Below are positions 1 to 64,000 of a stretch of 64,000 nt of DNA, piece by piece. The position numbers were made by a program, and so were the translations under genes. The stretch is from Fidelibacterota bacterium (GTDB taxonomy: Bacteria; Fidelibacterota; UBA8477; JABMPR01). Numbering within the stretch: the stretch's first letter is position 1; every line of letters begins with the position of its first letter. The stretch spans positions 1-64,000 of the forward strand of contig JABIFX010000104.1 of NCBI GenBank assembly GCA_018650445.1, read 5' to 3'. The notes under the pieces were generated by a model. That model was not told the DNA's origin, searched no databases, and saw only the letters and a program-made list of their open reading frames with translations.

Positions 1-79
1 CATTCTTCGTTTTCATGCGAGCGCGGAAACCGTGCTTGTTGCGACGTTTGCGCCGGCTGGGTTGATAAGTTCTTTTCAT
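1..79 (-). CDS. rpmH: 50S ribosomal protein L34 (partial, 3' end outside window)
   Basis: The reverse strand from the ATG at 79 reads MKRTYQPSRRKRRNKHGF and continues RARMKTKN, the near-invariant N-terminus of L34, a small basic protein of the large ribosomal subunit. The C-terminus runs off the left edge of the window, so only about 26 residues are visible. It is divergent from dnaA, the arrangement found beside many bacterial chromosome origins; rnpA would be expected next on the left. Identification is by direct motif recognition and is very secure. Confidence 0.96.
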   Translation of the reverse strand, partial: MKRTYQPSRRKRRNKHGFRARMKTKN

Positions 80-444
80 TGTAAATCATTACTCCAATAA
101 ATAACATGTTTTTTAAAAGCCGACCAATATAACAAAGAGACCAGCAAAATCAATTTTTCAAACCATTTAAGGCAAGTTCTTTTAAAATAAATTATGTGGA
201 CTAATTGGACCCAAAAAAGGGGTGAAGTGAGTCCTTGATAAGGAATTAAGAATCAACACCCACTAGCAATTCCCCTTCAAAAAAGATGGCTAGGCCATCA
301 ATCTACAGGAATCATTAAGCTTATTCACCTCTTGGGTAAATATTCATTTACACTGGAAAATCGGCGCTTACTTTAACAGCGGTATTAGAATAAATCCTAG
401 CCGAATAAATGTTGATAACTTGTTAATATATCTTGGGGTGAGCT
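80..444. other. rpmH-dnaA intergenic region; promoters and possible origin (oriC)
   Basis: This gene-free stretch of 365 bases is strongly AT-rich. It separates divergent rpmH and dnaA, so it must hold both promoters. DnaA-box-like nonamers are few: TTATTCACC at 321-329 (one mismatch to TTATNCACA) and TGTTGATAA at 410-418 (reverse complement TTATCAACA, one mismatch to TTATCCACA). A related GTTGATAAG lies inside rpmH at 61-69. No perfect TTATCCACA box and no tidy 13-mer repeats are visible. The gene context supports an origin here or close by; the sequence motifs alone do not prove it. Confidence 0.45.
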
Positions 445-1797
445 TTGGGCCACGAGCTTTGGGGTAATGTAAAGACTGTACTGGAAACACGGGTAGCGAA
501 TCAAACATTCCAGACCTGGTTTCAACCGATGACACAACTAGCTGAAGATCAAGAGGTCTTAACCCTCAAAGTCCCTAATCAGTTTTTCTATGATTGGATG
601 AAGTCCCACTATGGTGAAATCATCCAAAGCACTCTGGCTGAGGTTAGTGGACGCCCCATGCGTATTGAATACTCCATTGTATTAGATGACAACGCCAATA
701 CTCCCATGCCCGAGCCTTTTTATGAGCCAGAAGAGCCTGTACTCAGAACCAAGGGCTATGAAACCAACCTGAACGAACAATTTACATTTTCAAATTTTGT
801 AGAAGGCCCCAACAATCAGTTTGCAAAAGCGGCAGCGGAGGCGGTGGTCAACTCCAACGACAACAATATGTATAACCCGCTGGTTATTTATGGCGGTGTC
901 GGGCTGGGAAAAACACATCTCATACATGCCATCGGTAACGCTTACCATCAATTCAACCCCAATAAGCGGGTCTTGTACATTTCATCTGAAAAATTCACTA
1001 TGGATTTTATCAGCGCTATTCGCGAGAACAAAGCCGGTCTCTTTAGTCAGAGGTATCGAAAAACGGATCTGCTTATTGTAGATGACGTTCAGTTCTTTAA
1101 AAAGAAAGAACGAACCCAGGAAGAATTCTTCCACACCTTTAATGATTTACACATGAACGGGAAGCGCATCATTCTTTCCACAGATCGGCCCCCAGGTGAA
1201 ATTGGTCTCCAAAAAAGACTGACCTCCAGATTTCTGGCCGGCCTAATGGTAGACATCACCTCACCAGACTTTGAGACGCGGGTAGCCATTCTGCGCCAGA
1301 AGTCTGAAGAAAGCGGTATTGAGATGCCCTATGATGTGATCGAATATCTGGCTACAAACATAGAGAGCAATATCCGCGAACTTCAGGGCGCCCTGATTCG
1401 CTTGCTGGCATATTCATCTCTAGCTAAAAGCGACATCAACCTGAATCTTGCCCATAAGGTGCTCATGGACCTTACCGGCAAAATGGCCAAGCCAATAGTA
1501 AGCATGGAAGATGTATTAAATAATTGTTCTGAATCATTCGGCGTTAAAAAGGATGATATCTATGGCAAGGGGCGCAAACAGGAGGTTGCTCTGACTCGAC
1601 AGGTAGCCATGTACCTTTCTAAAGAACTAACTCACAATTCACTCAAATCCATTGGTCTGTTTTATGGTGGTCGCGATCACTCTACAGTGATTCATGCCTG
1701 TAAGACCATTAAGATAAAAATGGATGAGGACGATATTTTTAACGCTGAGATTAAGGCGCTTTTACGTCGCCTGTCTGGCCCCGTAATGCGTTCCTGA
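445..1797 (+). CDS. dnaA: Chromosomal replication initiator protein DnaA
   Basis: DnaA binds origin boxes, oligomerises with ATP and opens the duplex. The 450-residue product has an N-terminal domain I (LWGNVKTVLETRVANQTFQTWF), a short linker, an AAA+ core with Walker A GGVGLGKTHL near residue 150 and Walker B LLIVDDVQF near 210, and the C-terminal box-binding signature GRDHSTVIHACKTIK near 410-424. Length is typical of the family. The start is TTG at 445, preceded by GGGGTGA at 435-441; the only upstream in-frame candidate, TTG at 433, runs into TGA two codons later. A rare start codon on dnaA fits low expression. The bcp gene follows 20 bases downstream on the same strand. Confidence 0.97.
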   Translation: MGHELWGNVKTVLETRVANQTFQTWFQPMTQLAEDQEVLTLKVPNQFFYDWMKSHYGEIIQSTLAEVSGRPMRIEYSIVLDDNANTPMPEPFYEPEEPVLRTKGYETNLNEQFTFSNFVEGPNNQFAKAAAEAVVNSNDNNMYNPLVIYGGVGLGKTHLIHAIGNAYHQFNPNKRVLYISSEKFTMDFISAIRENKAGLFSQRYRKTDLLIVDDVQFFKKKERTQEEFFHTFNDLHMNGKRIILSTDRPPGEIGLQKRLTSRFLAGLMVDITSPDFETRVAILRQKSEESGIEMPYDVIEYLATNIESNIRELQGALIRLLAYSSLAKSDINLNLAHKVLMDLTGKMAKPIVSMEDVLNNCSESFGVKKDDIYGKGRKQEVALTRQVAMYLSKELTHNSLKSIGLFYGGRDHSTVIHACKTIKIKMDEDDIFNAEIKALLRRLSGPVMRS

Positions 1798-1817
1798 CCA
1801 AACAAGGAGAATTATAC

Positions 1818-2279
1818 ATGTTAAGTGTTGGAGATAAAGCACCTCAATTCAAACTCAATGACCAAGATGGAAAGTCTGTCCAATTGTCCGATTTTAAGGG
1901 ACAGAAGCTGGTTATCTATTTTTACCCCAAAGACCAGACCCCCGGCTGTATCAAAGAAGCCTGTAGTTTCCGCGACAACATCGAGGCTTTCAAAAAACAT
2001 AAGATCGCCGTACTCGGCGTCAGCATAGATAGCGAAAAATCCCACCAGAATTTCATCATGAAACAAGAGTTGAACTTTCCATTGTTGGCTGACGTTGAAA
2101 AAGAGATGGTCAATAACTATGAAGTCTGGGGCGAGAAGTCCATGTATGGACGGAAATATATGGGCACATTTAGAAAAACATTTCTGATAAATGAAACCGG
2201 CCTTATTGATAAAATTTATGAAAAGGTCAAAGTCGCCACTCATGCAGATGACGTTTTAACAGACTGGGAGATCAATTAA
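1818..2279 (+). CDS. bcp: Thioredoxin-dependent thiol peroxidase, Bcp/PrxQ type
   Basis: A 153-residue peroxiredoxin that reduces hydrogen peroxide and organic hydroperoxides in the cytoplasm using thioredoxin. The motif YFYPKDQTPGCIKEACSFRD carries the peroxidatic cysteine C44 and, five residues on, the resolving cysteine C49 that marks atypical two-Cys PrxQ proteins. TPGC is intact, and Thr/Pro/Cys of the active site are present. AAGGAG at 1803-1808 precedes the ATG with good spacing. It sits between dnaA and the polysaccharide genes and may be cotranscribed with both. Length matches the family. Confidence 0.93.
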   Translation: MLSVGDKAPQFKLNDQDGKSVQLSDFKGQKLVIYFYPKDQTPGCIKEACSFRDNIEAFKKHKIAVLGVSIDSEKSHQNFIMKQELNFPLLADVEKEMVNNYEVWGEKSMYGRKYMGTFRKTFLINETGLIDKIYEKVKVATHADDVLTDWEIN

Positions 2280-2285
2280 CTCCAC

Positions 2286-3254
2286 ATGACAATTTCCACC
2301 AGAGTCTTTTCATCGTCTGACACCCCTGTCTGGGAGCAATTTGTTGCCACTGCCAATAATGGCACCTTGTTTCATGAGCGTAAATTTCTGGGCTATCATC
2401 CCAAGGGTCGTTTTAATGATCATAGTTTGATCATTGAGAAAAGTGGAAAAATTAAAGCGCTTTTTCCTGCGGTTGATATCCAGGCCGATAATGGCCGGTC
2501 TCTTGTGAGTCACCAGGGTTCGTCATATGGTGGAATCATTGTCCAACAGAATTTGAGTTTTCAAGAAAGTTATGATTTCGTTGAAGCCATTTGTGATCAT
2601 GCCCGACACTCTGGATTTAACAGAATTCAAATGACCTTGCCTCCGGCAATTTATCAGCATACAGTAAGTAATTATCTCGACTTTTCCCTTATTAAACATG
2701 GCTTCACCTATAAAAAGCGTGATGTCTCATCCATGCTTACCATGGAGTCATCTCCTGAGAAAAACCTGGAAAGATTTGCCGCCTCACACAGAACCGCAGT
2801 ACGCAAGGCAATCAAACAGGGAGTCAAAATTAAGGAATCTGATGATTGGGCGGCCTTCTATGCCCTCTTAAAGGAGAACTTGAAAATCCGGCATAATGTC
2901 CAGCCAACCCACACCCTGGAGGAACTGCTTCAACTCAAAGATCTGTATCCAGAGCAGATTCGACTTTTTGGGGCATACTGGGAAGATAAACTCATTGCCG
3001 GCGTGGTGAATTTTTCAGTAAACAATGATGTCGTCCTGGCCTTTTACATCAGCCACATCGAGGACTACCAGCACCTGAGAGCCGTAAACCTGTTGTTTTA
3101 TGAGATCATTTCCTGGTGTCATGAGAATTTATTCAAATATTTGGATTTTGGCATTTTCACTGTAAACATGGAACCCAATTTTGGCCTGGGTCGATTTAAA
3201 GAAAATTTCGGTGCTGCCGGCGTCTTTCGTGATACCTTTGAGCTTAATTTCTGA
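2286..3254 (+). CDS. FemAB/GNAT-like aminoacyl- or acyltransferase
   Basis: A 322-residue cytoplasmic protein with two GNAT-like halves, resembling the FemAB/'BioF2-like acetyltransferase' group. The second half shows the typical stretch LIAGVVNFSVNNDVVLAFYISH followed by LFYEIISWCHENLFKYLDFG and the ending NFGLGRFKENFGA, which matches the 'GlxxFKxxfG' ending of this group. Relatives add amino acids to peptidoglycan cross-bridges or acylate sugars of surface polysaccharides. Because five polysaccharide genes follow in the same direction, modification of a polysaccharide or of its lipid-linked precursor is the likeliest role. The substrate cannot be read from the sequence. It starts 7 bases after bcp. 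Confidence 0.7.
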   Translation: MTISTRVFSSSDTPVWEQFVATANNGTLFHERKFLGYHPKGRFNDHSLIIEKSGKIKALFPAVDIQADNGRSLVSHQGSSYGGIIVQQNLSFQESYDFVEAICDHARHSGFNRIQMTLPPAIYQHTVSNYLDFSLIKHGFTYKKRDVSSMLTMESSPEKNLERFAASHRTAVRKAIKQGVKIKESDDWAAFYALLKENLKIRHNVQPTHTLEELLQLKDLYPEQIRLFGAYWEDKLIAGVVNFSVNNDVVLAFYISHIEDYQHLRAVNLLFYEIISWCHENLFKYLDFGIFTVNMEPNFGLGRFKENFGAAGVFRDTFELNF

Positions 3255-3312
3255 TTGAATCAGGGAGGGCGATCTGGTCATAAAACCATTCACACGTAAA
3301 CAACACTATCTC

Positions 3313-4872
3313 GTGTTGTTTTTACTGTTTCTGATTACAGTAATTCCTCGTCTACAATTTCAAGGTCCTTATCTCTATAATGGTGATCCAGTCGCCTATT
3401 TCTCAGGAGCCGAAAGCATAATTGAGAACGGCGAATACCTTATTGATGGAAAGACGCCTATCTGGCCAATTGGTACCAGCCTGACCTTGATACCATTTAT
3501 GCAGCTCAGCAAGGCGCTGGGAAGTCCTGCTGAATCAGGGGCTTTCTGGCACGGGATGTTCTTTATTTTTCTCGCTGTAGCCTTCACATATTTATTGGGC
3601 AAAAGAATCTTTAATCCAGCGACGGGGATTATTGCAGCCATCTTTGTTTCCCTGGCTGAAAGTCCATTTATCAATAGTATTAATTCAGCCTCTGACCCAG
3701 GCTCGTTGGCCATGTTGTTGGGTGCCATATATCTTATGCTGTTATTCCTGGACACCCAAAGCCCACGGGATCTATTTCTATCCTTCTTTATGTTGGGACT
3801 GGCTTTTGTCTTTCGTTGGAATTACGTTTTCTTTTTACCGCTGTTTATTATTTATCTCGTTGGAGATCGTCGAGTTTGGGCCTTCCATCTATACCCCTCT
3901 TTCTGGTTGTTGGGTTTCTTTGGCTTTTTAGCCGGGATATCCATCCAGCTGGTCACTAATTACTCCCATTTCGGGAATCCATTTCAGATTGGCTATGGTC
4001 AATTGGATTATAGCGAGCAATTTATTTTTAACGGTTTTGTATATTTAAAAAACATGGTTCGAATCATGTACCGCATGTTGTTTACCTGGGATTTCTTCTC
4101 ACCCCTGCTGGCTATGTTTGGCGTGCTGGCAATTATCGGATTGTGGAAGGAAAAGCGACGTGATGTATTATGGTTGATTGTGCCCTGGGTGATTCTGGGT
4201 TCGCTTTCGGTTGTCTATTTTGGTGTTAAACCACGTCTGCTCATGCCCATTATGCCAGCCATGTTTCTGATTGGCGCAGAAGGTATTGTAAGGGCTTTTT
4301 ACTCGCTGAGAAAATCTCTTTTAGCCAGCGGTGTTTCCGCAAGGATTTCTGTGATAGCATTTGTACTCATGGGGATTATTCTTTTTTCACCCATGTTTGT
4401 ACGCACACTGCTTCACTCACATGGTCACTTTCAGGATAAGGTTGTGATGCAACAGGCTTTTCGTTGGGCCGGTGAAAACATGTCGAATCCTGAAGGCAGA
4501 ATTATTACCCAACCCTATTACGCTGGACAAAACCCGGACTGGCTCAGAGCCGGTTGGGATGTCTGGGCATCGAAACGTTATTCGGGACGATCAATTAAAT
4601 CTCTTGAATTTCCAGAGACCTGGGTGTCAGGTAAAGATTGGGCTGTTGTAAATCGGTTCTGGTTTGAAGGCAGTAGTGTGCGTTTTGAAAATTCCAGAGA
4701 AATGGCTACTCGGTTTGACTCTTTATGTATTGCCAGAAACTATGAAATAAAAAAGACCTTCGAGGCTGAATCAGAACCGCTCCTGCTTAAAAAGCTCAAC
4801 ATGTTGACCTATTACCCCGTTGATTTTCTTGAGTACCGCCCCCTCTTTGAAGTTTGGGGTCCTGTAGAATGA
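3313..4872 (+). CDS. Membrane glycosyltransferase, GT39/ArnT-like
   Basis: A 519-residue multi-pass membrane protein with about ten hydrophobic segments and the GT39-type first periplasmic loop carrying an acidic motif (YLYNGDPVAYFSGAES). Such enzymes use polyprenyl-phosphate sugars to glycosylate lipids, polysaccharides or proteins outside the inner membrane. GTG at 3313 has no ribosome site and starts inside the first membrane segment. The frame stays open upstream, where GGGAGGG at 3263-3269 precedes CTG (3274) and ATA (3280); starting there adds a basic leader (VIKPFTRKQHYL), so the true start is probably upstream and non-AUG. The stop overlaps the next gene as ATGA, showing translational coupling to the flippase. 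Confidence 0.72.
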   Translation: MLFLLFLITVIPRLQFQGPYLYNGDPVAYFSGAESIIENGEYLIDGKTPIWPIGTSLTLIPFMQLSKALGSPAESGAFWHGMFFIFLAVAFTYLLGKRIFNPATGIIAAIFVSLAESPFINSINSASDPGSLAMLLGAIYLMLLFLDTQSPRDLFLSFFMLGLAFVFRWNYVFFLPLFIIYLVGDRRVWAFHLYPSFWLLGFFGFLAGISIQLVTNYSHFGNPFQIGYGQLDYSEQFIFNGFVYLKNMVRIMYRMLFTWDFFSPLLAMFGVLAIIGLWKEKRRDVLWLIVPWVILGSLSVVYFGVKPRLLMPIMPAMFLIGAEGIVRAFYSLRKSLLASGVSARISVIAFVLMGIILFSPMFVRTLLHSHGHFQDKVVMQQAFRWAGENMSNPEGRIITQPYYAGQNPDWLRAGWDVWASKRYSGRSIKSLEFPETWVSGKDWAVVNRFWFEGSSVRFENSREMATRFDSLCIARNYEIKKTFEAESEPLLLKKLNMLTYYPVDFLEYRPLFEVWGPVE

Positions 4873-6344
4873 GCTCAGTTGGCGCAAACATAAAGAAAAT
4901 GGCCGGTAATACCCTGGTCTACGGTCTTGGTAATATTTTCAACCGGGCAATCACCTTTTTACTCCTTCCACTCTACATCAACATGATGACTCCAGTGGAA
5001 TTTGGAGCCCTTAACCTGATCTACCCCTTTCTGGCACTGATGAACGTGGTCTATATGTATGGTCTCGATGCAGGCTTTATGCGCTTTTTTATCCCCGAAA
5101 AGGACCAGAAGCGCCGACAAGAAATCTTTAGTGTCGTCTATCTCAGCATATTGGTATCCACTGCAATTATTACTGCGGCCCTTTTTCTGGCGGAAGCGCC
5201 TCTTTCAAGTCTCCTGTTAGGTGATGATCCAGCCACCAGCGTTTTTGCTCTCGCCTTTATTATTCTTATGCTCGATGGTCTTTCATTTATGCCTGTGCTG
5301 TATTACCGAAGCATTCAGAAACCACTACGCTATGTCAGTATTATTTTTTCTGAGGTTGTGATAAACCTTGGACTGAATGTTTTACTGGTAGGTTTTTGGG
5401 GTTGGGGTCTTAAAGGTGTGTTGGTCGCGAATATCTCCAGCTCGCTCATCAAGCTACTGGTTGCCTCTCCAGCCATTTTTAAAAACCTCAACTTTACCTG
5501 GAACACCAGGATATGGAAAGACCTGCTGAAGTTTGGTCTACCCACGGTTCCAGCCGTGCTTTTTGCTATGGTGGTTGCTCTGGGAGATCGTTTTCTGATC
5601 AAGTATTTTTTTGACCAGGCCACAGTCGGTATCTATAGTGCTGGCTATAAAATTGGTATGATCATGGCCCTCATGGTCACAGCCTTTCGGTTTGCCTGGC
5701 ACCCCTTCTTTTTGTCTCTATCCGACCAGGAAAATGCGAGAGAAACCTTCGCCAAAATATTAACCCTTTTTGTAATTGTGGGCTCCTTTGTTTTTCTGCT
5801 GGTCTCCTTGCTGGCTCCGCCTGTATTGACCATGGACTTCAACGGGAAGGCCATCATTACACCTGAATATGCCGATGGCCTCAGAATCGTTCCCTTGATC
5901 CTTTTAGCCTATCTCTTTCAGGGGGTCTATGTCAATCTGGTTGTGGGCATGTATCTAAAAAAGAAAACCCATCTGGCGCCCCTCTTTACCGGGACGGGTA
6001 TGGTGATAAACCTGTCCACCAACCTGATTCTCATGGGTGTTTTTAATTTTAGCTTTATATCTGCCGGAATCGCAGCCCTTGCTTCTTATGTCGGACAATC
6101 CTTTTTGTTGTGGTTTGTTTCAAAAAGATTCTACCACATTCCCTATGAAGGAACCAAGCTAATTAAACTGGCCATCCTGGTTGCAGTCCTATTCTTTTTA
6201 CCACAACTCATTCCAGGTCAAGCCCTGCTCATCTCCTTTGTGGTTGTGCTGGCATATTTTCCTGTTCTGCAAGTGGTGGGGATAATAGAGCTTTCACAAA
6301 TAAAAACGGCAACCCGACAATTGATTTCAAGAAAGCCTGATTGA
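4869..6344 (+). CDS. Wzx-type polysaccharide flippase (MOP superfamily)
   Basis: About 491 residues with twelve or more hydrophobic helices and the opening pattern NTLVYGLGNIFNRAITFLLLPLYI, typical of the MATE-like 'polysaccharide biosynthesis protein' family that moves lipid-linked oligosaccharides across the inner membrane. The ATG at 4869 overlaps the previous TGA (ATGA), which fixes the start; an upstream in-frame ATG at 4854 is less likely. Its place among glycosyltransferases supports the role. The specific substrate is unknown, and I see no wzy polymerase candidate in the locus unless the preceding membrane protein serves in that way. Confidence 0.85.
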   Translation: MSSVGANIKKMAGNTLVYGLGNIFNRAITFLLLPLYINMMTPVEFGALNLIYPFLALMNVVYMYGLDAGFMRFFIPEKDQKRRQEIFSVVYLSILVSTAIITAALFLAEAPLSSLLLGDDPATSVFALAFIILMLDGLSFMPVLYYRSIQKPLRYVSIIFSEVVINLGLNVLLVGFWGWGLKGVLVANISSSLIKLLVASPAIFKNLNFTWNTRIWKDLLKFGLPTVPAVLFAMVVALGDRFLIKYFFDQATVGIYSAGYKIGMIMALMVTAFRFAWHPFFLSLSDQENARETFAKILTLFVIVGSFVFLLVSLLAPPVLTMDFNGKAIITPEYADGLRIVPLILLAYLFQGVYVNLVVGMYLKKKTHLAPLFTGTGMVINLSTNLILMGVFNFSFISAGIAALASYVGQSFLLWFVSKRFYHIPYEGTKLIKLAILVAVLFFLPQLIPGQALLISFVVVLAYFPVLQVVGIIELSQIKTATRQLISRKPD

Positions 6345-6347
6345 CCG

Positions 6348-7232
6348 ATGGCTGAGTGCGGCATTTCTATTGTTCTCCCGGTATATAATGACCAGGTTAA
6401 CCTGTATAGAATTCTGGATGAACTGTCAGCCAATACCCCAGACAATAACTGGGAAGTTGTTGTTGTAGACGATGGTTCACCTACGCCACTGCAGTTGAGT
6501 TCCACCCCCCCGGATAATTGGAAGCTTTTTAGAAATGATGTTCGACAAGGTGCGGCCAGTGCTAGAAATACGGGCGTCAAGCAAGCGAAGGGTGAATTCA
6601 TTGTTTTACTGTCCGTTTTTCTGAAGATTCCAACAGACTACATATCACAGATTTCCAACTTTTCTAAAAAGCACACTTTTGATGTGGCTCAGCACCTACT
6701 GATAAAAGAAGCCGGGCTCACAGCAGACCACTTCCAGGCCTTTCTGGTCGACCAAAGTGGTCGGATCTTCGAGACAGATGGACGACTCCCCGTAAAAAAC
6801 ACCCAGTTCGCAGCAACCGTCTTCAAAAAAGCGATTTTCATCGAAGTTGGCGGTTTTGACGAAAACATGGACCACTATGGTGGTCACGAATTAGACCTGG
6901 CCTATCGTCTGGACCAAAAGGGCTTCTCCACACGAGTTTTCATTGAAAACCTACCCCTGGAGCGGATTAAACTTGAGTCCCACGAAAGCGTCCGAACCAG
7001 ACTTCAAGAATATGGACGTATCGGTCTACCAGCCCTGCTTAAGAAGCATCCCGAATTAAAAAGCACCATTCTACCTTATACTGCATTCTGGACGGTGTTA
7101 AGGTTATTTAGTCTACCTAAACTGATCGAAAAGATGATTGACCGACATGTTGAACAGGACCGAGCGCTGACCAACAAGAAATATCGTCTGTATTTACACC
7201 TCATAGTAAGGAACGCATGGGACGCCCGTTAA
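6348..7232 (+). CDS. Glycosyltransferase family 2 protein with degenerate DXD site
   Basis: A 294-residue GT-A fold protein. The N-terminus ISIVLPVYNDQVNLYRILDEL and the nucleotide-binding VVVDDGSP are canonical, and RQGAASARNTGVKQAKGEFIVLL leads to where a DXD metal motif is expected. That site reads LSVFLKI, with no aspartates. The acceptor-side motif HELDLAYRL is present near residue 185. It either uses metal-independent chemistry or is a weakly active partner of the neighbouring transferases. It starts 3 bases after the flippase stop and its end overlaps the next gene by 16 bases. Confidence 0.8.
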   Translation: MAECGISIVLPVYNDQVNLYRILDELSANTPDNNWEVVVVDDGSPTPLQLSSTPPDNWKLFRNDVRQGAASARNTGVKQAKGEFIVLLSVFLKIPTDYISQISNFSKKHTFDVAQHLLIKEAGLTADHFQAFLVDQSGRIFETDGRLPVKNTQFAATVFKKAIFIEVGGFDENMDHYGGHELDLAYRLDQKGFSTRVFIENLPLERIKLESHESVRTRLQEYGRIGLPALLKKHPELKSTILPYTAFWTVLRLFSLPKLIEKMIDRHVEQDRALTNKKYRLYLHLIVRNAWDAR

Positions 7233-8326
7233 AAATTTTATATCTACGCTCTGAAAACACCTCAGGGACGCTCCAACTCTTTGTCGATGCCCATCGCAAG
7301 CTGGGGAATCAAGCCAATTTTGTGACGCTTTTTCCCACAGCAGAGGGATTTCCTGAAGACCTTTGTCTGGATCTGCCGCTCCTGCCCAAAACAGAGTTTT
7401 TTAAAAAGACAAAAAGCCTGATAAGCGACGAAAGCAAACTCTATGAGGATGCTCAGGGGTATCCTCCGGAATGGAAACCATCTTTTCAAAGAGCTCTCTT
7501 TTTCAGCATGCGGGATCAGATATGGAAACCCCTGCTGAAGAAGTTTTTTAAGGCACACGATCTGCTGGACTATGATATCTATCATCTCGAGGGTGGACAC
7601 GGTTTTCTGAGGACCTCAGCCTGGCCCTTTGATGAGTTAAAAAAGCAGGGCAAGCATATCATTGCTAATTATCACGGTGTGGACATGCGAACCCGTGGCG
7701 TTTTTCCATGGATCGACAAACTGGTGGATATCAACACGTCAAGCGAACTGGACCTCCTGGAGAAACACCCCAACATGGAATATGTGTTTTTGCCCTTCGA
7801 AGTGAACGATCACTCCCCGCGTTATGAGCTCAATGAGCCCTTGAAAATTTGTCACGCTACGCGTGACCGTTACTGGAAGGGATCAGATATCATCATTGAG
7901 GCCTGCAAAAAGCTTGAAAAAAGTCATGGCGTTGAATTTGTCCTGATTGAGAACGAGCCTCATGATGTGACACTCAAAAAGAAGGCAGCATGTGACATTT
8001 ATATCGATCAAGTTGCCAACCTGGGTGGTTGGGGGTATGGCATGAATTCCGTGGAATCTTTTTCCATGGGACTGGCCTGCTGCACGAATCTCTTGCCAGA
8101 ATATGAAACCTTTCTGGGAGCGCATCCTTTTGTGAATGTCCACAAGGAATCGCTCTATGAAGACCTGGTGAAACTGATCTCAGATAAGGACTTGGTTGTT
8201 CAAAAGAAAAAGTCTGGGAGAGCGTGGGTAGAAAAGACCCATAGTGTAAAAGCTGTCATGCGCTCGGTCTATGATATCTACCTGAAACAGGGTTGGATAA
8301 AGGAGCTACCCCTTGACCTGGCCTAA
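7217..8326 (+). CDS. Glycosyltransferase, GT4/GT1-like (GT-B fold)
   Basis: A 369-residue protein with a Rossmann-like N-terminal half (LKILYLRSENTSGTLQLFVDAHRKLG) and a C-terminal half with ICHATRDRYWKGSDIIIEACKKL, followed by GYGMNSVESFSMGLACCTNLLPEYE. The last stretch matches the E-x7-E region of family 4 retaining transferases, although the second Glu is not evident. It probably adds a sugar to the lipid-linked polysaccharide precursor in the cytoplasm. The ATG at 7217 overlaps the end of the upstream GT2 gene, and its own end overlaps the next gene by 14 bases, so the block is one operon. Donor and acceptor cannot be told. Confidence 0.75.
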   Translation: MGRPLKILYLRSENTSGTLQLFVDAHRKLGNQANFVTLFPTAEGFPEDLCLDLPLLPKTEFFKKTKSLISDESKLYEDAQGYPPEWKPSFQRALFFSMRDQIWKPLLKKFFKAHDLLDYDIYHLEGGHGFLRTSAWPFDELKKQGKHIIANYHGVDMRTRGVFPWIDKLVDINTSSELDLLEKHPNMEYVFLPFEVNDHSPRYELNEPLKICHATRDRYWKGSDIIIEACKKLEKSHGVEFVLIENEPHDVTLKKKAACDIYIDQVANLGGWGYGMNSVESFSMGLACCTNLLPEYETFLGAHPFVNVHKESLYEDLVKLISDKDLVVQKKKSGRAWVEKTHSVKAVMRSVYDIYLKQGWIKELPLDLA

Positions 8327-9272
8327 GTTGAGCATTGTCATTTTTGCCAATGCTGACCCAGGTGCCTGTGTACGCATTCTCACTGATTGCGAGCGTCTCG
8401 AGCATCAGAATCTTGAGTTTGAAGTCATCATGGTTTTACAGGGTTTAACAGGAAAAGTTGAAGCCGTTTTAAGGGACTATCAATTTTCATTTAACTTGAA
8501 ATTTGTTTCGGTGGACGAGGCCACAAATCGAGCCAGGGGCCGTAATCTTGGTGTCGGTGCTGCCAAGAATGAGATCATCCTTTTTCTGGAGAGCACCCTT
8601 GAAATTTCCCCCGGACTATTGTACCGACACCTCGAAGCTTATGGAGACGAAGCCACTGCTGCCGTAATGGGTGAAATCTACTTGTCGGCTTTTGTAAAAA
8701 AGAATCGCTGGTTTCGCTTTCTGGATAGTGATTATCGTAGCACCCGGCGCTGGGCAGCACAAACAGGATCAAACCATTCACCACCCCTGCGTTACGTAAA
8801 CACCTCAAATTTTTCAATCCGAAAAAAGATTTTCGAAGCCTTTGGTGGATATGCCGAACATGTTGACCACCACGAAGCTGAAGATATAGATTTGGCCCAC
8901 CGCATAAGTGCCCAGCCACAACACCAGATTCATTTCTCACCGGAAGCGGTGGCCTATTGCCTGCACAACTCTTTGCGAGATAGCCTGACCAAGAAGTATG
9001 AGTTTGGAAAAGAGGGCATTCCCAAACTTTTAGAAGCCTACCCGGAACTCTATCCAGTTTTACCTAGCCGTTTTGTAAAAATGACCGGATTTCCGGATGT
9101 GTCTCCCCTTTACAGGGCTTTTATGAATCTTCTTTTTGTGGGGCCCGTTTTCTTTCTGGCTAGAGGGCTTAGATTATTCAGCCCGGAATTTGTGGCTTTT
9201 CGTATGATGCGCTATATGTTGCAGGCTGAAAGCGTCAGAGGCTTAGAAGCAGCCCTAAAAGAAAAGCGTTAA
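8313..9272 (+). CDS. Glycosyltransferase family 2-like protein, highly degenerate active site
   Basis: A 319-residue GT2-like protein, starting at TTG 8313 behind AGGAG at 8301-8305. It keeps the RARGRNLGVGAAKNEIILFLE stretch, the acceptor motif EAEDIDLAHRI near residue 190 and a final amphipathic segment. The usual nucleotide-binding VVDDGS is replaced by MVLQGLT, and the DXD position reads LESTLEI. Two of the three metal/nucleotide motifs are therefore missing, as partly seen in the GT2 gene at 6348. It may be a non-catalytic subunit or a divergent enzyme. It is the last gene of the polysaccharide operon. Confidence 0.7.
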   Translation: MTWPKLSIVIFANADPGACVRILTDCERLEHQNLEFEVIMVLQGLTGKVEAVLRDYQFSFNLKFVSVDEATNRARGRNLGVGAAKNEIILFLESTLEISPGLLYRHLEAYGDEATAAVMGEIYLSAFVKKNRWFRFLDSDYRSTRRWAAQTGSNHSPPLRYVNTSNFSIRKKIFEAFGGYAEHVDHHEAEDIDLAHRISAQPQHQIHFSPEAVAYCLHNSLRDSLTKKYEFGKEGIPKLLEAYPELYPVLPSRFVKMTGFPDVSPLYRAFMNLLFVGPVFFLARGLRLFSPEFVAFRMMRYMLQAESVRGLEAALKEKR

Positions 9273-9292
9273 CCACCCTTCACAAAACCGAC

Positions 9293-9628
9293 TTAATATC
9301 CCCAGGAATGACTTCTTTTAGATTTTTCCGGTAATGTTTTTTTGTCTTTGCGAATAGTCTTCGACCGGACTCCTGGTTGAGTCTTGACCTGCCCTAAAGA
9401 CAATGCAAGACCAAAGGGTTCCAACAACTTAAACACGCGTAAAACCTGAATCATCGTGGAGAGCTGAATAGAGCTCCCGGCTTCAATTCGCTCTACTGTT
9501 CGTTTGGAAACCCCTGCTTTTTCTGCAAGTCCAGCCTGGGTGAGTTTTGCCAGAAGACGTTGTTGGGTCAAGCGAACGCCAATTTCATTGAGAACAGCGT
9601 CTAACTTGGTTGAATTGTTAATCTTCAT
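9293..9628 (-). CDS. XRE-family HTH regulator, HipB/Y4mF antitoxin-like
   Basis: About 111 residues. A Cro/C1-type helix-turn-helix is clear at roughly residues 12-65 (GVRLTQQRLLAKLTQAGL, then AEKAGVSKRTVERIEAG), followed by SIQLSTMIQVLRVFKLLEPF. This is the layout of HipB/Y4mF-type antitoxins. The C-terminal tail is Lys/Arg-rich and disordered. The start chosen is ATG at 9628; a longer open frame to 9721 adds a non-conserved hydrophobic stretch that overlaps a terminator stem. No HipA-like kinase or other toxin lies next to it, so it is either a solo regulator or an orphan left after loss of its toxin. It converges with the polysaccharide operon, 20 bases away. Confidence 0.7.
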   Translation of the reverse strand: MKINNSTKLDAVLNEIGVRLTQQRLLAKLTQAGLAEKAGVSKRTVERIEAGSSIQLSTMIQVLRVFKLLEPFGLALSLGQVKTQPGVRSKTIRKDKKTLPEKSKRSHSWGY

Positions 9629-9718
9629 GATATGGGTCCAGTTCGTAGGTTTCGCCAATAATAAGAGCCAGGCAAAGGGAATACGAGGAAAAAAGACAGG
9701 GATCGCCAGAGATGGCGA

Positions 9719-9760
9719 CAAAAAAAGAAACCTTACGAAAGTCTAAACCTTCGTAAGGTT
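9719..9760 (-). terminator. Rho-independent terminator of pepF
   Basis: A perfect 11-bp inverted repeat, AACCTTACGAA (9729-9739) and TTCGTAAGGTT (9750-9760) with a 10-base loop, lies 17 bases past the pepF stop. Read on the minus strand it is followed by TTTCTTTTTTTG, a good U-tract. Confidence 0.85.
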
Positions 9761-9776
9761 AACATTTAATTTGAAA

Positions 9777-11564
9777 TTAGTCTATGAGCGTTTCCAGTTG
9801 ATCCACCAACGTTTCAATATATTTCAGACTTTTACGCCAGAAATCGGGGTGCTTGATATCTGCACCAACGATGGCGGTTAAATCAGCCGGACTGGCTGAG
9901 CTACCCCTTGATAGAAACTCTTTATATTTGGGAATAAAAGAGTCACCCTCTTCCAGATATTGTTGATACAGCGCAAAGACCAGCAGGTTTCCAAAATTGT
10001 AGGCATAGACATAGAAAGGCACATTAAAAATGTGGGGGATGGAGGACCATTCCCAGGCATACTCCGGTGTGATCGTCACACTATCACCAAACATTTTCTC
10101 CAGCTCAGCCGTATATAGCTCACAAAGTGCCTGAGGGCTCTGCAGTTGTTCATTGATGGCTCGGTGGGAGGCAACCTCAAAGCTACTGAACATGTTTTGG
10201 CGATGTGAACTGGCAAAAATATCCTCCAGTTTTCCTGTGAGCATGGACTTCTTGACTTCCACATCAGTTTCCTTCTTCAGTAGAGAATCAGTAAGAACCA
10301 TTTCTGAGAAAATGGAGGCAGTTTCGGCCAGAGGTAAGATGGAATGGTAGTTCATCAATTTCTGTTTACTGGAAAGCATGGCGTGAATGGCGTGTCCCAG
10401 TTCATGGGCCATGGTGGAAACATCACGAACTTTACCAGTATAGTTTAACAGAACATAGGGTTTTAGGTCTGGAGTTGAGCTGGCACAAAAAGCACCGCCC
10501 CGTTTACTGGGTTCCACAGGAGCATCAATACGCTTCTCGTCAAACATGGCCTTGGCCATTTCATAAAAATCATTATCAAAAGACTTGAAGCCATCCAAAA
10601 CCAACATCTTGGCTTCTTCGAAGGGATATGCCTTTGAGGACTGAGGCAATGGGGCATAAATATCAGCCAGGGTCATCTCGTCCATATCTAGCATTTTAGC
10701 TTTCAGTTTATAATAACGATTAACCAGCGAATAGGACTCAGTTGTCACATCATTCAAAGCCTGAATCGCTGCATCACTCAAATCGTTGTGTGTGTTCATG
10801 GTGCTGATGGGCTGATCAAAACCCCGTAAATCAACTTCAATACCATGATCCTTGATCAGTGAGTTGTAGAGGTGGTTAATGACCAGGGCATTATCCTCAT
10901 AGCGGGCGAAAAACATCTTCATGGCTCTTTGACGAACATCGGCATCTGGATGCTGTCGCATGGCACGAAGCTGGTCTCCGTTAAGTGTTTTGGTTTCACC
11001 ATCTAACTCGAACTCAAAAGAAAATGAAGCAGTGAGTTCGCCATACAGTTTTTGATGGGCGTTACTGCCGTTCAAGTCTTTGAGGTTTATGACCTGCTCC
11101 TCTTTTTCCGAGAGATTGTAATGGGCGTTTTTACGCATTTTGGCGATTTTATATTCAAAGTCTCCCAGGGCTGTAGCACCTTCAAACTTGGCGAACTGCC
11201 CCTCAGAAAGATTGCCCAACTCAAGGGAGAAAAAGACCAGAAGATTTGAGGTGGTCGAGGAGGATTGCTCAATTTTACCCAACAAGGCTTTGACTTTATC
11301 GCTTGCAGTGTCCACAGCATATTCAAGATTAACAAACATGCCAAGTCGATAAAGGGGGCCGCTAATAGCTTCCAGTTCATTGTAGGCATCCGCCAGCGCT
11401 TCGGGTGTGAGATCACCTAGCTTCCCACGATATTGTCCGACGAAACGTTCTGCCTGTTGGCGGCTTTCTTTTAAAACCATGTCAATTTTTGGATCATCCA
11501 GTCCCGAAAAAAGCTCACTTAAATCCCAGCGAACGTTTTCTGCTCCAGTTGCTTGTGTACTCAT
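9777..11564 (-). CDS. pepF: Oligoendopeptidase F, M3 metallopeptidase
   Basis: A 595-residue cytoplasmic zinc endopeptidase of family M3B that cuts oligopeptides. The zinc motif HELGHAIHAML is near residue 385. The N-terminal helical domain begins with VRWDLSELFSGLDD, and the family-typical VPFYVYAYNFGNLLVFALY is near the C-terminus. The start is set at ATG 11564, preceded by GGGAG; an in-frame ATG nine codons upstream lacks a site of comparable quality. Length and motifs are complete. It stands alone, ended by a strong terminator, and is one of several peptidases in this window. Confidence 0.94.
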   Translation of the reverse strand: MSTQATGAENVRWDLSELFSGLDDPKIDMVLKESRQQAERFVGQYRGKLGDLTPEALADAYNELEAISGPLYRLGMFVNLEYAVDTASDKVKALLGKIEQSSSTTSNLLVFFSLELGNLSEGQFAKFEGATALGDFEYKIAKMRKNAHYNLSEKEEQVINLKDLNGSNAHQKLYGELTASFSFEFELDGETKTLNGDQLRAMRQHPDADVRQRAMKMFFARYEDNALVINHLYNSLIKDHGIEVDLRGFDQPISTMNTHNDLSDAAIQALNDVTTESYSLVNRYYKLKAKMLDMDEMTLADIYAPLPQSSKAYPFEEAKMLVLDGFKSFDNDFYEMAKAMFDEKRIDAPVEPSKRGGAFCASSTPDLKPYVLLNYTGKVRDVSTMAHELGHAIHAMLSSKQKLMNYHSILPLAETASIFSEMVLTDSLLKKETDVEVKKSMLTGKLEDIFASSHRQNMFSSFEVASHRAINEQLQSPQALCELYTAELEKMFGDSVTITPEYAWEWSSIPHIFNVPFYVYAYNFGNLLVFALYQQYLEEGDSFIPKYKEFLSRGSSASPADLTAIVGADIKHPDFWRKSLKYIETLVDQLETLID

Positions 11565-11862
11565 ATATTTCTCCCAATCAGATATGTTCAATAGTTCGCC
11601 TCAAACTAAGCGAGGCAAATGCTGTTGTTAAGAGAATTCGACTGGCGTGAAGGACAGCTCAGTCTAGCCAGAAAGATATCGAACCATGGCTTTCATCGGT
11701 TTTCATGGTTACCGGATATTGGTTTTTCTGTTTTAAATCTTTTCGTTTGTAAAAACCGGGGTATCAGGTGCGTTTCATGTCACAAAATGAACAAGAAAAA
11801 GGTTAACGCCAATTGAGAGAAGAATTATTAGTTTATCGGGTCAAAAGAGCAGGGAATCCAGC

Positions 11863-11891
11863 ATGGCAAAAAAAAGCTAGACAAACTGAAG
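11863..11891 (+). other. Out-of-frame natural start of the GroES-like gene across an A8 run
   Basis: AGGGA at 11851-11855 precedes ATG at 11863, which reads ATG GCA AAA AAA AGC TAG and stops. If one A were added to the run of eight (11868-11875), or if ribosomes slipped back one base on A-AAA-AAA, the reading becomes MAKKKLDKLK and joins the GroES-like frame at 11892. The reconstructed KLDKLKVIGDR matches how this family begins. Either this is an indel (real or a sequencing error), or the gene is expressed through slippage. Confidence 0.6.
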
Positions 11892-12254
11892 GTGATTGGC
11901 GACCGAGTGCTGATCTACCCCGATTCAGGGCAGGATCGCACATCGTCAGGTCTGTATTTACCACCAACGGTTACTGAGAAAGAGTCAGTTCAGGGGGGTT
12001 ATGTTGTGGCTGTAGGACCGGGGACACCCCTGGCCAGCACGGAAGGCGATGACGATGTCTGGCAGGCTTCAGACTCCAGCAAGGTGAAATATATTCCGCT
12101 TGAGATCGAGGTAGGGGATTATGCGTTGTATTTAAAGAAGTTCGCCATTGATATTAAGTATCAGGATGAGAAATATATCATTGTACCCATGTCGGGTATT
12201 CTGCTAGTAGAGCGCGATGACGACAGTATTGACCTGAGTGATATTTTAAAATGA
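11892..12254 (+). CDS. GroES-like co-chaperonin family protein (Cpn10 fold)
   Basis: From GTG 11892 the product is 120 residues: VIGDRVLIYPDSGQDRTSSG, LYLPP, a GYVVAVGPG strand, then KVKYIPLEIEVGDYALYLKK and YIIVPMSGILLVER. This is the Cpn10 beta-barrel with the longer insertion seen in Bacteroidota-type 'GroES family' paralogues, not a standard 95-residue GroES. No groEL lies beside it. GTG 11892 has no ribosome site and would clip the first strand; the better start is the out-of-frame ATG at 11863 (see that entry). It is followed, 16 bases on, by the DUF1844 gene. A partner for a chaperonin ring is inferred from the family only. Confidence 0.82.
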   Translation: MIGDRVLIYPDSGQDRTSSGLYLPPTVTEKESVQGGYVVAVGPGTPLASTEGDDDVWQASDSSKVKYIPLEIEVGDYALYLKKFAIDIKYQDEKYIIVPMSGILLVERDDDSIDLSDILK

Positions 12255-12270
12255 GAAGGTGAGAACCATA

Positions 12271-12540
12271 ATGCCGAACACCAAGATTAACCCGAATGAG
12301 CTATTTTCTTTGCTGGTGAATCAATTAAGTGCAGGGGCCTGGTCTCAGCTGGGAAAAACCCCCAACCCTTTGACGGGTAAGGCAGAGAAAAATCTCGAAG
12401 CGGCCGCAGTCAGTATTGGTATTCTGGAAGCGTTGCTCTTCAAAACAGCTGGAAACCTGACTCGCCAGGAAGATGCTCTGATTTCTGATAAAGTGAGAGA
12501 GTTGAAGCTAAGTTTACAGGATGAATCAAACAAGAGATAG
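12271..12540 (+). CDS. DUF1844 family protein
   Basis: An 89-residue protein starting at ATG 12271 with AAGGTGAG upstream. It shows the DUF1844 pattern: FSLLVNQLSAGAWSQLG, KTPNPLTG, AAAVSIGILEALLFKTAGNLTRQED and a final helical LKLSLQDE. The family is a small all-helical cytoplasmic protein, common in Bacteroidota, Acidobacteriota and related phyla, with no established function. It follows the GroES-like gene closely and may share its transcript, which would hint at a protein-quality role; that is only association. Confidence 0.85.
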   Translation: MPNTKINPNELFSLLVNQLSAGAWSQLGKTPNPLTGKAEKNLEAAAVSIGILEALLFKTAGNLTRQEDALISDKVRELKLSLQDESNKR

Positions 12541-12561
12541 CCTTAACCGTGGAATCAGGGC

Positions 12562-13911
12562 TTAGTCACCATAAATATTCAGTAGGCCTGCCTTTAAATA
12601 ATAGTGTTTAAGAATCTGGTCAAATGTACTACCCTTGGTGGCCATGGCAACGGCGCCACTCTGACACATGCCTACACCGTGTCCCCAGCCAGCGCCATAC
12701 AGCACGATCTTGTTCCCCTCTCGCTTTACATAAAACGCTGAACTTCTCAATGAGGGGCTAAAGAGCTGCCGCAGGGTGAGTTCTCCATCTATGGTAAGTT
12801 TGCCCCTCTCAAAAACAAGGCGGGCTTTATAGATTCGCCCGGAAGACCCTCGTTTTAAAACCCTGATTCTTTTAAACATGCCTAACTTCTTGTCGTCTGT
12901 GAGCATGTCAGTAAGCTCTGCATTACTGAATTCACGAGACCAGCGAAAATTTTTCTTACTCCAGCCCGGAAGGAAGGTGTTTGAGTCAGGATTACAATAC
13001 ACATCAGGGGAAGATTTTATCCAACGCCTGGCTCTCCAGCTCCACTTCAGGCTGGGTCCCTTCCGACTATCGTTGTCTGGTAGAGAAACCTGATAGCTCT
13101 CAAGTCGATTTCGGCCTGGCCAGACATTCTTGATCAGTTCAGCTCGACCACCGCAGTTTGAGGCGTAGTAGGCATTCATGGGTTGCCCACCCTCGCTGAT
13201 GATCAGTCCAGCTGTTTCATCAACGGCTTGGTCGGATAAATAAGTGCGTTTTTTATTACCACTGAAAACCTGGCACTCTACATCAGAGGTGAGATCATAG
13301 TACTCTCCACTATAGAGTTTTGAGGTCAGAGCGATGATGGCTTCGGATCTGGCAGATACCGCCTGGGCTTTGAGGGCTTCCAGGGGTGAGGTGCCACCAA
13401 TTTCATAGGGGACAACACCCTTTAGGTAGGTTTCCAGGGGCAATTGAACGACGACATTCATTTCTTGGTTTGTTCCGATGTATACGTGAAAAGCCCCTTC
13501 ATAAATCCGATCTTCTACCCCAGCCCACCACCAACCAACACCATAAGGCACAGATGCGATGCCAATAGTGGATGTGTCGCTGTTTGAGCCAAACATAAAC
13601 GAAGGGGTTTTAGCTAGCAGGGCACCTGAGGTGTCAAAAACGGATATCTGTCCAGCCCGATTGATAAGTTGAATCTGAGAATCAACAGGGAGGGTCATTT
13701 TTGAAGTTGATGTGTTGCGAAAAGACCATTCACCCATGAGAGAAATATTGAGTGTATCAAGGGTGTTGATGATTCGAACCCGGACTTCCGGCTCTTGATT
13801 GAATAGTTGCTGAGTCCATCCAGAGCCTACAACAAGTGCAATAAGAAGCAGACGTTTTATGTTGGGGTGATTTCCCCTGCGGTGGCAGAGGGTTTGTTTA
13901 AAAGTGTTCAT
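12562..13911 (-). CDS. SpoIID/LytB-domain secreted protein
   Basis: About 449 residues with an N-terminal hydrophobic signal (RLLLIALVVGSGWTQ). The SpoIID core includes LETYLKGVVPYEIGG, ALKAQAVSARSEAI, YYASNCGGRAELIKNVW and the C-terminal GAGWGHGVGMCQSGAVAMA. SpoIID is a lytic transglycosylase that trims peptidoglycan during spore engulfment; homologues in non-sporulating Gram-negatives act on cell-wall glycan. A glycan-cleaving role in the periplasm is inferred. The start is ATG 13911 (GTG 13929 is also in frame), overlapping the end of the receiver gene by 14 bases, which suggests coupling to the two-component genes upstream. Confidence 0.88.
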   Translation of the reverse strand: MNTFKQTLCHRRGNHPNIKRLLLIALVVGSGWTQQLFNQEPEVRVRIINTLDTLNISLMGEWSFRNTSTSKMTLPVDSQIQLINRAGQISVFDTSGALLAKTPSFMFGSNSDTSTIGIASVPYGVGWWWAGVEDRIYEGAFHVYIGTNQEMNVVVQLPLETYLKGVVPYEIGGTSPLEALKAQAVSARSEAIIALTSKLYSGEYYDLTSDVECQVFSGNKKRTYLSDQAVDETAGLIISEGGQPMNAYYASNCGGRAELIKNVWPGRNRLESYQVSLPDNDSRKGPSLKWSWRARRWIKSSPDVYCNPDSNTFLPGWSKKNFRWSREFSNAELTDMLTDDKKLGMFKRIRVLKRGSSGRIYKARLVFERGKLTIDGELTLRQLFSPSLRSSAFYVKREGNKIVLYGAGWGHGVGMCQSGAVAMATKGSTFDQILKHYYLKAGLLNIYGD

Positions 13912-14263
13912 CCAGAATGTCCCGCACACGTTCCGCGCTAACTGGTTTTACGAGATACCCTAAAGGATTCAATGCGTTAATCTGTGAAATAATCTCATCA
14001 TCATGATATCCAGTAAGGAAGATGATTTTGGTTTGAAGTGATTTCAGGATTGCTTTTGCAGTTTCGATTCCATTGAGCTTACCAGCCAGATTGACATCCA
14101 TCAGGATGACATCTGGCTTCTCTGAGAGAGCGATTTTTATAGCCAGGTCACCTCGAGTGGCCAGGGGACAGACTCTATAGCCGGCGCTCTCAAGACCCAT
14201 CTTTAGGGAGGATGCGGTGATGACTTCGTCTTCAACCAGGAGAATACGTGTTTGGTCTGTCAT
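13898..14263 (-). CDS. Single-domain response regulator (CheY-like receiver)
   Basis: A 121-residue stand-alone receiver. The acidic pocket is E11/D12 (LLVEDE), the phospho-acceptor is D56 in VILMDVNLAG, the switch threonine is T84 in FLTGY, and the conserved lysine is K106 in YLVKP. There is no output domain, so it relays phosphate or acts by protein contact. Receivers with the ATG..LNGIETA pattern often pair with HWE/HisKA_2 kinases, and one lies directly upstream on the same strand. The pair is therefore the likely signalling unit, with SpoIID as the next gene of the operon. Confidence 0.9.
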   Translation of the reverse strand: MTDQTRILLVEDEVITASSLKMGLESAGYRVCPLATRGDLAIKIALSEKPDVILMDVNLAGKLNGIETAKAILKSLQTKIIFLTGYHDDEIISQINALNPLGYLVKPVSAERVRDILDEHF

Positions 14264-14322
14264 AAAAATAAATTTCCCCAGAAAGTTATAACCCCGGCTG
14301 ATTCGCCAGTTAATTCAGCCTG

Positions 14323-17300
14323 CTAATCTAACTTAAGGCTGGGGATTGTTATAAAATACTTTACCCCGTCATTGGATGAAGTTTTTAGCTTACCAAAAAG
14401 CTGAAGATCAACGATATCCCGAATAATTTGCAATCCAAGTGTATCGGCACTGCTTAGATCAACACCACGGTTTAAACCAACGCCATCGTCCCCAATTTCT
14501 ATTGCAAGACCCGTTCCCTCCAAGCCCTGAGTCCGGACAGTAATTATTCCATCTCGATGGTCAGGGAAGGCATATTTCAAGGCATTACTGACGATCTCAT
14601 TTATGACGAGCCCCAAAGGGATGGCGGTTTGAATATTTATAGGAATTGACTCAGAACTACACACAAGCGTGATCTCTCCAAGGGTGGTTTTATAGGCTAG
14701 AATGAGGCGACTAACCAGCTTTTGAAGATAGGTGTCCAACATAATCTCGGCCAGATTTCTGGATCGATACAAAAGATCATGCACCATGCTCATGCTATAA
14801 ATCCGGTTGGTCATTTCAGTCACAACCGTCTGGATCTCAGCGCTGGTTGTTTTCATGCCTTGCATCTCAAGCAGGCCAACGATAACCTGCATGTTATTCT
14901 TGGTGCGATGATAGACTTCCTTAAGGAGAACTTCTTTTTCCTTGATACTGGTTTGAAGTTGGCGTTCTCTATCTTTTAACTCCTTGGTTTGTTCTTGAAT
15001 AAGCTCATCTGCCTGAGCCCTGACAAGAGCGCCACCAATCTGGTTGGCAAAAACCTTCAGCTTTTGCAGATCATCATCTTTAAAATGTTCAGCAGTATAG
15101 CTCTGCAAAGTGAAAGACCCGATTTGCTTTCCTTCCCAAAAAATGGGTGCAAACACCAGAGACAGGCTCCGTCTTGATGAATCTCCAAAAGGAGCAACAA
15201 TAGCCCCCTCGTTGTCTTCTTTACGGTTAACCAGTCTAGGGGTTGGAAGGATAAAGGCTGCCACGCCATCCTTTGCATTTAAGGTGTTCACTTCTGTTTC
15301 AACCTCCACAGGTCTGTCCTCTCCTGTAAAAGTATCTTGTGCAAACAATCCCACGGCCTGGTTTTCATCAATATTTATTCGATATAAAGCAAAAGCATCA
15401 TATTTAAAAAGGTTGTGTAACAGCGAGGCTGCAATAACACCAACCTCTCTAGGATTCAGAGAAACGGTAAGCTGGCGGGCAAGATGACGAAGCGAGTCAC
15501 GAAACCGCTCATACTCATTTTGTTCAGTCACATCCTGAAGAGAAGTTAGAAAGGCTTTGGGCTGTTTATCGGTATCAAAATGTGGAATATAGCGGATATC
15601 TAAATCATGAGCTCGACCATCGGGTCCATTTGAAGTTCTTGAGTAGGAGAGGGGTTCCCCTGTAGAGATTCTTGAGAGATAAGGTTGTATCTCCAAATAA
15701 GTGTCTTCGGGTATAATTTGATTAAAAGATTTACCGATGACCTCAGCCTTTTTATAACCATACCAGCCTGCATAAGCTTCGTTTACATAGAGATATTTTT
15801 CATTCATATCAGAATATGAAAAGAGCCCGGGAATAGTATCAACAATTAACTCAAGGAGTTCTTTGTTTTCAGCGATTTCCTTCCTGGCAGACTCTATCTC
15901 AGTCACATCATCCACTTGAACCAAAAAGGCCATAACCTCTCCATCCTCGGCTTTCACGGGTATCAAGGTTAACACAAAAACGAGGCTCCCCTTCGATTTC
16001 GACTGGTAGTGATGTTGGAAGCTGCAAACCTCGCCCCTTAATAAGCGCTGTTGGTATTTCAAACCAACGGCAAGATACTCTTCTGGAACTATTGTTTTGA
16101 GAGGTGCTCCCTGGATAGCTGTGCTGTTGACATGCATCAGCTTTGCAGCGGCTTGATTTACGTATAGGAGTGACAGATCCAGGTCTACTAGAACAAGAGA
16201 GCTGGTTAAGTGACCCGTGATGACCTCTAGCTGTTGACGGCTTTTATCCAGCTGGTCACGGGCGGTCACTCTATCATGAATATCGTTAAAGGAAAGCAGA
16301 ATTACGTTTTTGTCAGCCTGTTTTACTACAACACCGCTTATTTCAACCCAACGTTCCTCGCCTGCCAGAGTGAGGTATTTATGTTCTCGAACACCCTCGG
16401 ATGGCGTTCCTGTTTCGAGAAGACGCTCAACACTTTCACGTGAAACTTTTCGATAGTCTGGATGAACCAGAGAGAAAAGATCTATTCCCAAAACATCTTC
16501 CAAGCTGTCTGCACCAACAAAAGACAGGGCAGCCTGATTAGCATCCAATAAAACCCCCTTATCATGGAGGACCATAGCCGTTGGTGAATAATTAAAAGAA
16601 CGCCTGTATCTCTCTTCACTGTTAAGCAAGGCTTGCCGTGTTGCATGCTCGTCAGTCACATCACGAAAGGAGGTCATAATAATGGGACGCCCACCATCCT
16701 CAAGCGAAACAGACATCGCCTCTACATCTCGAACTTCGCCAGTAGAAACAACAAACTTCTGCCGCATTAATTTGTTTGGGCTTTTTGAGCGTAGTAAATC
16801 TTTGATTCTGTTCTTGGCGTCGGCGACTGAATCAGGGTGAATAAACCGAGAAAGGGGCTTCTTTAGGTATTTGTCAGCATCCTCAGTCTTAAAAAATGCG
16901 GCTGCAGCCTGATTTGCCCCCAGGAGGACGGCTCCATCATGGACAACAATGGGATCCGGTGAATTTGCGAACAAAGCCCGGTAGCGATCTTCAGCCACCT
17001 TGAGGTCAGTATAGTCCAACAGGGTACCGACAAACCCAGCGGGTTTCCCCTGGCCATCCAGATAGCGTGCTTTACGCAGTAGAACTTGACGCATCCGCCC
17101 AGAGGCATCTGTGAATTCCGTAGAATAGGACTGCTTCTTATTGCTTCTCAAGAGTTTTTTGTCATCAATCTCAACCTGAAGTGATGATGCTTTACCCTCC
17201 CAGACTTCAGTCACGGTTTTTCCTAGCATTTCAGTGCGGGTTTTGCCAAAAAAACTCAGATAAGCATCATTGAGCATCGTGTAGCGACCATCTGGATCTT

Positions 17301-18249
17301 TGGCATACATGGGGGTCGGGGTGGCATCCAATAAGGCTGAGATCTGGTTTTTTTGATCAAGGAGTAGTTCGTTTGTGCTGTTACGTTCAGATAAGTCACG
17401 AACGATACTCATCAGGGTACCATCGGAAAGTTTTCTAGAGTTCATCTCGATGGGAATAAAGCGTCCATCCTTTGTTTGAAAAACTCTCTCGGTAAGCACA
17501 TTCAAGCCTTCATTAAGGAGGTCATAACGCAAGGGTTTCCTGGCAAGGGTATCGGCTTCAATCAATTCAGTTAAATTCATTGAAAGGATTTCGGTGTTGG
17601 TATATCCAAGCAACCGAGTAGCTGCAATATTGGCCTGCACAATACGACCCTTCAAGTCCGCCTTGAGAATGATGTCACCCGCCTGATCAATCAGTTCTCT
17701 GTGTCCTCTCTCGCTGGCCTCCAAGGCTGCCTCTTTCTGTTTCAAGTCGCCATGTAGTCGGGCATGGAACAGGGCGAGCGAGAGCCTGGCTGAAAGAAGG
17801 GTGACGATTTCTTGTGTCTGTGGAGAAACACCATCCCGTTGACGAGACCCAATATTGAGAGAGCCCACCAAATCATCACCTATCACCAGGGGAACATCAA
17901 AAAAGGCTTGAATTCCTGCACTACTTAATGCCTTCACTACCGAGCTGGGGTTGGAAACAGTGGAAATATCGTGAATATATCTTGGCTCCACGGGCGTGTC
18001 GGCCTTTTGTCTGACAAGGCCTGAAAGTGGGTGTTTATCTCCAGATGAGAGATGGGGTATCGAGGTGTCTTTTGTGAAAACCTCAAACGACTGGTTGTGG
18101 ATGTCATTGAGTGTGATAGATACACGCTCGAGTTTTAAATGAGTGTCGAAAAAGGAAAGCGCCTTTTTTGTGACACGTATAGTCTCAGGCCAGGAGATAA
18201 CCTGGTCGAAATCCAGGAGTAATCGAATCGAGTGTTGATTGTCAGGCAT
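14323..18249 (-). CDS. Multi-PAS/GAF sensor histidine kinase, HisKA_2 type
   Basis: About 1308 residues with no membrane segment, so a cytoplasmic sensor. Order: a GAF domain (about 15-170), six PAS domains (about 180-920; each begins with a pattern such as YRALFANSPDPIVVHD or LLELIVDTIPGLFSYSD), a second GAF (about 925-1095), a HisKA_2 dimerisation domain with the phospho-accepting His in KEVLLKEVYHRTKNNMQVI (about 1113), and an HATPase with GLVINEIVSNALKYAFP and EIGDDGVGLN. The start is ATG 18249 behind GGAG. The ligand is unknown; PAS/GAF stacks commonly sense light, oxygen, redox state or small molecules. The receiver at 13898-14263 is the likely partner. It is divergent from the DUF3078 gene. 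Confidence 0.9.
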   Translation of the reverse strand: MPDNQHSIRLLLDFDQVISWPETIRVTKKALSFFDTHLKLERVSITLNDIHNQSFEVFTKDTSIPHLSSGDKHPLSGLVRQKADTPVEPRYIHDISTVSNPSSVVKALSSAGIQAFFDVPLVIGDDLVGSLNIGSRQRDGVSPQTQEIVTLLSARLSLALFHARLHGDLKQKEAALEASERGHRELIDQAGDIILKADLKGRIVQANIAATRLLGYTNTEILSMNLTELIEADTLARKPLRYDLLNEGLNVLTERVFQTKDGRFIPIEMNSRKLSDGTLMSIVRDLSERNSTNELLLDQKNQISALLDATPTPMYAKDPDGRYTMLNDAYLSFFGKTRTEMLGKTVTEVWEGKASSLQVEIDDKKLLRSNKKQSYSTEFTDASGRMRQVLLRKARYLDGQGKPAGFVGTLLDYTDLKVAEDRYRALFANSPDPIVVHDGAVLLGANQAAAAFFKTEDADKYLKKPLSRFIHPDSVADAKNRIKDLLRSKSPNKLMRQKFVVSTGEVRDVEAMSVSLEDGGRPIIMTSFRDVTDEHATRQALLNSEERYRRSFNYSPTAMVLHDKGVLLDANQAALSFVGADSLEDVLGIDLFSLVHPDYRKVSRESVERLLETGTPSEGVREHKYLTLAGEERWVEISGVVVKQADKNVILLSFNDIHDRVTARDQLDKSRQQLEVITGHLTSSLVLVDLDLSLLYVNQAAAKLMHVNSTAIQGAPLKTIVPEEYLAVGLKYQQRLLRGEVCSFQHHYQSKSKGSLVFVLTLIPVKAEDGEVMAFLVQVDDVTEIESARKEIAENKELLELIVDTIPGLFSYSDMNEKYLYVNEAYAGWYGYKKAEVIGKSFNQIIPEDTYLEIQPYLSRISTGEPLSYSRTSNGPDGRAHDLDIRYIPHFDTDKQPKAFLTSLQDVTEQNEYERFRDSLRHLARQLTVSLNPREVGVIAASLLHNLFKYDAFALYRINIDENQAVGLFAQDTFTGEDRPVEVETEVNTLNAKDGVAAFILPTPRLVNRKEDNEGAIVAPFGDSSRRSLSLVFAPIFWEGKQIGSFTLQSYTAEHFKDDDLQKLKVFANQIGGALVRAQADELIQEQTKELKDRERQLQTSIKEKEVLLKEVYHRTKNNMQVIVGLLEMQGMKTTSAEIQTVVTEMTNRIYSMSMVHDLLYRSRNLAEIMLDTYLQKLVSRLILAYKTTLGEITLVCSSESIPINIQTAIPLGLVINEIVSNALKYAFPDHRDGIITVRTQGLEGTGLAIEIGDDGVGLNRGVDLSSADTLGLQIIRDIVDLQLFGKLKTSSNDGVKYFITIPSLKLD

Positions 18250-18420
18250 AAAGATAATCTCCAATATGAAGGGCAAATTTCACCATGGAGGTCATTTAAT
18301 GCAAACCATAAAATGCCTTGCAGACAGTGTGGTAGCACGCTGTTTTGACTTGAATAAGCGGGTTTTCGTGATTAATTGTGAATTTATAATGAGGGAAACG
18401 AGGATAGCAGGAAAAATATT

Positions 18421-19254
18421 ATGAAAGCGATGCTAACACTTACAGTTGTAATAGCCAGTATGGTTTTGGGTCAGGAAACGGAAGCATCTGTCTGGCAAAA
18501 ATCTATACAAGGCGGCATTAACCTTACACAGACAGGTTTTGACAACTGGGCTGCTGGCGGAGAGAATGCTTATGCCTGGCAAATGAACCTAAATTATAAA
18601 TTTGTGCAGGATCTGGAGAAAACCACCTGGTCTAACACGGGCAAACTTCTCTATGGTGCCACCAAGACAGGTGACCAGGAGATGCGTAAGTCAGCTGATG
18701 AAATCAAGCTGGAAAGCGTGCTCACCTACAAAAAGGGTTTAAAAATCAATCCCTTTATAGCGGTAACAGGCGAGACACAATTCGCTGCAGGTATGGATTA
18801 CAGTGGGGACTCATTATTTCAGATATCAACCTTCATGGATCCAGGCTATTTCAGAGAGAGTTTTGGAGCGGGCTATGCTATCAATGATGGGCTGGGAACA
18901 CGACTAGGTTTATCCTTCAAACAGACAATTACAACTGATTATCCAGCACCTTATGCTGATGATGCTGCCACCACAACAGTTGAAACCATGCGAAGTGAGT
19001 TTGGTGCAGAATCAGTCACTGACCTGACCTATAATATCTCGGAGACGGCAATCTTTGTTTCTAAACTGGAACTGTTTTCTGCTTTTTCGGCGATCGATGA
19101 AATAGATGTAAATTGGGATAATATACTGACTGTTAAAGCATCTGATTATATTAGCATGCACATGAATTTCAAAATGGTCTACGATAAAGACATTTCTGTC
19201 AAGCGCCAGATAAAACAATCCATGGCGTTTGGATTAAACTACACCTTTATTTAA
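18421..19254 (+). CDS. DUF3078 outer-membrane beta-barrel protein
   Basis: A 277-residue protein with a signal peptide (MLTLTVVIASMVLGQETEA) and the DUF3078 opening WQKSIQGGINLTQTGFDNWAAGG. The rest consists of alternating amphipathic strands and ends with an aromatic-rich beta-strand ending in phenylalanine-type porin style (FGLNYTFI), as expected of an outer-membrane barrel. AGGAAAAATATT precedes the ATG. The family is widespread in Bacteroidota and relatives and has no assigned function. The intergenic 18250-18420 segment must carry divergent promoters for this gene and the kinase. Confidence 0.82.
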   Translation: MKAMLTLTVVIASMVLGQETEASVWQKSIQGGINLTQTGFDNWAAGGENAYAWQMNLNYKFVQDLEKTTWSNTGKLLYGATKTGDQEMRKSADEIKLESVLTYKKGLKINPFIAVTGETQFAAGMDYSGDSLFQISTFMDPGYFRESFGAGYAINDGLGTRLGLSFKQTITTDYPAPYADDAATTTVETMRSEFGAESVTDLTYNISETAIFVSKLELFSAFSAIDEIDVNWDNILTVKASDYISMHMNFKMVYDKDISVKRQIKQSMAFGLNYTFI

Positions 19255-19558
19255 ATTCATATTGCAATTTAAATAAACCCAGCCTCAACTGTGGTTTTTA
19301 TTTGCATCTCTGAGAGTTTTCGGTTAACATAGCTTCGTCGAGAGGCAACCATCTTCAAACAAACTATCGGAAGAACATGAGTGTTGTGTAGCTACAAACC
19401 AGTTGTTGGTTTATGGTGAAGAGTTTCCCAAAAAGGAAACACAAAGCCTCTTTATGCAAAACAAGACTCCACAAATCATGATGGAGTAAATAATCAAAAA
19501 GCGAACAGGGTAAAGTTTTATCTTTAGATAAAACTCACCCAAAAAGAAAGGAACGATT
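19255..19558. other. Intergenic region with several inverted repeats
   Basis: 304 bases with no credible gene. It holds three small inverted repeats: AAACCA/TGGTTT (19396-19401/19407-19412), GTTTCC/GGAAAC (19423-19428/19435-19440) and the strong palindrome at 19514-19535. The last 45 bases form the leader of the small secreted peptide gene. None of the first two has a clear U-tract. Confidence 0.5.
19514..19535. promoter_or_regulatory. Perfect palindrome upstream of the peptide gene
   Basis: AGTTTTATCT (19514-19523) and AGATAAAACT (19526-19535) are exact reverse complements separated by TT. The site ends 23 bases before the ATG of the small secreted peptide. It is AT-rich and not followed by a T-run, so an operator or a leader hairpin is more likely than a terminator. 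Confidence 0.5.
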
Positions 19559-19795
19559 ATGAGTCGTTTTAGAAATATCCTTTTAAGTGGGCTGGTGGCG
19601 CTTTTGATGGTAGGAATGGTAAGTGCGGGAGATGTGGATTCAACCACTCCGGCAGCCGATGTCAATGCAGGAATTAATATCTATGTGGGGACATGGAACC
19701 CCGCAAAAACGGATTGTCTCCCGGTTGGGGCAACCGATTGTGTTAATATTGGCATTAGCTTCGATTTTACCTGGTTGAAGGATCTGTTTAATTAA
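19559..19795 (+). CDS. Small secreted two-cysteine peptide precursor
   Basis: A 78-residue product: a clear signal peptide (FRNILLSGLVALLMVGMVSA, cleavage likely before GDVDS) and a mature part of about 54 residues. The mature part has only two cysteines, spaced C-x7-C in DCLPVGATDCVNIG, and an aromatic C-terminus (FDFTWLKDLFN). AAAGGA lies upstream of the ATG. I do not recognise a family. Two exported cysteines with a MauE/DoxX-like redox protein two genes downstream suggest a disulfide-bonded secreted peptide. The arrangement recalls Bacteroidota small-peptide/beta-propeller loci, but I cannot claim homology. Confidence 0.75.
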   Translation: MSRFRNILLSGLVALLMVGMVSAGDVDSTTPAADVNAGINIYVGTWNPAKTDCLPVGATDCVNIGISFDFTWLKDLFN

Positions 19796-19808
19796 AAAAG
19801 GATGAAAG

Positions 19809-19830
19809 AGGGCGGGGTAAAACCCGCCCT
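19809..19830 (+). terminator. GC-rich hairpin between peptide and downstream gene
   Basis: AGGGCGGG (19809-19816) pairs exactly with CCCGCCCT (19823-19830) around a 6-base loop. The following AATATTGGGT is not U-rich, so this is a weak terminator, attenuator or mRNA-stabilising hairpin. It lies 13 bases after the peptide stop and 16 before the next ATG, a position suited to making more peptide than downstream protein. Confidence 0.55.
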
Positions 19831-19846
19831 AATATTGGGTGCTTAC

Positions 19847-21016
19847 ATGAAAAAAGGGACGGTTGTGTTATTGTTTATAGCTATGGTTGCTTTTGGTCAA
19901 TTTGAGGTCATATCAATCTCAGAAGGGTTGTCTGAAAAGACAAGAGAGCGTTTGTGGCCAGTTTTCAAAAGTGGTGCTATAACGATAAACACACAGGAGA
20001 TGATCATACCAGACCAAAACAGTTTATACATACAAAGCAGGGCAACCCCTAACGACTACACAAAAATCAACTTAAAGCGGCATAAGGCGGATTATTTTAC
20101 CGTATATGAAGCAACCGCGAACGATGAGATATTTGCCTATGCAGTGGTAGGCAGTGATGGTCGGTTTTACATTTTTGAAAGAGGGAGAAAAACAGGTGCC
20201 ATACAAGGGCCTGTTTTAAGACATGGACTTACAGCAGAAAGGATGTTTTTGCTTGAGGGAAACAAGTTGGTGGCGACTGGCGCATATAGACCTGAGTTGA
20301 TATACTATCTGGATCTATACAAAAGCAATTCAATTAAAGACCAAATCAAAAACGCAAAAAAAAACTTTGACCCGCTCTACATAAACCACAAAGCTTACAC
20401 GCTCTCAGTTTATGATAAATATCTCACTGAAATAGATTCAGGAAATATTATTGATAGGACAGGGGATAATGCACGAGCATATGAAGGTTTATATTTAACT
20501 CAAGCAGTTGATATAACCAGGGATGAAGTGTTATATCTTATAGACAATGACCAGGGGTATGTAATTGAGAGATATACGGATATCACAGTACTTGATTCAA
20601 GTTTCGAAGTTGTAAACCCAAAATATAAAAAGTTCCCTGCTGTTATGACGATGAAGGATATGGTAGAACTCAGATTGCAGGACAGAGCATATTCTGTACC
20701 CTATGCTTTATACCATAAAGAAGGATATTTAATATCGACCTTTTTTCAGGCGCCTGTACGCTTTGGGGATATAAGGCCTCCATACTATTATGATATTTCG
20801 TCAGAAAGCGGAAAGCTGCTTTACTCGGGGGAGCTAGAGTATCCTTTTCTCTGCGAAGATGACGGAGACAAGGTCTTTCTGTATGTAAAACATGAGGGTG
20901 GGTGGTTTGAGGCCGACAAACACTTCCTGGTAGGTGTCACTGTCGAAGATCTATTGAAGGATCGCGTATCAAAAGCTACTATTGACGCCTCTGTTAATAA
21001 CCTGGATAAAGACTAA
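19847..21016 (+). CDS. Secreted protein of unknown function, possibly beta-propeller
   Basis: About 389 residues from ATG 19847 (an upstream in-frame ATG at 19802 would read through the hairpin). The N-terminus is a short signal peptide (MKKGTVVLLFIAMVAFGQ). The body has repeated beta-rich stretches (DEIFAYAVVGSDGRFYIFER, RMFLLEGNKLVATG, LYSGELEYPFLCEDDGDKVFLYVKHEGG) that look like blades of a propeller similar to the Bacteroidota 6-bladed type; this is pattern judgement only. Base composition is more AT-rich than most neighbours. It sits between the peptide gene and the MauE-like gene in one operon; binding or presentation of the peptide is a guess. Confidence 0.65.
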   Translation: MKKGTVVLLFIAMVAFGQFEVISISEGLSEKTRERLWPVFKSGAITINTQEMIIPDQNSLYIQSRATPNDYTKINLKRHKADYFTVYEATANDEIFAYAVVGSDGRFYIFERGRKTGAIQGPVLRHGLTAERMFLLEGNKLVATGAYRPELIYYLDLYKSNSIKDQIKNAKKNFDPLYINHKAYTLSVYDKYLTEIDSGNIIDRTGDNARAYEGLYLTQAVDITRDEVLYLIDNDQGYVIERYTDITVLDSSFEVVNPKYKKFPAVMTMKDMVELRLQDRAYSVPYALYHKEGYLISTFFQAPVRFGDIRPPYYYDISSESGKLLYSGELEYPFLCEDDGDKVFLYVKHEGGWFEADKHFLVGVTVEDLLKDRVSKATIDASVNNLDKD

Positions 21017-21020
21017 TATC

Positions 21021-21473
21021 ATGATGGGTGGATTTGATTCAAGTCGGTTTGGTTTAAATGCTCTTGAGTTTTTACGATGGTTACTGTCGATTGGGTTTTT
21101 CTTTCTGGCTGCGAGAAAAGGTATGCTGATTATAGACCACGGTATTGAGCCGTATAAAATTATAACAGATGCAGCGGGGTTGCCTGAATTTGTGAGCTAT
21201 TATGGAGTGATTGCTGTCTTTGTTGAGTTAAGCATCGCTGTCGGTATCTGGGAAAGCAAAACCTTTAGATCAGTTATTGTAATTACAGGACTGTTAACGC
21301 TCATGGGTGTTGCTATTAGTTTGGCGCTAATAAGTTTTAAAATAAATTCTGACTGTGGATGTGGATTGTTAGGTGATAGCGAGTACGGATTGCTGTTCCA
21401 GAAGGTGTTAATTCTCGCGTTGCTGGTCGTGATGTACAGAAGTAAAGAAAAATTCTTCCCAGTTGAAATTTGA
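21021..21473 (+). CDS. MauE/DoxX-like redox-associated membrane protein
   Basis: About 150 residues with four membrane helices: LEFLRWLLSIGFFFLAARKG, a second after GLPEFVSYYGVIAVFVEL, a third at SVIVITGLLTLMGVAISLALI and a last at LLFQKVLILALLVVMY. After the third helix comes INSDCGCGLLGDSEYG, the cysteine motif of the MauE/DoxX group that aids periplasmic disulfide or redox maturation. ATG 21021 or the adjacent ATG 21024 is the start, four bases after the previous stop. Its cysteines could serve the two-cysteine peptide at 19559. The family assignment is good; the substrate is inference. Confidence 0.75.
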   Translation: MMGGFDSSRFGLNALEFLRWLLSIGFFFLAARKGMLIIDHGIEPYKIITDAAGLPEFVSYYGVIAVFVELSIAVGIWESKTFRSVIVITGLLTLMGVAISLALISFKINSDCGCGLLGDSEYGLLFQKVLILALLVVMYRSKEKFFPVEI

Positions 21474-21604
21474 ACCATACGCAGCAATAAGCAACCATAG
21501 CACACTGTTATGTGCTCAATAATATAATCATTGTGCATTGATTTCGATATGGGCGATTGATCATCAGGTGGGGGAGACAATGGAGATTGAGGGTTATAAT
21601 TGAA

Positions 21605-21637
21605 AAAAGGGACTGGTTTTTACATCCAGCCCCTTTT
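21605..21637 (-). terminator. Rho-independent terminator of the PreP-like gene
   Basis: AAAAGGGACTGG (21605-21616) and CCAGCCCCTTTT (21626-21637) form a 12-bp stem with one mismatch. Read on the minus strand it is followed by further Ts. It lies 10 bases past the M16 gene stop and may also end the plus-strand MauE transcript. Confidence 0.8.
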
Positions 21638-21646
21638 AATGAATAC

Positions 21647-24616
21647 CTAATCGACAGGAATAAGTTTTTCGAAGATATTTTTATTCTGTTTTAGTTTATC
21701 TTCATTTCCATATACACAAAGCGGACTGTTTTCTATAATATCTGAAATCATTTTCCCATATGATTTAATATCCTCAAGCGAAGTAGTTAAAACTGCATTT
21801 CTTTCAGCTTGAAGTTGCTCCTGGGTCAACTTGGTGAAATAGCGTGCCACGGCAGTATTGCCTCTTTGTGATTGTGTTTGTGGTTGATCCATACCTGAAA
21901 TAGTCCCAATAATAAACCGCGTCATTTCATTTTGGTCAATATCTAGAGTTGATAAAAAGTTTGGGGTCTTGGCATGGTTCTCCAGCGTGCTGCTAAGATT
22001 CGGATCACGATAAGACCCAAAGTAAACCTGGCCAGTTGGAGCAAATCGCGCAAATCCTCCATACGCCCCTCCAATGACACGGACTTGATTATTGAGCCAT
22101 TCCCTGGAAACAATCTGGTTAAGAACTCGGATTTTACCATCCCAACGATAACCAAGATCGGTAAAATCTGCCCCCTGAACTACATACTGAACTTTAGAAG
22201 CAGCCATAAGTCCCTCGTTTTTGGACTTACTTGTCAAATCCCAATCCAGAAAAACTGGCTTCTGTCGACCAAGGCTTTTAGAGAAGCCCTTAAGTTCTGA
22301 CCTAAAGACATTAATAGCATCCCCAGAACACGTTGTAGAAGCTATCAGGTTCTTTTTGTTAAATAGAAGGTCTGATACAATTTTTAATTCATTAATTAGA
22401 CCGACCTGCCTTGCATCAAAATTCTCCACCAGGTCTGAAATGAACCAATAATATTCCAGCCCACCAGTTAACTCGTTAAACATCCCTGCTTTGGTGGTAT
22501 ATGAAAAGAGCCTGGTTCTGGCATAACCAAGACCATCACGCTTTACATTAGCTGACAAACGCGAATGGTGACGGGTGACCACGTCCTTAATTCGATCAAC
22601 ATCATCCAACTGGGAGTGTCTCAGGATTTCTTCAGAGAAGTCAAAAGCTTTTCCCTGGTCAGGTGTCATCGCCTTGGTGGACAATACAAACTTTGGTATC
22701 AATTGATCATCATCCCGGTTTTGGAGATAGCTGGACAGATAGGTGTTAAATCCTCCAAGATGCGTATCCAGAGCCTTGTCAAGCTCACCAAAGGTGTAGT
22801 TATCAGTTCCTATTGAACCCAGCAGGACGGCCAAAAGAGAAGCATAGGGAAGCTGCTCTTCGCTCAAAACACGAAGATCAAAAAACAGACGGATATAACT
22901 GATATCATTTGTAAAGGTTTCGAAGTGTAAATAAGGGATACGTGAAACTCTTGATTCATCTGCGATAAACCAATCAGCTTTGGGATTGATATCCTCAAGG
23001 GCTAGAAGGGGGATAGTGGCAAGGGCTTCTGGTGTATCTTCAGATTTTTGATAATCAACCAACATAGCCGTATGATCAACCAGCTGAGTCACCTCATCCG
23101 GTGAGAGACTTGCTTTATAGGTCGCCAGCTCAGCATTGGTTTGTCTGTCGTTTTCTCCCTCCAACCCTGGTTTAGGATTTAGGGTGAACAAAAGGGCGTG
23201 AGGGTTATTAATCATAGATTCAGAGATGAGACTCTCCAGGTAACCCGATGGAAGGGATTGCTTAAAGGTCGCCAATGGCTTTTCGTATTCCAGGCCACTA
23301 AAGGGTTCATCACCCCAGAACCAACTATTCAACGCTTTTTGGTTGTAGTACAGCCCTTTGTGAGGCGTGTTCCCTTCACGGAGATTAAACTCCATACGAT
23401 TCAAAATGCCAGTAATGGCAGCCGTATCAAGACCTTCATTGGCTACTTTTTCAAGGGTTTCAAAGACAACCCGTTTGAATTTTTCTCCCTCATCTGGGTT
23501 TGCATTTTGAACCTGGATATGAAAAACATTCTGTTTTAAGTCATCCACCCAAGCGCTGATATCTTTACCTATTCCTGCTTCCTGGAGTGCCAGGCGGACC
23601 GGGGCAGACTCATTGTTAAATAGAGCCTGGGTAAGCACCCTCAGACCCAGGACAAGCTGTTGATCAGCGCTCAGACCCACGACAAAGGAAAGGGAGAGAT
23701 AGCTGTTCCCTTCCAGTTCTGAGCCCTCTATCGCAGAATAAAAACCTTGAGATGAGCGCAAGGCTTCAAAGGCTGGCTGCAAGGGGATATCAACAATTTG
23801 ATCAGATTCAGTATATTTTGAGAGGTAGTGCTCATCAATAAACGCCAACTCTGCCTCTGTATCACCATCACCATACAGAAAAATGTATGAGTTGGAAGGG
23901 TGATAATATTTACGATGGAAATTAATAAAGTTGTCGTAGGTCAAGGTGGGAATAGCAGCAGGATATCCACCAGATAAAAACCGGTATGGTGTATCAGGAA
24001 AAAGTTGCCTATCCACCAAATAGCCCAGTTCCCTGGTTGGATTTGAAAAAACTCCCTTCATCTCATTATAAACCACACCCTTGTAGGTCAGGTTTGAGTC
24101 GGCGTGCTCCAGGTCGTGGTGCCAACCCTCTTGTTCCAGGATACGAGGATCTTCATAAATAAGAGGATTAAAAACGGCATCAAGATAGACATGCATGAGC
24201 GAGCGAAAATCTTTGTCATTCATACTGGAAACAGGGTATAGCGTAATGTCGCTGCCTGTCATGGCATTGAGAAAAGTCTTCAGAGAGCCCTTGGATAAAA
24301 TATCAAAAGGGCTTTTTACAGGGAAGTTTTTTGAACCATTCAGTACGGAGTGTTCCAGAATATGAGGCGTTCCAGCATCTGATTCAGTAACAGTTTTAAA
24401 GGTAATACAGAAGGTTTTATTCAAATCGCCATTTGAAATTTTTAGCAACCGAGCCCCGGATTGTTCATGTTTAAACAACAAACATTCCGCATCCACTTCT
24501 TTTACAAAGCGTTTTTCAACAAGCTTAAAGCCTGACATTTTATCTCCTGTCTGTGGTTGTGCTGCAACTGCAATACATAACAGCGTTGCCATGAGCACGG
24601 TGATAATTTTGGGCAT
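21647..24616 (-). CDS. M16C metallopeptidase, PreP/presequence-protease type, secreted
   Basis: About 989 residues: four M16 domains in one chain, as in PreP/Cym1. The inverted zinc motif is H85-ILE-H89 in GTPHILEHSVLNGS, followed by PVKSPFDILSKGSLKTFLNA and the distal ligand region GVVYNEMKGVFSNP, all hallmark PreP stretches. A signal peptide (MPKIITVLMATLLCIAVAAQ) directs it to the periplasm or beyond, unlike organelle PreP. ATG 24616 has an excellent site, GGGGGAG five bases upstream, so the longer frame to 24706 is rejected. It degrades unstructured peptides. It has its own terminator and lies downstream of the terminator of the giant repeat gene. Confidence 0.93.
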   Translation of the reverse strand: MPKIITVLMATLLCIAVAAQPQTGDKMSGFKLVEKRFVKEVDAECLLFKHEQSGARLLKISNGDLNKTFCITFKTVTESDAGTPHILEHSVLNGSKNFPVKSPFDILSKGSLKTFLNAMTGSDITLYPVSSMNDKDFRSLMHVYLDAVFNPLIYEDPRILEQEGWHHDLEHADSNLTYKGVVYNEMKGVFSNPTRELGYLVDRQLFPDTPYRFLSGGYPAAIPTLTYDNFINFHRKYYHPSNSYIFLYGDGDTEAELAFIDEHYLSKYTESDQIVDIPLQPAFEALRSSQGFYSAIEGSELEGNSYLSLSFVVGLSADQQLVLGLRVLTQALFNNESAPVRLALQEAGIGKDISAWVDDLKQNVFHIQVQNANPDEGEKFKRVVFETLEKVANEGLDTAAITGILNRMEFNLREGNTPHKGLYYNQKALNSWFWGDEPFSGLEYEKPLATFKQSLPSGYLESLISESMINNPHALLFTLNPKPGLEGENDRQTNAELATYKASLSPDEVTQLVDHTAMLVDYQKSEDTPEALATIPLLALEDINPKADWFIADESRVSRIPYLHFETFTNDISYIRLFFDLRVLSEEQLPYASLLAVLLGSIGTDNYTFGELDKALDTHLGGFNTYLSSYLQNRDDDQLIPKFVLSTKAMTPDQGKAFDFSEEILRHSQLDDVDRIKDVVTRHHSRLSANVKRDGLGYARTRLFSYTTKAGMFNELTGGLEYYWFISDLVENFDARQVGLINELKIVSDLLFNKKNLIASTTCSGDAINVFRSELKGFSKSLGRQKPVFLDWDLTSKSKNEGLMAASKVQYVVQGADFTDLGYRWDGKIRVLNQIVSREWLNNQVRVIGGAYGGFARFAPTGQVYFGSYRDPNLSSTLENHAKTPNFLSTLDIDQNEMTRFIIGTISGMDQPQTQSQRGNTAVARYFTKLTQEQLQAERNAVLTTSLEDIKSYGKMISDIIENSPLCVYGNEDKLKQNKNIFEKLIPVD

Positions 24617-24729
24617 GTTTACTCCCCCTGTATAAGACATTGATTCATTTCCCTGAAGGCTCAGGGAGCCAGCAGTATATCTGTTTTGTGCGGGTAGAAA
24701 TTTCAACCTCTTGAGCTAATGAAACAACA

Positions 24730-24758
24730 AAAAAAGCCAGTGAATAACTGACTTTTTT
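24730..24758 (-). terminator. Terminator of the giant repeat-protein gene
   Basis: AAAAAAGCCAGT (24730-24741) and ACTGACTTTTTT (24747-24758) make a 12-bp stem with one mismatch around GAATA. It is flanked by A/T runs on both sides and so could work in both directions. On the minus strand it follows the giant gene stop by 27 bases. Confidence 0.85.
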
Positions 24759-24785
24759 CGGAATAAAGCATGAATTTTCAAGGAG

Positions 24786-27700
24786 CTAATTAACGACCAC
24801 CCTAAAGGTAATGGTTCCGTTTTCACCCGTCTCGAGATCAAGGGCTCTTTCATATTTGATGTCGGTGACAGGCGCAGTTTGCAAGGCGTCATATCCACCG
24901 GCGATCACATGCTGAAATGTGATGGTCATGCCAGTACCTGCGGCAGAGTTTTCTACATAGGTTGCATTTTCTGGAACGGCTTGATCAACCACGACATTTT
25001 TTGCGATACCCACACCCACATTAGAATAGGTAACTGTATAAGTCAGGGTATCACCGGGCAATGCAATATTGAGATCGACAGTTTCAAGCAGAAATAACTC
25101 AGGCAAAGGCATGGGAAGTCCCGTTCCGCTAATGCTAAAGGTATAAGGGCTTTCGTCATCGTCATCAGAGGCAATGCTAATTGTGGCGGTACGTACTCCT
25201 TCAGCCCCAGGAATAAATCGGATGTTAAAGTCGGTGGATCCGCCGCCGGCAGCAATGGTGGGTTGTGGTATGAGGGTTAGTGTAAAATCACTGGCGTGAG
25301 TACCAGAAATGGATATATAGGGAGACCCGCCTGTCAGGGTTAGTACGGCACTACCTGTATTCTCAATTGTATAGCCTACCCAGCTTGATGAATCGACAAT
25401 GGTATCCTCAAAAATTGTACTGTCGGCCACAGAAGGTGTTACATCACCACTTGCGACGGATACACCATTACCCAAAATGCTTATTTCAGGACTAGCAATA
25501 CCAGTACCTTGAATACTAAAATCAAATGGATTTTCATCATCATCGTCATTGGCAATACTTAGGCTGGCTGTTCTTAAACCAACGGCCGTTGGATTAAATG
25601 TAACCGTAAAGGCAACCGAATCTCCAGGAGCCACCGATACAGCGGCCGGTTGACTGCTAACCAGGAAATCTCCTGCATGGGTACCACTGAGAACAACTAG
25701 AGGAGTACCGCTCAGGGATAGCGAACCGCTACCAATATTCTTTATATAAAAGGTGTTTTCTTGTGTGGCAGTTAGGATATCCTTACTACCAAAGTCTGTA
25801 TTATCCGTGTTGATGGGAGAACTATCTCCATCAGCAATGGATTCACCAAGGCCCAAAACAGTTATTTCTGGCGTTGCCAGACCAATACCCTGAATCGAGA
25901 AAGTATATGGATCTTCATCCAGATCGTTATTGGCTATTGAAAGGGTTGCCTCTCTTAACCCTGCCGCATTTGGATTAAAGGTGACTGTAAAAGTGGTTGA
26001 GTTATTTGTGGCAATGGGCGAGGATGGTGCACTTGTGACAGTAAAGTCAGCAGCATGGGCGCCTGTTACATCCACATAAGTAGATGGGTTTGAGAGAATT
26101 AGATTTGCGTTTCCAGTATTAAGAATAGAAAAGCTTTGAGCCTGGGTTCCAGTAAGAATATCCTCTGAACCAAAATCGGTGAAGTCGGAAGCGGTAGGAG
26201 TAATATCGCCATCAGCGACAACATTTCCATTTCCACTAACCTGAATTTCTGAGGCAAGACCAAACCCTCGAATATCAAAGGTAAAGGGGTTTTCATCAGG
26301 GTCGGTATTGGCAATACTCACGGTGGCCGATCTCAAACCTTCAGTTGCCGGGATAAAACGAATATCAAAACTGGTGCTGTCATTTGAAGCCACCGTTTCA
26401 GATGGTTGGACCTTAACATGAAAGTCTGCTGCATTCGTTCCGGAAATGGAAACCCTGGGAGTTCCATTTAAGGTTAGCGTGGCACCATTGCCATTAAAAA
26501 TCTTGTAGGTATGAATCACAGAATCAATCTGAGCGTCGACTGAGCCATAATCTGTATGGTCTAATGTCGATGGCGAATTATCATTATCAGTGATGTCAAC
26601 ATTATTGCCTTTTATGCTGATTTCCGGCGCAGACTGTTGATAAACACCAGCATCAAGACTGGAAAGATAGACACCAGAACTGATTACCAGGGCGGCAGAT
26701 TCTCCCGTCCCGGCATTAATGTCACTGTCAACACTATCATCACCACCAGCATCCTGTGTTGAAAAAACATAACCTGCCGGCAAGCCGGTAAAGTATAGTC
26801 GATATGTGTTTGGACTTAGGTTTGTGAACGAGTAGCGGCCGTTAGCATCCGTGATTGTGGTTGCAACGCTGGCGCCGCCATCGATCTTAATTTCTACGTC
26901 GATTCCGGGTACACCTGTTTCCCCGACATTTTGAATACCGTCTTCATTCACATCAAGCCAGACAAAATCTCCCACTCCAGTCGTTTTGAATCCAGCATCC
27001 CGGGAATTGTCAACGCCACTAATATTTAGAAAAAATGTTGCCGTCTTACCACTGTTTGATGGATCGGCATCATTATCAAGGGCATCATTTACTCCCTGGT
27101 CTAATGGAGAAAGCACAAATCCAACAGGAGGGTTGGTAAAAGCGAGATAATAATCACCAGAAGCAAGACCTTCAAAAACATAGGTACCATCAGCGCCACT
27201 TACAACAGAACCCAGTGCATTATCGCCAGAGTCATATAAGGTGACTGTAATACCAGCCATAGCATCTTCTCCGGCATCCTGAATACCATCACCATTGTTA
27301 TCCAGCCAGACCATATCACCAATAACACCATCTGACGGACTGGTACCATTTCCCTGGAGATCGAACAGATAAGGTGATTCACCAGGATCATTGTTGGCTA
27401 TGGAAATTGTGGCATTTCGCGTACCAACACTTGACGGATCAAACTGAACAACGAAAGTCGTGCTGTTCCCTGTGGTTACTGTTGATGCAGGTGCTGTCGT
27501 GACTGAAAAATCTGCTGTATGAGCCCCTGAAAACGATATCGCACCAACCGTTAAATCGGCATTTCCATCATTGTTAATAGTATAAGTCACCAATTTAGAA
27601 CCTGAGGTTATGTCCACATCACCAAAAAGAGTGCTGTCGGATAAAGCAGGAGAAGTATCACCATTGATTATGGTTACACTATTACCAGAGACAGTCATTT

Positions 27701-30700
27701 CTGGAGTTGATACCCCGGTTCCTTCAATGCTAAATGTGTAGGGGTTTTCAGTCAGATCACTATTACCAAGGCTAATGGTTGCTTTACGAAGTCCTGTCCC
27801 CGAGGGGTTAAATTCAACAGTGAAAGCCACCGTACTGTTGGGAGCAACCAGAGGAGCTGGATTCGCTATGACGGTATAGTCGATGGTATGGGGGCCTGAA
27901 ATGGAAATAATTGGATTGTTTCCCAGAACGAGGTCATCGCTACCAGTGTTAAAAACAACAAACTCTTGTGTTGCCGTGAGGCCGCCAATTACCTCAATGC
28001 TTCCGAAATCAGTACCATCTGCAGTAGAGGGAGATAGGTCACCAGAAGAAATAACCTGCATGTTTCCTTTAACGCTGATCTCAGACAGAGATGTTGGGTC
28101 ATAAATACCAGTTCCCTGTATTGTGAATGTGTAGGGGTTTTCATCTGCATCATCATTTTGAATGCTCACGATGGCCTGGCGAGTTCCCAGGGCAAAGGGT
28201 GTGAAGGTGACTTCAAAACTAGTTGTACTACTATCAATAGCTATGGAGTTAGACGGCGTGGATGTAATGGTAAATTCAGAGGCGTTTGTACCACTGAAGT
28301 TCACATAGGGTGGTGGTCCGGTCAAACTCAATATGGCATAGCCAACATTACGAATAACAAAGGTTGCCGTAGCGGGTACACCAGAAATTTCAGCAGATCC
28401 CACATCTGTGAAATCAACGCTGGTGGGGAAAGCATCTCCAGATTCAATGACCAGGCCATTTCCTAGAATCTCTATTTCCTCATCGAGAGTTGAGGTTCCC
28501 AGACCCTGAATGTCAAAACTAAAAGGGCTTTCATCAGCATCATCGCTTGAGATAAGCACAGTTGCCTGTCTCACACCAGTAGTTGTTGGATCAAAGGCAA
28601 CCTGGAAAGAGAGTGATCCCGCAGCGTTTACTGTTGAGCTGGCAGGCTGTTGAGAAACAATAAAGTCTCCGGCGTTAGTGCCTGATATCTGAACGATAGG
28701 TAAGCTGGTCAGGGATAAAGCAGCTGATCCAACATTCTGTATGGTGAAAGTATGAGCAACTTGTGCCGCAAAAATATCACGACCACCAAAATCGGTCAGA
28801 TCCGAAGTTGATGGAGAGGTGTCACCATCAGCAATATCATTCAAGTTTCCCTGTAGAGCAATCTCAGGCGTGGCTGTACCGGTCCCCTGAATGTCAAATG
28901 TGAATGGATTTTCGTCTGCATCTGTATTGGCGATGGCGATCGTTGCGACGCGTAAACCAATGGCAGTAGGATTAAATTGAACCGTAAACGTGGTTGAACC
29001 ACTTATAGCAATCGGTGTTGAGGGATTTGAACTGATGGAGAAATCTCCAGGATTGGTTCCTCCAATTACAATAGGAGTGCCCCCCGTTAAATCAAGAGCA
29101 GCTGCTCCGGTATTCTGAATGGTGAAGACCACATGATTATATCCTGTGACAATATCAAAAATACCAAACTCAGTAGAATCGGCAGAGGACGGCGTGATAT
29201 CACCAGAAGCGATATCTTGTCCATTCCCCCGAACCGCTATTTCAGGAGCAAGCCCTGTTCCTTGAATATCAAAATCATAAGGGTTTTCATCAGGGTCATT
29301 GTTTGAAATGGATACGACGGCTGACCGTAGCCCATTATCACTTGGGTCAAAAGTTATCTGAAAGGTAGTAGTTCCGCTTGTTGTAACCGTTGTGGCCGGG
29401 GCCGTGGTTACCGTAAAATCTGCCGCATGTGTTCCCGAAATAGCAACTGTGGGTGATCCATTTAAAGTCAGGTCTGCTGCTCCACCGGCGTTATCAATGG
29501 TGAAAGTATGCACAACGCTACCAGTTGCTGCAGAGGTGGATCCAAACTCTGTATCGTCCGTTAGGCTTGGTGACGTGTCGCCATCAGGAATCGCAGTGCC
29601 ATTGCCAGTAATATTCATTTCTGGAGATGATTGTTGAGACATGCCTGCATCGATAGTGGCGTTAAAGTTACCAGCTCCTGCCGTGAATAGATCAGAGAGA
29701 CCGGAGCCTGTGTTTACATCACTATCGACAAGATCGGTAGCACCGCTATTTTGGTTCACAAACTGATAGCCACCAGGCAGATTGCTAACACGAATTCTAT
29801 AGTTAGCTGGAGTGACATCACTAAAGTAATATATTCCATCAGCATTCGAGATCGTTGCATCAACCGTTGAACCACTACTCTCTAAAACAAGCTCTACGGT
29901 AACCCCGGGAACACCAGGCTCGCCATAATCCTGATCACCGTTTGAATTGAGATCATCCCAGATAAAATCTCCAACACCAGTTGAAGTAAATCCAGCATCA
30001 ATACCTTCTTCAACCAGACCGACACCTACAAAGAAATTGGCGGTCTTACCTGTGGAGGGATTCGGGTCACTGTCATTAACATCATCTCCACCCTGGTCCT
30101 GCAGGGTGAAACCAAAACCAGTCGGTGCACCGGAAAAGATGATAAAGTATTCTGAAGGGGCCAGGTTTTGAAAAGAGTAGTCCCCGTTCTGATCAGAGAT
30201 AGTTGAGGCAATAAAAGGACTATCAATACTATATAAATCTACAACGACTCCAGCCAGACCGGGTTCTCCATCGTCCTGAATACCATCCGCATCACTATCA
30301 ACCCAGACCCTGTTTCCCACCTGCCCTGTAGTAGGAAGGGGCGCAGGGACCAATGGACAAGAAGCACCATCTGATTTGTTTAAATCAGATTCTCCCTGTC
30401 CCACATAGATACTAAATCCAGAAGGGGAAATCTTATACATTTTACCGCTTTGACTGTTGGTAGTAAAAATATAACCATCATCTGCTGTCCAGGCTGCACC
30501 GTAGTAGGCACTATTGATATTATTGCTATAGTCATCACTTAATCTACCAGTAATAGGAATGGTTGAGACATTGTGACTGGCTGGATTGTACTGATAAAGA
30601 GTGGCTTCATGAATCCCATAAAAGTATCCATCTGCATCCAGGAAAGCCATATCGATGGGAATCCAGGCAGTACCGCTGGTTGACTCGTAAGTTACAGTAC

Positions 30701-33700
30701 CCGTGCTGGCATCAAAAATTCCAACGGTAGTACCGTTTGCATCAAAAAAGTACATGTTTCCCGTAACGTCAAAATCAGCCCTCCAGGATAAAAAGTTTAT
30801 ATTTACGGACAGCACCTCAACGTCATAATTTCCATCGATGCGGATAATGTTGTCTCCAGAAACATCCCCATCCTGCTCAAAAGCATACAGCATTCCATCT
30901 TCCAGATTGTATCCAACGCCATTGATGTGATACCCAACGGTTTTTGCGATATCGTAATGGTATGGATTAACCGAGGCATCCATTGCGGCAACATCACCAT
31001 CAGTACCCCAGATATGGAAGAATCTGGAGATACAGGGAAAAGGTGTTCCCGCGACTTTTCCATATCCTGTTAACCAGAAACTGTAAGGGGATTCATTACT
31101 GTCACTATTTTCAATGGAAACAGACACATTACGACTGCCAGTTTGGGCCGGGTCAAACTCGACAATAAAATCAGAGCTTCCTCCGGCAGGAATTGAAGCA
31201 GATGGCATGCTGGTAACCGAGTACTCTCCGGCAGCATCTCCCTGAAGCTCAACCAAAGGATTCCCCGTTAAAACAAGGCTTGAGTCACCAGTGTTGAAAA
31301 TCGTATAAGTTGCGTATGCCTTAACCAAAACAGGATGAACATCACCAAAGTCAGTACTGTCCATTACACTTGGGGTGGCATCACCACTGGCTATCACAAG
31401 ATTGTTGCCACGGACCTCAATCTCTGGATAGGTCAAACCAAACCCCTCCACAGTGAAGGTGTATGGGTTTTCATCGCTATCATTATTCTCAATACTTACA
31501 AGAGCAGTCCGCAAGCCTGGAGCGGAAGGGGTGAAAGAAACATTAAAAGGCACACTTCCGGTAGGTGCCACAGGGGTGCTGGGTTGCAGGGTAATAGAAA
31601 AGTCTGAGGCATGAGATCCAGATAGGGTTACCAATGGTGAGCTGGCTAAAACCAGGTCATGTGAACCTGAATTGGTAATCATAAATGTCTGACCAAGCGA
31701 TCCGCTGGCAACTGGGATTGTTCCAAGATAGGTACCATCGGTTACCGATGTGCTATTATCTCCAGAGGTAATACTGTTAAGGTTTCCCTGAACATCAATT
31801 TCAGATAGAATGCTACCATCATTGACTCCAGCACCTTGAATTGCAAAAGAATAGCTGCTCTCATTCAAGTCATTGTTGTTGATGGTCAGGATGGCTGAAC
31901 GAGTACCCGCAGTTTGCGGATCAAAGGAAATCTGAAATGTTGTATAAGAGCCCGAGGCGATGGTACTGGAAGGCGGGCTATGAACACTGAAGTCACCAGC
32001 ATGGACACCACTAATAGTAATAAGTGGCCAGGAGCCAGTCAGGTTTAGCTGGGCAGGTCCCGTATTAAAAATTGTGTATGTAACTACGTATGTGGCTTCG
32101 CCCACTATTAAAGTGTCAACATCTGTTGAATCGTCAAATGAAGCTATCATATCACCATCGACAATTGATACGCCGTTTCCCTGAATATCTATTTCAGGAT
32201 TGATGGTTCCAGTACCCTGAATATTAAAAGTGTAGGGGCTTTCATCAGGATCATTATTGGTGATGGAAACAGTGGCTTGTCTTAGTCCAGTGGCTGGCGG
32301 ATCAAAAGTAATTTGAAAGGATTGAGTTCCTCCCAGGGGGCTAACGGTAGACGAGGCTGGTTGTTGACTGACGGTAAAATCAGCAGCCTGGGATCCAAAA
32401 ACAGAAACGAGAGGCACACCAGTTAGGGATAAATCACCAGACCCTGAATTGGTAATCGAATAGGTATAAATTGTTGAGCCAGTATTAATATCCGTGTTGT
32501 CGAAATCAGTATAATCTGCAGTTGATGTGGATGTCTTCCCATCAGCAATGGAGACACTATTCCCAACAATATCCATTTCTGGAACAACCGAGCCGGTTCC
32601 CTGAATGTCAAACGTATAAGGACCTTCGTCGGGATCATTATTAGAGATAGATATGGTAGCCGTTCTAATTCCTGAAGCATCAGGATCAAATTTGACAATA
32701 AAAACGCTGGTGCCGCCAGCAGGGCTAATACTATTAGTCGGTTGAGTTGTTATGGAAAAATCAGCAGCATGAGATCCTGACAGGATAACGGCAGGAGACC
32801 CGGTTAAAGCAAGACCACTTGTACCAGTGTTTGATATGGTAAAACTATGCTCCACATATTCGGTAACAATATCAGCACTTCCAAAATAGGTGTTGTCAGT
32901 GACGCTGGGAGAGGCATCTCCATCAAAGATAGACGTGCTGTTTCCCGACACGTCCATTTCAGGAGGACCTGAACCCACTCCTTGAATATTAAAAGTATAG
33001 GGGTTTTCATTTGGATCTATGTTGGCGATAGAGATCGTGGCACTGCGCGTTCCGAGATCTGATGGATCAAAAAGGACAATAAATATATCACTCCCGCCAC
33101 CACTTATCGTGGCCCCCGGCTGTGTCGTTACTGAAAAATCAGCAGCATGGGTTCCCGTGATATTGACAACAGGAGAACCAGTCAACAGTAAGTCTCCACC
33201 ACCATAATTGTAGAGCGTAAAAGTTTGTGAGACAGAACCAACCAGACTGTAAACAATTCCAAAATCAGTACCATCAGATGTACCGGGAGTCGTGTCACCA
33301 TCGGTGATATCAAGAGCATTACCCTGAATATTTATTTCTGGAGCTGTTGCCACATTAATGCTGTAATCTTCAACCTCACCGTCAAAACCATTTTCACAAC
33401 TCGTTGGATATGCATCCCATTTCGTAGAAATACGCATGGTGGTCGTGCCCAAAGTTGCCGTTCCAGGGATTGTTATCGAATAAGGGGATGCACTTGTCAA
33501 GTCAGCCTCAACATCGGTGGCTGTTCCGAGAACATAAGATTCATTGGTATCCTCGAAATCTGAATCCTGGTTCCAGTCAATCCAAACCATAGTATTGATC
33601 GTCCAATTACCATCGCTATTTACATAGACACTCAGGTCATACGAAATAGACTGAGAGACGGTTGTTGATATTCCTGTAAAATCTGAATAATCATTATCCT

Positions 33701-33935
33701 CAAGTATGGTTGAATTATCGATGGTGTTAAAAACAACCTGCCGAATTCCTGTGAAATAGCCATCAGAGCCATTACCCGTTGAAGCGCATTGCCCCGAGAC
33801 CTCAGTGCTGGTTCCAAACAATACAAACAGGAAGAGAAAAGATAGAGTATGCAGAGTTCTCGTATTGATGAAGCCGAGGTTTGAGCCTAATGAGCCCATC
33901 GTATTTTTAGAATAAATGGTTTGAGAAAGAGTCAT
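24786..33935 (-). CDS. Giant secreted repeat protein (choice-of-anchor D, SdrD B, GEVED, DUF11)
   Basis: 3049 residues. After a signal peptide (TLSFLFLFVLFGTSTEVSGQ) comes a GEVED domain (WIDWNQDSDFED...GEVEDYSI, to about 195). Six 'choice-of-anchor D' (ASPM-SPD-2-Hydin-like Ig) repeats follow (about 195-958), then a propeller-like segment (958-1198) and two SdrD B-like domains (VGNRVWVDSDADGIQDDGEPG type, 1200-1432). Next are six more D repeats (1437-2195), two more SdrD B domains (2198-2432), four D repeats (2433-2935) and a DUF11 domain (2940-3049). Sixteen D repeats in total each open with a pattern such as PEIxVxGNG..I.DGD..PS..D.T.FG. It ends without a visible sorting domain or anchor. 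Adhesion or surface-scaffold function is inferred. ATG 33935 lacks a strong ribosome site; ATG 33899 is also possible. Confidence 0.9.
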   Translation of the reverse strand: MTLSQTIYSKNTMGSLGSNLGFINTRTLHTLSFLFLFVLFGTSTEVSGQCASTGNGSDGYFTGIRQVVFNTIDNSTILEDNDYSDFTGISTTVSQSISYDLSVYVNSDGNWTINTMVWIDWNQDSDFEDTNESYVLGTATDVEADLTSASPYSITIPGTATLGTTTMRISTKWDAYPTSCENGFDGEVEDYSINVATAPEINIQGNALDITDGDTTPGTSDGTDFGIVYSLVGSVSQTFTLYNYGGGDLLLTGSPVVNITGTHAADFSVTTQPGATISGGGSDIFIVLFDPSDLGTRSATISIANIDPNENPYTFNIQGVGSGPPEMDVSGNSTSIFDGDASPSVTDNTYFGSADIVTEYVEHSFTISNTGTSGLALTGSPAVILSGSHAADFSITTQPTNSISPAGGTSVFIVKFDPDASGIRTATISISNNDPDEGPYTFDIQGTGSVVPEMDIVGNSVSIADGKTSTSTADYTDFDNTDINTGSTIYTYSITNSGSGDLSLTGVPLVSVFGSQAADFTVSQQPASSTVSPLGGTQSFQITFDPPATGLRQATVSITNNDPDESPYTFNIQGTGTINPEIDIQGNGVSIVDGDMIASFDDSTDVDTLIVGEATYVVTYTIFNTGPAQLNLTGSWPLITISGVHAGDFSVHSPPSSTIASGSYTTFQISFDPQTAGTRSAILTINNNDLNESSYSFAIQGAGVNDGSILSEIDVQGNLNSITSGDNSTSVTDGTYLGTIPVASGSLGQTFMITNSGSHDLVLASSPLVTLSGSHASDFSITLQPSTPVAPTGSVPFNVSFTPSAPGLRTALVSIENNDSDENPYTFTVEGFGLTYPEIEVRGNNLVIASGDATPSVMDSTDFGDVHPVLVKAYATYTIFNTGDSSLVLTGNPLVELQGDAAGEYSVTSMPSASIPAGGSSDFIVEFDPAQTGSRNVSVSIENSDSNESPYSFWLTGYGKVAGTPFPCISRFFHIWGTDGDVAAMDASVNPYHYDIAKTVGYHINGVGYNLEDGMLYAFEQDGDVSGDNIIRIDGNYDVEVLSVNINFLSWRADFDVTGNMYFFDANGTTVGIFDASTGTVTYESTSGTAWIPIDMAFLDADGYFYGIHEATLYQYNPASHNVSTIPITGRLSDDYSNNINSAYYGAAWTADDGYIFTTNSQSGKMYKISPSGFSIYVGQGESDLNKSDGASCPLVPAPLPTTGQVGNRVWVDSDADGIQDDGEPGLAGVVVDLYSIDSPFIASTISDQNGDYSFQNLAPSEYFIIFSGAPTGFGFTLQDQGGDDVNDSDPNPSTGKTANFFVGVGLVEEGIDAGFTSTGVGDFIWDDLNSNGDQDYGEPGVPGVTVELVLESSGSTVDATISNADGIYYFSDVTPANYRIRVSNLPGGYQFVNQNSGATDLVDSDVNTGSGLSDLFTAGAGNFNATIDAGMSQQSSPEMNITGNGTAIPDGDTSPSLTDDTEFGSTSAATGSVVHTFTIDNAGGAADLTLNGSPTVAISGTHAADFTVTTAPATTVTTSGTTTFQITFDPSDNGLRSAVVSISNNDPDENPYDFDIQGTGLAPEIAVRGNGQDIASGDITPSSADSTEFGIFDIVTGYNHVVFTIQNTGAAALDLTGGTPIVIGGTNPGDFSISSNPSTPIAISGSTTFTVQFNPTAIGLRVATIAIANTDADENPFTFDIQGTGTATPEIALQGNLNDIADGDTSPSTSDLTDFGGRDIFAAQVAHTFTIQNVGSAALSLTSLPIVQISGTNAGDFIVSQQPASSTVNAAGSLSFQVAFDPTTTGVRQATVLISSDDADESPFSFDIQGLGTSTLDEEIEILGNGLVIESGDAFPTSVDFTDVGSAEISGVPATATFVIRNVGYAILSLTGPPPYVNFSGTNASEFTITSTPSNSIAIDSSTTSFEVTFTPFALGTRQAIVSIQNDDADENPYTFTIQGTGIYDPTSLSEISVKGNMQVISSGDLSPSTADGTDFGSIEVIGGLTATQEFVVFNTGSDDLVLGNNPIISISGPHTIDYTVIANPAPLVAPNSTVAFTVEFNPSGTGLRKATISLGNSDLTENPYTFSIEGTGVSTPEMTVSGNSVTIINGDTSPALSDSTLFGDVDITSGSKLVTYTINNDGNADLTVGAISFSGAHTADFSVTTAPASTVTTGNSTTFVVQFDPSSVGTRNATISIANNDPGESPYLFDLQGNGTSPSDGVIGDMVWLDNNGDGIQDAGEDAMAGITVTLYDSGDNALGSVVSGADGTYVFEGLASGDYYLAFTNPPVGFVLSPLDQGVNDALDNDADPSNSGKTATFFLNISGVDNSRDAGFKTTGVGDFVWLDVNEDGIQNVGETGVPGIDVEIKIDGGASVATTITDANGRYSFTNLSPNTYRLYFTGLPAGYVFSTQDAGGDDSVDSDINAGTGESAALVISSGVYLSSLDAGVYQQSAPEISIKGNNVDITDNDNSPSTLDHTDYGSVDAQIDSVIHTYKIFNGNGATLTLNGTPRVSISGTNAADFHVKVQPSETVASNDSTSFDIRFIPATEGLRSATVSIANTDPDENPFTFDIRGFGLASEIQVSGNGNVVADGDITPTASDFTDFGSEDILTGTQAQSFSILNTGNANLILSNPSTYVDVTGAHAADFTVTSAPSSPIATNNSTTFTVTFNPNAAGLREATLSIANNDLDEDPYTFSIQGIGLATPEITVLGLGESIADGDSSPINTDNTDFGSKDILTATQENTFYIKNIGSGSLSLSGTPLVVLSGTHAGDFLVSSQPAAVSVAPGDSVAFTVTFNPTAVGLRTASLSIANDDDDENPFDFSIQGTGIASPEISILGNGVSVASGDVTPSVADSTIFEDTIVDSSSWVGYTIENTGSAVLTLTGGSPYISISGTHASDFTLTLIPQPTIAAGGGSTDFNIRFIPGAEGVRTATISIASDDDDESPYTFSISGTGLPMPLPELFLLETVDLNIALPGDTLTYTVTYSNVGVGIAKNVVVDQAVPENATYVENSAAGTGMTITFQHVIAGGYDALQTAPVTDIKYERALDLETGENGTITFRVVVN

Positions 33936-34394
33936 GTTAGTTCAGAATCCAGTTTTGTTACCGAGGATATATATTGATCCAATACCATTGCGAAAGTGAG
34001 TGCTGCTGACATGGTGATAGCTTGGCACAACAGACCGAAAAATAAAAATACTTTTGTTAAATATTCTTTTCATATGTTCCTTTATATATGTCAAAGGTCG
34101 TGCCATGGGATAAAACAGGACCTAAATCACTAATAACAATATGGATAAGTGTTGATATTTATAAGGATTAATCAGTGTCGGTGTTAGTTATATCTGACGG
34201 AATTTTTGCGAATGTAATATTATGGAGACAGTAAATGACAAACGCAAGCAATAGCCAAAAGAACGATTAAAGGAAAGGACGGGGAGAAACAAGACAGGAA
34301 AACGGTCGAGCTTTTCAGTGGCCATAGAGATGCAATAAAGTTGAAATATTAATTAAAAAGAAGGAGCAACATGTCTACAGCAGGGATGGAAATA
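33936..34394. other. Intergenic region upstream of the giant gene
   Basis: 459 bases, AT-rich, holding the promoter of the giant repeat gene on the minus strand. On the plus strand AAGGAG followed by ATG at 34371 looks like a gene start, but the frame runs only into the antisense of the MmcQ-like gene. No terminator, tRNA or repeat is evident. Confidence 0.4.
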
Positions 34395-34751
34395 TTAATC
34401 CACCCCAAGACGTTTCTGTTCATTTTTACTCATTTTTCTGACAACCAAAAGGTAGGAGTCCTCAATAAGTTTTCTCACGAGCCTGGGGTCCAGACTCCCA
34501 TCAAGAATGACCGTATTCCAGTGATCCTTGTTCATGTGATAACCAGGGGTGATTGCTTCAAACTGAGACCGTAATATTTGTGCGTCATCAGGATCACATT
34601 TAAGGTTAATTCCCAAGGGGTTCCACTCAAGTCCAACTAATGCAAATATTTTGTTTGCCACTTTAAAGACGGCTGTTTTTTCATCAAAGGGGAAGCCTAA
34701 AGAGGCATCCTTAAACTCCAGGAGGATCTCTTCAAGCACTGCATATTTCAT
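34395..34751 (-). CDS. MmcQ/YjbR family protein
   Basis: A 118-residue protein with the MmcQ/YjbR (CyaY-like fold) pattern: LGFPFDEKTAVFKVANKIFALVGLEW, INLKCDPDDAQILRSQF, ITPGYHMNKDHWNTVILDGSL and LVRKLIEDSYLLVVRKMSK. The family is described as DNA-binding-like, without a firm function. It starts 12 bases after the TrpF-like gene and is probably in the same transcript. Confidence 0.9.
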   Translation of the reverse strand: MKYAVLEEILLEFKDASLGFPFDEKTAVFKVANKIFALVGLEWNPLGINLKCDPDDAQILRSQFEAITPGYHMNKDHWNTVILDGSLDPRLVRKLIEDSYLLVVRKMSKNEQKRLGVD

Positions 34752-34763
34752 TGGTTGTTTTTC

Positions 34764-35420
34764 CTATCCACTGCGAGCGAGTTGTATAAATTTTTCTAGT
34801 TTCTTTTGATCAAGATTCCCATCAGTTCGAACTCCACTGCAAAGATCAAATCCATTTGGTTGAACTGCCATTTCAGCGGCTTGAATATTGTCAGGATTTA
34901 ATCCTCCAGCTAGAAAAACAGGTAAGGCGCTTCGTTCGCAAATCTCCTGACTTATATCCCAATTATGGATTTTGCCCGTGCCACCGAGAGTCTTGATTTT
35001 TGCTTTTGGATTTCCAGAATCGAGAAGAAGATAATCAACCAGATCATCATAAAGTAACGCCTCAGAAATAGAGCGCTCATCTATCACGTGGATGACTTGA
35101 ATCAGACAGGTTTCAGGGAGTGAATTTCTGAGTTGCCTCAGTTCGGTTTCAGGGAGTTTATCAACCAACTGAACCCCCCAGGTTTTGACTTGATCGTGTT
35201 GATTTAAAATGTCTTGATGATGACGCTTGCTGGTGAGTAAAACGGTCATTGTGTCGGCTGGCAGTGCAGTAACAATATTCTCGATTTGCCTGAGAGATAT
35301 AACCCCGGGTCCACTGGGCATTTCCGAGACCAGCCCCAAGAGCTCTGCGCTGGCACCCAGGGCCATTTTTGCCTCAATTAAAGAAGTGATACAACAAACT
35401 TTTATAAGGCGCTCTTTCAT
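34764..35420 (-). CDS. TrpF-like (phosphoribosylanthranilate isomerase family) orphan
   Basis: A 218-residue TIM-barrel protein. TrpF landmarks are present: KVCC in place of KICG with the catalytic-position C9, DYLLLDSG with the catalytic-position Asp, LGGTGKIHNWDI, LPVFLAGGLNPDNIQ and GFDLCSGVRTDGNLDQKKL. Differences from TrpF are the KICG glycine changed to Cys and the usual GFVF..SPR loop replaced by GLVSEMPSGPG. No other trp gene is nearby. It may be a true isomerase in a scattered pathway or a paralogue with another ketose/aldose isomerisation. It shares a probable transcript with the MmcQ/YjbR gene. Confidence 0.72.
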   Translation of the reverse strand: MKERLIKVCCITSLIEAKMALGASAELLGLVSEMPSGPGVISLRQIENIVTALPADTMTVLLTSKRHHQDILNQHDQVKTWGVQLVDKLPETELRQLRNSLPETCLIQVIHVIDERSISEALLYDDLVDYLLLDSGNPKAKIKTLGGTGKIHNWDISQEICERSALPVFLAGGLNPDNIQAAEMAVQPNGFDLCSGVRTDGNLDQKKLEKFIQLARSG

Positions 35421-35569
35421 TTAAATAACCTGTTTTTGAAAAGAGGTCAAAATGTTGCTAATGTTGAGAAAGCGACCCGTAATTAAGCAAATCAGATCAA
35501 ATTCGCAATCAATATGCGGGCTAACGATTGATATTTCAGGCCTAATCATCATGACAGATAAGGTGTTTT

Positions 35570-36562
35570 TTAGTTAAAGTGTTGCTTTAGGTGGGCCAGA
35601 AGGCGGGCTGGAATTATCGTTTTTACACCAACTGAATAGATTCTATGTTCCTCACAAAAAGCAGGATCCAATTTGATAAAATCTTTTTGGGTGGTAATCC
35701 AATATGCGCAAGTGTTACTCTCAATTTCAGATCGATGTAATTCTGTATACTGGGCGTGGTCAGGGAAGGAGATTTTAATGCTGGCAGGATGATGGATATC
35801 TTCAAGCTGATTAAAAAAATGATCGGGTTTTCCCAGACCAGCAAACAGTCCATAATCACCGCCCAAAGAGGTAAGTGGGAGACGATTCCCGAGGTGATCA
35901 TTCACGTCAGAATCAAGCTCAAAAACAAGGTTGGTTTCAACATCTTCCTGCGTAGAAATTTTGCTAAAAACCACGACATCAGCGCGTGAGATATTGCCAG
36001 CGGTTTCTCTCAACAAACCCCATGGTAAAAGACGCTGTTTTTGTGATATTAGAAAATCAATGATCACAATGTCAAGGTCACGATGAAGACGTCGATGTTG
36101 GAAACCATCATCCAAAATGACCACATCAGGTGAAAAATTATCTTCAAGATACTGGGCGCCAATTACTCGATTCTCAGAGACGACAACCGGTACACCTGAG
36201 AAGTTCTGGGCAATTAAAAAGGGCTCATCCCCTGAGTCTTTCACCGTGGTTTTGACACCACTATTATCAGCCACAACGACTAGACCTTTTGATGATCTTC
36301 CGTATCCCCTTGATAAAACAGCAGGTGTTTTTTTAATGCTCAAAAAATGCTCCACCAGGGCTTGTACCAGGATGGTTTTTCCACTACCGCCAGTCGAAAT
36401 ATTTCCCACTGAAATGACAGGAGTTTTAATTGGATAAGTTTTTAAAAGACCTAGATCGTAGGCCTGATTTCGCAGTGAGATAAGTGATCCATATATAAAA
36501 GACAGGGCAACCCGAACAAGTAAAAACCAGGGGGCAGTATGAAGATAATTTGCGAGACTCAT
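35570..36562 (-). CDS. lpxK: Tetraacyldisaccharide 4'-kinase
   Basis: A 330-residue inner-membrane-associated kinase that phosphorylates the 4' position of the lipid A disaccharide. An N-terminal membrane anchor (LLVRVALSFIYGSLISL) precedes the P-loop GNISTGGSGKT (residues 53-63), then VLSRGYGR, VVILDDGFQHRRLHRDLDIVI and the C-terminal TTQKDFIKL. Motifs and length are standard. It is the last gene of a minus-strand operon running Gfo/Idh, lpxB, acyltransferase, lpxK. Confidence 0.96.
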   Translation of the reverse strand: MSLANYLHTAPWFLLVRVALSFIYGSLISLRNQAYDLGLLKTYPIKTPVISVGNISTGGSGKTILVQALVEHFLSIKKTPAVLSRGYGRSSKGLVVVADNSGVKTTVKDSGDEPFLIAQNFSGVPVVVSENRVIGAQYLEDNFSPDVVILDDGFQHRRLHRDLDIVIIDFLISQKQRLLPWGLLRETAGNISRADVVVFSKISTQEDVETNLVFELDSDVNDHLGNRLPLTSLGGDYGLFAGLGKPDHFFNQLEDIHHPASIKISFPDHAQYTELHRSEIESNTCAYWITTQKDFIKLDPAFCEEHRIYSVGVKTIIPARLLAHLKQHFN

Positions 36563-36571
36563 TGCAATGCT

Positions 36572-37237
36572 TTAGAAGGAATTGTCCAGATCTTCCTGGT
36601 GTTTTTTGCAGAGCTCACTTGCTTGCTTGAGGGCTTCATCCAGATCTTTTCCACGGAGCTTCGGATTCACTTTGATAGGTTCGCCAAAACTTGCAATAGC
36701 TCTAGAGAATGGAATTGGGATGGCAAACTTATCCCAACCACGAGCTCGAAGTACCCACCTGGAAACTGTGGCCGTCGGAATGATATATCCATTAAGATGT
36801 TGAGCCGCGACATACGTCCCTGGTTTCATTTCTCGGCGAGGACCTCTGGGACCATCAGATGCAAAAGCGGAAATTTTGATATCCTGTTTACGCAAATATC
36901 GCAACATACCCTGATAGGCTCTTCGACCTCCTCTAGTGCTTGAACCCCGAAAAGTAACATAATTTAATCCCTCGAGTACAGCGCTGGCGATGTCACCATC
37001 ACCGGCTTGACTGACAATAGCAGCTGGCTTCAGGGGTGACGTTAAATACCAGGAGATAAACATGTCGCCATGCCAGAATTGGAAAACAAGGGGGGAGCCC
37101 TCTTTGGCTAGATGTTGAAAACGACCCCAGCCGCGAACCTCCAGCCTGAGACTTTTTCCAATGAGGTTGACAAAGCTGCCTCCAAACCTGCGGGCGAATT
37201 GTGAAATGCGTGTCTGTGTTTTTCGATTTAAGCCCAT
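36572..37237 (-). CDS. DUF374 lysophospholipid acyltransferase-family protein
   Basis: A 221-residue protein with the DUF374 pattern: VFQFWHGDMFISWYL (catalytic-type His56), IVSQAGDGDIASAVLEGLNY, RGSSTRGGRRAYQGMLRYL, SAFASDGPRGPRREMKPG and a final helical tail. DUF374 proteins resemble the late acyltransferases LpxL/LpxM and are common between lpxB and lpxK or near waaA, so an acylation step of lipid A is the likely role. Four bases separate its start from the lpxB stop side and nine separate its stop from lpxK, so translation is coupled. Confidence 0.88.
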   Translation of the reverse strand: MGLNRKTQTRISQFARRFGGSFVNLIGKSLRLEVRGWGRFQHLAKEGSPLVFQFWHGDMFISWYLTSPLKPAAIVSQAGDGDIASAVLEGLNYVTFRGSSTRGGRRAYQGMLRYLRKQDIKISAFASDGPRGPRREMKPGTYVAAQHLNGYIIPTATVSRWVLRARGWDKFAIPIPFSRAIASFGEPIKVNPKLRGKDLDEALKQASELCKKHQEDLDNSF

Positions 37238-37240
37238 GAT

Positions 37241-38380
37241 CTAATCAAGATCCTTTTGAATTTCAGCGGCAATGATCTTTGCACAACCAGGTTGGCCCAG
37301 TAACTCCTTCAGCGTTTCCAATTTGTTCAGCATCTTTCTCTTGACTGGCGAGTCTGTCAGTAATTTCAAGGCCTCAGTAGCTATTGTTTGACCACTGGCC
37401 TCACTTTGAATCAATTCAGGCACCGCCCGATCCCCAATGATCAGGTTGGGCATGGCGATGTGTTCAATGTCTACCAGGAGCTTACCTATGAGGTAAGAAA
37501 CGGGTGCAATTTTGTAAATAACCACCAGGGGGGTTCCGAGATAAGCGGTTTCCAGCGTGGCGGTACCCGATGCAACGATGGCCACATCGGCATGGGCCAT
37601 CATGGGGTAAGGATTATCCCTGACAATTTTGACACTTTCTAGCTGGGAAAATGGGTCATAGTATGAGTCGGAGAGCGATGACAGGCCAGCTAACACGAAT
37701 TGAATGTCTGGCTGTTCCTGGCTAAGCAGGGCTATGGTATCCAGCAGGGGTTGAGTGTGTCTTTCCATCTCATTGCGTCGACTGCCAGGCAATAGAGCCA
37801 CCAGGGGCTTGCTTTCATCAAAACCATGTAGCTTGAAAAATTCGGATCGCTCAGATAGTTTAAAATCTTTTTCCACCACGGGATGACCGGCAAAAGTGAC
37901 AGGAATACCCTGTTTTTTGTAGAATTCTTCTTCAAAAGGAAAAATAACAAACATACGCTTAATGAATTGTCGCATGGTTTTTACGCGACCCTTTTTCCAG
38001 GCCCAAACCTGAGGTGAAATGTAGTAGTAAACGGGAATCCCAAGTGCTTTTAGCTTCACTCCCAGGCGTATGTTGAAGCCTGGATAGTCTAATAGAATGG
38101 CCGCATTGGGTTTGCGGATTTCAGACTCATGGATTACCGAGCCCATCACCTCTTTAAAAAATGAAAGATGCTTGATTACCTCAATAAACCCAGTGACAGA
38201 TAGATCTCGGGCATGATACAATGCTTCGAGACCTTCAGCTTCCATCATATCACCCCCCAGCCCCCAGAAAACATGATCGGGATTGTGAGTTTTCAGGGCT
38301 GCCATTAAAGGGGCAGCATGCTGATCACCAGAAATCTCTCCAGCGACAATAAGAAAGTTTTTGGCAGAAGTAGCTATTAT
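37241..38380 (-). CDS. lpxB: Lipid-A-disaccharide synthase, non-AUG start
   Basis: LpxB joins UDP-2,3-diacylglucosamine to lipid X. GLGGDMMEAEGL, ILLDYPGFNIRL, YYISPQVWAWKKGRV, LLPGSRRNE and YKIAPVSYLIGKLLV are all present. The first ATG (38305) would give 354 residues and lose the conserved N-terminal loop. Upstream the frame stays open and reads NFLIVAGEISGDQHAAPL, the LpxB signature, but contains no ATG, GTG or TTG before a stop. The likeliest start is ATA at 38380 (or 38377), overlapping the TAA of the dehydrogenase gene, giving about 379 residues, equal to typical LpxB. An ATT at 38350 is the other option. Confidence 0.93.
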   Translation of the reverse strand: MIATSAKNFLIVAGEISGDQHAAPLMAALKTHNPDHVFWGLGGDMMEAEGLEALYHARDLSVTGFIEVIKHLSFFKEVMGSVIHESEIRKPNAAILLDYPGFNIRLGVKLKALGIPVYYYISPQVWAWKKGRVKTMRQFIKRMFVIFPFEEEFYKKQGIPVTFAGHPVVEKDFKLSERSEFFKLHGFDESKPLVALLPGSRRNEMERHTQPLLDTIALLSQEQPDIQFVLAGLSSLSDSYYDPFSQLESVKIVRDNPYPMMAHADVAIVASGTATLETAYLGTPLVVIYKIAPVSYLIGKLLVDIEHIAMPNLIIGDRAVPELIQSEASGQTIATEALKLLTDSPVKRKMLNKLETLKELLGQPGCAKIIAAEIQKDLD

Positions 38381-39354
38381 TGATCCAAAAGCTGTTGGTT
38401 AATCAGTTCTGCAATACGCAAGGCTTCCAGACCATCATGGCCACTGACAACAGGTGTCTGCTGAAGTCTGATAGATTTAGCGAAAGCAGCCTGCTCGGCG
38501 TACATGGCGTCTATCTTGGGTAATTCGCGGCTGGTATATACAATAGCTTTGTCAGAGCCCTCCATGGGAATGATGCGATCTCCAGATAGGTCTGAACCCT
38601 GGTTTTTCAACGCGTACATCTCCGTTGAGCCCTTCTGAAAATCAATAGTGATATAGTGCTCATGTTGAAAAATGCGCATTTTCCGCATAGGGTTCAAGGA
38701 AATCCGACTGGCAGTGACATTAGCGACACAACCATTTTCAAAAGTGAGTCTGGCATTGGCAATATCGGCCAGATCAGAGATGACGGCCAGGCCATTGGCC
38801 TGTATGTCAGTAACCGGGCTTTTTACCAGAGATAAAATAATGTCAATGTCGTGAATCATGTTCTCATGAACCACTGGATTATCAATGCCACGTGGGACAA
38901 AACTCACGAGTCGGTGAGCTTCAATAAAACGTGGCTCCAGAATAACATCATCCAAGGCTGCTAAGGCGGGATTGAAGCGCTCAACATGCCCAACCTGAAT
39001 GTTTACGCCCTGTTTTTCAGCCAGAGTAACCAATTCCTCTCCCTCTTCAAGCGTGACGGAAATAGGTTTCTCAATAAAGACATGCTTTCCGGCTTCGATG
39101 GCTGATTTTGCATAAGAGAAGTGGAATTTCGTGGGACAGGTGATAAAGAGAGCATCGCTAGCCTCAATCAAGGCGTGATGATCAAGGGCTACAGGAACCC
39201 CGAATTCACTCGCGACCAGCTCTCCTCGAGCTGTATCAGTGTCAAAAATACCCTGACAGTCCCAGTCCTGATGCTGACTAAGATGACGGGTGTGAAAGCG
39301 GCCAATGTGGCCCGCGCCGATTAATCCGGCTTTGAGTTTTTGTGAGTTTGTCAT
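38377..39354 (-). CDS. Gfo/Idh/MocA family NAD(P)-dependent dehydrogenase
   Basis: About 325 residues. The Rossmann motif is LKAGLIGAGHIGRFHTRHL; family motifs ALFITCPTKFHFSYAKSAIEAGKHVFIEKPISV and NMIHDIDIILSLV follow, with EKP and the H-D-hh-h-D active-site pattern intact. The start is ATG 39354; the open frame to 39459 adds non-conserved residues. It is directly upstream of and overlaps lpxB. In Acidithiobacillus a Gfo/Idh enzyme, GnnA, with aminotransferase GnnB, lies between lpxA and lpxB and makes the 3-amino sugar for amide-linked lipid A. This gene could be the GnnA equivalent, but no GnnB is in the window, so that is inference. Confidence 0.85.
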   Translation of the reverse strand: MTNSQKLKAGLIGAGHIGRFHTRHLSQHQDWDCQGIFDTDTARGELVASEFGVPVALDHHALIEASDALFITCPTKFHFSYAKSAIEAGKHVFIEKPISVTLEEGEELVTLAEKQGVNIQVGHVERFNPALAALDDVILEPRFIEAHRLVSFVPRGIDNPVVHENMIHDIDIILSLVKSPVTDIQANGLAVISDLADIANARLTFENGCVANVTASRISLNPMRKMRIFQHEHYITIDFQKGSTEMYALKNQGSDLSGDRIIPMEGSDKAIVYTSRELPKIDAMYAEQAAFAKSIRLQQTPVVSGHDGLEALRIAELINQQLLDQ

Positions 39355-39588
39355 AGCGCGAAAATTAAGGCAAAACCAAGGGTGTGAAAGAGTAAACCCC
39401 TCAGCACTCATGCCCGTAGCTAAATAAGTTCTTTTAAGAACAGCGTGCCTGGAGGACATGAAGGCTCAGTGGGGTAAATAGGCATTTGCAGACAAGTCAA
39501 TTCATTCATGGCAAAAATTGTATTTAAAGTTATTTTAGCCCATACTTCCCGAAGAATAGAGCTACACATAAATCCTTAAGGATCAAAA

Positions 39589-41106
39589 ATGGAACCACGC
39601 GAAATTATTTTAAAAGAATTACTTGATGCCAGCCACCTACAGGGAATTGAAGCCCTGTTGGGTTGGGATCAGGAGACATATATGCCTGAGGGGGCTGGAG
39701 CAGCCAGATCAGAACAGGTTGCCTATATCACTACATTGATGCATTCCAAGTTGGTGGGGAATCCACTTAAGACCGCACTGGAAGAACTAATCGATCCTAA
39801 AAGCGGTGAACTCAGAATTATGACCCTTAGTGATCGCGAGACACGTCAACTCAAGGAAATCTGGCGTGATTATCGGCAGGAATCACTACTCCCAACAGAG
39901 TTTGTCACCGATTTAGCTAAGCATGCTTCGGTATCTCAGCAAGCCTGGGTGAGGGCCAGAAAAGACAACGATTTTGCTTTTTTCGAACCCTTTTTGACCA
40001 AGATGGTTCAGCTCCAGAAGGAGAAAGCGAATTATCTGGGAGGGGGCGCCACACCCTATGATAGCTTATTGGATCAATTTGAGCCAGAGATGACTTCTGA
40101 AAAGGTGGCCAGTCTTTTTACAGAAATTCGAGCCAGGCTCGTCCCTCTTATTCAGAACATTCGTGAGGTCAAACACAGGGTGAATGGCAGTGTCCTCACA
40201 AAAGAGTACGATATGGACAAACAATGGGATTTTGGCATCACCATGCTGGAAGCGATTGGTTTTGACAGCAATATCGGTCGCCAGGACCGCTCTGCGCATC
40301 CCTTTACTACTAGTACACATCCCACAGATGTTCGTACCACCACACGACTTCGCGAAAATGATTTAAAATCAGCCCTACTTAGCACGCTGCACGAAGGCGG
40401 TCATGCCCTTTATGAACAAGGTCTACCAACAGAAGAGTATGGCAATCCTCTGGGGCAGTCTATTTCATTGGGTATCCACGAGAGCCAGTCCAGAATGTGG
40501 GAAAATCTGGTTGGTTTAAGCCCCTCCTTCTGGCGTTATGCTTATCCCAAACTTCAGGCCAAATTCCCAGATCAATTGAGAAATACCGATCGCGATATGT
40601 TTTTTGCCGCCATGAATCGAGTGAGACCCAGTTTGATCCGTGTTGAAGCTGACGAGGCCACCTATAATCTACATATCATGCTCCGCTTTGAGATTGAGAA
40701 GATGATCATCAACGAGAACTTCCCCGTCGCTGAACTACCCCAGCTCTGGAACGACAAAATGGAGGAGTATCTAGGCGTGAGACCATCAACTGATTCTGAA
40801 GGAGTCCTTCAGGATGTGCATTGGTCCTTTGGTGCTTTCGGCTATTTTCCAACCTACACGCTGGGAAATCTCTATAGCGTGCAATTCTATAATCAGGCCA
40901 AGCAGGACCTCCCTGGACTGGATGAATCCTGTGCCCGTGGTGATTTTTCAAGTCTCCTGGGATGGTTGAGGGAGCATATTCACAGCGTCGGTCGTGGTCG
41001 CAAGGCTGAAGAGCTGGTTCAGGAAGTTACTGGACAGGCTTTGTCAGCTCAGCCCTTTATGGATTATCTGGAATCAAAATATAAAGCAATCTACAGTATC
41101 GACTGA
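39589..41106 (+). CDS. Metallocarboxypeptidase, family M32
   Basis: A 505-residue cytoplasmic zinc carboxypeptidase of the thermostable carboxypeptidase 1 (Taq) family. It has LLGWDQETYMPEGA at the start, DRSAHPFTTSTHPTDVR, the zinc motif STLHEGGHALYEQG (His near 268), LGISI..ESQSRMWENLVG and the C-terminal VHWSFGAFGYFPTYTLGN. All M32 landmarks and the usual length are present. It trims C-terminal residues from peptides. It is divergent from the lipid A operon; 39355-39588 holds both promoters. It is followed by the SRPBCC gene four bases later. Confidence 0.96.
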   Translation: MEPREIILKELLDASHLQGIEALLGWDQETYMPEGAGAARSEQVAYITTLMHSKLVGNPLKTALEELIDPKSGELRIMTLSDRETRQLKEIWRDYRQESLLPTEFVTDLAKHASVSQQAWVRARKDNDFAFFEPFLTKMVQLQKEKANYLGGGATPYDSLLDQFEPEMTSEKVASLFTEIRARLVPLIQNIREVKHRVNGSVLTKEYDMDKQWDFGITMLEAIGFDSNIGRQDRSAHPFTTSTHPTDVRTTTRLRENDLKSALLSTLHEGGHALYEQGLPTEEYGNPLGQSISLGIHESQSRMWENLVGLSPSFWRYAYPKLQAKFPDQLRNTDRDMFFAAMNRVRPSLIRVEADEATYNLHIMLRFEIEKMIINENFPVAELPQLWNDKMEEYLGVRPSTDSEGVLQDVHWSFGAFGYFPTYTLGNLYSVQFYNQAKQDLPGLDESCARGDFSSLLGWLREHIHSVGRGRKAEELVQEVTGQALSAQPFMDYLESKYKAIYSID

Positions 41107-41110
41107 TTTT

Positions 41111-41557
41111 ATGAATAATAATTGTCTTCACAAAAGCATGCTTGTGCAGACCGATTTAAAATCGACATGGGAAAAATGGACGACTCATGAAGGTTTGAAA
41201 ACCTTTATCGGTCTTGATAATAAGGTTGAGCTCACTCCTGGGGGCCCCTACGAAATATATTTCCTCTTGGACAACCCTGAAGGCACACGCGGTGGTGAAG
41301 GCAATCAAGTGTTGAGTTTTCTACCGCACAAGATGCTCTCCTTTACCTGGAATGCCCCACCCACTATCCCCGAAGTCCGGAATCATTCCCACAGAACCTG
41401 GGTAATCATTCAGCTTGAAGAACTTGACGCCCATCAAACCAGAGTTTCTCTTGACCACCTTGGTTGGCTGGATGGTGAGAAATGGGATGAAACCTACGCC
41501 TATTTCGATAGAGCCTGGGATATTGTGCTGGATTCATTAAAGGAATCCCTTTATTGA
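41111..41557 (+). CDS. SRPBCC/AHSA1-like domain protein
   Basis: About 148 residues with the helix-grip (START/Bet v1-like) pattern of AHSA1 proteins: KSTWEKWTTHEGLKTFIG, ELTPGGPYEIYF, VLSFLPHKMLSFTWNAPP, THQTRVSLDHLGW-like closing strands and a final long helix (YFDRAWDIVLDSLKES). These proteins bind hydrophobic ligands or Hsp90-like partners; the ligand here is unknown. ATG 41111 is four bases after the M32 stop; a longer upstream in-frame region overlaps that gene and is not conserved-looking. Confidence 0.82.
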   Translation: MNNNCLHKSMLVQTDLKSTWEKWTTHEGLKTFIGLDNKVELTPGGPYEIYFLLDNPEGTRGGEGNQVLSFLPHKMLSFTWNAPPTIPEVRNHSHRTWVIIQLEELDAHQTRVSLDHLGWLDGEKWDETYAYFDRAWDIVLDSLKESLY

Positions 41558-41568
41558 TGAAGTTTCAG

Positions 41569-41594
41569 CAGCACCCGACTTAAGTCGGGTGCTG
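41569..41594. terminator. Perfect 26-base palindrome, probable terminator
   Basis: CAGCACCCGACTT (41569-41581) is followed at once by its exact complement AAGTCGGGTGCTG (41582-41594). It lies 11 bases after the SRPBCC stop. The U-tract is poor (TTAAAG), so termination efficiency is uncertain. A near copy occurs at 63813-63833 after another gene. Confidence 0.65.
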
Positions 41595-41705
41595 TTAAAG
41601 CCTCACCACAACCTAGATATTCATGTAATTCACAGTTCCCAACGCCGCGGCAAAGCCTAAATTCCCCGAAGTGATGAATTTGATAATGAGGAAAGATTTT
41701 AATAT

Positions 41706-43268
41706 ATGAAACCAGTTGTACTAATCGTTCTAGACGGTGTCGGTTATACCGAAAGAACCGAGGGTAATGCTGTTCTAGCCGCCAATACACCCAACCTTGA
41801 CAAGTATAGGAAGACTTATCCCCACAGTATTTTAGGTGCTTCTGGAGAAGCTGTTGGACTCCCTGAAGGATTTCAGGGCTCCAGTGAAGTTGGTCACCTT
41901 AGCATGGGTGCAGGCAAAGTTGTTATTCAGGAACTTAAACGCATCAATGATCAATTGGAAAGCGGCCAGATCTACAACAGTGATCTCTGGAAGACCATGA
42001 TGCAGCAATGGCGCGAGAAAAACTCGACATTTCATCTCTTCGGCTTGTTGCAGGATGAGGGCGTCCACGCCCATTACGATCACCTCTTTAAATTCATCCG
42101 CCAGGCCAGTACTGAAAATCCTGGAGGCAAAATGGTCATTCATCCCTTTCTTGATGGACGTGATACGCCGCCAAAATCTGCTCTAGAGCACTTAAGCAAA
42201 CTTGAACAGATCATATCTGAAGTGGGCAAAGTCACCCTGGGAACTCTTATGGGTCGTTACTATGGCATGGATCGTGGCAAAGTCTGGGAAATCACCGACC
42301 AGGGTTATGATTGCATCGTCTCTGGAAAAGGTCGCCCTATGACCTCGGCTGCTGAAGCTATTCAATCCTCATGGGAAAACGATAAAACCCCCAGTGGTGA
42401 GAACATGTTTGATGAATATATCGAGCCCTTTGTTATGGAAGGATATACAGGAATCCATGACGGCGATGTGGTTCTACACACGAATTACAGACAGGATAGA
42501 GCGACCCAGTTGACCCTGGCATTTACTTCAAAAGACTATCTCGGTGTACCAAAACCAGAGCTGGACATTATTTATGCAGGCATGACGGCTTACTATGACG
42601 GTTTCGATAATTTTCTACTGGCTGATGCTGGTGGAGATGACGCTGAACCGTCAGTCACTATCGGTCAACTCATTGCTGAGGCAGGGCTGCACCAGTTGCG
42701 TATGGCTGAGACCCAGAAATTCCCCCATGTCACCAGCTTCTTTAACGGTAAACTGACAACCCCCTATAAAAATGAAGACCGTGAAGAGTTAAAGGGTCGT
42801 TTTGACCCGGCCAGCTTTGCTGATCATCCTGAAATGGAAGCCTATCGAGTAACTGAGTGTTTTTTAGAAAAGCTGGAAGAAGATAAATATGAGTTTATCA
42901 TGGTGAATTATGCCAATGGCGACATGGTGGGACATACAGGCAATTTTGACGCTGGCGTGAAAGCCGTTGAGGTTTTGGATGAGTGTCTTGCCCAGATTAT
43001 TCCTGCAATATTAGAGCGTGATGGCCAGATTCTCATGACCGCTGACCATGGCAATGTGGATCAGATGATTGATTATGAAACTGGAGCTGTGAGGACCAGC
43101 CATAGCCTCAATCCTGTTGAGTTATTGTATATGGCACAGGAATCACACTTGAACGTAGAACTGTCTGATGGTTGTTTGTCGGATATTGGGATCACCATTC
43201 TGGATCTGCTTGGTATTGACCCTGTTCCAGGAATGGATGCAAAGGCTTTGATCACAAAAAAACTTTAA
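41706..43268 (+). CDS. gpmI: 2,3-bisphosphoglycerate-independent phosphoglycerate mutase
   Basis: A 520-residue manganese enzyme that interconverts 3- and 2-phosphoglycerate in glycolysis/gluconeogenesis. VVLIVLDGVGY carries metal ligand D10, and the phospho-serine is S60 in FQGSSEVGHLSMGAG. FLDGRDTPPKSALEHL, TLMGRYYGMDRG, NYRQDRATQLT, NYANGDMVGHTG and MTADHGNVDQM follow in normal order. Length is typical. It is a single gene flanked by a palindrome upstream. Confidence 0.97.
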   Translation: MKPVVLIVLDGVGYTERTEGNAVLAANTPNLDKYRKTYPHSILGASGEAVGLPEGFQGSSEVGHLSMGAGKVVIQELKRINDQLESGQIYNSDLWKTMMQQWREKNSTFHLFGLLQDEGVHAHYDHLFKFIRQASTENPGGKMVIHPFLDGRDTPPKSALEHLSKLEQIISEVGKVTLGTLMGRYYGMDRGKVWEITDQGYDCIVSGKGRPMTSAAEAIQSSWENDKTPSGENMFDEYIEPFVMEGYTGIHDGDVVLHTNYRQDRATQLTLAFTSKDYLGVPKPELDIIYAGMTAYYDGFDNFLLADAGGDDAEPSVTIGQLIAEAGLHQLRMAETQKFPHVTSFFNGKLTTPYKNEDREELKGRFDPASFADHPEMEAYRVTECFLEKLEEDKYEFIMVNYANGDMVGHTGNFDAGVKAVEVLDECLAQIIPAILERDGQILMTADHGNVDQMIDYETGAVRTSHSLNPVELLYMAQESHLNVELSDGCLSDIGITILDLLGIDPVPGMDAKALITKKL

Positions 43269-43388
43269 CCCACATATCCAGGTCTGGATTCGAAACCGGC
43301 CGGGATAACACGAATTTCTTGCGACTGGAGTATTCAAACTAAACTTGTGAGGAAGCATAAAGTTTATAAACAAAGAAAGAGTTCACAT

Positions 43389-45932
43389 ATGAAGTCAATC
43401 ATTACACTGCTAAGTTCGATTTTGATAATATCATTGGCCATAGGCGCTCAACCAGGAGTCTCCATACATAAGCTCAACAATGGTATGGATATTTTACTTA
43501 TCGAGAATAAAGCCCTGCCCATGGTGGGCGTGAATGTGGTTATTAAAACGGGCTCAGCTTATGAGACATATGAAACCAGTGGTATGAGCCACATGCTGGA
43601 GCACCTGCTTTTTAACGGTACCACCACGCGAACTCAACGCGAACTCTATGATGCTACAGATTTGATTGGAGGTTATAACAATGCCAATACAGGTGACTAT
43701 TATACCAACTTCATGATGGTTATGCCCGCAGAACACAAAATCGCCGGCATGGAAATTCAGGCCGACATGCTGTTTAACTCCATTCTGCCTGAAGAAAAAT
43801 TTGAAAAGGAGAAGGGGATTGTTCTTGAGGAAATTGCCCAGAGTCTTTCCAAGCCAGCCACCCAGATGGAATACAATCTTTCGGCGGAATTATACAAGGG
43901 GCACTCGCTTTCCTTGCCAACCCTGGGAACCTATGCCACCATTGAACACATGACCCGTGAGGCTGTGAATCACTATTACACCTCAACCTATCTTCCCAAC
44001 AACATGATTCTCAGTGCCATTGGAAATTTCGATTCTGCCACGATGTTGGTCGACATCAATCGTATTTATGGTGCTGCTGCACCAGGCTCAATTTTTAGAC
44101 CAACAGATTCTATTTTGAAAACTGGTATGACCCAACCAGTTGCAACGCCCTTGACAGATGTGAGTTGGTTGGATAGATATTATGGTGGTGAAGTACCAAC
44201 CCTGCATCAGATATATACCCTCAGAAGTGATCAACCTCAGGGTTTTCTACAATTGTTGGAGATGGCGCTCAAAGACCACCAGCCCAGAATAGAAACAGAA
44301 CTTAAGGAAGCCTGGCCAGAATCAGTAGATGGTCTTTCCATGCAAGTTCACTCCAGCCCAATCGCCAATTATGTCGAGCTTAAGCTAAACCTGAAAAATG
44401 AAAGCAATGCTCGGGCCATCAGTAAACAGCTCAAAAAAGCCATTGGTAAAACCAAATTTAAAATTGCCTCAACCACCCTGGCATCCATGGCTACCAAAGA
44501 AAAAACTGCTTTTCTTCAGAATGTTGAAAAACCCCATATGTTTGGAATTTACAATGCCTTTGATCTGGCCGTTTCCGGTATTGACGGGGTTCTGGATCTT
44601 TCAACAGCCAGCGACTTCAACCAGGCAGCCACAGATCTGAAATATTTCAGGTTGAAAATGGAACCTACAGTCATTTTTCATCACTCCAAGAGTGCTGAAT
44701 CAACTGGAGCTTCAGGGGAAATCAAAACCAGTCTGATTCAGTCTCCCAAGCACGGCATGGGTCTCATTGTACGCCAGAATCCCGGTTCAGAACTGCTGGC
44801 AATTCACTATCTTTTTAAGTACAAATCTGCCCATGAGGTCGAGTTTGGTAAGGAAGCCGCAAAATACCTCCATGATTGTTTTGGTCAACGCATGAAGAGC
44901 ACAGAAAAACTGGCTCAGAGTCAAAAATTCGGTCTGAAATTCACAGTCAATGACAACCCCTGGATTCCTATGGACAACATCTACCTTCATCCTGACTTTG
45001 GTTATATCCGGGTTGAAGGTCTGGCCAATGATCTTCCTGGAGCCATGGCCTTTTTAAATGCCGAAATGAATAATTTTTTACCCACAGCCGAAGAGTTCAA
45101 AATTGCCCGGGGAAAATTTTCACAATCCATGATGCATGGTGGTAAGGACAAAGCCAAAGATCTCTTTGATGATCAGGTAGAATCACACCTTTATGGCGCG
45201 AGTGTAAAAGAAAACGAGAAGGTCTTGAGTTACGAGAGCCTTGTGAAGTTCGCTGAGGCTTATTTTGCCCCCGAAAATCGTCTGGTCAGTGTTGTGTCAC
45301 CCCATCCAGAAAAAATGATCTCCAGGCTAATGTTGGCAGGCAGTAAATCACCATCAAAAGATTATCCGCTAACCGACAAATCCTATCTTACACCAAGCCA
45401 GCCTGTTTATGTTGATCTGCCTGGTGGAGGCGAACGTACATATTTGTTCTGGGGTTTTATTAAAAAGATTGAAAGTGGCGACGAAGCTGCCCTAAAAGCT
45501 CTGGGTTTGATTCTTTCAGACAAAATCACCTTTGATGTTCGGGAAAAACAAGGACTGGCTTATCGCATGACAGCCACGTCAACAGTACGCGACAACAATG
45601 CCCTGTTCTATATTAGCCTGGGCACACGCCCCCAAAACGCTGAAGTTCTGCTACCACAGTTTGAATCACTCATGAGCAAGCAGACCCTGGGTGAACTAAG
45701 TGAAGATGATGTCCAGAAAACAATCAACATGTATCTCGGACGCATGATGTTCAGACGTCTGTCCAGTATCAACCAGGCATACTATCTGGGAACATCACTT
45801 TTCTTCGAAAATGATATGAATCATGATCAGGCATTTCTGGATGCGCTTAAAGCTGTGACCCTTGAAGATGTGAACCGGGTTGCTGACAAGTATCTATCTG
45901 CAGAAAACGCCATTACTATTGTAGTGAGGTAA
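43389..45932 (+). CDS. M16 zinc peptidase (insulinase family), exported
   Basis: 847 residues starting at ATG 43389 with a signal peptide (MKSIITLLSSILIISLAIGAQ). The zinc motif is H68-ML-E71-H72 in GMSHMLEHLLFNGTT, with the third ligand in EKEKGIVLEEIAQS. It is a two-half M16B-like protein; a second, inactive M16 domain ends with ALKAVTLEDVNRVADKYL. It digests peptides in the periplasm. Its stop is three bases before the M1 lipoprotein start, so the two peptidases are a functional pair in one operon. Confidence 0.93.
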   Translation: MKSIITLLSSILIISLAIGAQPGVSIHKLNNGMDILLIENKALPMVGVNVVIKTGSAYETYETSGMSHMLEHLLFNGTTTRTQRELYDATDLIGGYNNANTGDYYTNFMMVMPAEHKIAGMEIQADMLFNSILPEEKFEKEKGIVLEEIAQSLSKPATQMEYNLSAELYKGHSLSLPTLGTYATIEHMTREAVNHYYTSTYLPNNMILSAIGNFDSATMLVDINRIYGAAAPGSIFRPTDSILKTGMTQPVATPLTDVSWLDRYYGGEVPTLHQIYTLRSDQPQGFLQLLEMALKDHQPRIETELKEAWPESVDGLSMQVHSSPIANYVELKLNLKNESNARAISKQLKKAIGKTKFKIASTTLASMATKEKTAFLQNVEKPHMFGIYNAFDLAVSGIDGVLDLSTASDFNQAATDLKYFRLKMEPTVIFHHSKSAESTGASGEIKTSLIQSPKHGMGLIVRQNPGSELLAIHYLFKYKSAHEVEFGKEAAKYLHDCFGQRMKSTEKLAQSQKFGLKFTVNDNPWIPMDNIYLHPDFGYIRVEGLANDLPGAMAFLNAEMNNFLPTAEEFKIARGKFSQSMMHGGKDKAKDLFDDQVESHLYGASVKENEKVLSYESLVKFAEAYFAPENRLVSVVSPHPEKMISRLMLAGSKSPSKDYPLTDKSYLTPSQPVYVDLPGGGERTYLFWGFIKKIESGDEAALKALGLILSDKITFDVREKQGLAYRMTATSTVRDNNALFYISLGTRPQNAEVLLPQFESLMSKQTLGELSEDDVQKTINMYLGRMMFRRLSSINQAYYLGTSLFFENDMNHDQAFLDALKAVTLEDVNRVADKYLSAENAITIVVR

Positions 45933-45935
45933 TAC

Positions 45936-48050
45936 ATGAAACATTTACAGAGAGTCATTTTTCTTGGTCTGATAGCCATCATATTGCTTTCCTGTCAAAC
46001 CCAGGTCGTAAACGAAGTGGTTTTCAAATCCCACAAGTTAAAGTTTAGCATAAATGTGGAAAGCCATCGTGCAATCTTCTCAGACTCAGGTCAAATACAG
46101 GTCTTTGAGGGGGTAAACCTGCTATATCTGGCACCTAATGCACAGATAGCAAAACTGACTATTAATGGCGTTTCTCCTGATCTGATGCTGCTTGATTCAA
46201 ACAGACTCTCAGAGCGAGATTCTGAATTAACTGCTAAAATTATGGCCTTAGACCCACCAGAATCAGCATTATGGGTGCTTTTTGAGTATAATAGCTCTGA
46301 GGAAACAAGTTTTTCCCTGGAATACACTGCGACTTTTGATGCCGATGTAACTGAGGTCAAATTTTCAAACCAGAATGTGGGTAGAGAAGTCACGGGTACC
46401 ATCCTGGAAAAGGGTGCCTACTTTAGCCCTGGCGCATTTTATTATCCCCGCGGGGAAGATGGCCTCATGAGTTTTGAAGTGACTGCCACCATTCCCTCCA
46501 ACTGGGAATCCATTGCCGATGGTAACAGTGTTGCCAGTGTTCGTGCCGGATCGACCAAAACGCAGAGCTGGAAGAATCCCTATCAGTCCGATGGCCTTAT
46601 GTTTATGGCAGCTCCCTTTAGTGTCAAACACGCCAAAGCCGGAGATGTAGATATTTACTGCTATTTCTTTGAGGAGGATACCAGTCTTTTTGAAACCTAC
46701 TTGCCGGCCACCGTTGATTATGTGAATATGTACTCAGAATTGATTGGTGAATACCCCTACAAGCGTTTTACTGTGGCAGAAAACTTCTTCCCCACAGGCT
46801 ACGGCATGCCAGCATGGACCCTTTTGGGACAACAAGTTATTCGTCTGCCGTTTATTGTCATGACATCCCTGGGGCACGAAGTCCTTCACAATTGGTGGGG
46901 TAACAGTATTTATGTGGATTATGAGAATGGAAACTGGTGTGAAGGTCTGACGGTTTATGGAGCAGATTACCGATATAAATTGAAACGTGGACCAGCGAGT
47001 GCCCGGGACTACCGCAAGGACATTCTTAAACAGTATAAGAGCTATGTCACCAAAGAGAATGAATTTCCTGTACGTGAGTTCGAAGCACGTCACAACGCTG
47101 AGAGCCGTACTATCGGCTACAATAAAACCATGATGATCATCCATATGATTGAAGAGATTATTGGTGAAGATGCCTTTTTCCAGGCCTGGCGAGATGTATT
47201 TGCCGAGAACAGAGGGCAACAGGTATCCTGGGAGAAGTGGCTGGAAGCCTATGAAAAGTCATCTGGTGAAGATTTGAGTTATATCATTCCTCAGTGGGTG
47301 GACCGGGTTGGAGCAGCCCAAATCAAGGTTGATCTCCTGGAATCTAAGTTCGTGGATGAACAGACCAGAGTCAAGTTCAAGGTCACACAGACGGGTGATG
47401 ATCTATATGATCTTCAAATTCCAGTCAATTTTATTGGGGTTGATGGTCAAAACGGTCAGGTTGGAATCACTGAGGCAGAAGGGACATTCGAGTTTACTGT
47501 AGAGGGTAAGGCAACCGGCTTCGAACTGGATCCCGACTACAACCTCTTCCGTCATCTATATCCCCAGGAGATCGAAGCCACCGTGGCGGCAGCCATGGGC
47601 GCCCCTGAAAAGCATTTCTGGTATTATGTGGATGGTGAGCAGGATGCTTTTAAATCATTTGGTGATGCACTCACCGAGGGCGATGTCACGCCTGCTTCCG
47701 CTGCGGATGCAGTATCGATAGGACTGGAAGGCAACTACGCTATTTTTGCCCTGAATCCTACCCGTCTGCCCTCTGAGCTCTCCAAACAGATCCAAATAGA
47801 CAAAACCAGTATTATTATAAATGGAGAAAGCTTTCCAAGGGCTGGCCATACATTCATTCTGAGCTCCGATGAAGAAGATATTGCAGCAAAAATGCTGGTG
47901 GTCATCTCAGGTGATCTGGGCTCTTTGCCTCGCATCGGTCAACTGATTCCCCATTACGGAAAATACTCCTATCTGGTTTTTAAGGGTGCTCGCAATGTCG
48001 CCAAAGGTCAGTGGCCAGCACTTACCAGCCCCTTAAGAGTAGAGCTGTAA
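45936..48050 (+). CDS. M1-family aminopeptidase-like lipoprotein
   Basis: 704 residues with a lipoprotein signal (VIFLGLIAIILLSCQTQ, acylated Cys20). The gluzincin motif is HEVLHNWWGNSIYVDYENGN with the third ligand in NWCEGLTVYGADY (H-E-x2-H-x18-E, His near 314). An N-terminal beta domain of the M1 type precedes it, and a C-terminal region of about 200 residues follows that I cannot name. It probably removes N-terminal residues from peptides at the outer-membrane face of the periplasm, alongside the upstream M16 enzyme. The usual GxMEN exopeptidase motif is not evident (TGYGMPAWT stands there), so exo- versus endo- activity is uncertain. Confidence 0.9.
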   Translation: MKHLQRVIFLGLIAIILLSCQTQVVNEVVFKSHKLKFSINVESHRAIFSDSGQIQVFEGVNLLYLAPNAQIAKLTINGVSPDLMLLDSNRLSERDSELTAKIMALDPPESALWVLFEYNSSEETSFSLEYTATFDADVTEVKFSNQNVGREVTGTILEKGAYFSPGAFYYPRGEDGLMSFEVTATIPSNWESIADGNSVASVRAGSTKTQSWKNPYQSDGLMFMAAPFSVKHAKAGDVDIYCYFFEEDTSLFETYLPATVDYVNMYSELIGEYPYKRFTVAENFFPTGYGMPAWTLLGQQVIRLPFIVMTSLGHEVLHNWWGNSIYVDYENGNWCEGLTVYGADYRYKLKRGPASARDYRKDILKQYKSYVTKENEFPVREFEARHNAESRTIGYNKTMMIIHMIEEIIGEDAFFQAWRDVFAENRGQQVSWEKWLEAYEKSSGEDLSYIIPQWVDRVGAAQIKVDLLESKFVDEQTRVKFKVTQTGDDLYDLQIPVNFIGVDGQNGQVGITEAEGTFEFTVEGKATGFELDPDYNLFRHLYPQEIEATVAAAMGAPEKHFWYYVDGEQDAFKSFGDALTEGDVTPASAADAVSIGLEGNYAIFALNPTRLPSELSKQIQIDKTSIIINGESFPRAGHTFILSSDEEDIAAKMLVVISGDLGSLPRIGQLIPHYGKYSYLVFKGARNVAKGQWPALTSPLRVEL

Positions 48051-48238
48051 GAGAGAAACCCCTACTCTATATAGGTTGAGGAGCAGTCCCCAAAAGTGAG
48101 AATGTGCTACACGAAGGATCTTAAAAGCCGCTGATGTAGGGTTGTTTTCCCCTTTTAACCACCTGGATTGATCAATTTAATATCACCGAAAGACGATATT
48201 TGCCATTAAAAACCTTTTTTTGTGGCATTGGTTTTGCT

Positions 48239-48264
48239 ATTATTCGACCGTTCGTTCGAATAAT
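48239..48264. promoter_or_regulatory. Probable TetR operator overlapping its promoter
   Basis: ATTATTCG (48239-48246) and CGAATAAT (48257-48264) form an inverted repeat around CGTTCGTT-type half-sites, with an inner TTCGTTCGAA. It ends 21 bases before the tetR start and includes a TATTAT -10-like element at 48238-48243. Autorepression by the TetR protein is the natural reading. Confidence 0.6.
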
Positions 48265-48285
48265 CGAACTTGAGGTTAGGAAGCT

Positions 48286-48882
48286 ATGGAAAATACTGCG
48301 ACAACTGATCGAAAATCCGCCGAAAGAGCAGCTCGTCAAAAGCTGATTCTTCAGGGAGCCCTGGCCGTGTTTAAGGAAAAAGGATTAGAGGGGGCGAAGA
48401 TCGATGAGATCGCTCGCGTTTCTGGTTTCGGAAAAGCGACGCTCTACTATTACTTCACCTCTAAAGAAGAAATATTCAATGCCCTCCTCCTCCATGGATG
48501 GCTAAGTCTTTGGCGTGAATTAGAAGAGACGGCAGTGGGTGGAGACAGCCCCAAACGTACCTTCATCTCCATGTTAAAAAAGATCGCTGAGACAGTGAAC
48601 ACCGACCGTCCCCTTTATGAATTCCTTTTTCAAGCTCCCAAAGCATTTACTCATGAAGAAAATCAAAAGGCTGAGTGGAAAGCTTACCAGAACCGTCTCT
48701 ACAAGGTATTAATGGAACTTATTGAGCAGGGTATCGCTGAAAGAGAATTTCCACAAATGGAACCCCGTCTCATACTTAAGGCAATGGGAGGTCTTTTTCA
48801 TGGTCTGGTTTTTTGGGGTAGTGATAGAGATTCAATTACTGAAAACGAAATAGAAGAAATGCTGGGCAACCTGCTTGGATAA
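48286..48882 (+). CDS. TetR family transcriptional regulator
   Basis: A 198-residue repressor-type protein. The N-terminal helix-turn-helix is clear: RQKLILQGALAVFKEKGLEG, AKIDEIARVSGFGKATLYYYF and TSKEEIFNAL. The C-terminal helices form a ligand pocket of unknown specificity (VNTDRPLYEFLFQAPKAF). An inverted repeat just upstream suggests self-regulation. Unusually for the family, no divergent efflux gene lies beside it; the next plus-strand genes are a secreted protein and the TonB receptor operon, which may be targets. Confidence 0.92.
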   Translation: MENTATTDRKSAERAARQKLILQGALAVFKEKGLEGAKIDEIARVSGFGKATLYYYFTSKEEIFNALLLHGWLSLWRELEETAVGGDSPKRTFISMLKKIAETVNTDRPLYEFLFQAPKAFTHEENQKAEWKAYQNRLYKVLMELIEQGIAEREFPQMEPRLILKAMGGLFHGLVFWGSDRDSITENEIEEMLGNLLG

Positions 48883-48952
48883 CCAGGTCGGACCGGGAAG
48901 CAATTCTCTATGCATACATTCAATCAAAACAACCAAGCGAGGAGATAAACCC

Positions 48953-49966
48953 ATGCAAAGAAAAGCTACTATCCTTATCCTGTTGGCCATGACCTTCAGT
49001 CTGGCTTTTGGACAAGTATATACAGAAGATTTTGAAGATGGCAATGTCAGTGAATGGCAGACCTTTTTTGCCGATGAAGAAAACATTCAGGTCGTTGATA
49101 TGACCTCAGCCCCGGCTGTCCTGGTTGGTGGTGATGACAAGGTTGGTTACCTGCAGGATATTGATGGATCCTATACAGGTATCGCCAACGTGTTGACAGG
49201 AACTACCAGTGATGTGAACTACACTGTTGAAGCCGACGTCTATGTCTACGCTAACCCAGCAGGATCATCCGCCTATAGCGGTTTGGTAGCTTATGCAGAC
49301 TCATCTTTAGATTATTATGTAAAACTGGTTGTTGATTTCGATGGTGATGACAGACTGCGTCTGTTTAACAACAAATTTAGTATGGCTACCTTTTCCTATT
49401 CCTTTGATAACACCATGCCTACGACGAACATTGAAAATACAGAGGGTTGGCACCATATGAAGTTGGGGGTAGTTACCAACGACGACAATACGGTTTCCTA
49501 CACCTGTTGGTATGATGAAGTAAACCTGGGCACCTTTATTGACGATGCTGCAGGCCACACAACCAGCGGAATGGCCGGTGTATTCTCAATGCAGCAAGAT
49601 GATGATGGACTACCAGGATATTTTGACAACTATGGGGTCACTGCAGGTGGTACGACATCAATTTTCAACACCTTTGAAAATGTACCTGTTACCATGACGA
49701 TAAGTCAGAATTTCCCCAACCCTTTCAATCCTTCAACAACCATCTCAATCGAGATGCATGAAGGTGGAGAGGCCTCACTTGAAATATTTAACATCAGAGG
49801 TGAAATCGTCACAACCCTAGCCCAGGGAAATATCCAACCAGGTAGCTATCGAGTGACCTGGGATGGTAGAGACAATAAGGGCCAGGTTGTTGCTGCAGGA
49901 AACTACATTGCCGTACTGAGCAAGGGTAATGAACAAGTCAGCCGCAACATGCTCATGCTGAAATAA
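48953..49966 (+). CDS. Secreted LamG-like protein with C-terminal sorting-type domain
   Basis: About 337 residues from ATG 48953 behind AGGAG. A signal peptide (ATILILLAMTFSLAFGQ) precedes a concanavalin-like beta-sandwich (YTEDFEDGNVSEWQTFF, then a YSGLVAYADSSLDYYVKLV stretch and a final VNLGTFIDDAAGH), typical of LamG/DUF1080-like sugar- or protein-binding domains. The C-terminal 85 residues begin ISQNFPNPFNPSTTISIEM and end YIAVLSKGNEQVSRNMLMLK, a FlgD-like/type A sorting module common in secreted proteins of this lineage. The target is unknown. Confidence 0.85.
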   Translation: MQRKATILILLAMTFSLAFGQVYTEDFEDGNVSEWQTFFADEENIQVVDMTSAPAVLVGGDDKVGYLQDIDGSYTGIANVLTGTTSDVNYTVEADVYVYANPAGSSAYSGLVAYADSSLDYYVKLVVDFDGDDRLRLFNNKFSMATFSYSFDNTMPTTNIENTEGWHHMKLGVVTNDDNTVSYTCWYDEVNLGTFIDDAAGHTTSGMAGVFSMQQDDDGLPGYFDNYGVTAGGTTSIFNTFENVPVTMTISQNFPNPFNPSTTISIEMHEGGEASLEIFNIRGEIVTTLAQGNIQPGSYRVTWDGRDNKGQVVAAGNYIAVLSKGNEQVSRNMLMLK

Positions 49967-49979
49967 TATATAAACATAT

Positions 49980-50006
49980 CAGGCCGCCTCAAACCGAGGC
50001 GGCCTG
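49980..50006 (+). terminator. Strong GC hairpin after the secreted-protein gene
   Basis: CAGGCCGCCTC (49980-49990) pairs exactly with GAGGCGGCCTG (49996-50006) around AAACC. It stands 14 bases past the stop of the LamG-like gene and 12 before the TonB receptor start. The U-tract is weak (AATTACTAAT). It separates the two transcription units at least partly. Confidence 0.7.
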
Positions 50007-50017
50007 AATTACTAATC

Positions 50018-52684
50018 ATGAAAATATTCTCGCGCTCAGTTCTCTTACTCCTTCTTTTCCTGTTTCTTCCTCAGCTAATCCTTGCTGGTGTTGGTGGAAA
50101 AATATCCGGAACGGTAACCTCAGAGGATCTGGGTGTTCTGGTGGGTGTGAATGTGGTTATTGATGGGACCCACATTGGTACGGCAACCGATGAACAGGGT
50201 GAATTCTTTATTTTGAATGTGCCTCCAGGAACCTATACCATAAAATTTATGATGATCGGCTATAAAATAGCCGTTTATCAAGATGTTCAGGTGGTCTCAG
50301 ATTTTACCACCACGCTAAATGCCGCTCTGGAGCTTGTCACCCTGGATGCCAGGGAAGAAGTGTACGTCACAGCCACGAGGCCCTTGATTCAACGTGATGC
50401 AACTGCCACTATTCGCGTGATCAGTGCTGATGACATTATCTCCATGCCCGTGGACAACATCAACGATGTTCTGGCTACCCAGGCTGGTTTTACCACAGAC
50501 GAAAACGGAGACATACATGTCCGCGGCGGGCGCACCAAAGAAATATTATACATGATCGACGGCATCATTGTCCGCGATCCCATGGAAGGTGATTTCAGCG
50601 GGACGGTCAACCAGAATGCCATTCAAGAAATGACAGTCATCAGTGGGACCTTTAATGCTGAATATGGCCAGGCCATGTCATCAGTGGTAAATATCGTTAC
50701 CAAAGAAGGTGGCGAGGAGTTTCACGGTCGCATTGAATACACTTCAGATCAGTTGAATGCCTACAATTATCATGAATCTGGTGCTTTTGAATATCTGGAC
50801 ACCAGCTATGCCGATGAAGACACCGCCTTCCAGTATGTTGATTTACGTGGAGGGTTATTTGACTATTACAATAATGCCCCTGATGGCTTTTATCCCAAAG
50901 CTTGGATTCCCTTGCTTGGAATGCCTACAAACAAAGATGGAGATCAGATTGGCGGACAGCTTAGCATAAGTCTTGGTGGACCCCTGATTGGAAATACCAG
51001 CTATTATCTCTCAGGTTTATTCTCATCAGAAGAAAGCCCCCTGCCACATGGTGGTGAAATGAGCCAGGATATTCAGTTACGCCTCAGCCATCGCCTCACC
51101 AACCAGATCAAACTGGGAGCACATCTCAACAGCTCAAGCCGGCTGTATCAGAACTACTCCCATCGCTGGAAATATCTACCCGGGAACAACTCTCATACCT
51201 ATAAGGGGAATGATAGAGTATCTCTCAATCTCACCCACGCCCTTTCAGAAGCCTGGTTCTATAATGTCCATGTGTCCAGCCAGACAGTTGGAACCAAAAT
51301 TGGTGTAGCCAATCTGAGCACTGAGGATTATGAGCGCCCCCTTACTGACGCATCAGTCTACTTCTACGCTTCTGGAAACAGAGGTATTTACACCGACAAT
51401 CTGAGCCACACAAAAAGCCTGAACATAAATTCCACCTATGCCACAGGCGACCATCTCCTAAAAAGCGGCTTTAATTATTCTGCTCATGAGCTGGAGATTT
51501 ATACAGAAGAAGATCCCTGGCTTGGTGGTACAAATTTTAGAGATGATACAACCTACACACCTACAGAAATGTCCTTCTATCTCCAGGATAAAATCGAATT
51601 TGATTATCTTATCCTCAACCTGGGTTTGCGCTATGATCGCATTGATCCACGGATTGGGATGTGGGACGATATCACCCGTTTTGCCCTCTGGGATTCCAGT
51701 CTTCAAAATTGGATTTCAGCTCCTGTCATTGATACGCCAGTAGAGAGCAAGTGGAGTCCTAGAATCGGATTGGCTTACCCCGTGACAGAAAACACGGTCT
51801 TCCATTTTTCATACGGCCACTTTTTCCAGAGTCCCGATTTTAAAGCCATGACCTATAATGCAGATAAGGATATCTCCGCAGCCCTACCCCTCGTCGGGAA
51901 TGCAGGAGTCAAACCACAGAAAACAGTGGCCTTTGAGGTGGGGGTAAAGCAAGCTCTTTCACCTGTATCCAAACTGACTGCCACAGTCTGGTCAAAAGAC
52001 ATTAGAGACCTCCTGTCCACACAATCCTATCGCATCATATCCATTCCTGTTGTGGTTTATACAAACTCAGATTATGCCAGCGTAAAGGGTGTCGACCTCA
52101 GCCTGGACCGGCAACTTAGCGAAAGTTTCAGTGCCAATATGAGCTATACGGTGTCAGTGGCGCGCGGCAATAACTCCACACCCATTGCCGGATATTTTTC
52201 GGCTTATGAAAATGAAGAAATCCCACATAAGGAATACTATCTGGATTTTGACCAGCGCCATGATCTGTCCCTGAATCTGGCTTATCGGGGTGGACCTAAA
52301 GGTGGTGGTGTTCTCATGGGGATGCGACCCCTGGCAAACACCAATGCAAATCTGCTTTTAAATGTGGCCAGCGGCTTACCCTATACACCTTATGTAGATC
52401 CCACCATACAGGTTGAAGTCAACTCAGCTCGCAAACCCTGGATTTACAGCCTGGATCTACGCTTAAGACGAGAAATCCATGTGGGCGGTCTGAAGCCAGC
52501 TCTCTTTTTAGAGATTATGAATCTTACCAATCATGAAAATGTGTTAGCCGTGAATAGTCGTACAGGAAAACCATTTGATCTGGGAAGCTCCGGTCTGGTT
52601 GGCGGAGGGGATGATAGTAATTTGAATCCAGCTAAGCTGGGTCGCGGTCGATCCATAAAAGCTGGTATTAGTGTGGGGTGGTAA
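50018..52684 (+). CDS. TonB-dependent receptor with carboxypeptidase-like N-domain
   Basis: 888 residues. A signal peptide (VLLLLLFLFLPQLILAG) is followed by a CarboxypepD_reg-like domain (about 30-115: GKISGTVTSEDLGVLVGVNV, GEFFILNVPPGTYTIKF), a Plug (about 120-225: IRVISADDIISMPVDNINDV, VRGGRTKEILYMIDGIIV) and a barrel ending in an aromatic/strand-type C-terminus (KAGISVGW). It takes up a substrate across the outer membrane, driven by TonB/ExbBD. The operon continues with a secreted protein (overlap TAATG) and a PorV-family protein, pointing to uptake or display of polymer-derived substrates. Substrate unknown. Confidence 0.93.
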   Translation: MKIFSRSVLLLLLFLFLPQLILAGVGGKISGTVTSEDLGVLVGVNVVIDGTHIGTATDEQGEFFILNVPPGTYTIKFMMIGYKIAVYQDVQVVSDFTTTLNAALELVTLDAREEVYVTATRPLIQRDATATIRVISADDIISMPVDNINDVLATQAGFTTDENGDIHVRGGRTKEILYMIDGIIVRDPMEGDFSGTVNQNAIQEMTVISGTFNAEYGQAMSSVVNIVTKEGGEEFHGRIEYTSDQLNAYNYHESGAFEYLDTSYADEDTAFQYVDLRGGLFDYYNNAPDGFYPKAWIPLLGMPTNKDGDQIGGQLSISLGGPLIGNTSYYLSGLFSSEESPLPHGGEMSQDIQLRLSHRLTNQIKLGAHLNSSSRLYQNYSHRWKYLPGNNSHTYKGNDRVSLNLTHALSEAWFYNVHVSSQTVGTKIGVANLSTEDYERPLTDASVYFYASGNRGIYTDNLSHTKSLNINSTYATGDHLLKSGFNYSAHELEIYTEEDPWLGGTNFRDDTTYTPTEMSFYLQDKIEFDYLILNLGLRYDRIDPRIGMWDDITRFALWDSSLQNWISAPVIDTPVESKWSPRIGLAYPVTENTVFHFSYGHFFQSPDFKAMTYNADKDISAALPLVGNAGVKPQKTVAFEVGVKQALSPVSKLTATVWSKDIRDLLSTQSYRIISIPVVVYTNSDYASVKGVDLSLDRQLSESFSANMSYTVSVARGNNSTPIAGYFSAYENEEIPHKEYYLDFDQRHDLSLNLAYRGGPKGGGVLMGMRPLANTNANLLLNVASGLPYTPYVDPTIQVEVNSARKPWIYSLDLRLRREIHVGGLKPALFLEIMNLTNHENVLAVNSRTGKPFDLGSSGLVGGGDDSNLNPAKLGRGRSIKAGISVGW

Positions 52685-55600
52685 TGCAAAAATTGATATT
52701 TATAGTGCTCGGTCTCTGGCTGTTGGTAATTCCACTCCAGGCTCAGGACTGTGCTTCTTGCCATAGTGATATCGATTACGCCTCCCTGCAGAAATCAGCC
52801 GGTATATTCCAGAAGGCTGTTGGTGTCATGGATAAGGGCCAGGTGCAAATTAATACAGGAAATTTCGGCACACTTTCCAGCTTCCACGTCTATTTCACCA
52901 ATGCAGTACATTGGCCAGCCTCTGCTGCCTACGAACGTCAATACTCCTTTGGGCTGGGTCTGATGGTAGGCGTTAACGAAGATGATGTCATTGAAACCGA
53001 AACCCAGAGCCAATCAAAAATTTTGGACTGGCTACCACCAGATGATGCACGCGGGAAGGAATTCTCTGGTGAATTAGTCGCCGAATCTGACGATACACCT
53101 TTTATGGCCAGCAGTGATCTTACCCAGAGTTGGCCTGATTTGGGCTGGCCAGGATATTTCCGGGTGGATGTCAACAGTCTGACTGAAGAACAATTGGATA
53201 ACCACCCCAGCGCTTTAAGTCTGCCTGATGCTCCCAATCAGTTCAGCTCAGATCGCGACCTGTTTGCCACCTATAACGATGCCCAGAACCCCCAGGGCAG
53301 TCATGGTCTCACCGTTGAGCAAACTGCACATTCCTACGGCCGTACCTATGCCGAAGATATCGTGTTTTGGGACTTAAAAATTTTCAATGATGGTACTGAA
53401 GACCTGGATAGTATCTATATAGGACTATATGCCAAGTTTCGACCTGATTTTGACAACCACGACTATATAAACTTTATCGATAGTGACAATGATGGCATCC
53501 AGGATCTGGTATATGTCTATGATTTAAACAATACCCTGGATGGTGCCTGGAATGAAACCAATGATCCATTGGGCATGGTTGGTATAAAAGTTTTTGACAC
53601 TCCGGGTCAAATAGGAATTACCGACTTTCATCATTTTTCTAGAGAAGCTTCACCTGCCACGGACCAGGAAATGTGGGCTCTGATGAGCAGTAAAAAGAAC
53701 TCAGAATATCTCCTTGACCCTCAATACTATTTCCATGGCAATAATTCACGCATTGACGATACGGATCAGGATGCGGCCACCATCGAAGCTTACTACCCGC
53801 CTTTTTCAGATGCCGGTGAAACAGCCCGTATAGGAAATGGTATTAACTATGTGATTTCCTGCGGTCCCTTCGATCTCAAGGTGGATTCAATGACGACCCT
53901 GTCATTTGGTCTCATCATGGGTGATGCCGGCAGCGTTCCAGAAAGTCCTGACACAACGGATCTCATGGAGAATGTTCGTATTGCGCAGGACATGTATCGA
54001 CTTTATTTCCAGGGATCAGGACCTCCTGACCCACCTCAGGTACACGGCGTTCCCGGTGATGGACAAATCTCCCTGTATTGGGATGCCAACGCAGAAAATT
54101 CCAGGGATGCCTGGACAGGCGAGAAGGATTTTGAAGGATATCGTATATATCGTAGTTCTGATGCCGGACTGACCTGGGGCAAACCCATAACTGACGCCTA
54201 TGGGAATGCAGTGGGATATCATCCCATCGCTCAGTTTGACTATACTGAAGAAGAAGATCTTGAGCGCTATGAGACCGATGTCTCTGGTCCCGATCCAGCC
54301 TTCCCCCAAAATCTGGGTGACAACACAGGTCTGTTTCACACCTTTAGCGACTCCAGCCTGGTTAATGGGGTGGAATACTGGTACAGTGTCTCAGCCTATG
54401 ACAGAGGCAATCAAGACGACCTGACCAACCCAACCCCATCTTACATGAATGCCCAGGGACAATCCTGGCATGAAAAACACACCGTTCGCGTGACCCCGGG
54501 CAAACTGGCCCAAGACTTAAGCTATGGCGGCCTGGAAGCCCAGGGAGGAGTTTGCCAGGGCGTGGTCACTGTGGAAGTGGAAGATCCTGATGAACTAAAA
54601 GATCTAAATTATTTAATCGGTTTTGATAAAATCAATGTCACGATTGATGGCGAGTCAGTGAGTGGTATGGCGGCATCGGTTCTGAATGAGCTCACGGGTG
54701 ACACACTAATTAGTCAACAGTTTATTATTGATGGAAGCGATGAAAACACCATTTCATTGGATGGATTAGTCATCTATCTGGAAAGCCCTCCAACGGGCGT
54801 TGAAACATTGGGATGGACCAAGGTCGCCGGGGATACCTGTACCTTTGACTGGCGCATAGAAAGCAAATATCCGAGTCTGGTTCCATCTGGACAAGCTGTC
54901 GGTGACGTGGTTGAAAGTTTCGATGACTGGCGTATCATTGTAGACTATGAGACCGGCGTAGAGGCAGCCTGGCTGGATGCCTTTACAGGTGATTACAGTA
55001 GTCAGACCCAACATCTTCCTCTACGCGCTGAGGTGATAACCGATCCTGATAACCCGATAGATGTAACGGAACATCTGATTCTGGCTGAGTTTAGTCATGG
55101 TATCCCACCGAATGTCCGTCCAGCTTTTTATAGCCCTGTGGGTTGGGATTTAGTGCCAGGTGGATCAGGGTACCTGGAAGGTTCTGGGGGATGGCGTGAA
55201 AAGCATGTCGATATGCTCATTATGGAAAAGATTGACACCCTCATGTACACGATTCAGGATACTACTTTTATAGATTCTTTGACATTCCTGGTCAGTGATA
55301 CGATAGTTGTAGATACCATCCCCAACTATCTTTACCTGCTCACTGATAACAAGCCTGATACTTCGATTAACAAAGATAACGAGATTGAAATCATTGAGGC
55401 AGTTGCCCCCTTACATGGTGACGAATTCTCAATTTTCACTTTCAAGCCTTTCAGACCGGGAATAACCTACCATTTTAATCCGCTCAGCAAATCAGTTGCC
55501 AGTGATGGACTGTCAGAAAACCCACTTGAAAATGTATACGTTGTGCCAGACCCCTATATTGTAACAAATGCATGGGAAACCAGTGAGTTTGGCAAAAAGC

Positions 55601-55827
55601 TCATGTTTACCAACCTGCCTTCAAGTTGCACCATTAAGATTTACACCATCCTGGGCGAGCTTGTCGATACCGTAGAGCATGGTGGTAACAGCCAGACCAG
55701 TTCAGGCTATGCATTCTGGAATATGCGTACTCGTAATGATCAATTTATTGCACCCGGGGTGTATCTATATCATGCAGAAACGCCAGATGGTCATGAGACC
55801 ATGGGAAGGTTCCTGGTGATCAAATGA
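52684..55827 (+). CDS. Secreted protein with CxxCH motif, Fn3-like and sorting domains
   Basis: About 1047 residues. The start is ATG 52684, overlapping the receptor stop (TAATG). After a signal peptide (LIFIVLGLWLLVIPLQAQ) the mature chain begins DCASCHSD, a single CxxCH haem-type motif (C23, C26, H27). A long region with repeated beta pieces follows, then an Fn3-like domain (about 455-600: DGQISLYWDANAEN, FEGYRIYRSSDAGLTW) and a C-terminal module of about 90 residues (VYVVPDPYIVTNAWETSEFG, CTIKIYTILGELVDTVEHGG, GVYLYHAETPDG) of FlgD/type A sorting style. The family is not recognised beyond that. It may be the surface partner of the receptor. Confidence 0.8.
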   Translation: MQKLIFIVLGLWLLVIPLQAQDCASCHSDIDYASLQKSAGIFQKAVGVMDKGQVQINTGNFGTLSSFHVYFTNAVHWPASAAYERQYSFGLGLMVGVNEDDVIETETQSQSKILDWLPPDDARGKEFSGELVAESDDTPFMASSDLTQSWPDLGWPGYFRVDVNSLTEEQLDNHPSALSLPDAPNQFSSDRDLFATYNDAQNPQGSHGLTVEQTAHSYGRTYAEDIVFWDLKIFNDGTEDLDSIYIGLYAKFRPDFDNHDYINFIDSDNDGIQDLVYVYDLNNTLDGAWNETNDPLGMVGIKVFDTPGQIGITDFHHFSREASPATDQEMWALMSSKKNSEYLLDPQYYFHGNNSRIDDTDQDAATIEAYYPPFSDAGETARIGNGINYVISCGPFDLKVDSMTTLSFGLIMGDAGSVPESPDTTDLMENVRIAQDMYRLYFQGSGPPDPPQVHGVPGDGQISLYWDANAENSRDAWTGEKDFEGYRIYRSSDAGLTWGKPITDAYGNAVGYHPIAQFDYTEEEDLERYETDVSGPDPAFPQNLGDNTGLFHTFSDSSLVNGVEYWYSVSAYDRGNQDDLTNPTPSYMNAQGQSWHEKHTVRVTPGKLAQDLSYGGLEAQGGVCQGVVTVEVEDPDELKDLNYLIGFDKINVTIDGESVSGMAASVLNELTGDTLISQQFIIDGSDENTISLDGLVIYLESPPTGVETLGWTKVAGDTCTFDWRIESKYPSLVPSGQAVGDVVESFDDWRIIVDYETGVEAAWLDAFTGDYSSQTQHLPLRAEVITDPDNPIDVTEHLILAEFSHGIPPNVRPAFYSPVGWDLVPGGSGYLEGSGGWREKHVDMLIMEKIDTLMYTIQDTTFIDSLTFLVSDTIVVDTIPNYLYLLTDNKPDTSINKDNEIEIIEAVAPLHGDEFSIFTFKPFRPGITYHFNPLSKSVASDGLSENPLENVYVVPDPYIVTNAWETSEFGKKLMFTNLPSSCTIKIYTILGELVDTVEHGGNSQTSSGYAFWNMRTRNDQFIAPGVYLYHAETPDGHETMGRFLVIK

Positions 55828-56834
55828 GACGACTACTCCTTTTCATTTCGATGATATCTCTGGTTTATGCCGAGTTTGATAAGGTGGCAACTACAGCAGC
55901 ACCATTTTTGAAAATGGGAGTTGGCGGTAGAGCTGCTGCCATGGGTGGCAGCTTTGTATCCCTGGCTGATGATGCCAGCGCTCTTTTTTGGAATCCAGCT
56001 GGAATGTTAGGGGTTAACAGCGTCACTGTCGCTGCCAGCCACAATGATTGGCTCCTGGATATTACGCATGATTATGTCGGACTCATCCTGCCTGGTCGCA
56101 AAAATGAAAGAATCGGTTTCTCGATTTCAGCCCTGACTATGGGTGATCAACCTGTCCGCACCCTTGAAAACCCTGAGGGTACCGGTCTGGTCTATAATGT
56201 CATGGATCTGGCCATCAGTACCGCTTATGCGCGTCAGATCACAGACCGACTCTCCGTGGGTTTTACAGGAAAATTTATTCAACTCAATGCCTATAATGAA
56301 AGCGCCTCAACCATGGCGATTGATGTGGGCTCCCTTCTGCGCACCGACTTCTATGGTCTCAGAATTGGCATGGCTCTATCGAATTTTGGCGGCGATTTTC
56401 AATTCAGTGGACGTGATTTAATTTTGAAGGCGGATATCGATGATGAGATTGATGGTAACTATAGTAATGATGTAGACCTGAGAACTGAACCCTGGCCTTT
56501 ACCCCTGATGATCCGTATTGGTCTCAGTATGGATATTATGGGAGATGGTTACGCATTGGTTTCCAGTCAGAATAGTCGCTTGACGCTAGCTCTGGATGCA
56601 GAACATCCCAATGATGGACCTGAGCATATTAATCTGGGTGTAGAGTATGCTGTGAAAGAAACGGTCTATTTCCGTGGAGGTTATCGCCATAATTATGACC
56701 AGGAAGGCTTTACCATGGGTACAGGAATCCAGCTTGATTTGAAGTCTCTTGGAAACGTCAGAATTGACTATGCTGTCAAACCCATGGAAGTTTTTGGCAA
56801 CACCTCAATACTCTCAGTAGAATTCTCCAGATAA
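55824..56834 (+). CDS. PorV/PorQ-family outer-membrane protein
   Basis: 336 residues; the ATG overlaps the previous stop as ATGA. A signal peptide (RRLLLFISMISLVYA) precedes the hallmark opening FLKMGVGGRAAAMGGSFVSLADDASALFWNPAGM, then repeated barrel strands and FRGGYRHNYDQEGFTMGTGIQLDL near the end. PorV-type proteins are FadL-like barrels that serve type IX secretion as attachment shuttles. Its coupling to two genes with sorting-type C-termini upstream fits that role, though other type IX genes are not in this window. Confidence 0.88.
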   Translation: MRRLLLFISMISLVYAEFDKVATTAAPFLKMGVGGRAAAMGGSFVSLADDASALFWNPAGMLGVNSVTVAASHNDWLLDITHDYVGLILPGRKNERIGFSISALTMGDQPVRTLENPEGTGLVYNVMDLAISTAYARQITDRLSVGFTGKFIQLNAYNESASTMAIDVGSLLRTDFYGLRIGMALSNFGGDFQFSGRDLILKADIDDEIDGNYSNDVDLRTEPWPLPLMIRIGLSMDIMGDGYALVSSQNSRLTLALDAEHPNDGPEHINLGVEYAVKETVYFRGGYRHNYDQEGFTMGTGIQLDLKSLGNVRIDYAVKPMEVFGNTSILSVEFSR

Positions 56835-56962
56835 GCTAAAGGCCTGCGCTTTTGACAGGTCCAGACGCCGGTCTATACAATAGACATTGATTCCTGTCCA
56901 TTTTTCCATAATACCAAGTATTCATCGTGAGGAGTCCTCAAAGGAGAGGATTTGCTGCTAGC

Positions 56963-57682
56963 CTACTTTTCTCCACTATAAATAGCTGTAACCCCAAAGG
57001 TGAGATCTCGGTGATTCACATGCTGGAAGCCCTCGCTGGACAGGAGGTCTTTAAAATCACCGCGATCAGGGAAATGCCTGACAGACTCAGGCAAATAAGT
57101 ATAAGCGGACTTGCTGGACATCATCCCGGCGATCTTTGGCAGGATATGATCAAAATAAAACCGATAGAGACGACCAAAGAACCAGCCCTGGGGTTCTGAA
57201 AACTCAAGGATGGATAGTCGTCCACCTGGTTTTAAGACACGGTAAAATTCACAAAGAGCTGCAGAGATAGTACCCACATTGCGGATACCATAACTGATAC
57301 TGAGTGCATCAAAGGTATCGTCCTGGAAGGGTAAATTCTCAGCATCACCCTGAACCACTTCAAATTTTTGAGATAGACCGCGCCTGTCGATCTTCTTTTT
57401 GGCCAGCTCCAGCATATTGAAAGAAAAATCCAGGCCCACAACCTCGATATCCGCAACTTTCAGGGCGGCAAATCCCTGGTCACCTGTGCCACAGGCCACA
57501 TCCAATAGTACGTGTCCATCTTCTATCTTAAGCGCCTTAACGGACTGTTTTCGCCAGTACAGATCGATACCCAGACTCAGGAAATGATTTAGGAAATCAT
57601 AGCGACTGGCAATCCCGTCAAACATGGATTGTACCTGAGTTTTTTTCTCATCACCACTATGTAAAAATTCTGAATCGGACAT
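56963..57682 (-). CDS. menG: Demethylmenaquinone / ubiquinone methyltransferase UbiE/MenG
   Basis: A 239-residue SAM-dependent methyltransferase. It shows VQSMFDGIASRYDFLNHFLSLGID, the SAM site LLDVACGTGDQGFAA, GDAENLPFQDDTFDALSISYGIRNV and the conserved EFSEPQG with a final LPESVRHFPDRGDFKDLL. Length and motifs match MenG/UbiE. It performs the final C-methylation of the respiratory quinone, most likely menaquinone. ATG 57682 has AGAAGGGTG upstream. It is a lone minus-strand gene converging on the PorV gene. Confidence 0.95.
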   Translation of the reverse strand: MSDSEFLHSGDEKKTQVQSMFDGIASRYDFLNHFLSLGIDLYWRKQSVKALKIEDGHVLLDVACGTGDQGFAALKVADIEVVGLDFSFNMLELAKKKIDRRGLSQKFEVVQGDAENLPFQDDTFDALSISYGIRNVGTISAALCEFYRVLKPGGRLSILEFSEPQGWFFGRLYRFYFDHILPKIAGMMSSKSAYTYLPESVRHFPDRGDFKDLLSSEGFQHVNHRDLTFGVTAIYSGEK

Positions 57683-58077
57683 GTCGACACCCTTCTATTT
57701 CTCTCAGACAATCTTTATAGCCAAGCTAGTGTTTCCAAGCAAATAAGCCCTGTTTCACCAGACGGGGTCCATAATAATTAATAATGGATTCTGACACCTT
57801 TCATAGCAGGCATCTTTGGCTAAATTTCATAGCCTGGAATCGTATCATCCTGGCAAAAAGGAGACGCAGCATGAAACAGACCCTCAGTACCCTAATGATG
57901 TTCAGTCTAGTTTTGACGGGCACCCCCTCACGCCTTTCCCGTTTTAGGCTCGAAACGAGATAGTACTGATGCTGGAAATACCACGGAACCGATTTACCCA
58001 ATTCCTCACAGAGGTTTTAGACTAAGGAACCGCAAATCAATAATCTCAATATTAAGCAGTCGCAGTTTAACGCAGCC
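57683..58077. other. Intergenic region between menG and the desaturase gene
   Basis: 395 bases. It includes promoters for menG (minus) and the desaturase operon (plus) and contains a short, apparently broken secreted ORF at 57871 (separate entry). No terminator or RNA gene is visible. Confidence 0.5.
57871..57963 (+). pseudogene. Short signal-peptide ORF, possibly frameshifted secreted peptide
   Basis: AGGAG five bases upstream of ATG 57871 gives a 30-residue ORF with a signal peptide (MKQTLSTLMMFSLVLTG) and then TPSRLSRFRLETR and a stop. Just after the signal lies a C5 run (57923-57927). In the +1 frame the sequence stays open and reads APPHAFPVLGSKRDSTDAGN, then TTEPIYPIPHRGFR, up to the desaturase start. 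A one-base indel in the run would give a small secreted protein. Either it is a pseudogene, a sequencing error or a chance ORF. Confidence 0.35.
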
Positions 58078-58758
58078 ATGGAGTTGTATCGCTCCAATAA
58101 AATTTACACCTCTTTTAACAGACTGATAGCTACTCTGAATGTGTCCTTGCAGGTCGTCCTCATTTATTTCATCTGGGATATTCATATCGGCATCGTCATG
58201 CAGATAGCCGCGTTTATCCTGGCCTTCATGTTTACGGATTTTCTCAATGGCCTGGTCCACATGATCATGGACCACAAGGAAAGCTATGACTCATTCTACG
58301 GACCCCTCGTAGCCAACTTTCATCTCCACCACCAGACCCCCAAATACACAAAACACGCACTACCAATCGTATATTTTAACGAAACCGGTGCAAAGATCTG
58401 GCTGGTACCTTTTCTCATGCTGATTTTATTCTTTTTGACAAACAACAGCTTCACTCCCTTTGTACTCCACACACTGGTGTACATCGGTATTCTGTCTTCC
58501 ATAGCTGAAGTATCTCACTACTTGTGCCATACCTCTGATTCAAAAATGGCTCACTTTTTGGCGCGTATTGGTATCCTCCTTTCCAGGGAACACCACAACC
58601 CTCACCATGAGGCAGACAATATGAATTATGCTTTCTTAAACGGAATGAGTGATCCCCTGATTAACCTCATAGCCAGAACCTTTTTTACAGGATACAAAAC
58701 CACCACGGACCAACACTATATCAAATATGCCAGTGGAGCTGGAGCTGATCAGCGCTAA
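58078..58758 (+). CDS. CarF/TMEM189 (PEDS1)-type lipid desaturase
   Basis: 226 residues with about four membrane helices and the histidine pattern of the Kua/TMEM189/CarF family: D54 and H61 in DFLNGLVHMIMDH, FHLHHQTP (H82, H84, H85), TKHALPIVYFNETG (H93), AEVSHYLCH (H147, H151), EHHNPHHEADNMNY (H172, H173, H176, H177) and NGMSDPL near the end. CarF and human PEDS1 convert plasmanyl- to plasmenylethanolamine, inserting the vinyl-ether bond with a di-iron centre and oxygen. If the assignment holds, the cell can make plasmalogens aerobically, but ether-lipid synthesis genes are not in view. It overlaps the next gene region by context and shares the strand with DUF3859 and FKBP. Confidence 0.8.
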   Translation: MELYRSNKIYTSFNRLIATLNVSLQVVLIYFIWDIHIGIVMQIAAFILAFMFTDFLNGLVHMIMDHKESYDSFYGPLVANFHLHHQTPKYTKHALPIVYFNETGAKIWLVPFLMLILFFLTNNSFTPFVLHTLVYIGILSSIAEVSHYLCHTSDSKMAHFLARIGILLSREHHNPHHEADNMNYAFLNGMSDPLINLIARTFFTGYKTTTDQHYIKYASGAGADQR

Positions 58759-58771
58759 TCCGGGCGAAGTA

Positions 58772-59164
58772 ATGGCAAAACCAAAGATTACATGGAAAAT
58801 GCAGAGCTGGGGACTTTATACGGCCTGGGATCGTCAGGCTAAAGCGCTGCCTGAAATCCAGGAATTTACTGAAGAGATCCCGGCTATTCCCGGGGTGGAA
58901 TTTGGGTACATCCTCCAGATCAAAAAAGCCAGGGGCAAACAGATAAATTTCACCATTGAGCACCCCCCATTTCCAGATAAAGACGGCCAGTCCGCCCCAC
59001 CCTTCACCGGAGAAGTCTACGTCCGCAGTAATGATTGGCAGTTCTTTCTGGGCGATACCGTTTGGGAACCTGTTACGGATAAATGCGGTCCCTGGCGTCT
59101 CATTGTGGAGTTGGAAGGCGAGATCATGGCGGATAAAACCTTTCTGATCGTGGAAGAAAGCTGA
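58772..59164 (+). CDS. DUF3859 family protein
   Basis: About 130 residues from ATG 58772 (an ATG at 58727 is in frame but overlaps the desaturase gene by 32 bases). It has the DUF3859 pattern: MQSWGLYTAWDRQAKALP, the hydrophobic IPGVEFGYILQIKKARGKQ, IEHPPFPDKDGQ, and WQFFLGDTVWEPVTDKCGPWRLIVELEG. No signal peptide is visible. The family is a small beta-sandwich of unknown function. It lies 13 bases after the desaturase and 2 before the FKBP start. Confidence 0.8.
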   Translation: MAKPKITWKMQSWGLYTAWDRQAKALPEIQEFTEEIPAIPGVEFGYILQIKKARGKQINFTIEHPPFPDKDGQSAPPFTGEVYVRSNDWQFFLGDTVWEPVTDKCGPWRLIVELEGEIMADKTFLIVEES

Positions 59165-59166
59165 GT

Positions 59167-59592
59167 ATGGCCCGAGGTAAAAAACAAACAAAGGGTTCAC
59201 CAGGGTTTAATCGAAAAAACACAATTGACTTCCTGGCCAAAAACAGCTGTAAGGCTAACGTGGAAACCACCATTTCGGGGTTGCAAATTTTAGAAATAGA
59301 AGCGGGTTCAGACGAATTTCCAACACCTGAAGACTCTGTGGAGGTTCACCAACGCATCAGCCTCATTGATGGTACCATCATAGATGATACATATAAAACC
59401 GGCGAGACTGTCCAATTTTCCCTTGAAGAGGCTATCCCCGGGTATCGCGAGGGCCTGCTCCTCACTGGTGTCGGTGGACGCTCCAGGTTTTTTGTCCCGC
59501 CGGATCTGGCCTGGGGCAAACGTGGTAGCGGAAAACGGATCGGTCCCAATGCGGTTCTGATCATTGATTCGAGACTCATAAGAATTATATAA
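59167..59592 (+). CDS. FKBP-type peptidyl-prolyl isomerase
   Basis: A 141-residue single-domain FKBP. It shows ISLIDGTIIDDTYKTGETVQFSLEEAIPGYREGLLLTGVGGRSRFFVPPDLAWGKRGSGKRIGPNAVLIIDSRLIRI. The IPGYREGL and PPDLAWG segments match the usual IPGW..GL and PP.LAYG; a Trp to Tyr change is present. A basic N-terminus and no signal peptide indicate a cytoplasmic protein. It catalyses cis-trans proline isomerisation. It is translated within two bases of the DUF3859 stop. Confidence 0.9.
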   Translation: MARGKKQTKGSPGFNRKNTIDFLAKNSCKANVETTISGLQILEIEAGSDEFPTPEDSVEVHQRISLIDGTIIDDTYKTGETVQFSLEEAIPGYREGLLLTGVGGRSRFFVPPDLAWGKRGSGKRIGPNAVLIIDSRLIRII

Positions 59593-59606
59593 AAACACAG
59601 AGCACC

Positions 59607-59643
59607 TAATCCCTTTGATGCACGATGCAGGGGATTATTTTTC
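59607..59643 (+). terminator. Rho-independent terminator after FKBP
   Basis: TAATCCC (59607-59613) and GGGATTA (59631-59637) form a stem with a structured interior, followed by TTTTTTC. It ends the desaturase/DUF3859/FKBP operon before the DeoC-like gene. Confidence 0.75.
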
Positions 59644-59685
59644 ACACCAATCAGAAGCTTTAACCTGTGGAGGGAAACAGCCAGA

Positions 59686-60465
59686 ATGAATCTGGTAAAC
59701 AAAGAATATCATAAGCGCGCTCGGGTCCTGTTGGAAAACTGGCAGAACAGCGGGGTGTTTTTGACTGGGATTAATGTGCCGGAAGCCGAGACGCTGGCCG
59801 GTAGGGTGGAATTCTCCCTCCATACAGCTGATGCCTCCATTTCTGAAGTTAATAAACTGTGTAAGTCAGCCCGGGAATTTGCCCTGGCTGGAATCAGTGT
59901 GAACCCGGCCCATGTTGAACGTTGCGTTCAAATACTGGGTGAGGATCTCGCTGTCGGAACGGTTGTTGGCTTTCCTCTCGGTGCCAACCACCCCCAGATC
60001 AAGGTGGCCGAGGCAGAGTTGGCTGTTAATCATGGCGCTATTAATATCAGTATGGTCCTCAATATTGGATTACTAAAGACCTCAAATTTCCAGGAGGTCT
60101 TTGAAGAACTTCGTGCCGTGCGAAATGCCTGTCCAGAAGCTGATCTGACTATCATTCTGGAAACAGCCCTGCTCGAGCCCTTGCAGGTCATTATTGCCTG
60201 CATGCTATCTCGTGAAGCTGGTGCAGATGCAGTCATGACCTCAACTGATTTCAGCAGTATAGGTGCAACCCCAGAAAATGTGTCGCTCATGCGATTTGTT
60301 TTGGGTGATGACCTCGATGTAGTGGCTTCGGGAGGAATCAAGGATCGTGAAAGCGTCCTCAACTTACTCAAAGCCGGCGCCACATGTTTGAGTCTGACAT
60401 TTTCAAGCTCAGATGTTTCTCTGTATGGGTTAACCAGACATTCTGACCGGACAGTCAATGAGTAA
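59686..60465 (+). CDS. DeoC-like protein lacking the catalytic lysines
   Basis: A 259-residue TIM barrel with DeoC landmarks: SVNPAHVERC (usual VCVNP), AVGTVVGFPLGANHPQIKVAEAELAV, SMVLNIGLLK, IILETALLEP, ADAVMTSTDFSS and VVASGGIKDRESV. Deoxyribose-phosphate aldolases need a Schiff-base Lys in KTSTGF, a second Lys in KASGGI and an Asp in the ID-VxNIG strand. Here they are M184, V213 and S122. The fold is retained but the aldolase site is lost, so a different reaction, a binding role or a degenerate paralogue is likely. It overlaps the LOG gene by 8 bases. Confidence 0.8.
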   Translation: MNLVNKEYHKRARVLLENWQNSGVFLTGINVPEAETLAGRVEFSLHTADASISEVNKLCKSAREFALAGISVNPAHVERCVQILGEDLAVGTVVGFPLGANHPQIKVAEAELAVNHGAINISMVLNIGLLKTSNFQEVFEELRAVRNACPEADLTIILETALLEPLQVIIACMLSREAGADAVMTSTDFSSIGATPENVSLMRFVLGDDLDVVASGGIKDRESVLNLLKAGATCLSLTFSSSDVSLYGLTRHSDRTVNE

Positions 60466-61069
60466 ACTCAAGCGAATTTGTGTTTTTTGCGGATCAAGTC
60501 CTGGATCAGAGCCTGATTATCTCCAGGCTGCCAGGGATCTGGGTGATGCTCTGTTGGAGCGGGGCATAGGGTTGGTTTATGGTGGCGCCAATGTGGGTAC
60601 TATGGGCCAGATCGCCAGCACAGTACTCAGGGGTGGTGGTGAGGTGATTGGTGTTATGCCGGAAGACCTGGTGAAGAAAGAGGTCGCCTACACAGAGTTG
60701 CAGGATCTACGAGTGGTTCAAACCATGCATGAGCGAAAATCCCTGATGAATGAATTATCCGATGGGTTTATCTCGTTGCCTGGTGGGCTGGGTACCCTTG
60801 AAGAATTTTTCGAAGCGCTTGCCTGGGGACAATTGGGACTTCACGCAAAACCATCAGGGGTCTTGAATGTCCGTAATTTTTATGGACAGCTCCTGGAGTT
60901 TTTAGATCATGCCGTTGCAGAATTATTTATGCAAAGCGAGCATCGGGATATGTTGTTGGTACACGAGGAGGCCTCCAAGCTCCTTGATCTATTTGAGAAT
61001 TATCAGGCGCCAGTTATAGATAAGGCAGACTGGATAAAAAAACGACATCGTGAGAACGGGTCGTTGTGA
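60458..61069 (+). CDS. LOG-family nucleotide 5'-monophosphate phosphoribohydrolase
   Basis: 203 residues with the LOG pattern: ICVFCGSSPGSEPDYLQAAR, GLVYGGANVGTMGQIA, MHERKSLMNELSDGFISLPG and GLGTLEEFFEALAWGQLGLH, including PGGxGTxxE (residues 108-116). LOG proteins release ribose 5-phosphate from nucleoside monophosphates; in plants this frees cytokinins. The overlap with the DeoC-like gene and the GTGA overlap at its end make a three-gene unit with a pentose-phosphate theme. Confidence 0.92.
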   Translation: MSKLKRICVFCGSSPGSEPDYLQAARDLGDALLERGIGLVYGGANVGTMGQIASTVLRGGGEVIGVMPEDLVKKEVAYTELQDLRVVQTMHERKSLMNELSDGFISLPGGLGTLEEFFEALAWGQLGLHAKPSGVLNVRNFYGQLLEFLDHAVAELFMQSEHRDMLLVHEEASKLLDLFENYQAPVIDKADWIKKRHRENGSL

Positions 61070-61092
61070 CAATTATACGGGGAATGAATACG

Positions 61093-62337
61093 ATGCAGCA
61101 GTTTGGATTTATTTTTGTAAAATCTCTATTTGTGCCAGAAGGTTCAGACTTTGAAACAAGCATGGCCAGCTATACCGAAGCCTTAAAACAGCTTGGTGGT
61201 GTTGAGTGGACGACGGAAAATCTGGATGACACCAAACCCCTGGTTTACTTCATGACGACTGGTGGAACAGAACAAGAGCTTCTAAATATCCGAGAACAGC
61301 GCAGTAAGGCGGTTAGCGATGAACCCGTGCTGGTTGTTGCCCACCCAGCCCATAATTCTCTACCAGCTTCCCTGGAAGTATTGGCCAGACTCCAACAAGA
61401 GGGCGCCCAGGGTCAGGTCTTATACCTGAACAGCTCAAGCGATAAACCAGGACTCCAAAAGATTCAAGATGTGCTAATTGACTTTCAGGTGTCTTCTGAA
61501 TTAAAGCAATCACGAATCGGTTTGCTTGGGACACCATCTGACTGGCTGGTTGCCAGTAGCCCCAATCATTCCATCATAAAGGAAACCTGGGGGCCAGACA
61601 TTGTTACTGTATCCCTGGATGAAATCAACAGCTTGATTAAGGATGTTGTCGAGGATACGATTCCAGCTGTCCGAGATCCCCTGGTTAAGGGCGCTACGGA
61701 AATCCAAGAGCCCTCACCAGCCGAGCTGGATGATGTCGTCCGAGTCTACTTAGCGCTGAAACAGGTCGTGAAAAAATATGAACTCGATGCGCTGACTCTC
61801 CGTTGTTTTGATCTGGTCCTGGGTCTTGAAACCACGGGATGCTTTGGTTTGTCTCAATTGACGGACGACGGCGTTATCGCCGGTTGTGAGGGAGATTTGG
61901 TTAGCACTGTAGGTCTCATGTGGGCTCAAAAGCTTACGGGACAGACACCCTGGATGGCAAATCCAGCACAGCTAGACGAGGTCGGTAACAAAATCATTCT
62001 GGCACACTGCACCGTACCGCGGAGCATGGTTCAGGATTATGGCTTGAGATCACATTTTGAATCCAATCTGGGGGTTGGTATCCAGGGCACCATTGCCAAT
62101 GGCCCAGTGACCCTGCTACGTATTGGTGGAAAAAAGATGGAACAGCTCTGGGTGGCCGAGGGAGAGATCATTCAATCTGGTAAAGCCGAAAATCTCTGTC
62201 GCACACAGGTGGAAATAAAAATCACAGAGGGTCAAATCAGCGATTTACTGGAATCACCGCTGGGCAACCATCTCGTTATGATCCAGGGCCATCACCTCAA
62301 ACGTCTTCAGGGTTGGTGGAAACAAATGATTGCCTGA
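61093..62337 (+). CDS. L-fucose/L-arabinose isomerase-like protein
   Basis: About 414 residues. The C-terminal half carries family motifs: GCFGLSQLTDDGVIAGCEGD, TVGLMWAQKLTGQTPWMANP, NKIILAHCTVPRSM and VTLLRIGGKKMEQLWVAEGE, in the order seen in fucose-isomerase-like sugar isomerases. The candidate metal-site acid is Glu in CEGD and the His in LAHC. The start is set at ATG 61093, behind CGGGGAA; an in-frame GTG at 61066 overlaps the LOG stop (GTGA) and ATG 61084 is intermediate. The substrate cannot be told; a five- or six-carbon ketose/aldose is expected. It is the third gene of the DeoC-like/LOG unit. Confidence 0.75.
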   Translation: MQQFGFIFVKSLFVPEGSDFETSMASYTEALKQLGGVEWTTENLDDTKPLVYFMTTGGTEQELLNIREQRSKAVSDEPVLVVAHPAHNSLPASLEVLARLQQEGAQGQVLYLNSSSDKPGLQKIQDVLIDFQVSSELKQSRIGLLGTPSDWLVASSPNHSIIKETWGPDIVTVSLDEINSLIKDVVEDTIPAVRDPLVKGATEIQEPSPAELDDVVRVYLALKQVVKKYELDALTLRCFDLVLGLETTGCFGLSQLTDDGVIAGCEGDLVSTVGLMWAQKLTGQTPWMANPAQLDEVGNKIILAHCTVPRSMVQDYGLRSHFESNLGVGIQGTIANGPVTLLRIGGKKMEQLWVAEGEIIQSGKAENLCRTQVEIKITEGQISDLLESPLGNHLVMIQGHHLKRLQGWWKQMIA

Positions 62338-62384
62338 GGGCACGGTTTTATGTAAAATAATAAATTCGGGGGTGCGGAGACTTT

Positions 62385-63791
62385 ATGGATAACACCATTA
62401 CACTACCAGCCTGGGTATTTATTATCCTTGTCCTTTTTGCCGGCATCATGGTTCTAGATCGTATGCTCATGCCCAGTTTACGCTGGTATCTTCGTCGGCG
62501 AGTGAAAAAGGTCATGGATGAAGTCAGCTCCAGACTGGATATCGCCATCCGACCCTTTCAGCTCACCCGGAGACAGGGACTTATCGATCAACTCGTCTTT
62601 GATGAGCAGGTGATTGAGGCGATTAAGACCTATGCCGTTGAGAATGACATGCCCAAAACGGTGGCCCAGGAAAAAGCCAAGCGTTATGCCCACGAGATTG
62701 TCCCTGCCTTCAATGCCTACATCTATTTCCGTCTCGGATACTGGCTGGCCCGAAATATTGCCCGTCTCATATATAGGGTTCGGGTCGGTTTTTACGATGC
62801 AGAGGAACTCAAAAATATTCCCGAAGATGCCTCCGTTGTGTTTGTTATGAACCACCGCAGCAATATGGATTATGTACTGGTTTCCTTTCTGGTGGCTGAA
62901 AAAACTGCTCTGTCTTATGCTATAGGGGAGTGGGCTCGGATCTGGCCATTGCAAACCCTACTGAAAGCTATGGGTGGCTTTTTTGTGAGAAGAAATTCCA
63001 AGATCCCCCTCTATCGAAAAGTCCTGGAACGCTATGTCCATCTCTCTACCCGAGCGGGAGTATGTCAGGCGGTCTTTCCTGAAGGGGGTTTAACTAAATC
63101 GGGAGCGCTACTAGAACCAAAATTAGGATTCATGGACTATATGCTCAGGGAATTCCATCCTGAATTTGACAAGGATATCGTCTTTGTTCCCGTGGGGATC
63201 AATTACGACCGTGTCGTGGAAGATCGTACTCTCATTAGAAAATTGGATCCCAATGCAAAACGTCGCAACCAATGGTATGTAATAAAAACCACCCTGGCCT
63301 TTGCCACCAAGATGCTTCTGTTATCCAGAAAACTGCGTTGGCGTCGTTTTGGATATGCCAGTGTCAATTTTGGTCGCCCAGTCTCTGTTAAGCAATATTG
63401 TGCTACCAACCAGATCAAGTTTGATGAAGTCGATTCAACGCATCGTTTTGAGCAGGTTAAAAAATTAGCCGATACTCTCATGGAGCATATTGCTGATGTG
63501 ATTCCCATTCTACCCATAGCCCTGGTTTCAGAGGTTTTACTGGAAAACAAGAATGTCTGGAAAAGTGAACTGGATCTCAAGGCTCAAGCCCTTCAGACAA
63601 TTGAGTCTCTGAGAAAGAAGGGTGCCCCTATAGATATTTCATCCGGGGCCAGCGAAGGTGTGTTAAATAACGCCATAAACATGCTTGTCGGTCGAAGGTT
63701 GGTGGCTGTTGAATCAAACCTGATTCGCCCCAAGGAAGAAGCGCTGGTTCTCCTGGAATACTATGCCAACTCCATCAAACAGTGGCAGTGA
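62385..63791 (+). CDS. PlsB-like glycerol-3-phosphate/1-acylglycerol acyltransferase
   Basis: A 468-residue protein with an N-terminal membrane anchor (PAWVFIILVLFAGIMVLDRML) and the acyltransferase block VVFVMNHRSNMDYVLVSFLV (NHx4D near residue 156-162), MGGFFVRRNSKIPLYRKVLE, CQAVFPEGGLTKSGALLEPK and IVFVPVGINYDRVVED. This is the PlsB-type arrangement, shorter than E. coli PlsB (807). It acylates glycerol-3-phosphate or a similar acceptor at the inner membrane, the first step of phospholipid synthesis. GGAG precedes the ATG. A C-terminal helical region has no assigned role. Confidence 0.87.
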   Translation: MDNTITLPAWVFIILVLFAGIMVLDRMLMPSLRWYLRRRVKKVMDEVSSRLDIAIRPFQLTRRQGLIDQLVFDEQVIEAIKTYAVENDMPKTVAQEKAKRYAHEIVPAFNAYIYFRLGYWLARNIARLIYRVRVGFYDAEELKNIPEDASVVFVMNHRSNMDYVLVSFLVAEKTALSYAIGEWARIWPLQTLLKAMGGFFVRRNSKIPLYRKVLERYVHLSTRAGVCQAVFPEGGLTKSGALLEPKLGFMDYMLREFHPEFDKDIVFVPVGINYDRVVEDRTLIRKLDPNAKRRNQWYVIKTTLAFATKMLLLSRKLRWRRFGYASVNFGRPVSVKQYCATNQIKFDEVDSTHRFEQVKKLADTLMEHIADVIPILPIALVSEVLLENKNVWKSELDLKAQALQTIESLRKKGAPIDISSGASEGVLNNAINMLVGRRLVAVESNLIRPKEEALVLLEYYANSIKQWQ

Positions 63792-63812
63792 GTGAATAAT
63801 GTATCTCAACCC

Positions 63813-63833
63813 GCACCCGAATTAAGTTGGGGC
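63813..63833. repeat. Imperfect copy of the 41569 palindrome
   Basis: GCACCCGAATTAAGTTGGGG, then C, differs from the element at 41571-41592 by two substitutions and one gap but keeps the palindromic core. It lies 21 bases after the acyltransferase stop. Two copies in one window, both just past a gene, suggest a dispersed terminator-like element. Confidence 0.45.
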
Positions 63834-63906
63834 AGGAGTGTATATATTGGCTTCTCCTTGTTGCTCCATGATTAATTCTTGATATTGGATGCCCATGAGA
63901 GACCCT

Positions 63907-64000
63907 ATGTTCATCAGTGCCCTGGACCTTTTTAAAATCGGAATCGGTCCCTCCAGTTCACATACCGTGGGTCCCATGCTGGCAGCCCGAACTTTTTTAG
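63907..64000 (+). CDS. sdaA: L-serine ammonia-lyase (partial, 3' end outside window)
   Basis: [20 protein letters not shown], continuing [11 protein letters not shown], is the N-terminus of L-serine dehydratase (iron-sulfur type), which converts serine to pyruvate and ammonia. ATG 63907 fits family length; ATG 63895 is in frame four codons earlier. Only about 31 residues are visible before the right edge, so whether this is the alpha/beta fused form is unknown. Confidence 0.9.

Follow-up and report, generated by a model that had tools for sequence, protein, structure and literature searches.

Three adjacent genes on the forward strand of the window, the stretch of 64,000 nucleotides analysed here, encode a peptide and a protein of predicted beta-propeller fold, both predicted to be secreted, followed by a MauE-family membrane protein, and the three are swapped between species as an allelic unit at a fixed locus. 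The trio is real and conserved. The genome that carries the studied locus (G000) belongs to a Neomarinimicrobiota genus and is a metagenome-assembled genome, 87% complete. Homologues were searched for in 60 relatives first and then in 245 genomes of the phylum. The gene for the secreted protein was found in 18 genomes. Sixteen of them are among the 19 of the genus; of the other two, G021 is from the same order and G028 is more distantly related. In all 18, the peptide, secreted-protein and MauE genes occurred in identical order and strand. The alignment of the diverse propellers held no stretch conserved enough for scanning the collection, and the MauE alignment was used for this instead. Within the genus the locus was fixed, with a DUF3078 gene upstream of the trio and an M16 peptidase gene usually downstream; contig ends broke it in a few of the genomes. 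Three congeners lacked the cassette, and the DUF3078 neighbour was likewise not found in these. The promoter was single and conserved and the intergenic gaps were short, which fits co-transcription of the trio. A search for the secreted protein on plasmids and phages gave no match. In the two distant cassettes, the peptide gene was accompanied by one or two propellers of the same family, a DUF5128/TolB-like six-bladed propeller, which is a feature of these two cassettes, and then MauE. An additional propeller-like lipoprotein was seen upstream of the cassette of G028 (L038, oriented 291–1301). Downstream of the M16 gene, most relatives also keep the gene for a 3049-residue protein (24786–33935, minus strand) with many near-identical repeats of the type PEI.I.GN...I.DGD.TPS..D.TDFG.

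The peptide gene (19559–19795, plus strand) encodes a precursor of 78 residues. Its clear signal peptide (MSRFRNILLSGLVALLMVGMVSA, about 19559–19627) is followed by exactly two cysteines, Cys53 (19715–19717) and Cys61 (19739–19741), which form a C-x7-C motif; length, signal peptide and motif are as given in the first-pass annotation. In 15 further genomes of the genus a homologue of the peptide precedes the secreted-protein gene, so that the reading frame is not a chance one. The C-x7-C motif was invariant in 16 of 16 aligned peptides, and it recurred in the two distant ones as CAPSEMYGC and CVDNQRWAC. The two checks that the annotation had proposed, recurrence of the trio in other genomes and conservation of the peptide frame, were thus both positive. 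A low-confidence AlphaFold2 model of the peptide showed the cysteine loop between two strands and a short C-terminal helix. Pfam searches with the peptide yielded nothing beyond one chance match under the cut-off.

The second gene (19847–21016, plus strand) encodes a protein of 389 residues with a signal peptide. The start most likely lies at 19847 and not at 19802, where it had been assigned, because the first 15 codons from 19802 cross an intergenic GC hairpin and the homologues begin to align at 19847. This hairpin (19810–19829, plus strand) was found by folding between the peptide and secreted-protein genes and has no U-run; its shape was kept and its sequence differed in 15 of 15 genomes. 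The initial guess of a possible propeller holds at the level of predicted structure. The AlphaFold2 model (pLDDT 86, pTM 0.85) gave 362 Foldseek matches in the PDB at E ≤ 0.001, and among the matches listed nearly all were beta-propellers, the best TM-score among them being that of 3s9j, a Bacteroides DUF4221 propeller (TM 0.52/0.56). No Pfam or NCBIfam family matched the secreted protein. The Pfam families DUF4221, DUF5128 and TolB_like matched none of 15 members, and matches to the DUF5128/TolB-like profile were limited to the additional propeller in the two distant cassettes. Apart from the signal peptide, the propeller contains no transmembrane anchor. In one genome (G016, locus L027) the propeller gene carries two in-frame stops, which reflect decay or an error in metagenome assembly.

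Bacteroidota possess loci in which an NVEALA peptide, a six-bladed propeller and MauE occur together, and the first-pass annotation had noted a likeness to peptide/propeller/MauE loci of that phylum. A literature search found no paper on such NVEALA loci. The resemblance stands in part. Both kinds of locus combine a small secreted peptide, a secreted propeller and MauE, and the DUF4221 propeller of Bacteroides as best TM-score among the matches listed, together with the DUF5128/TolB-like propeller of the distant cassettes, speaks for it. Against it, the propeller of the trio has no Pfam family and none of 244 phylum genomes matched NVEALA (PF14055), whereas the control, Bacteroides ihuae, did match.

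The third gene (21021–21473, plus strand, with its start at 21021) encodes a membrane protein of 150 residues that matched the MauE family PF07291 with 34.9 bits against a curated cut-off of 27 (E 2e-8). All 16 homologues matched the family as well (E up to 1; best 5.6e-9), which upholds the earlier assignment of a MauE-like membrane protein with DCGCG behind the exported protein, and Cys112 and Cys114 of its C-x-C motif were invariant. Family membership, this invariant C-x-C and the invariant cysteine pair of the peptide suggest that the MauE protein takes part in disulfide formation in its secreted partner and point to oxidative maturation of the peptide. A second, far stronger MauE match (93 bits) lies elsewhere in the same genome (G000:C10:39013–39393). 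The SDP toxin system of Bacillus (SdpABC/SdpI) also joins a secreted disulfide peptide to membrane maturation proteins. The trio is like it in having a secreted peptide with a predicted disulfide and a putative membrane maturation protein, but has neither SdpA nor SdpI, and its match to SdpB was at chance level (16.5 bits against a cut-off of 178.4; two of 16 members, best E 0.005).

In methylamine dehydrogenase, the heavy chain is a propeller and the small light chain needs MauE for its disulfides (the roles of the mau genes are in part those described in PMC7794033). The trio contains the same three kinds of part, a small cysteine-containing secreted chain, a propeller of about 390 residues and MauE, and could on this pattern encode the small subunit and the propeller of a secreted redox enzyme. 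We regard such an enzyme as very improbable. The peptide has only two cysteines and lacks a conserved Trp/Cys pair of the kind that a quinone cofactor would need, its GTW motif not being fixed in the alignment, where GTY and GSF variants occur. MauD and other maturation genes are missing, the fast allelic divergence described below is unlike that of an enzyme, and a PDB sequence search with the secreted protein matched no solved structure. A further likeness concerns the candidate RiPP clusters of Streptomyces from decRiPPter (PMC7794033), in which a MauE homologue beside a small precursor was proposed to serve in peptide modification. Here, too, a MauE homologue adjoins a small peptide gene, but the passages on those clusters mention no propeller, Streptomyces belongs to a different phylum, and the likeness concerns gene make-up. 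The system can be filed only under the MauE family and the beta-propeller fold.

The exchange of the cassette became apparent when loci were compared pairwise. L026 (G009) and L029 (G018) share 86% protein identity in DUF3078 and 86% in M16, whereas identity drops to 25% for the mature peptide, 34% for the propeller and 44% for MauE. At the DNA level, the two were 80–95% identical in the leader and most of the UTR (95% in the leader) and about 43% identical within the mature peptide, identity recovering at M16; the breakpoint coincides with the end of the signal-peptide codons. L025 and L026 showed the reverse pattern, with peptide and propeller 87% identical and the pair separated in the flank tree. 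In AU tests, the propeller data rejected the grouping of L026 with L029 (p 4e-94) and of L022 with L025 (p 1e-9), and the flank data rejected that of L025 with L026 (p 0.007). With DUF3078 distance controlled, partial Mantel tests correlated the mature peptide with the propeller (r 0.75, p 1e-4), the propeller with MauE (0.74) and the peptide with MauE (0.58). These Mantel and tree tests comprised 12 genomes, all metagenome-assembled. Peptide and propeller distances that correlate in this way are expected if a cognate pair is exchanged as one unit, and the description of the two as cognate in the first-pass annotation is thus supported by co-diversification after control for a flank gene and by tree incongruence. 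That whole alleles are exchanged at one fixed position fits a role in recognising relatives or in competition.

In the agr system, too, a peptide and its partner genes co-diverge within a variable block whose flanks are conserved, and the same arrangement was found here. The disulfide peptide might then carry a signal specific to a species or strain, with the propeller as receptor or carrier for it in the periplasm or at the surface, and the alleles would be pherotypes as in agr. The swapping of a co-diverging peptide and partner as one block would suit such a pheromone, as would the tightly controlled leader treated below and the presence nearby of a kinase and a response regulator. Still, we hold a pheromone to be rather unlikely. 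The exchanged block consists of peptide, propeller and MauE only and includes no AgrB protease, membrane sensor, histidine kinase or regulator, its chemistry differs from that of agr, and the propeller lacks a transmembrane anchor beyond its signal peptide. The PAS/GAF HisKA_2 histidine kinase (14323–18276, minus strand) and the response regulator (13898–14263, minus strand) are conserved upstream neighbours in most relatives and lie outside the block; the kinase is 71–79% identical among close genomes and does not track the alleles. The absence of any membrane sensor or regulator from the block tips the balance slightly towards competition and away from a pheromone, the main alternative. Neither a receptor nor an immunity protein is obvious, since MauE, too, varies along with the set, while a membrane anchor is missing from the propeller.

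The transcription unit probably starts from a putative promoter, TTGCAT-N17-TAACAT (19302–19330, plus strand), which was positioned by reading the sequence and is present as TTGCAT-N16/17-TAANAT in 14 of 14 genomes. It precedes a structured 5' UTR of about 220 nucleotides (19337–19558, plus strand), defined by a 14-genome alignment and RNAalifold. The first-pass annotation had delimited a stretch, 19559–21473, that holds the trio and leaves out this conserved promoter and UTR (19302–19558), which are part of the system; its trio is confirmed and its interpretation supported, but the structured UTR, the constraint that acts on the leader as nucleotides and the swapping of alleles had escaped it. 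On the plus strand, the alignment shows a GNRA-type hairpin (19337–19346), a CTTC...GAAG hairpin (19353–19373) and an invariant GTAGCTACAA (19388–19397). Several further hairpins keep their shape and vary in sequence, while the motifs are invariant and unpaired. RNAalifold found four pairs with changes on both sides, and windowed folding of the UTR gave z = −2.74. Comparison with Rfam returned two chance matches, both under the gathering score. The element occurs in one copy per genome and upstream of the peptide gene only. Just 5' of the Shine-Dalgarno sequence lies a GGGU...ACCC hairpin (19508–19540, plus strand; 88–93% of cells paired), the stem of which, read by eye, is replaced by a different one in L033 and L035. 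The Shine-Dalgarno sequence itself, GAAAGGA (19546–19552, plus strand), had 97% of cells paired and is predicted to be masked by the leader. We know of no counterpart of the structured UTR or of a codon-constrained leader in the NVEALA loci.

Leader codons 7–17 (ATCCTTTTAAGTGGGCTGGTGGCGCTTTTGATG, 19577–19609, plus strand) are under constraint at the nucleotide level, their silent positions being nearly unchanged. In the codon comparison, eight of ten degenerate codons were identical in 13 of 13 genomes and the other two in 12 of 13, whereas in DUF3078 of the same genomes none of 43 invariant degenerate positions kept one codon. In predicted folds these codons pair back onto the 5' UTR and mask the ribosome-binding site. 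The UTR segment AUCAAA-N-AGCG (19493–19503, plus strand) is predicted to pair with CGCU-UUUGAU in leader codons 14–17 (19599–19608), with a probability of 0.77–0.96 in 14 of 14 genomes against means of 0.09–0.32 for synonymous recodings; the bulged base N varies between genomes. In 10 of 14 genomes, masking of the Shine-Dalgarno sequence by the leader UCCUUUU (19578–19584) was predicted with a probability of 0.6 or more, against about 0.1 in synonymous recodings. A covariation test of the conserved helices met too little variation, and the long-range UTR-leader helix showed no compensatory changes, both of its sides being nearly invariant. Total ensemble energies compared with synonymous recodings had z values of −1.6 to +0.5, the native sequence not being clearly better. 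With neither compensatory changes nor a clearly better energy, something else could lie behind the constraint on the leader. The leader might be kept as DNA, as an anchor at which homologous recombination exchanges the alleles downstream of it, and the identity breakpoint of L026 and L029 exactly at the leader end agrees with that. As the explanation in place of an RNA function we find this improbable, since the conserved stretch is also predicted to pair specifically with the UTR, and since the UTR hairpins persist while their sequences change, which homogenisation would not produce. The RNA and recombination readings are compatible and can both hold. The contigs of L028 (G005) and L030 (G010) end inside the conserved leader, and the missing upstream half of the latter was located by RNA-model search at a contig end (G010:C209). 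Copies of the leader as a repeat in its own genome, considered as the cause of these ends, were not found; coexisting related species in one assembly are the likelier origin.

Our best explanation for the locus, to which we give about an even chance, is a secreted peptide with a disulfide loop, controlled at the RNA level and matched by a cognate propeller, serving kin recognition or competition. One transcription unit would yield a precursor, about 78 residues long, which is exported by Sec and cut to about 55; for the propeller as for the peptide, export is suggested by the signal peptide. The mature peptide would be closed by a single disulfide across C-x7-C, probably helped by the co-encoded MauE-type thiol-redox protein, which may supply or tune its oxidation. 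The predicted folding of the leader over the ribosome-binding site would hold peptide translation down until some trigger opens the leader and switches translation on. To judge by their co-divergence, the secreted propeller would physically bind the mature peptide from the same allele. As to its biological role, the set would let close relatives recognise one another, most likely in competition. For a peptide directed at neighbouring cells, with the matching propeller neutralising or binding the cell's own type, we put the odds at slightly less than even.

More tentatively, the locus may represent a recognition system, undescribed so far, that members of an uncultivated phylum swap as alleles; in it, a secreted peptide with a disulfide loop would be paired with a secreted propeller, and the signal-peptide codons would double as translation-controlling RNA. 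If this is true, a leader conserved codon by codon would be a clear natural case of one sequence that acts both as a signal peptide and as a regulatory RNA. Matched alleles of peptide and propeller also allow binding to be tested directly. For Neomarinimicrobiota, known here from metagenome-assembled genomes only, a polymorphic, genus-wide locus of peptide and partner would, if confirmed, offer a concrete handle on how these bacteria recognise or compete with their relatives.
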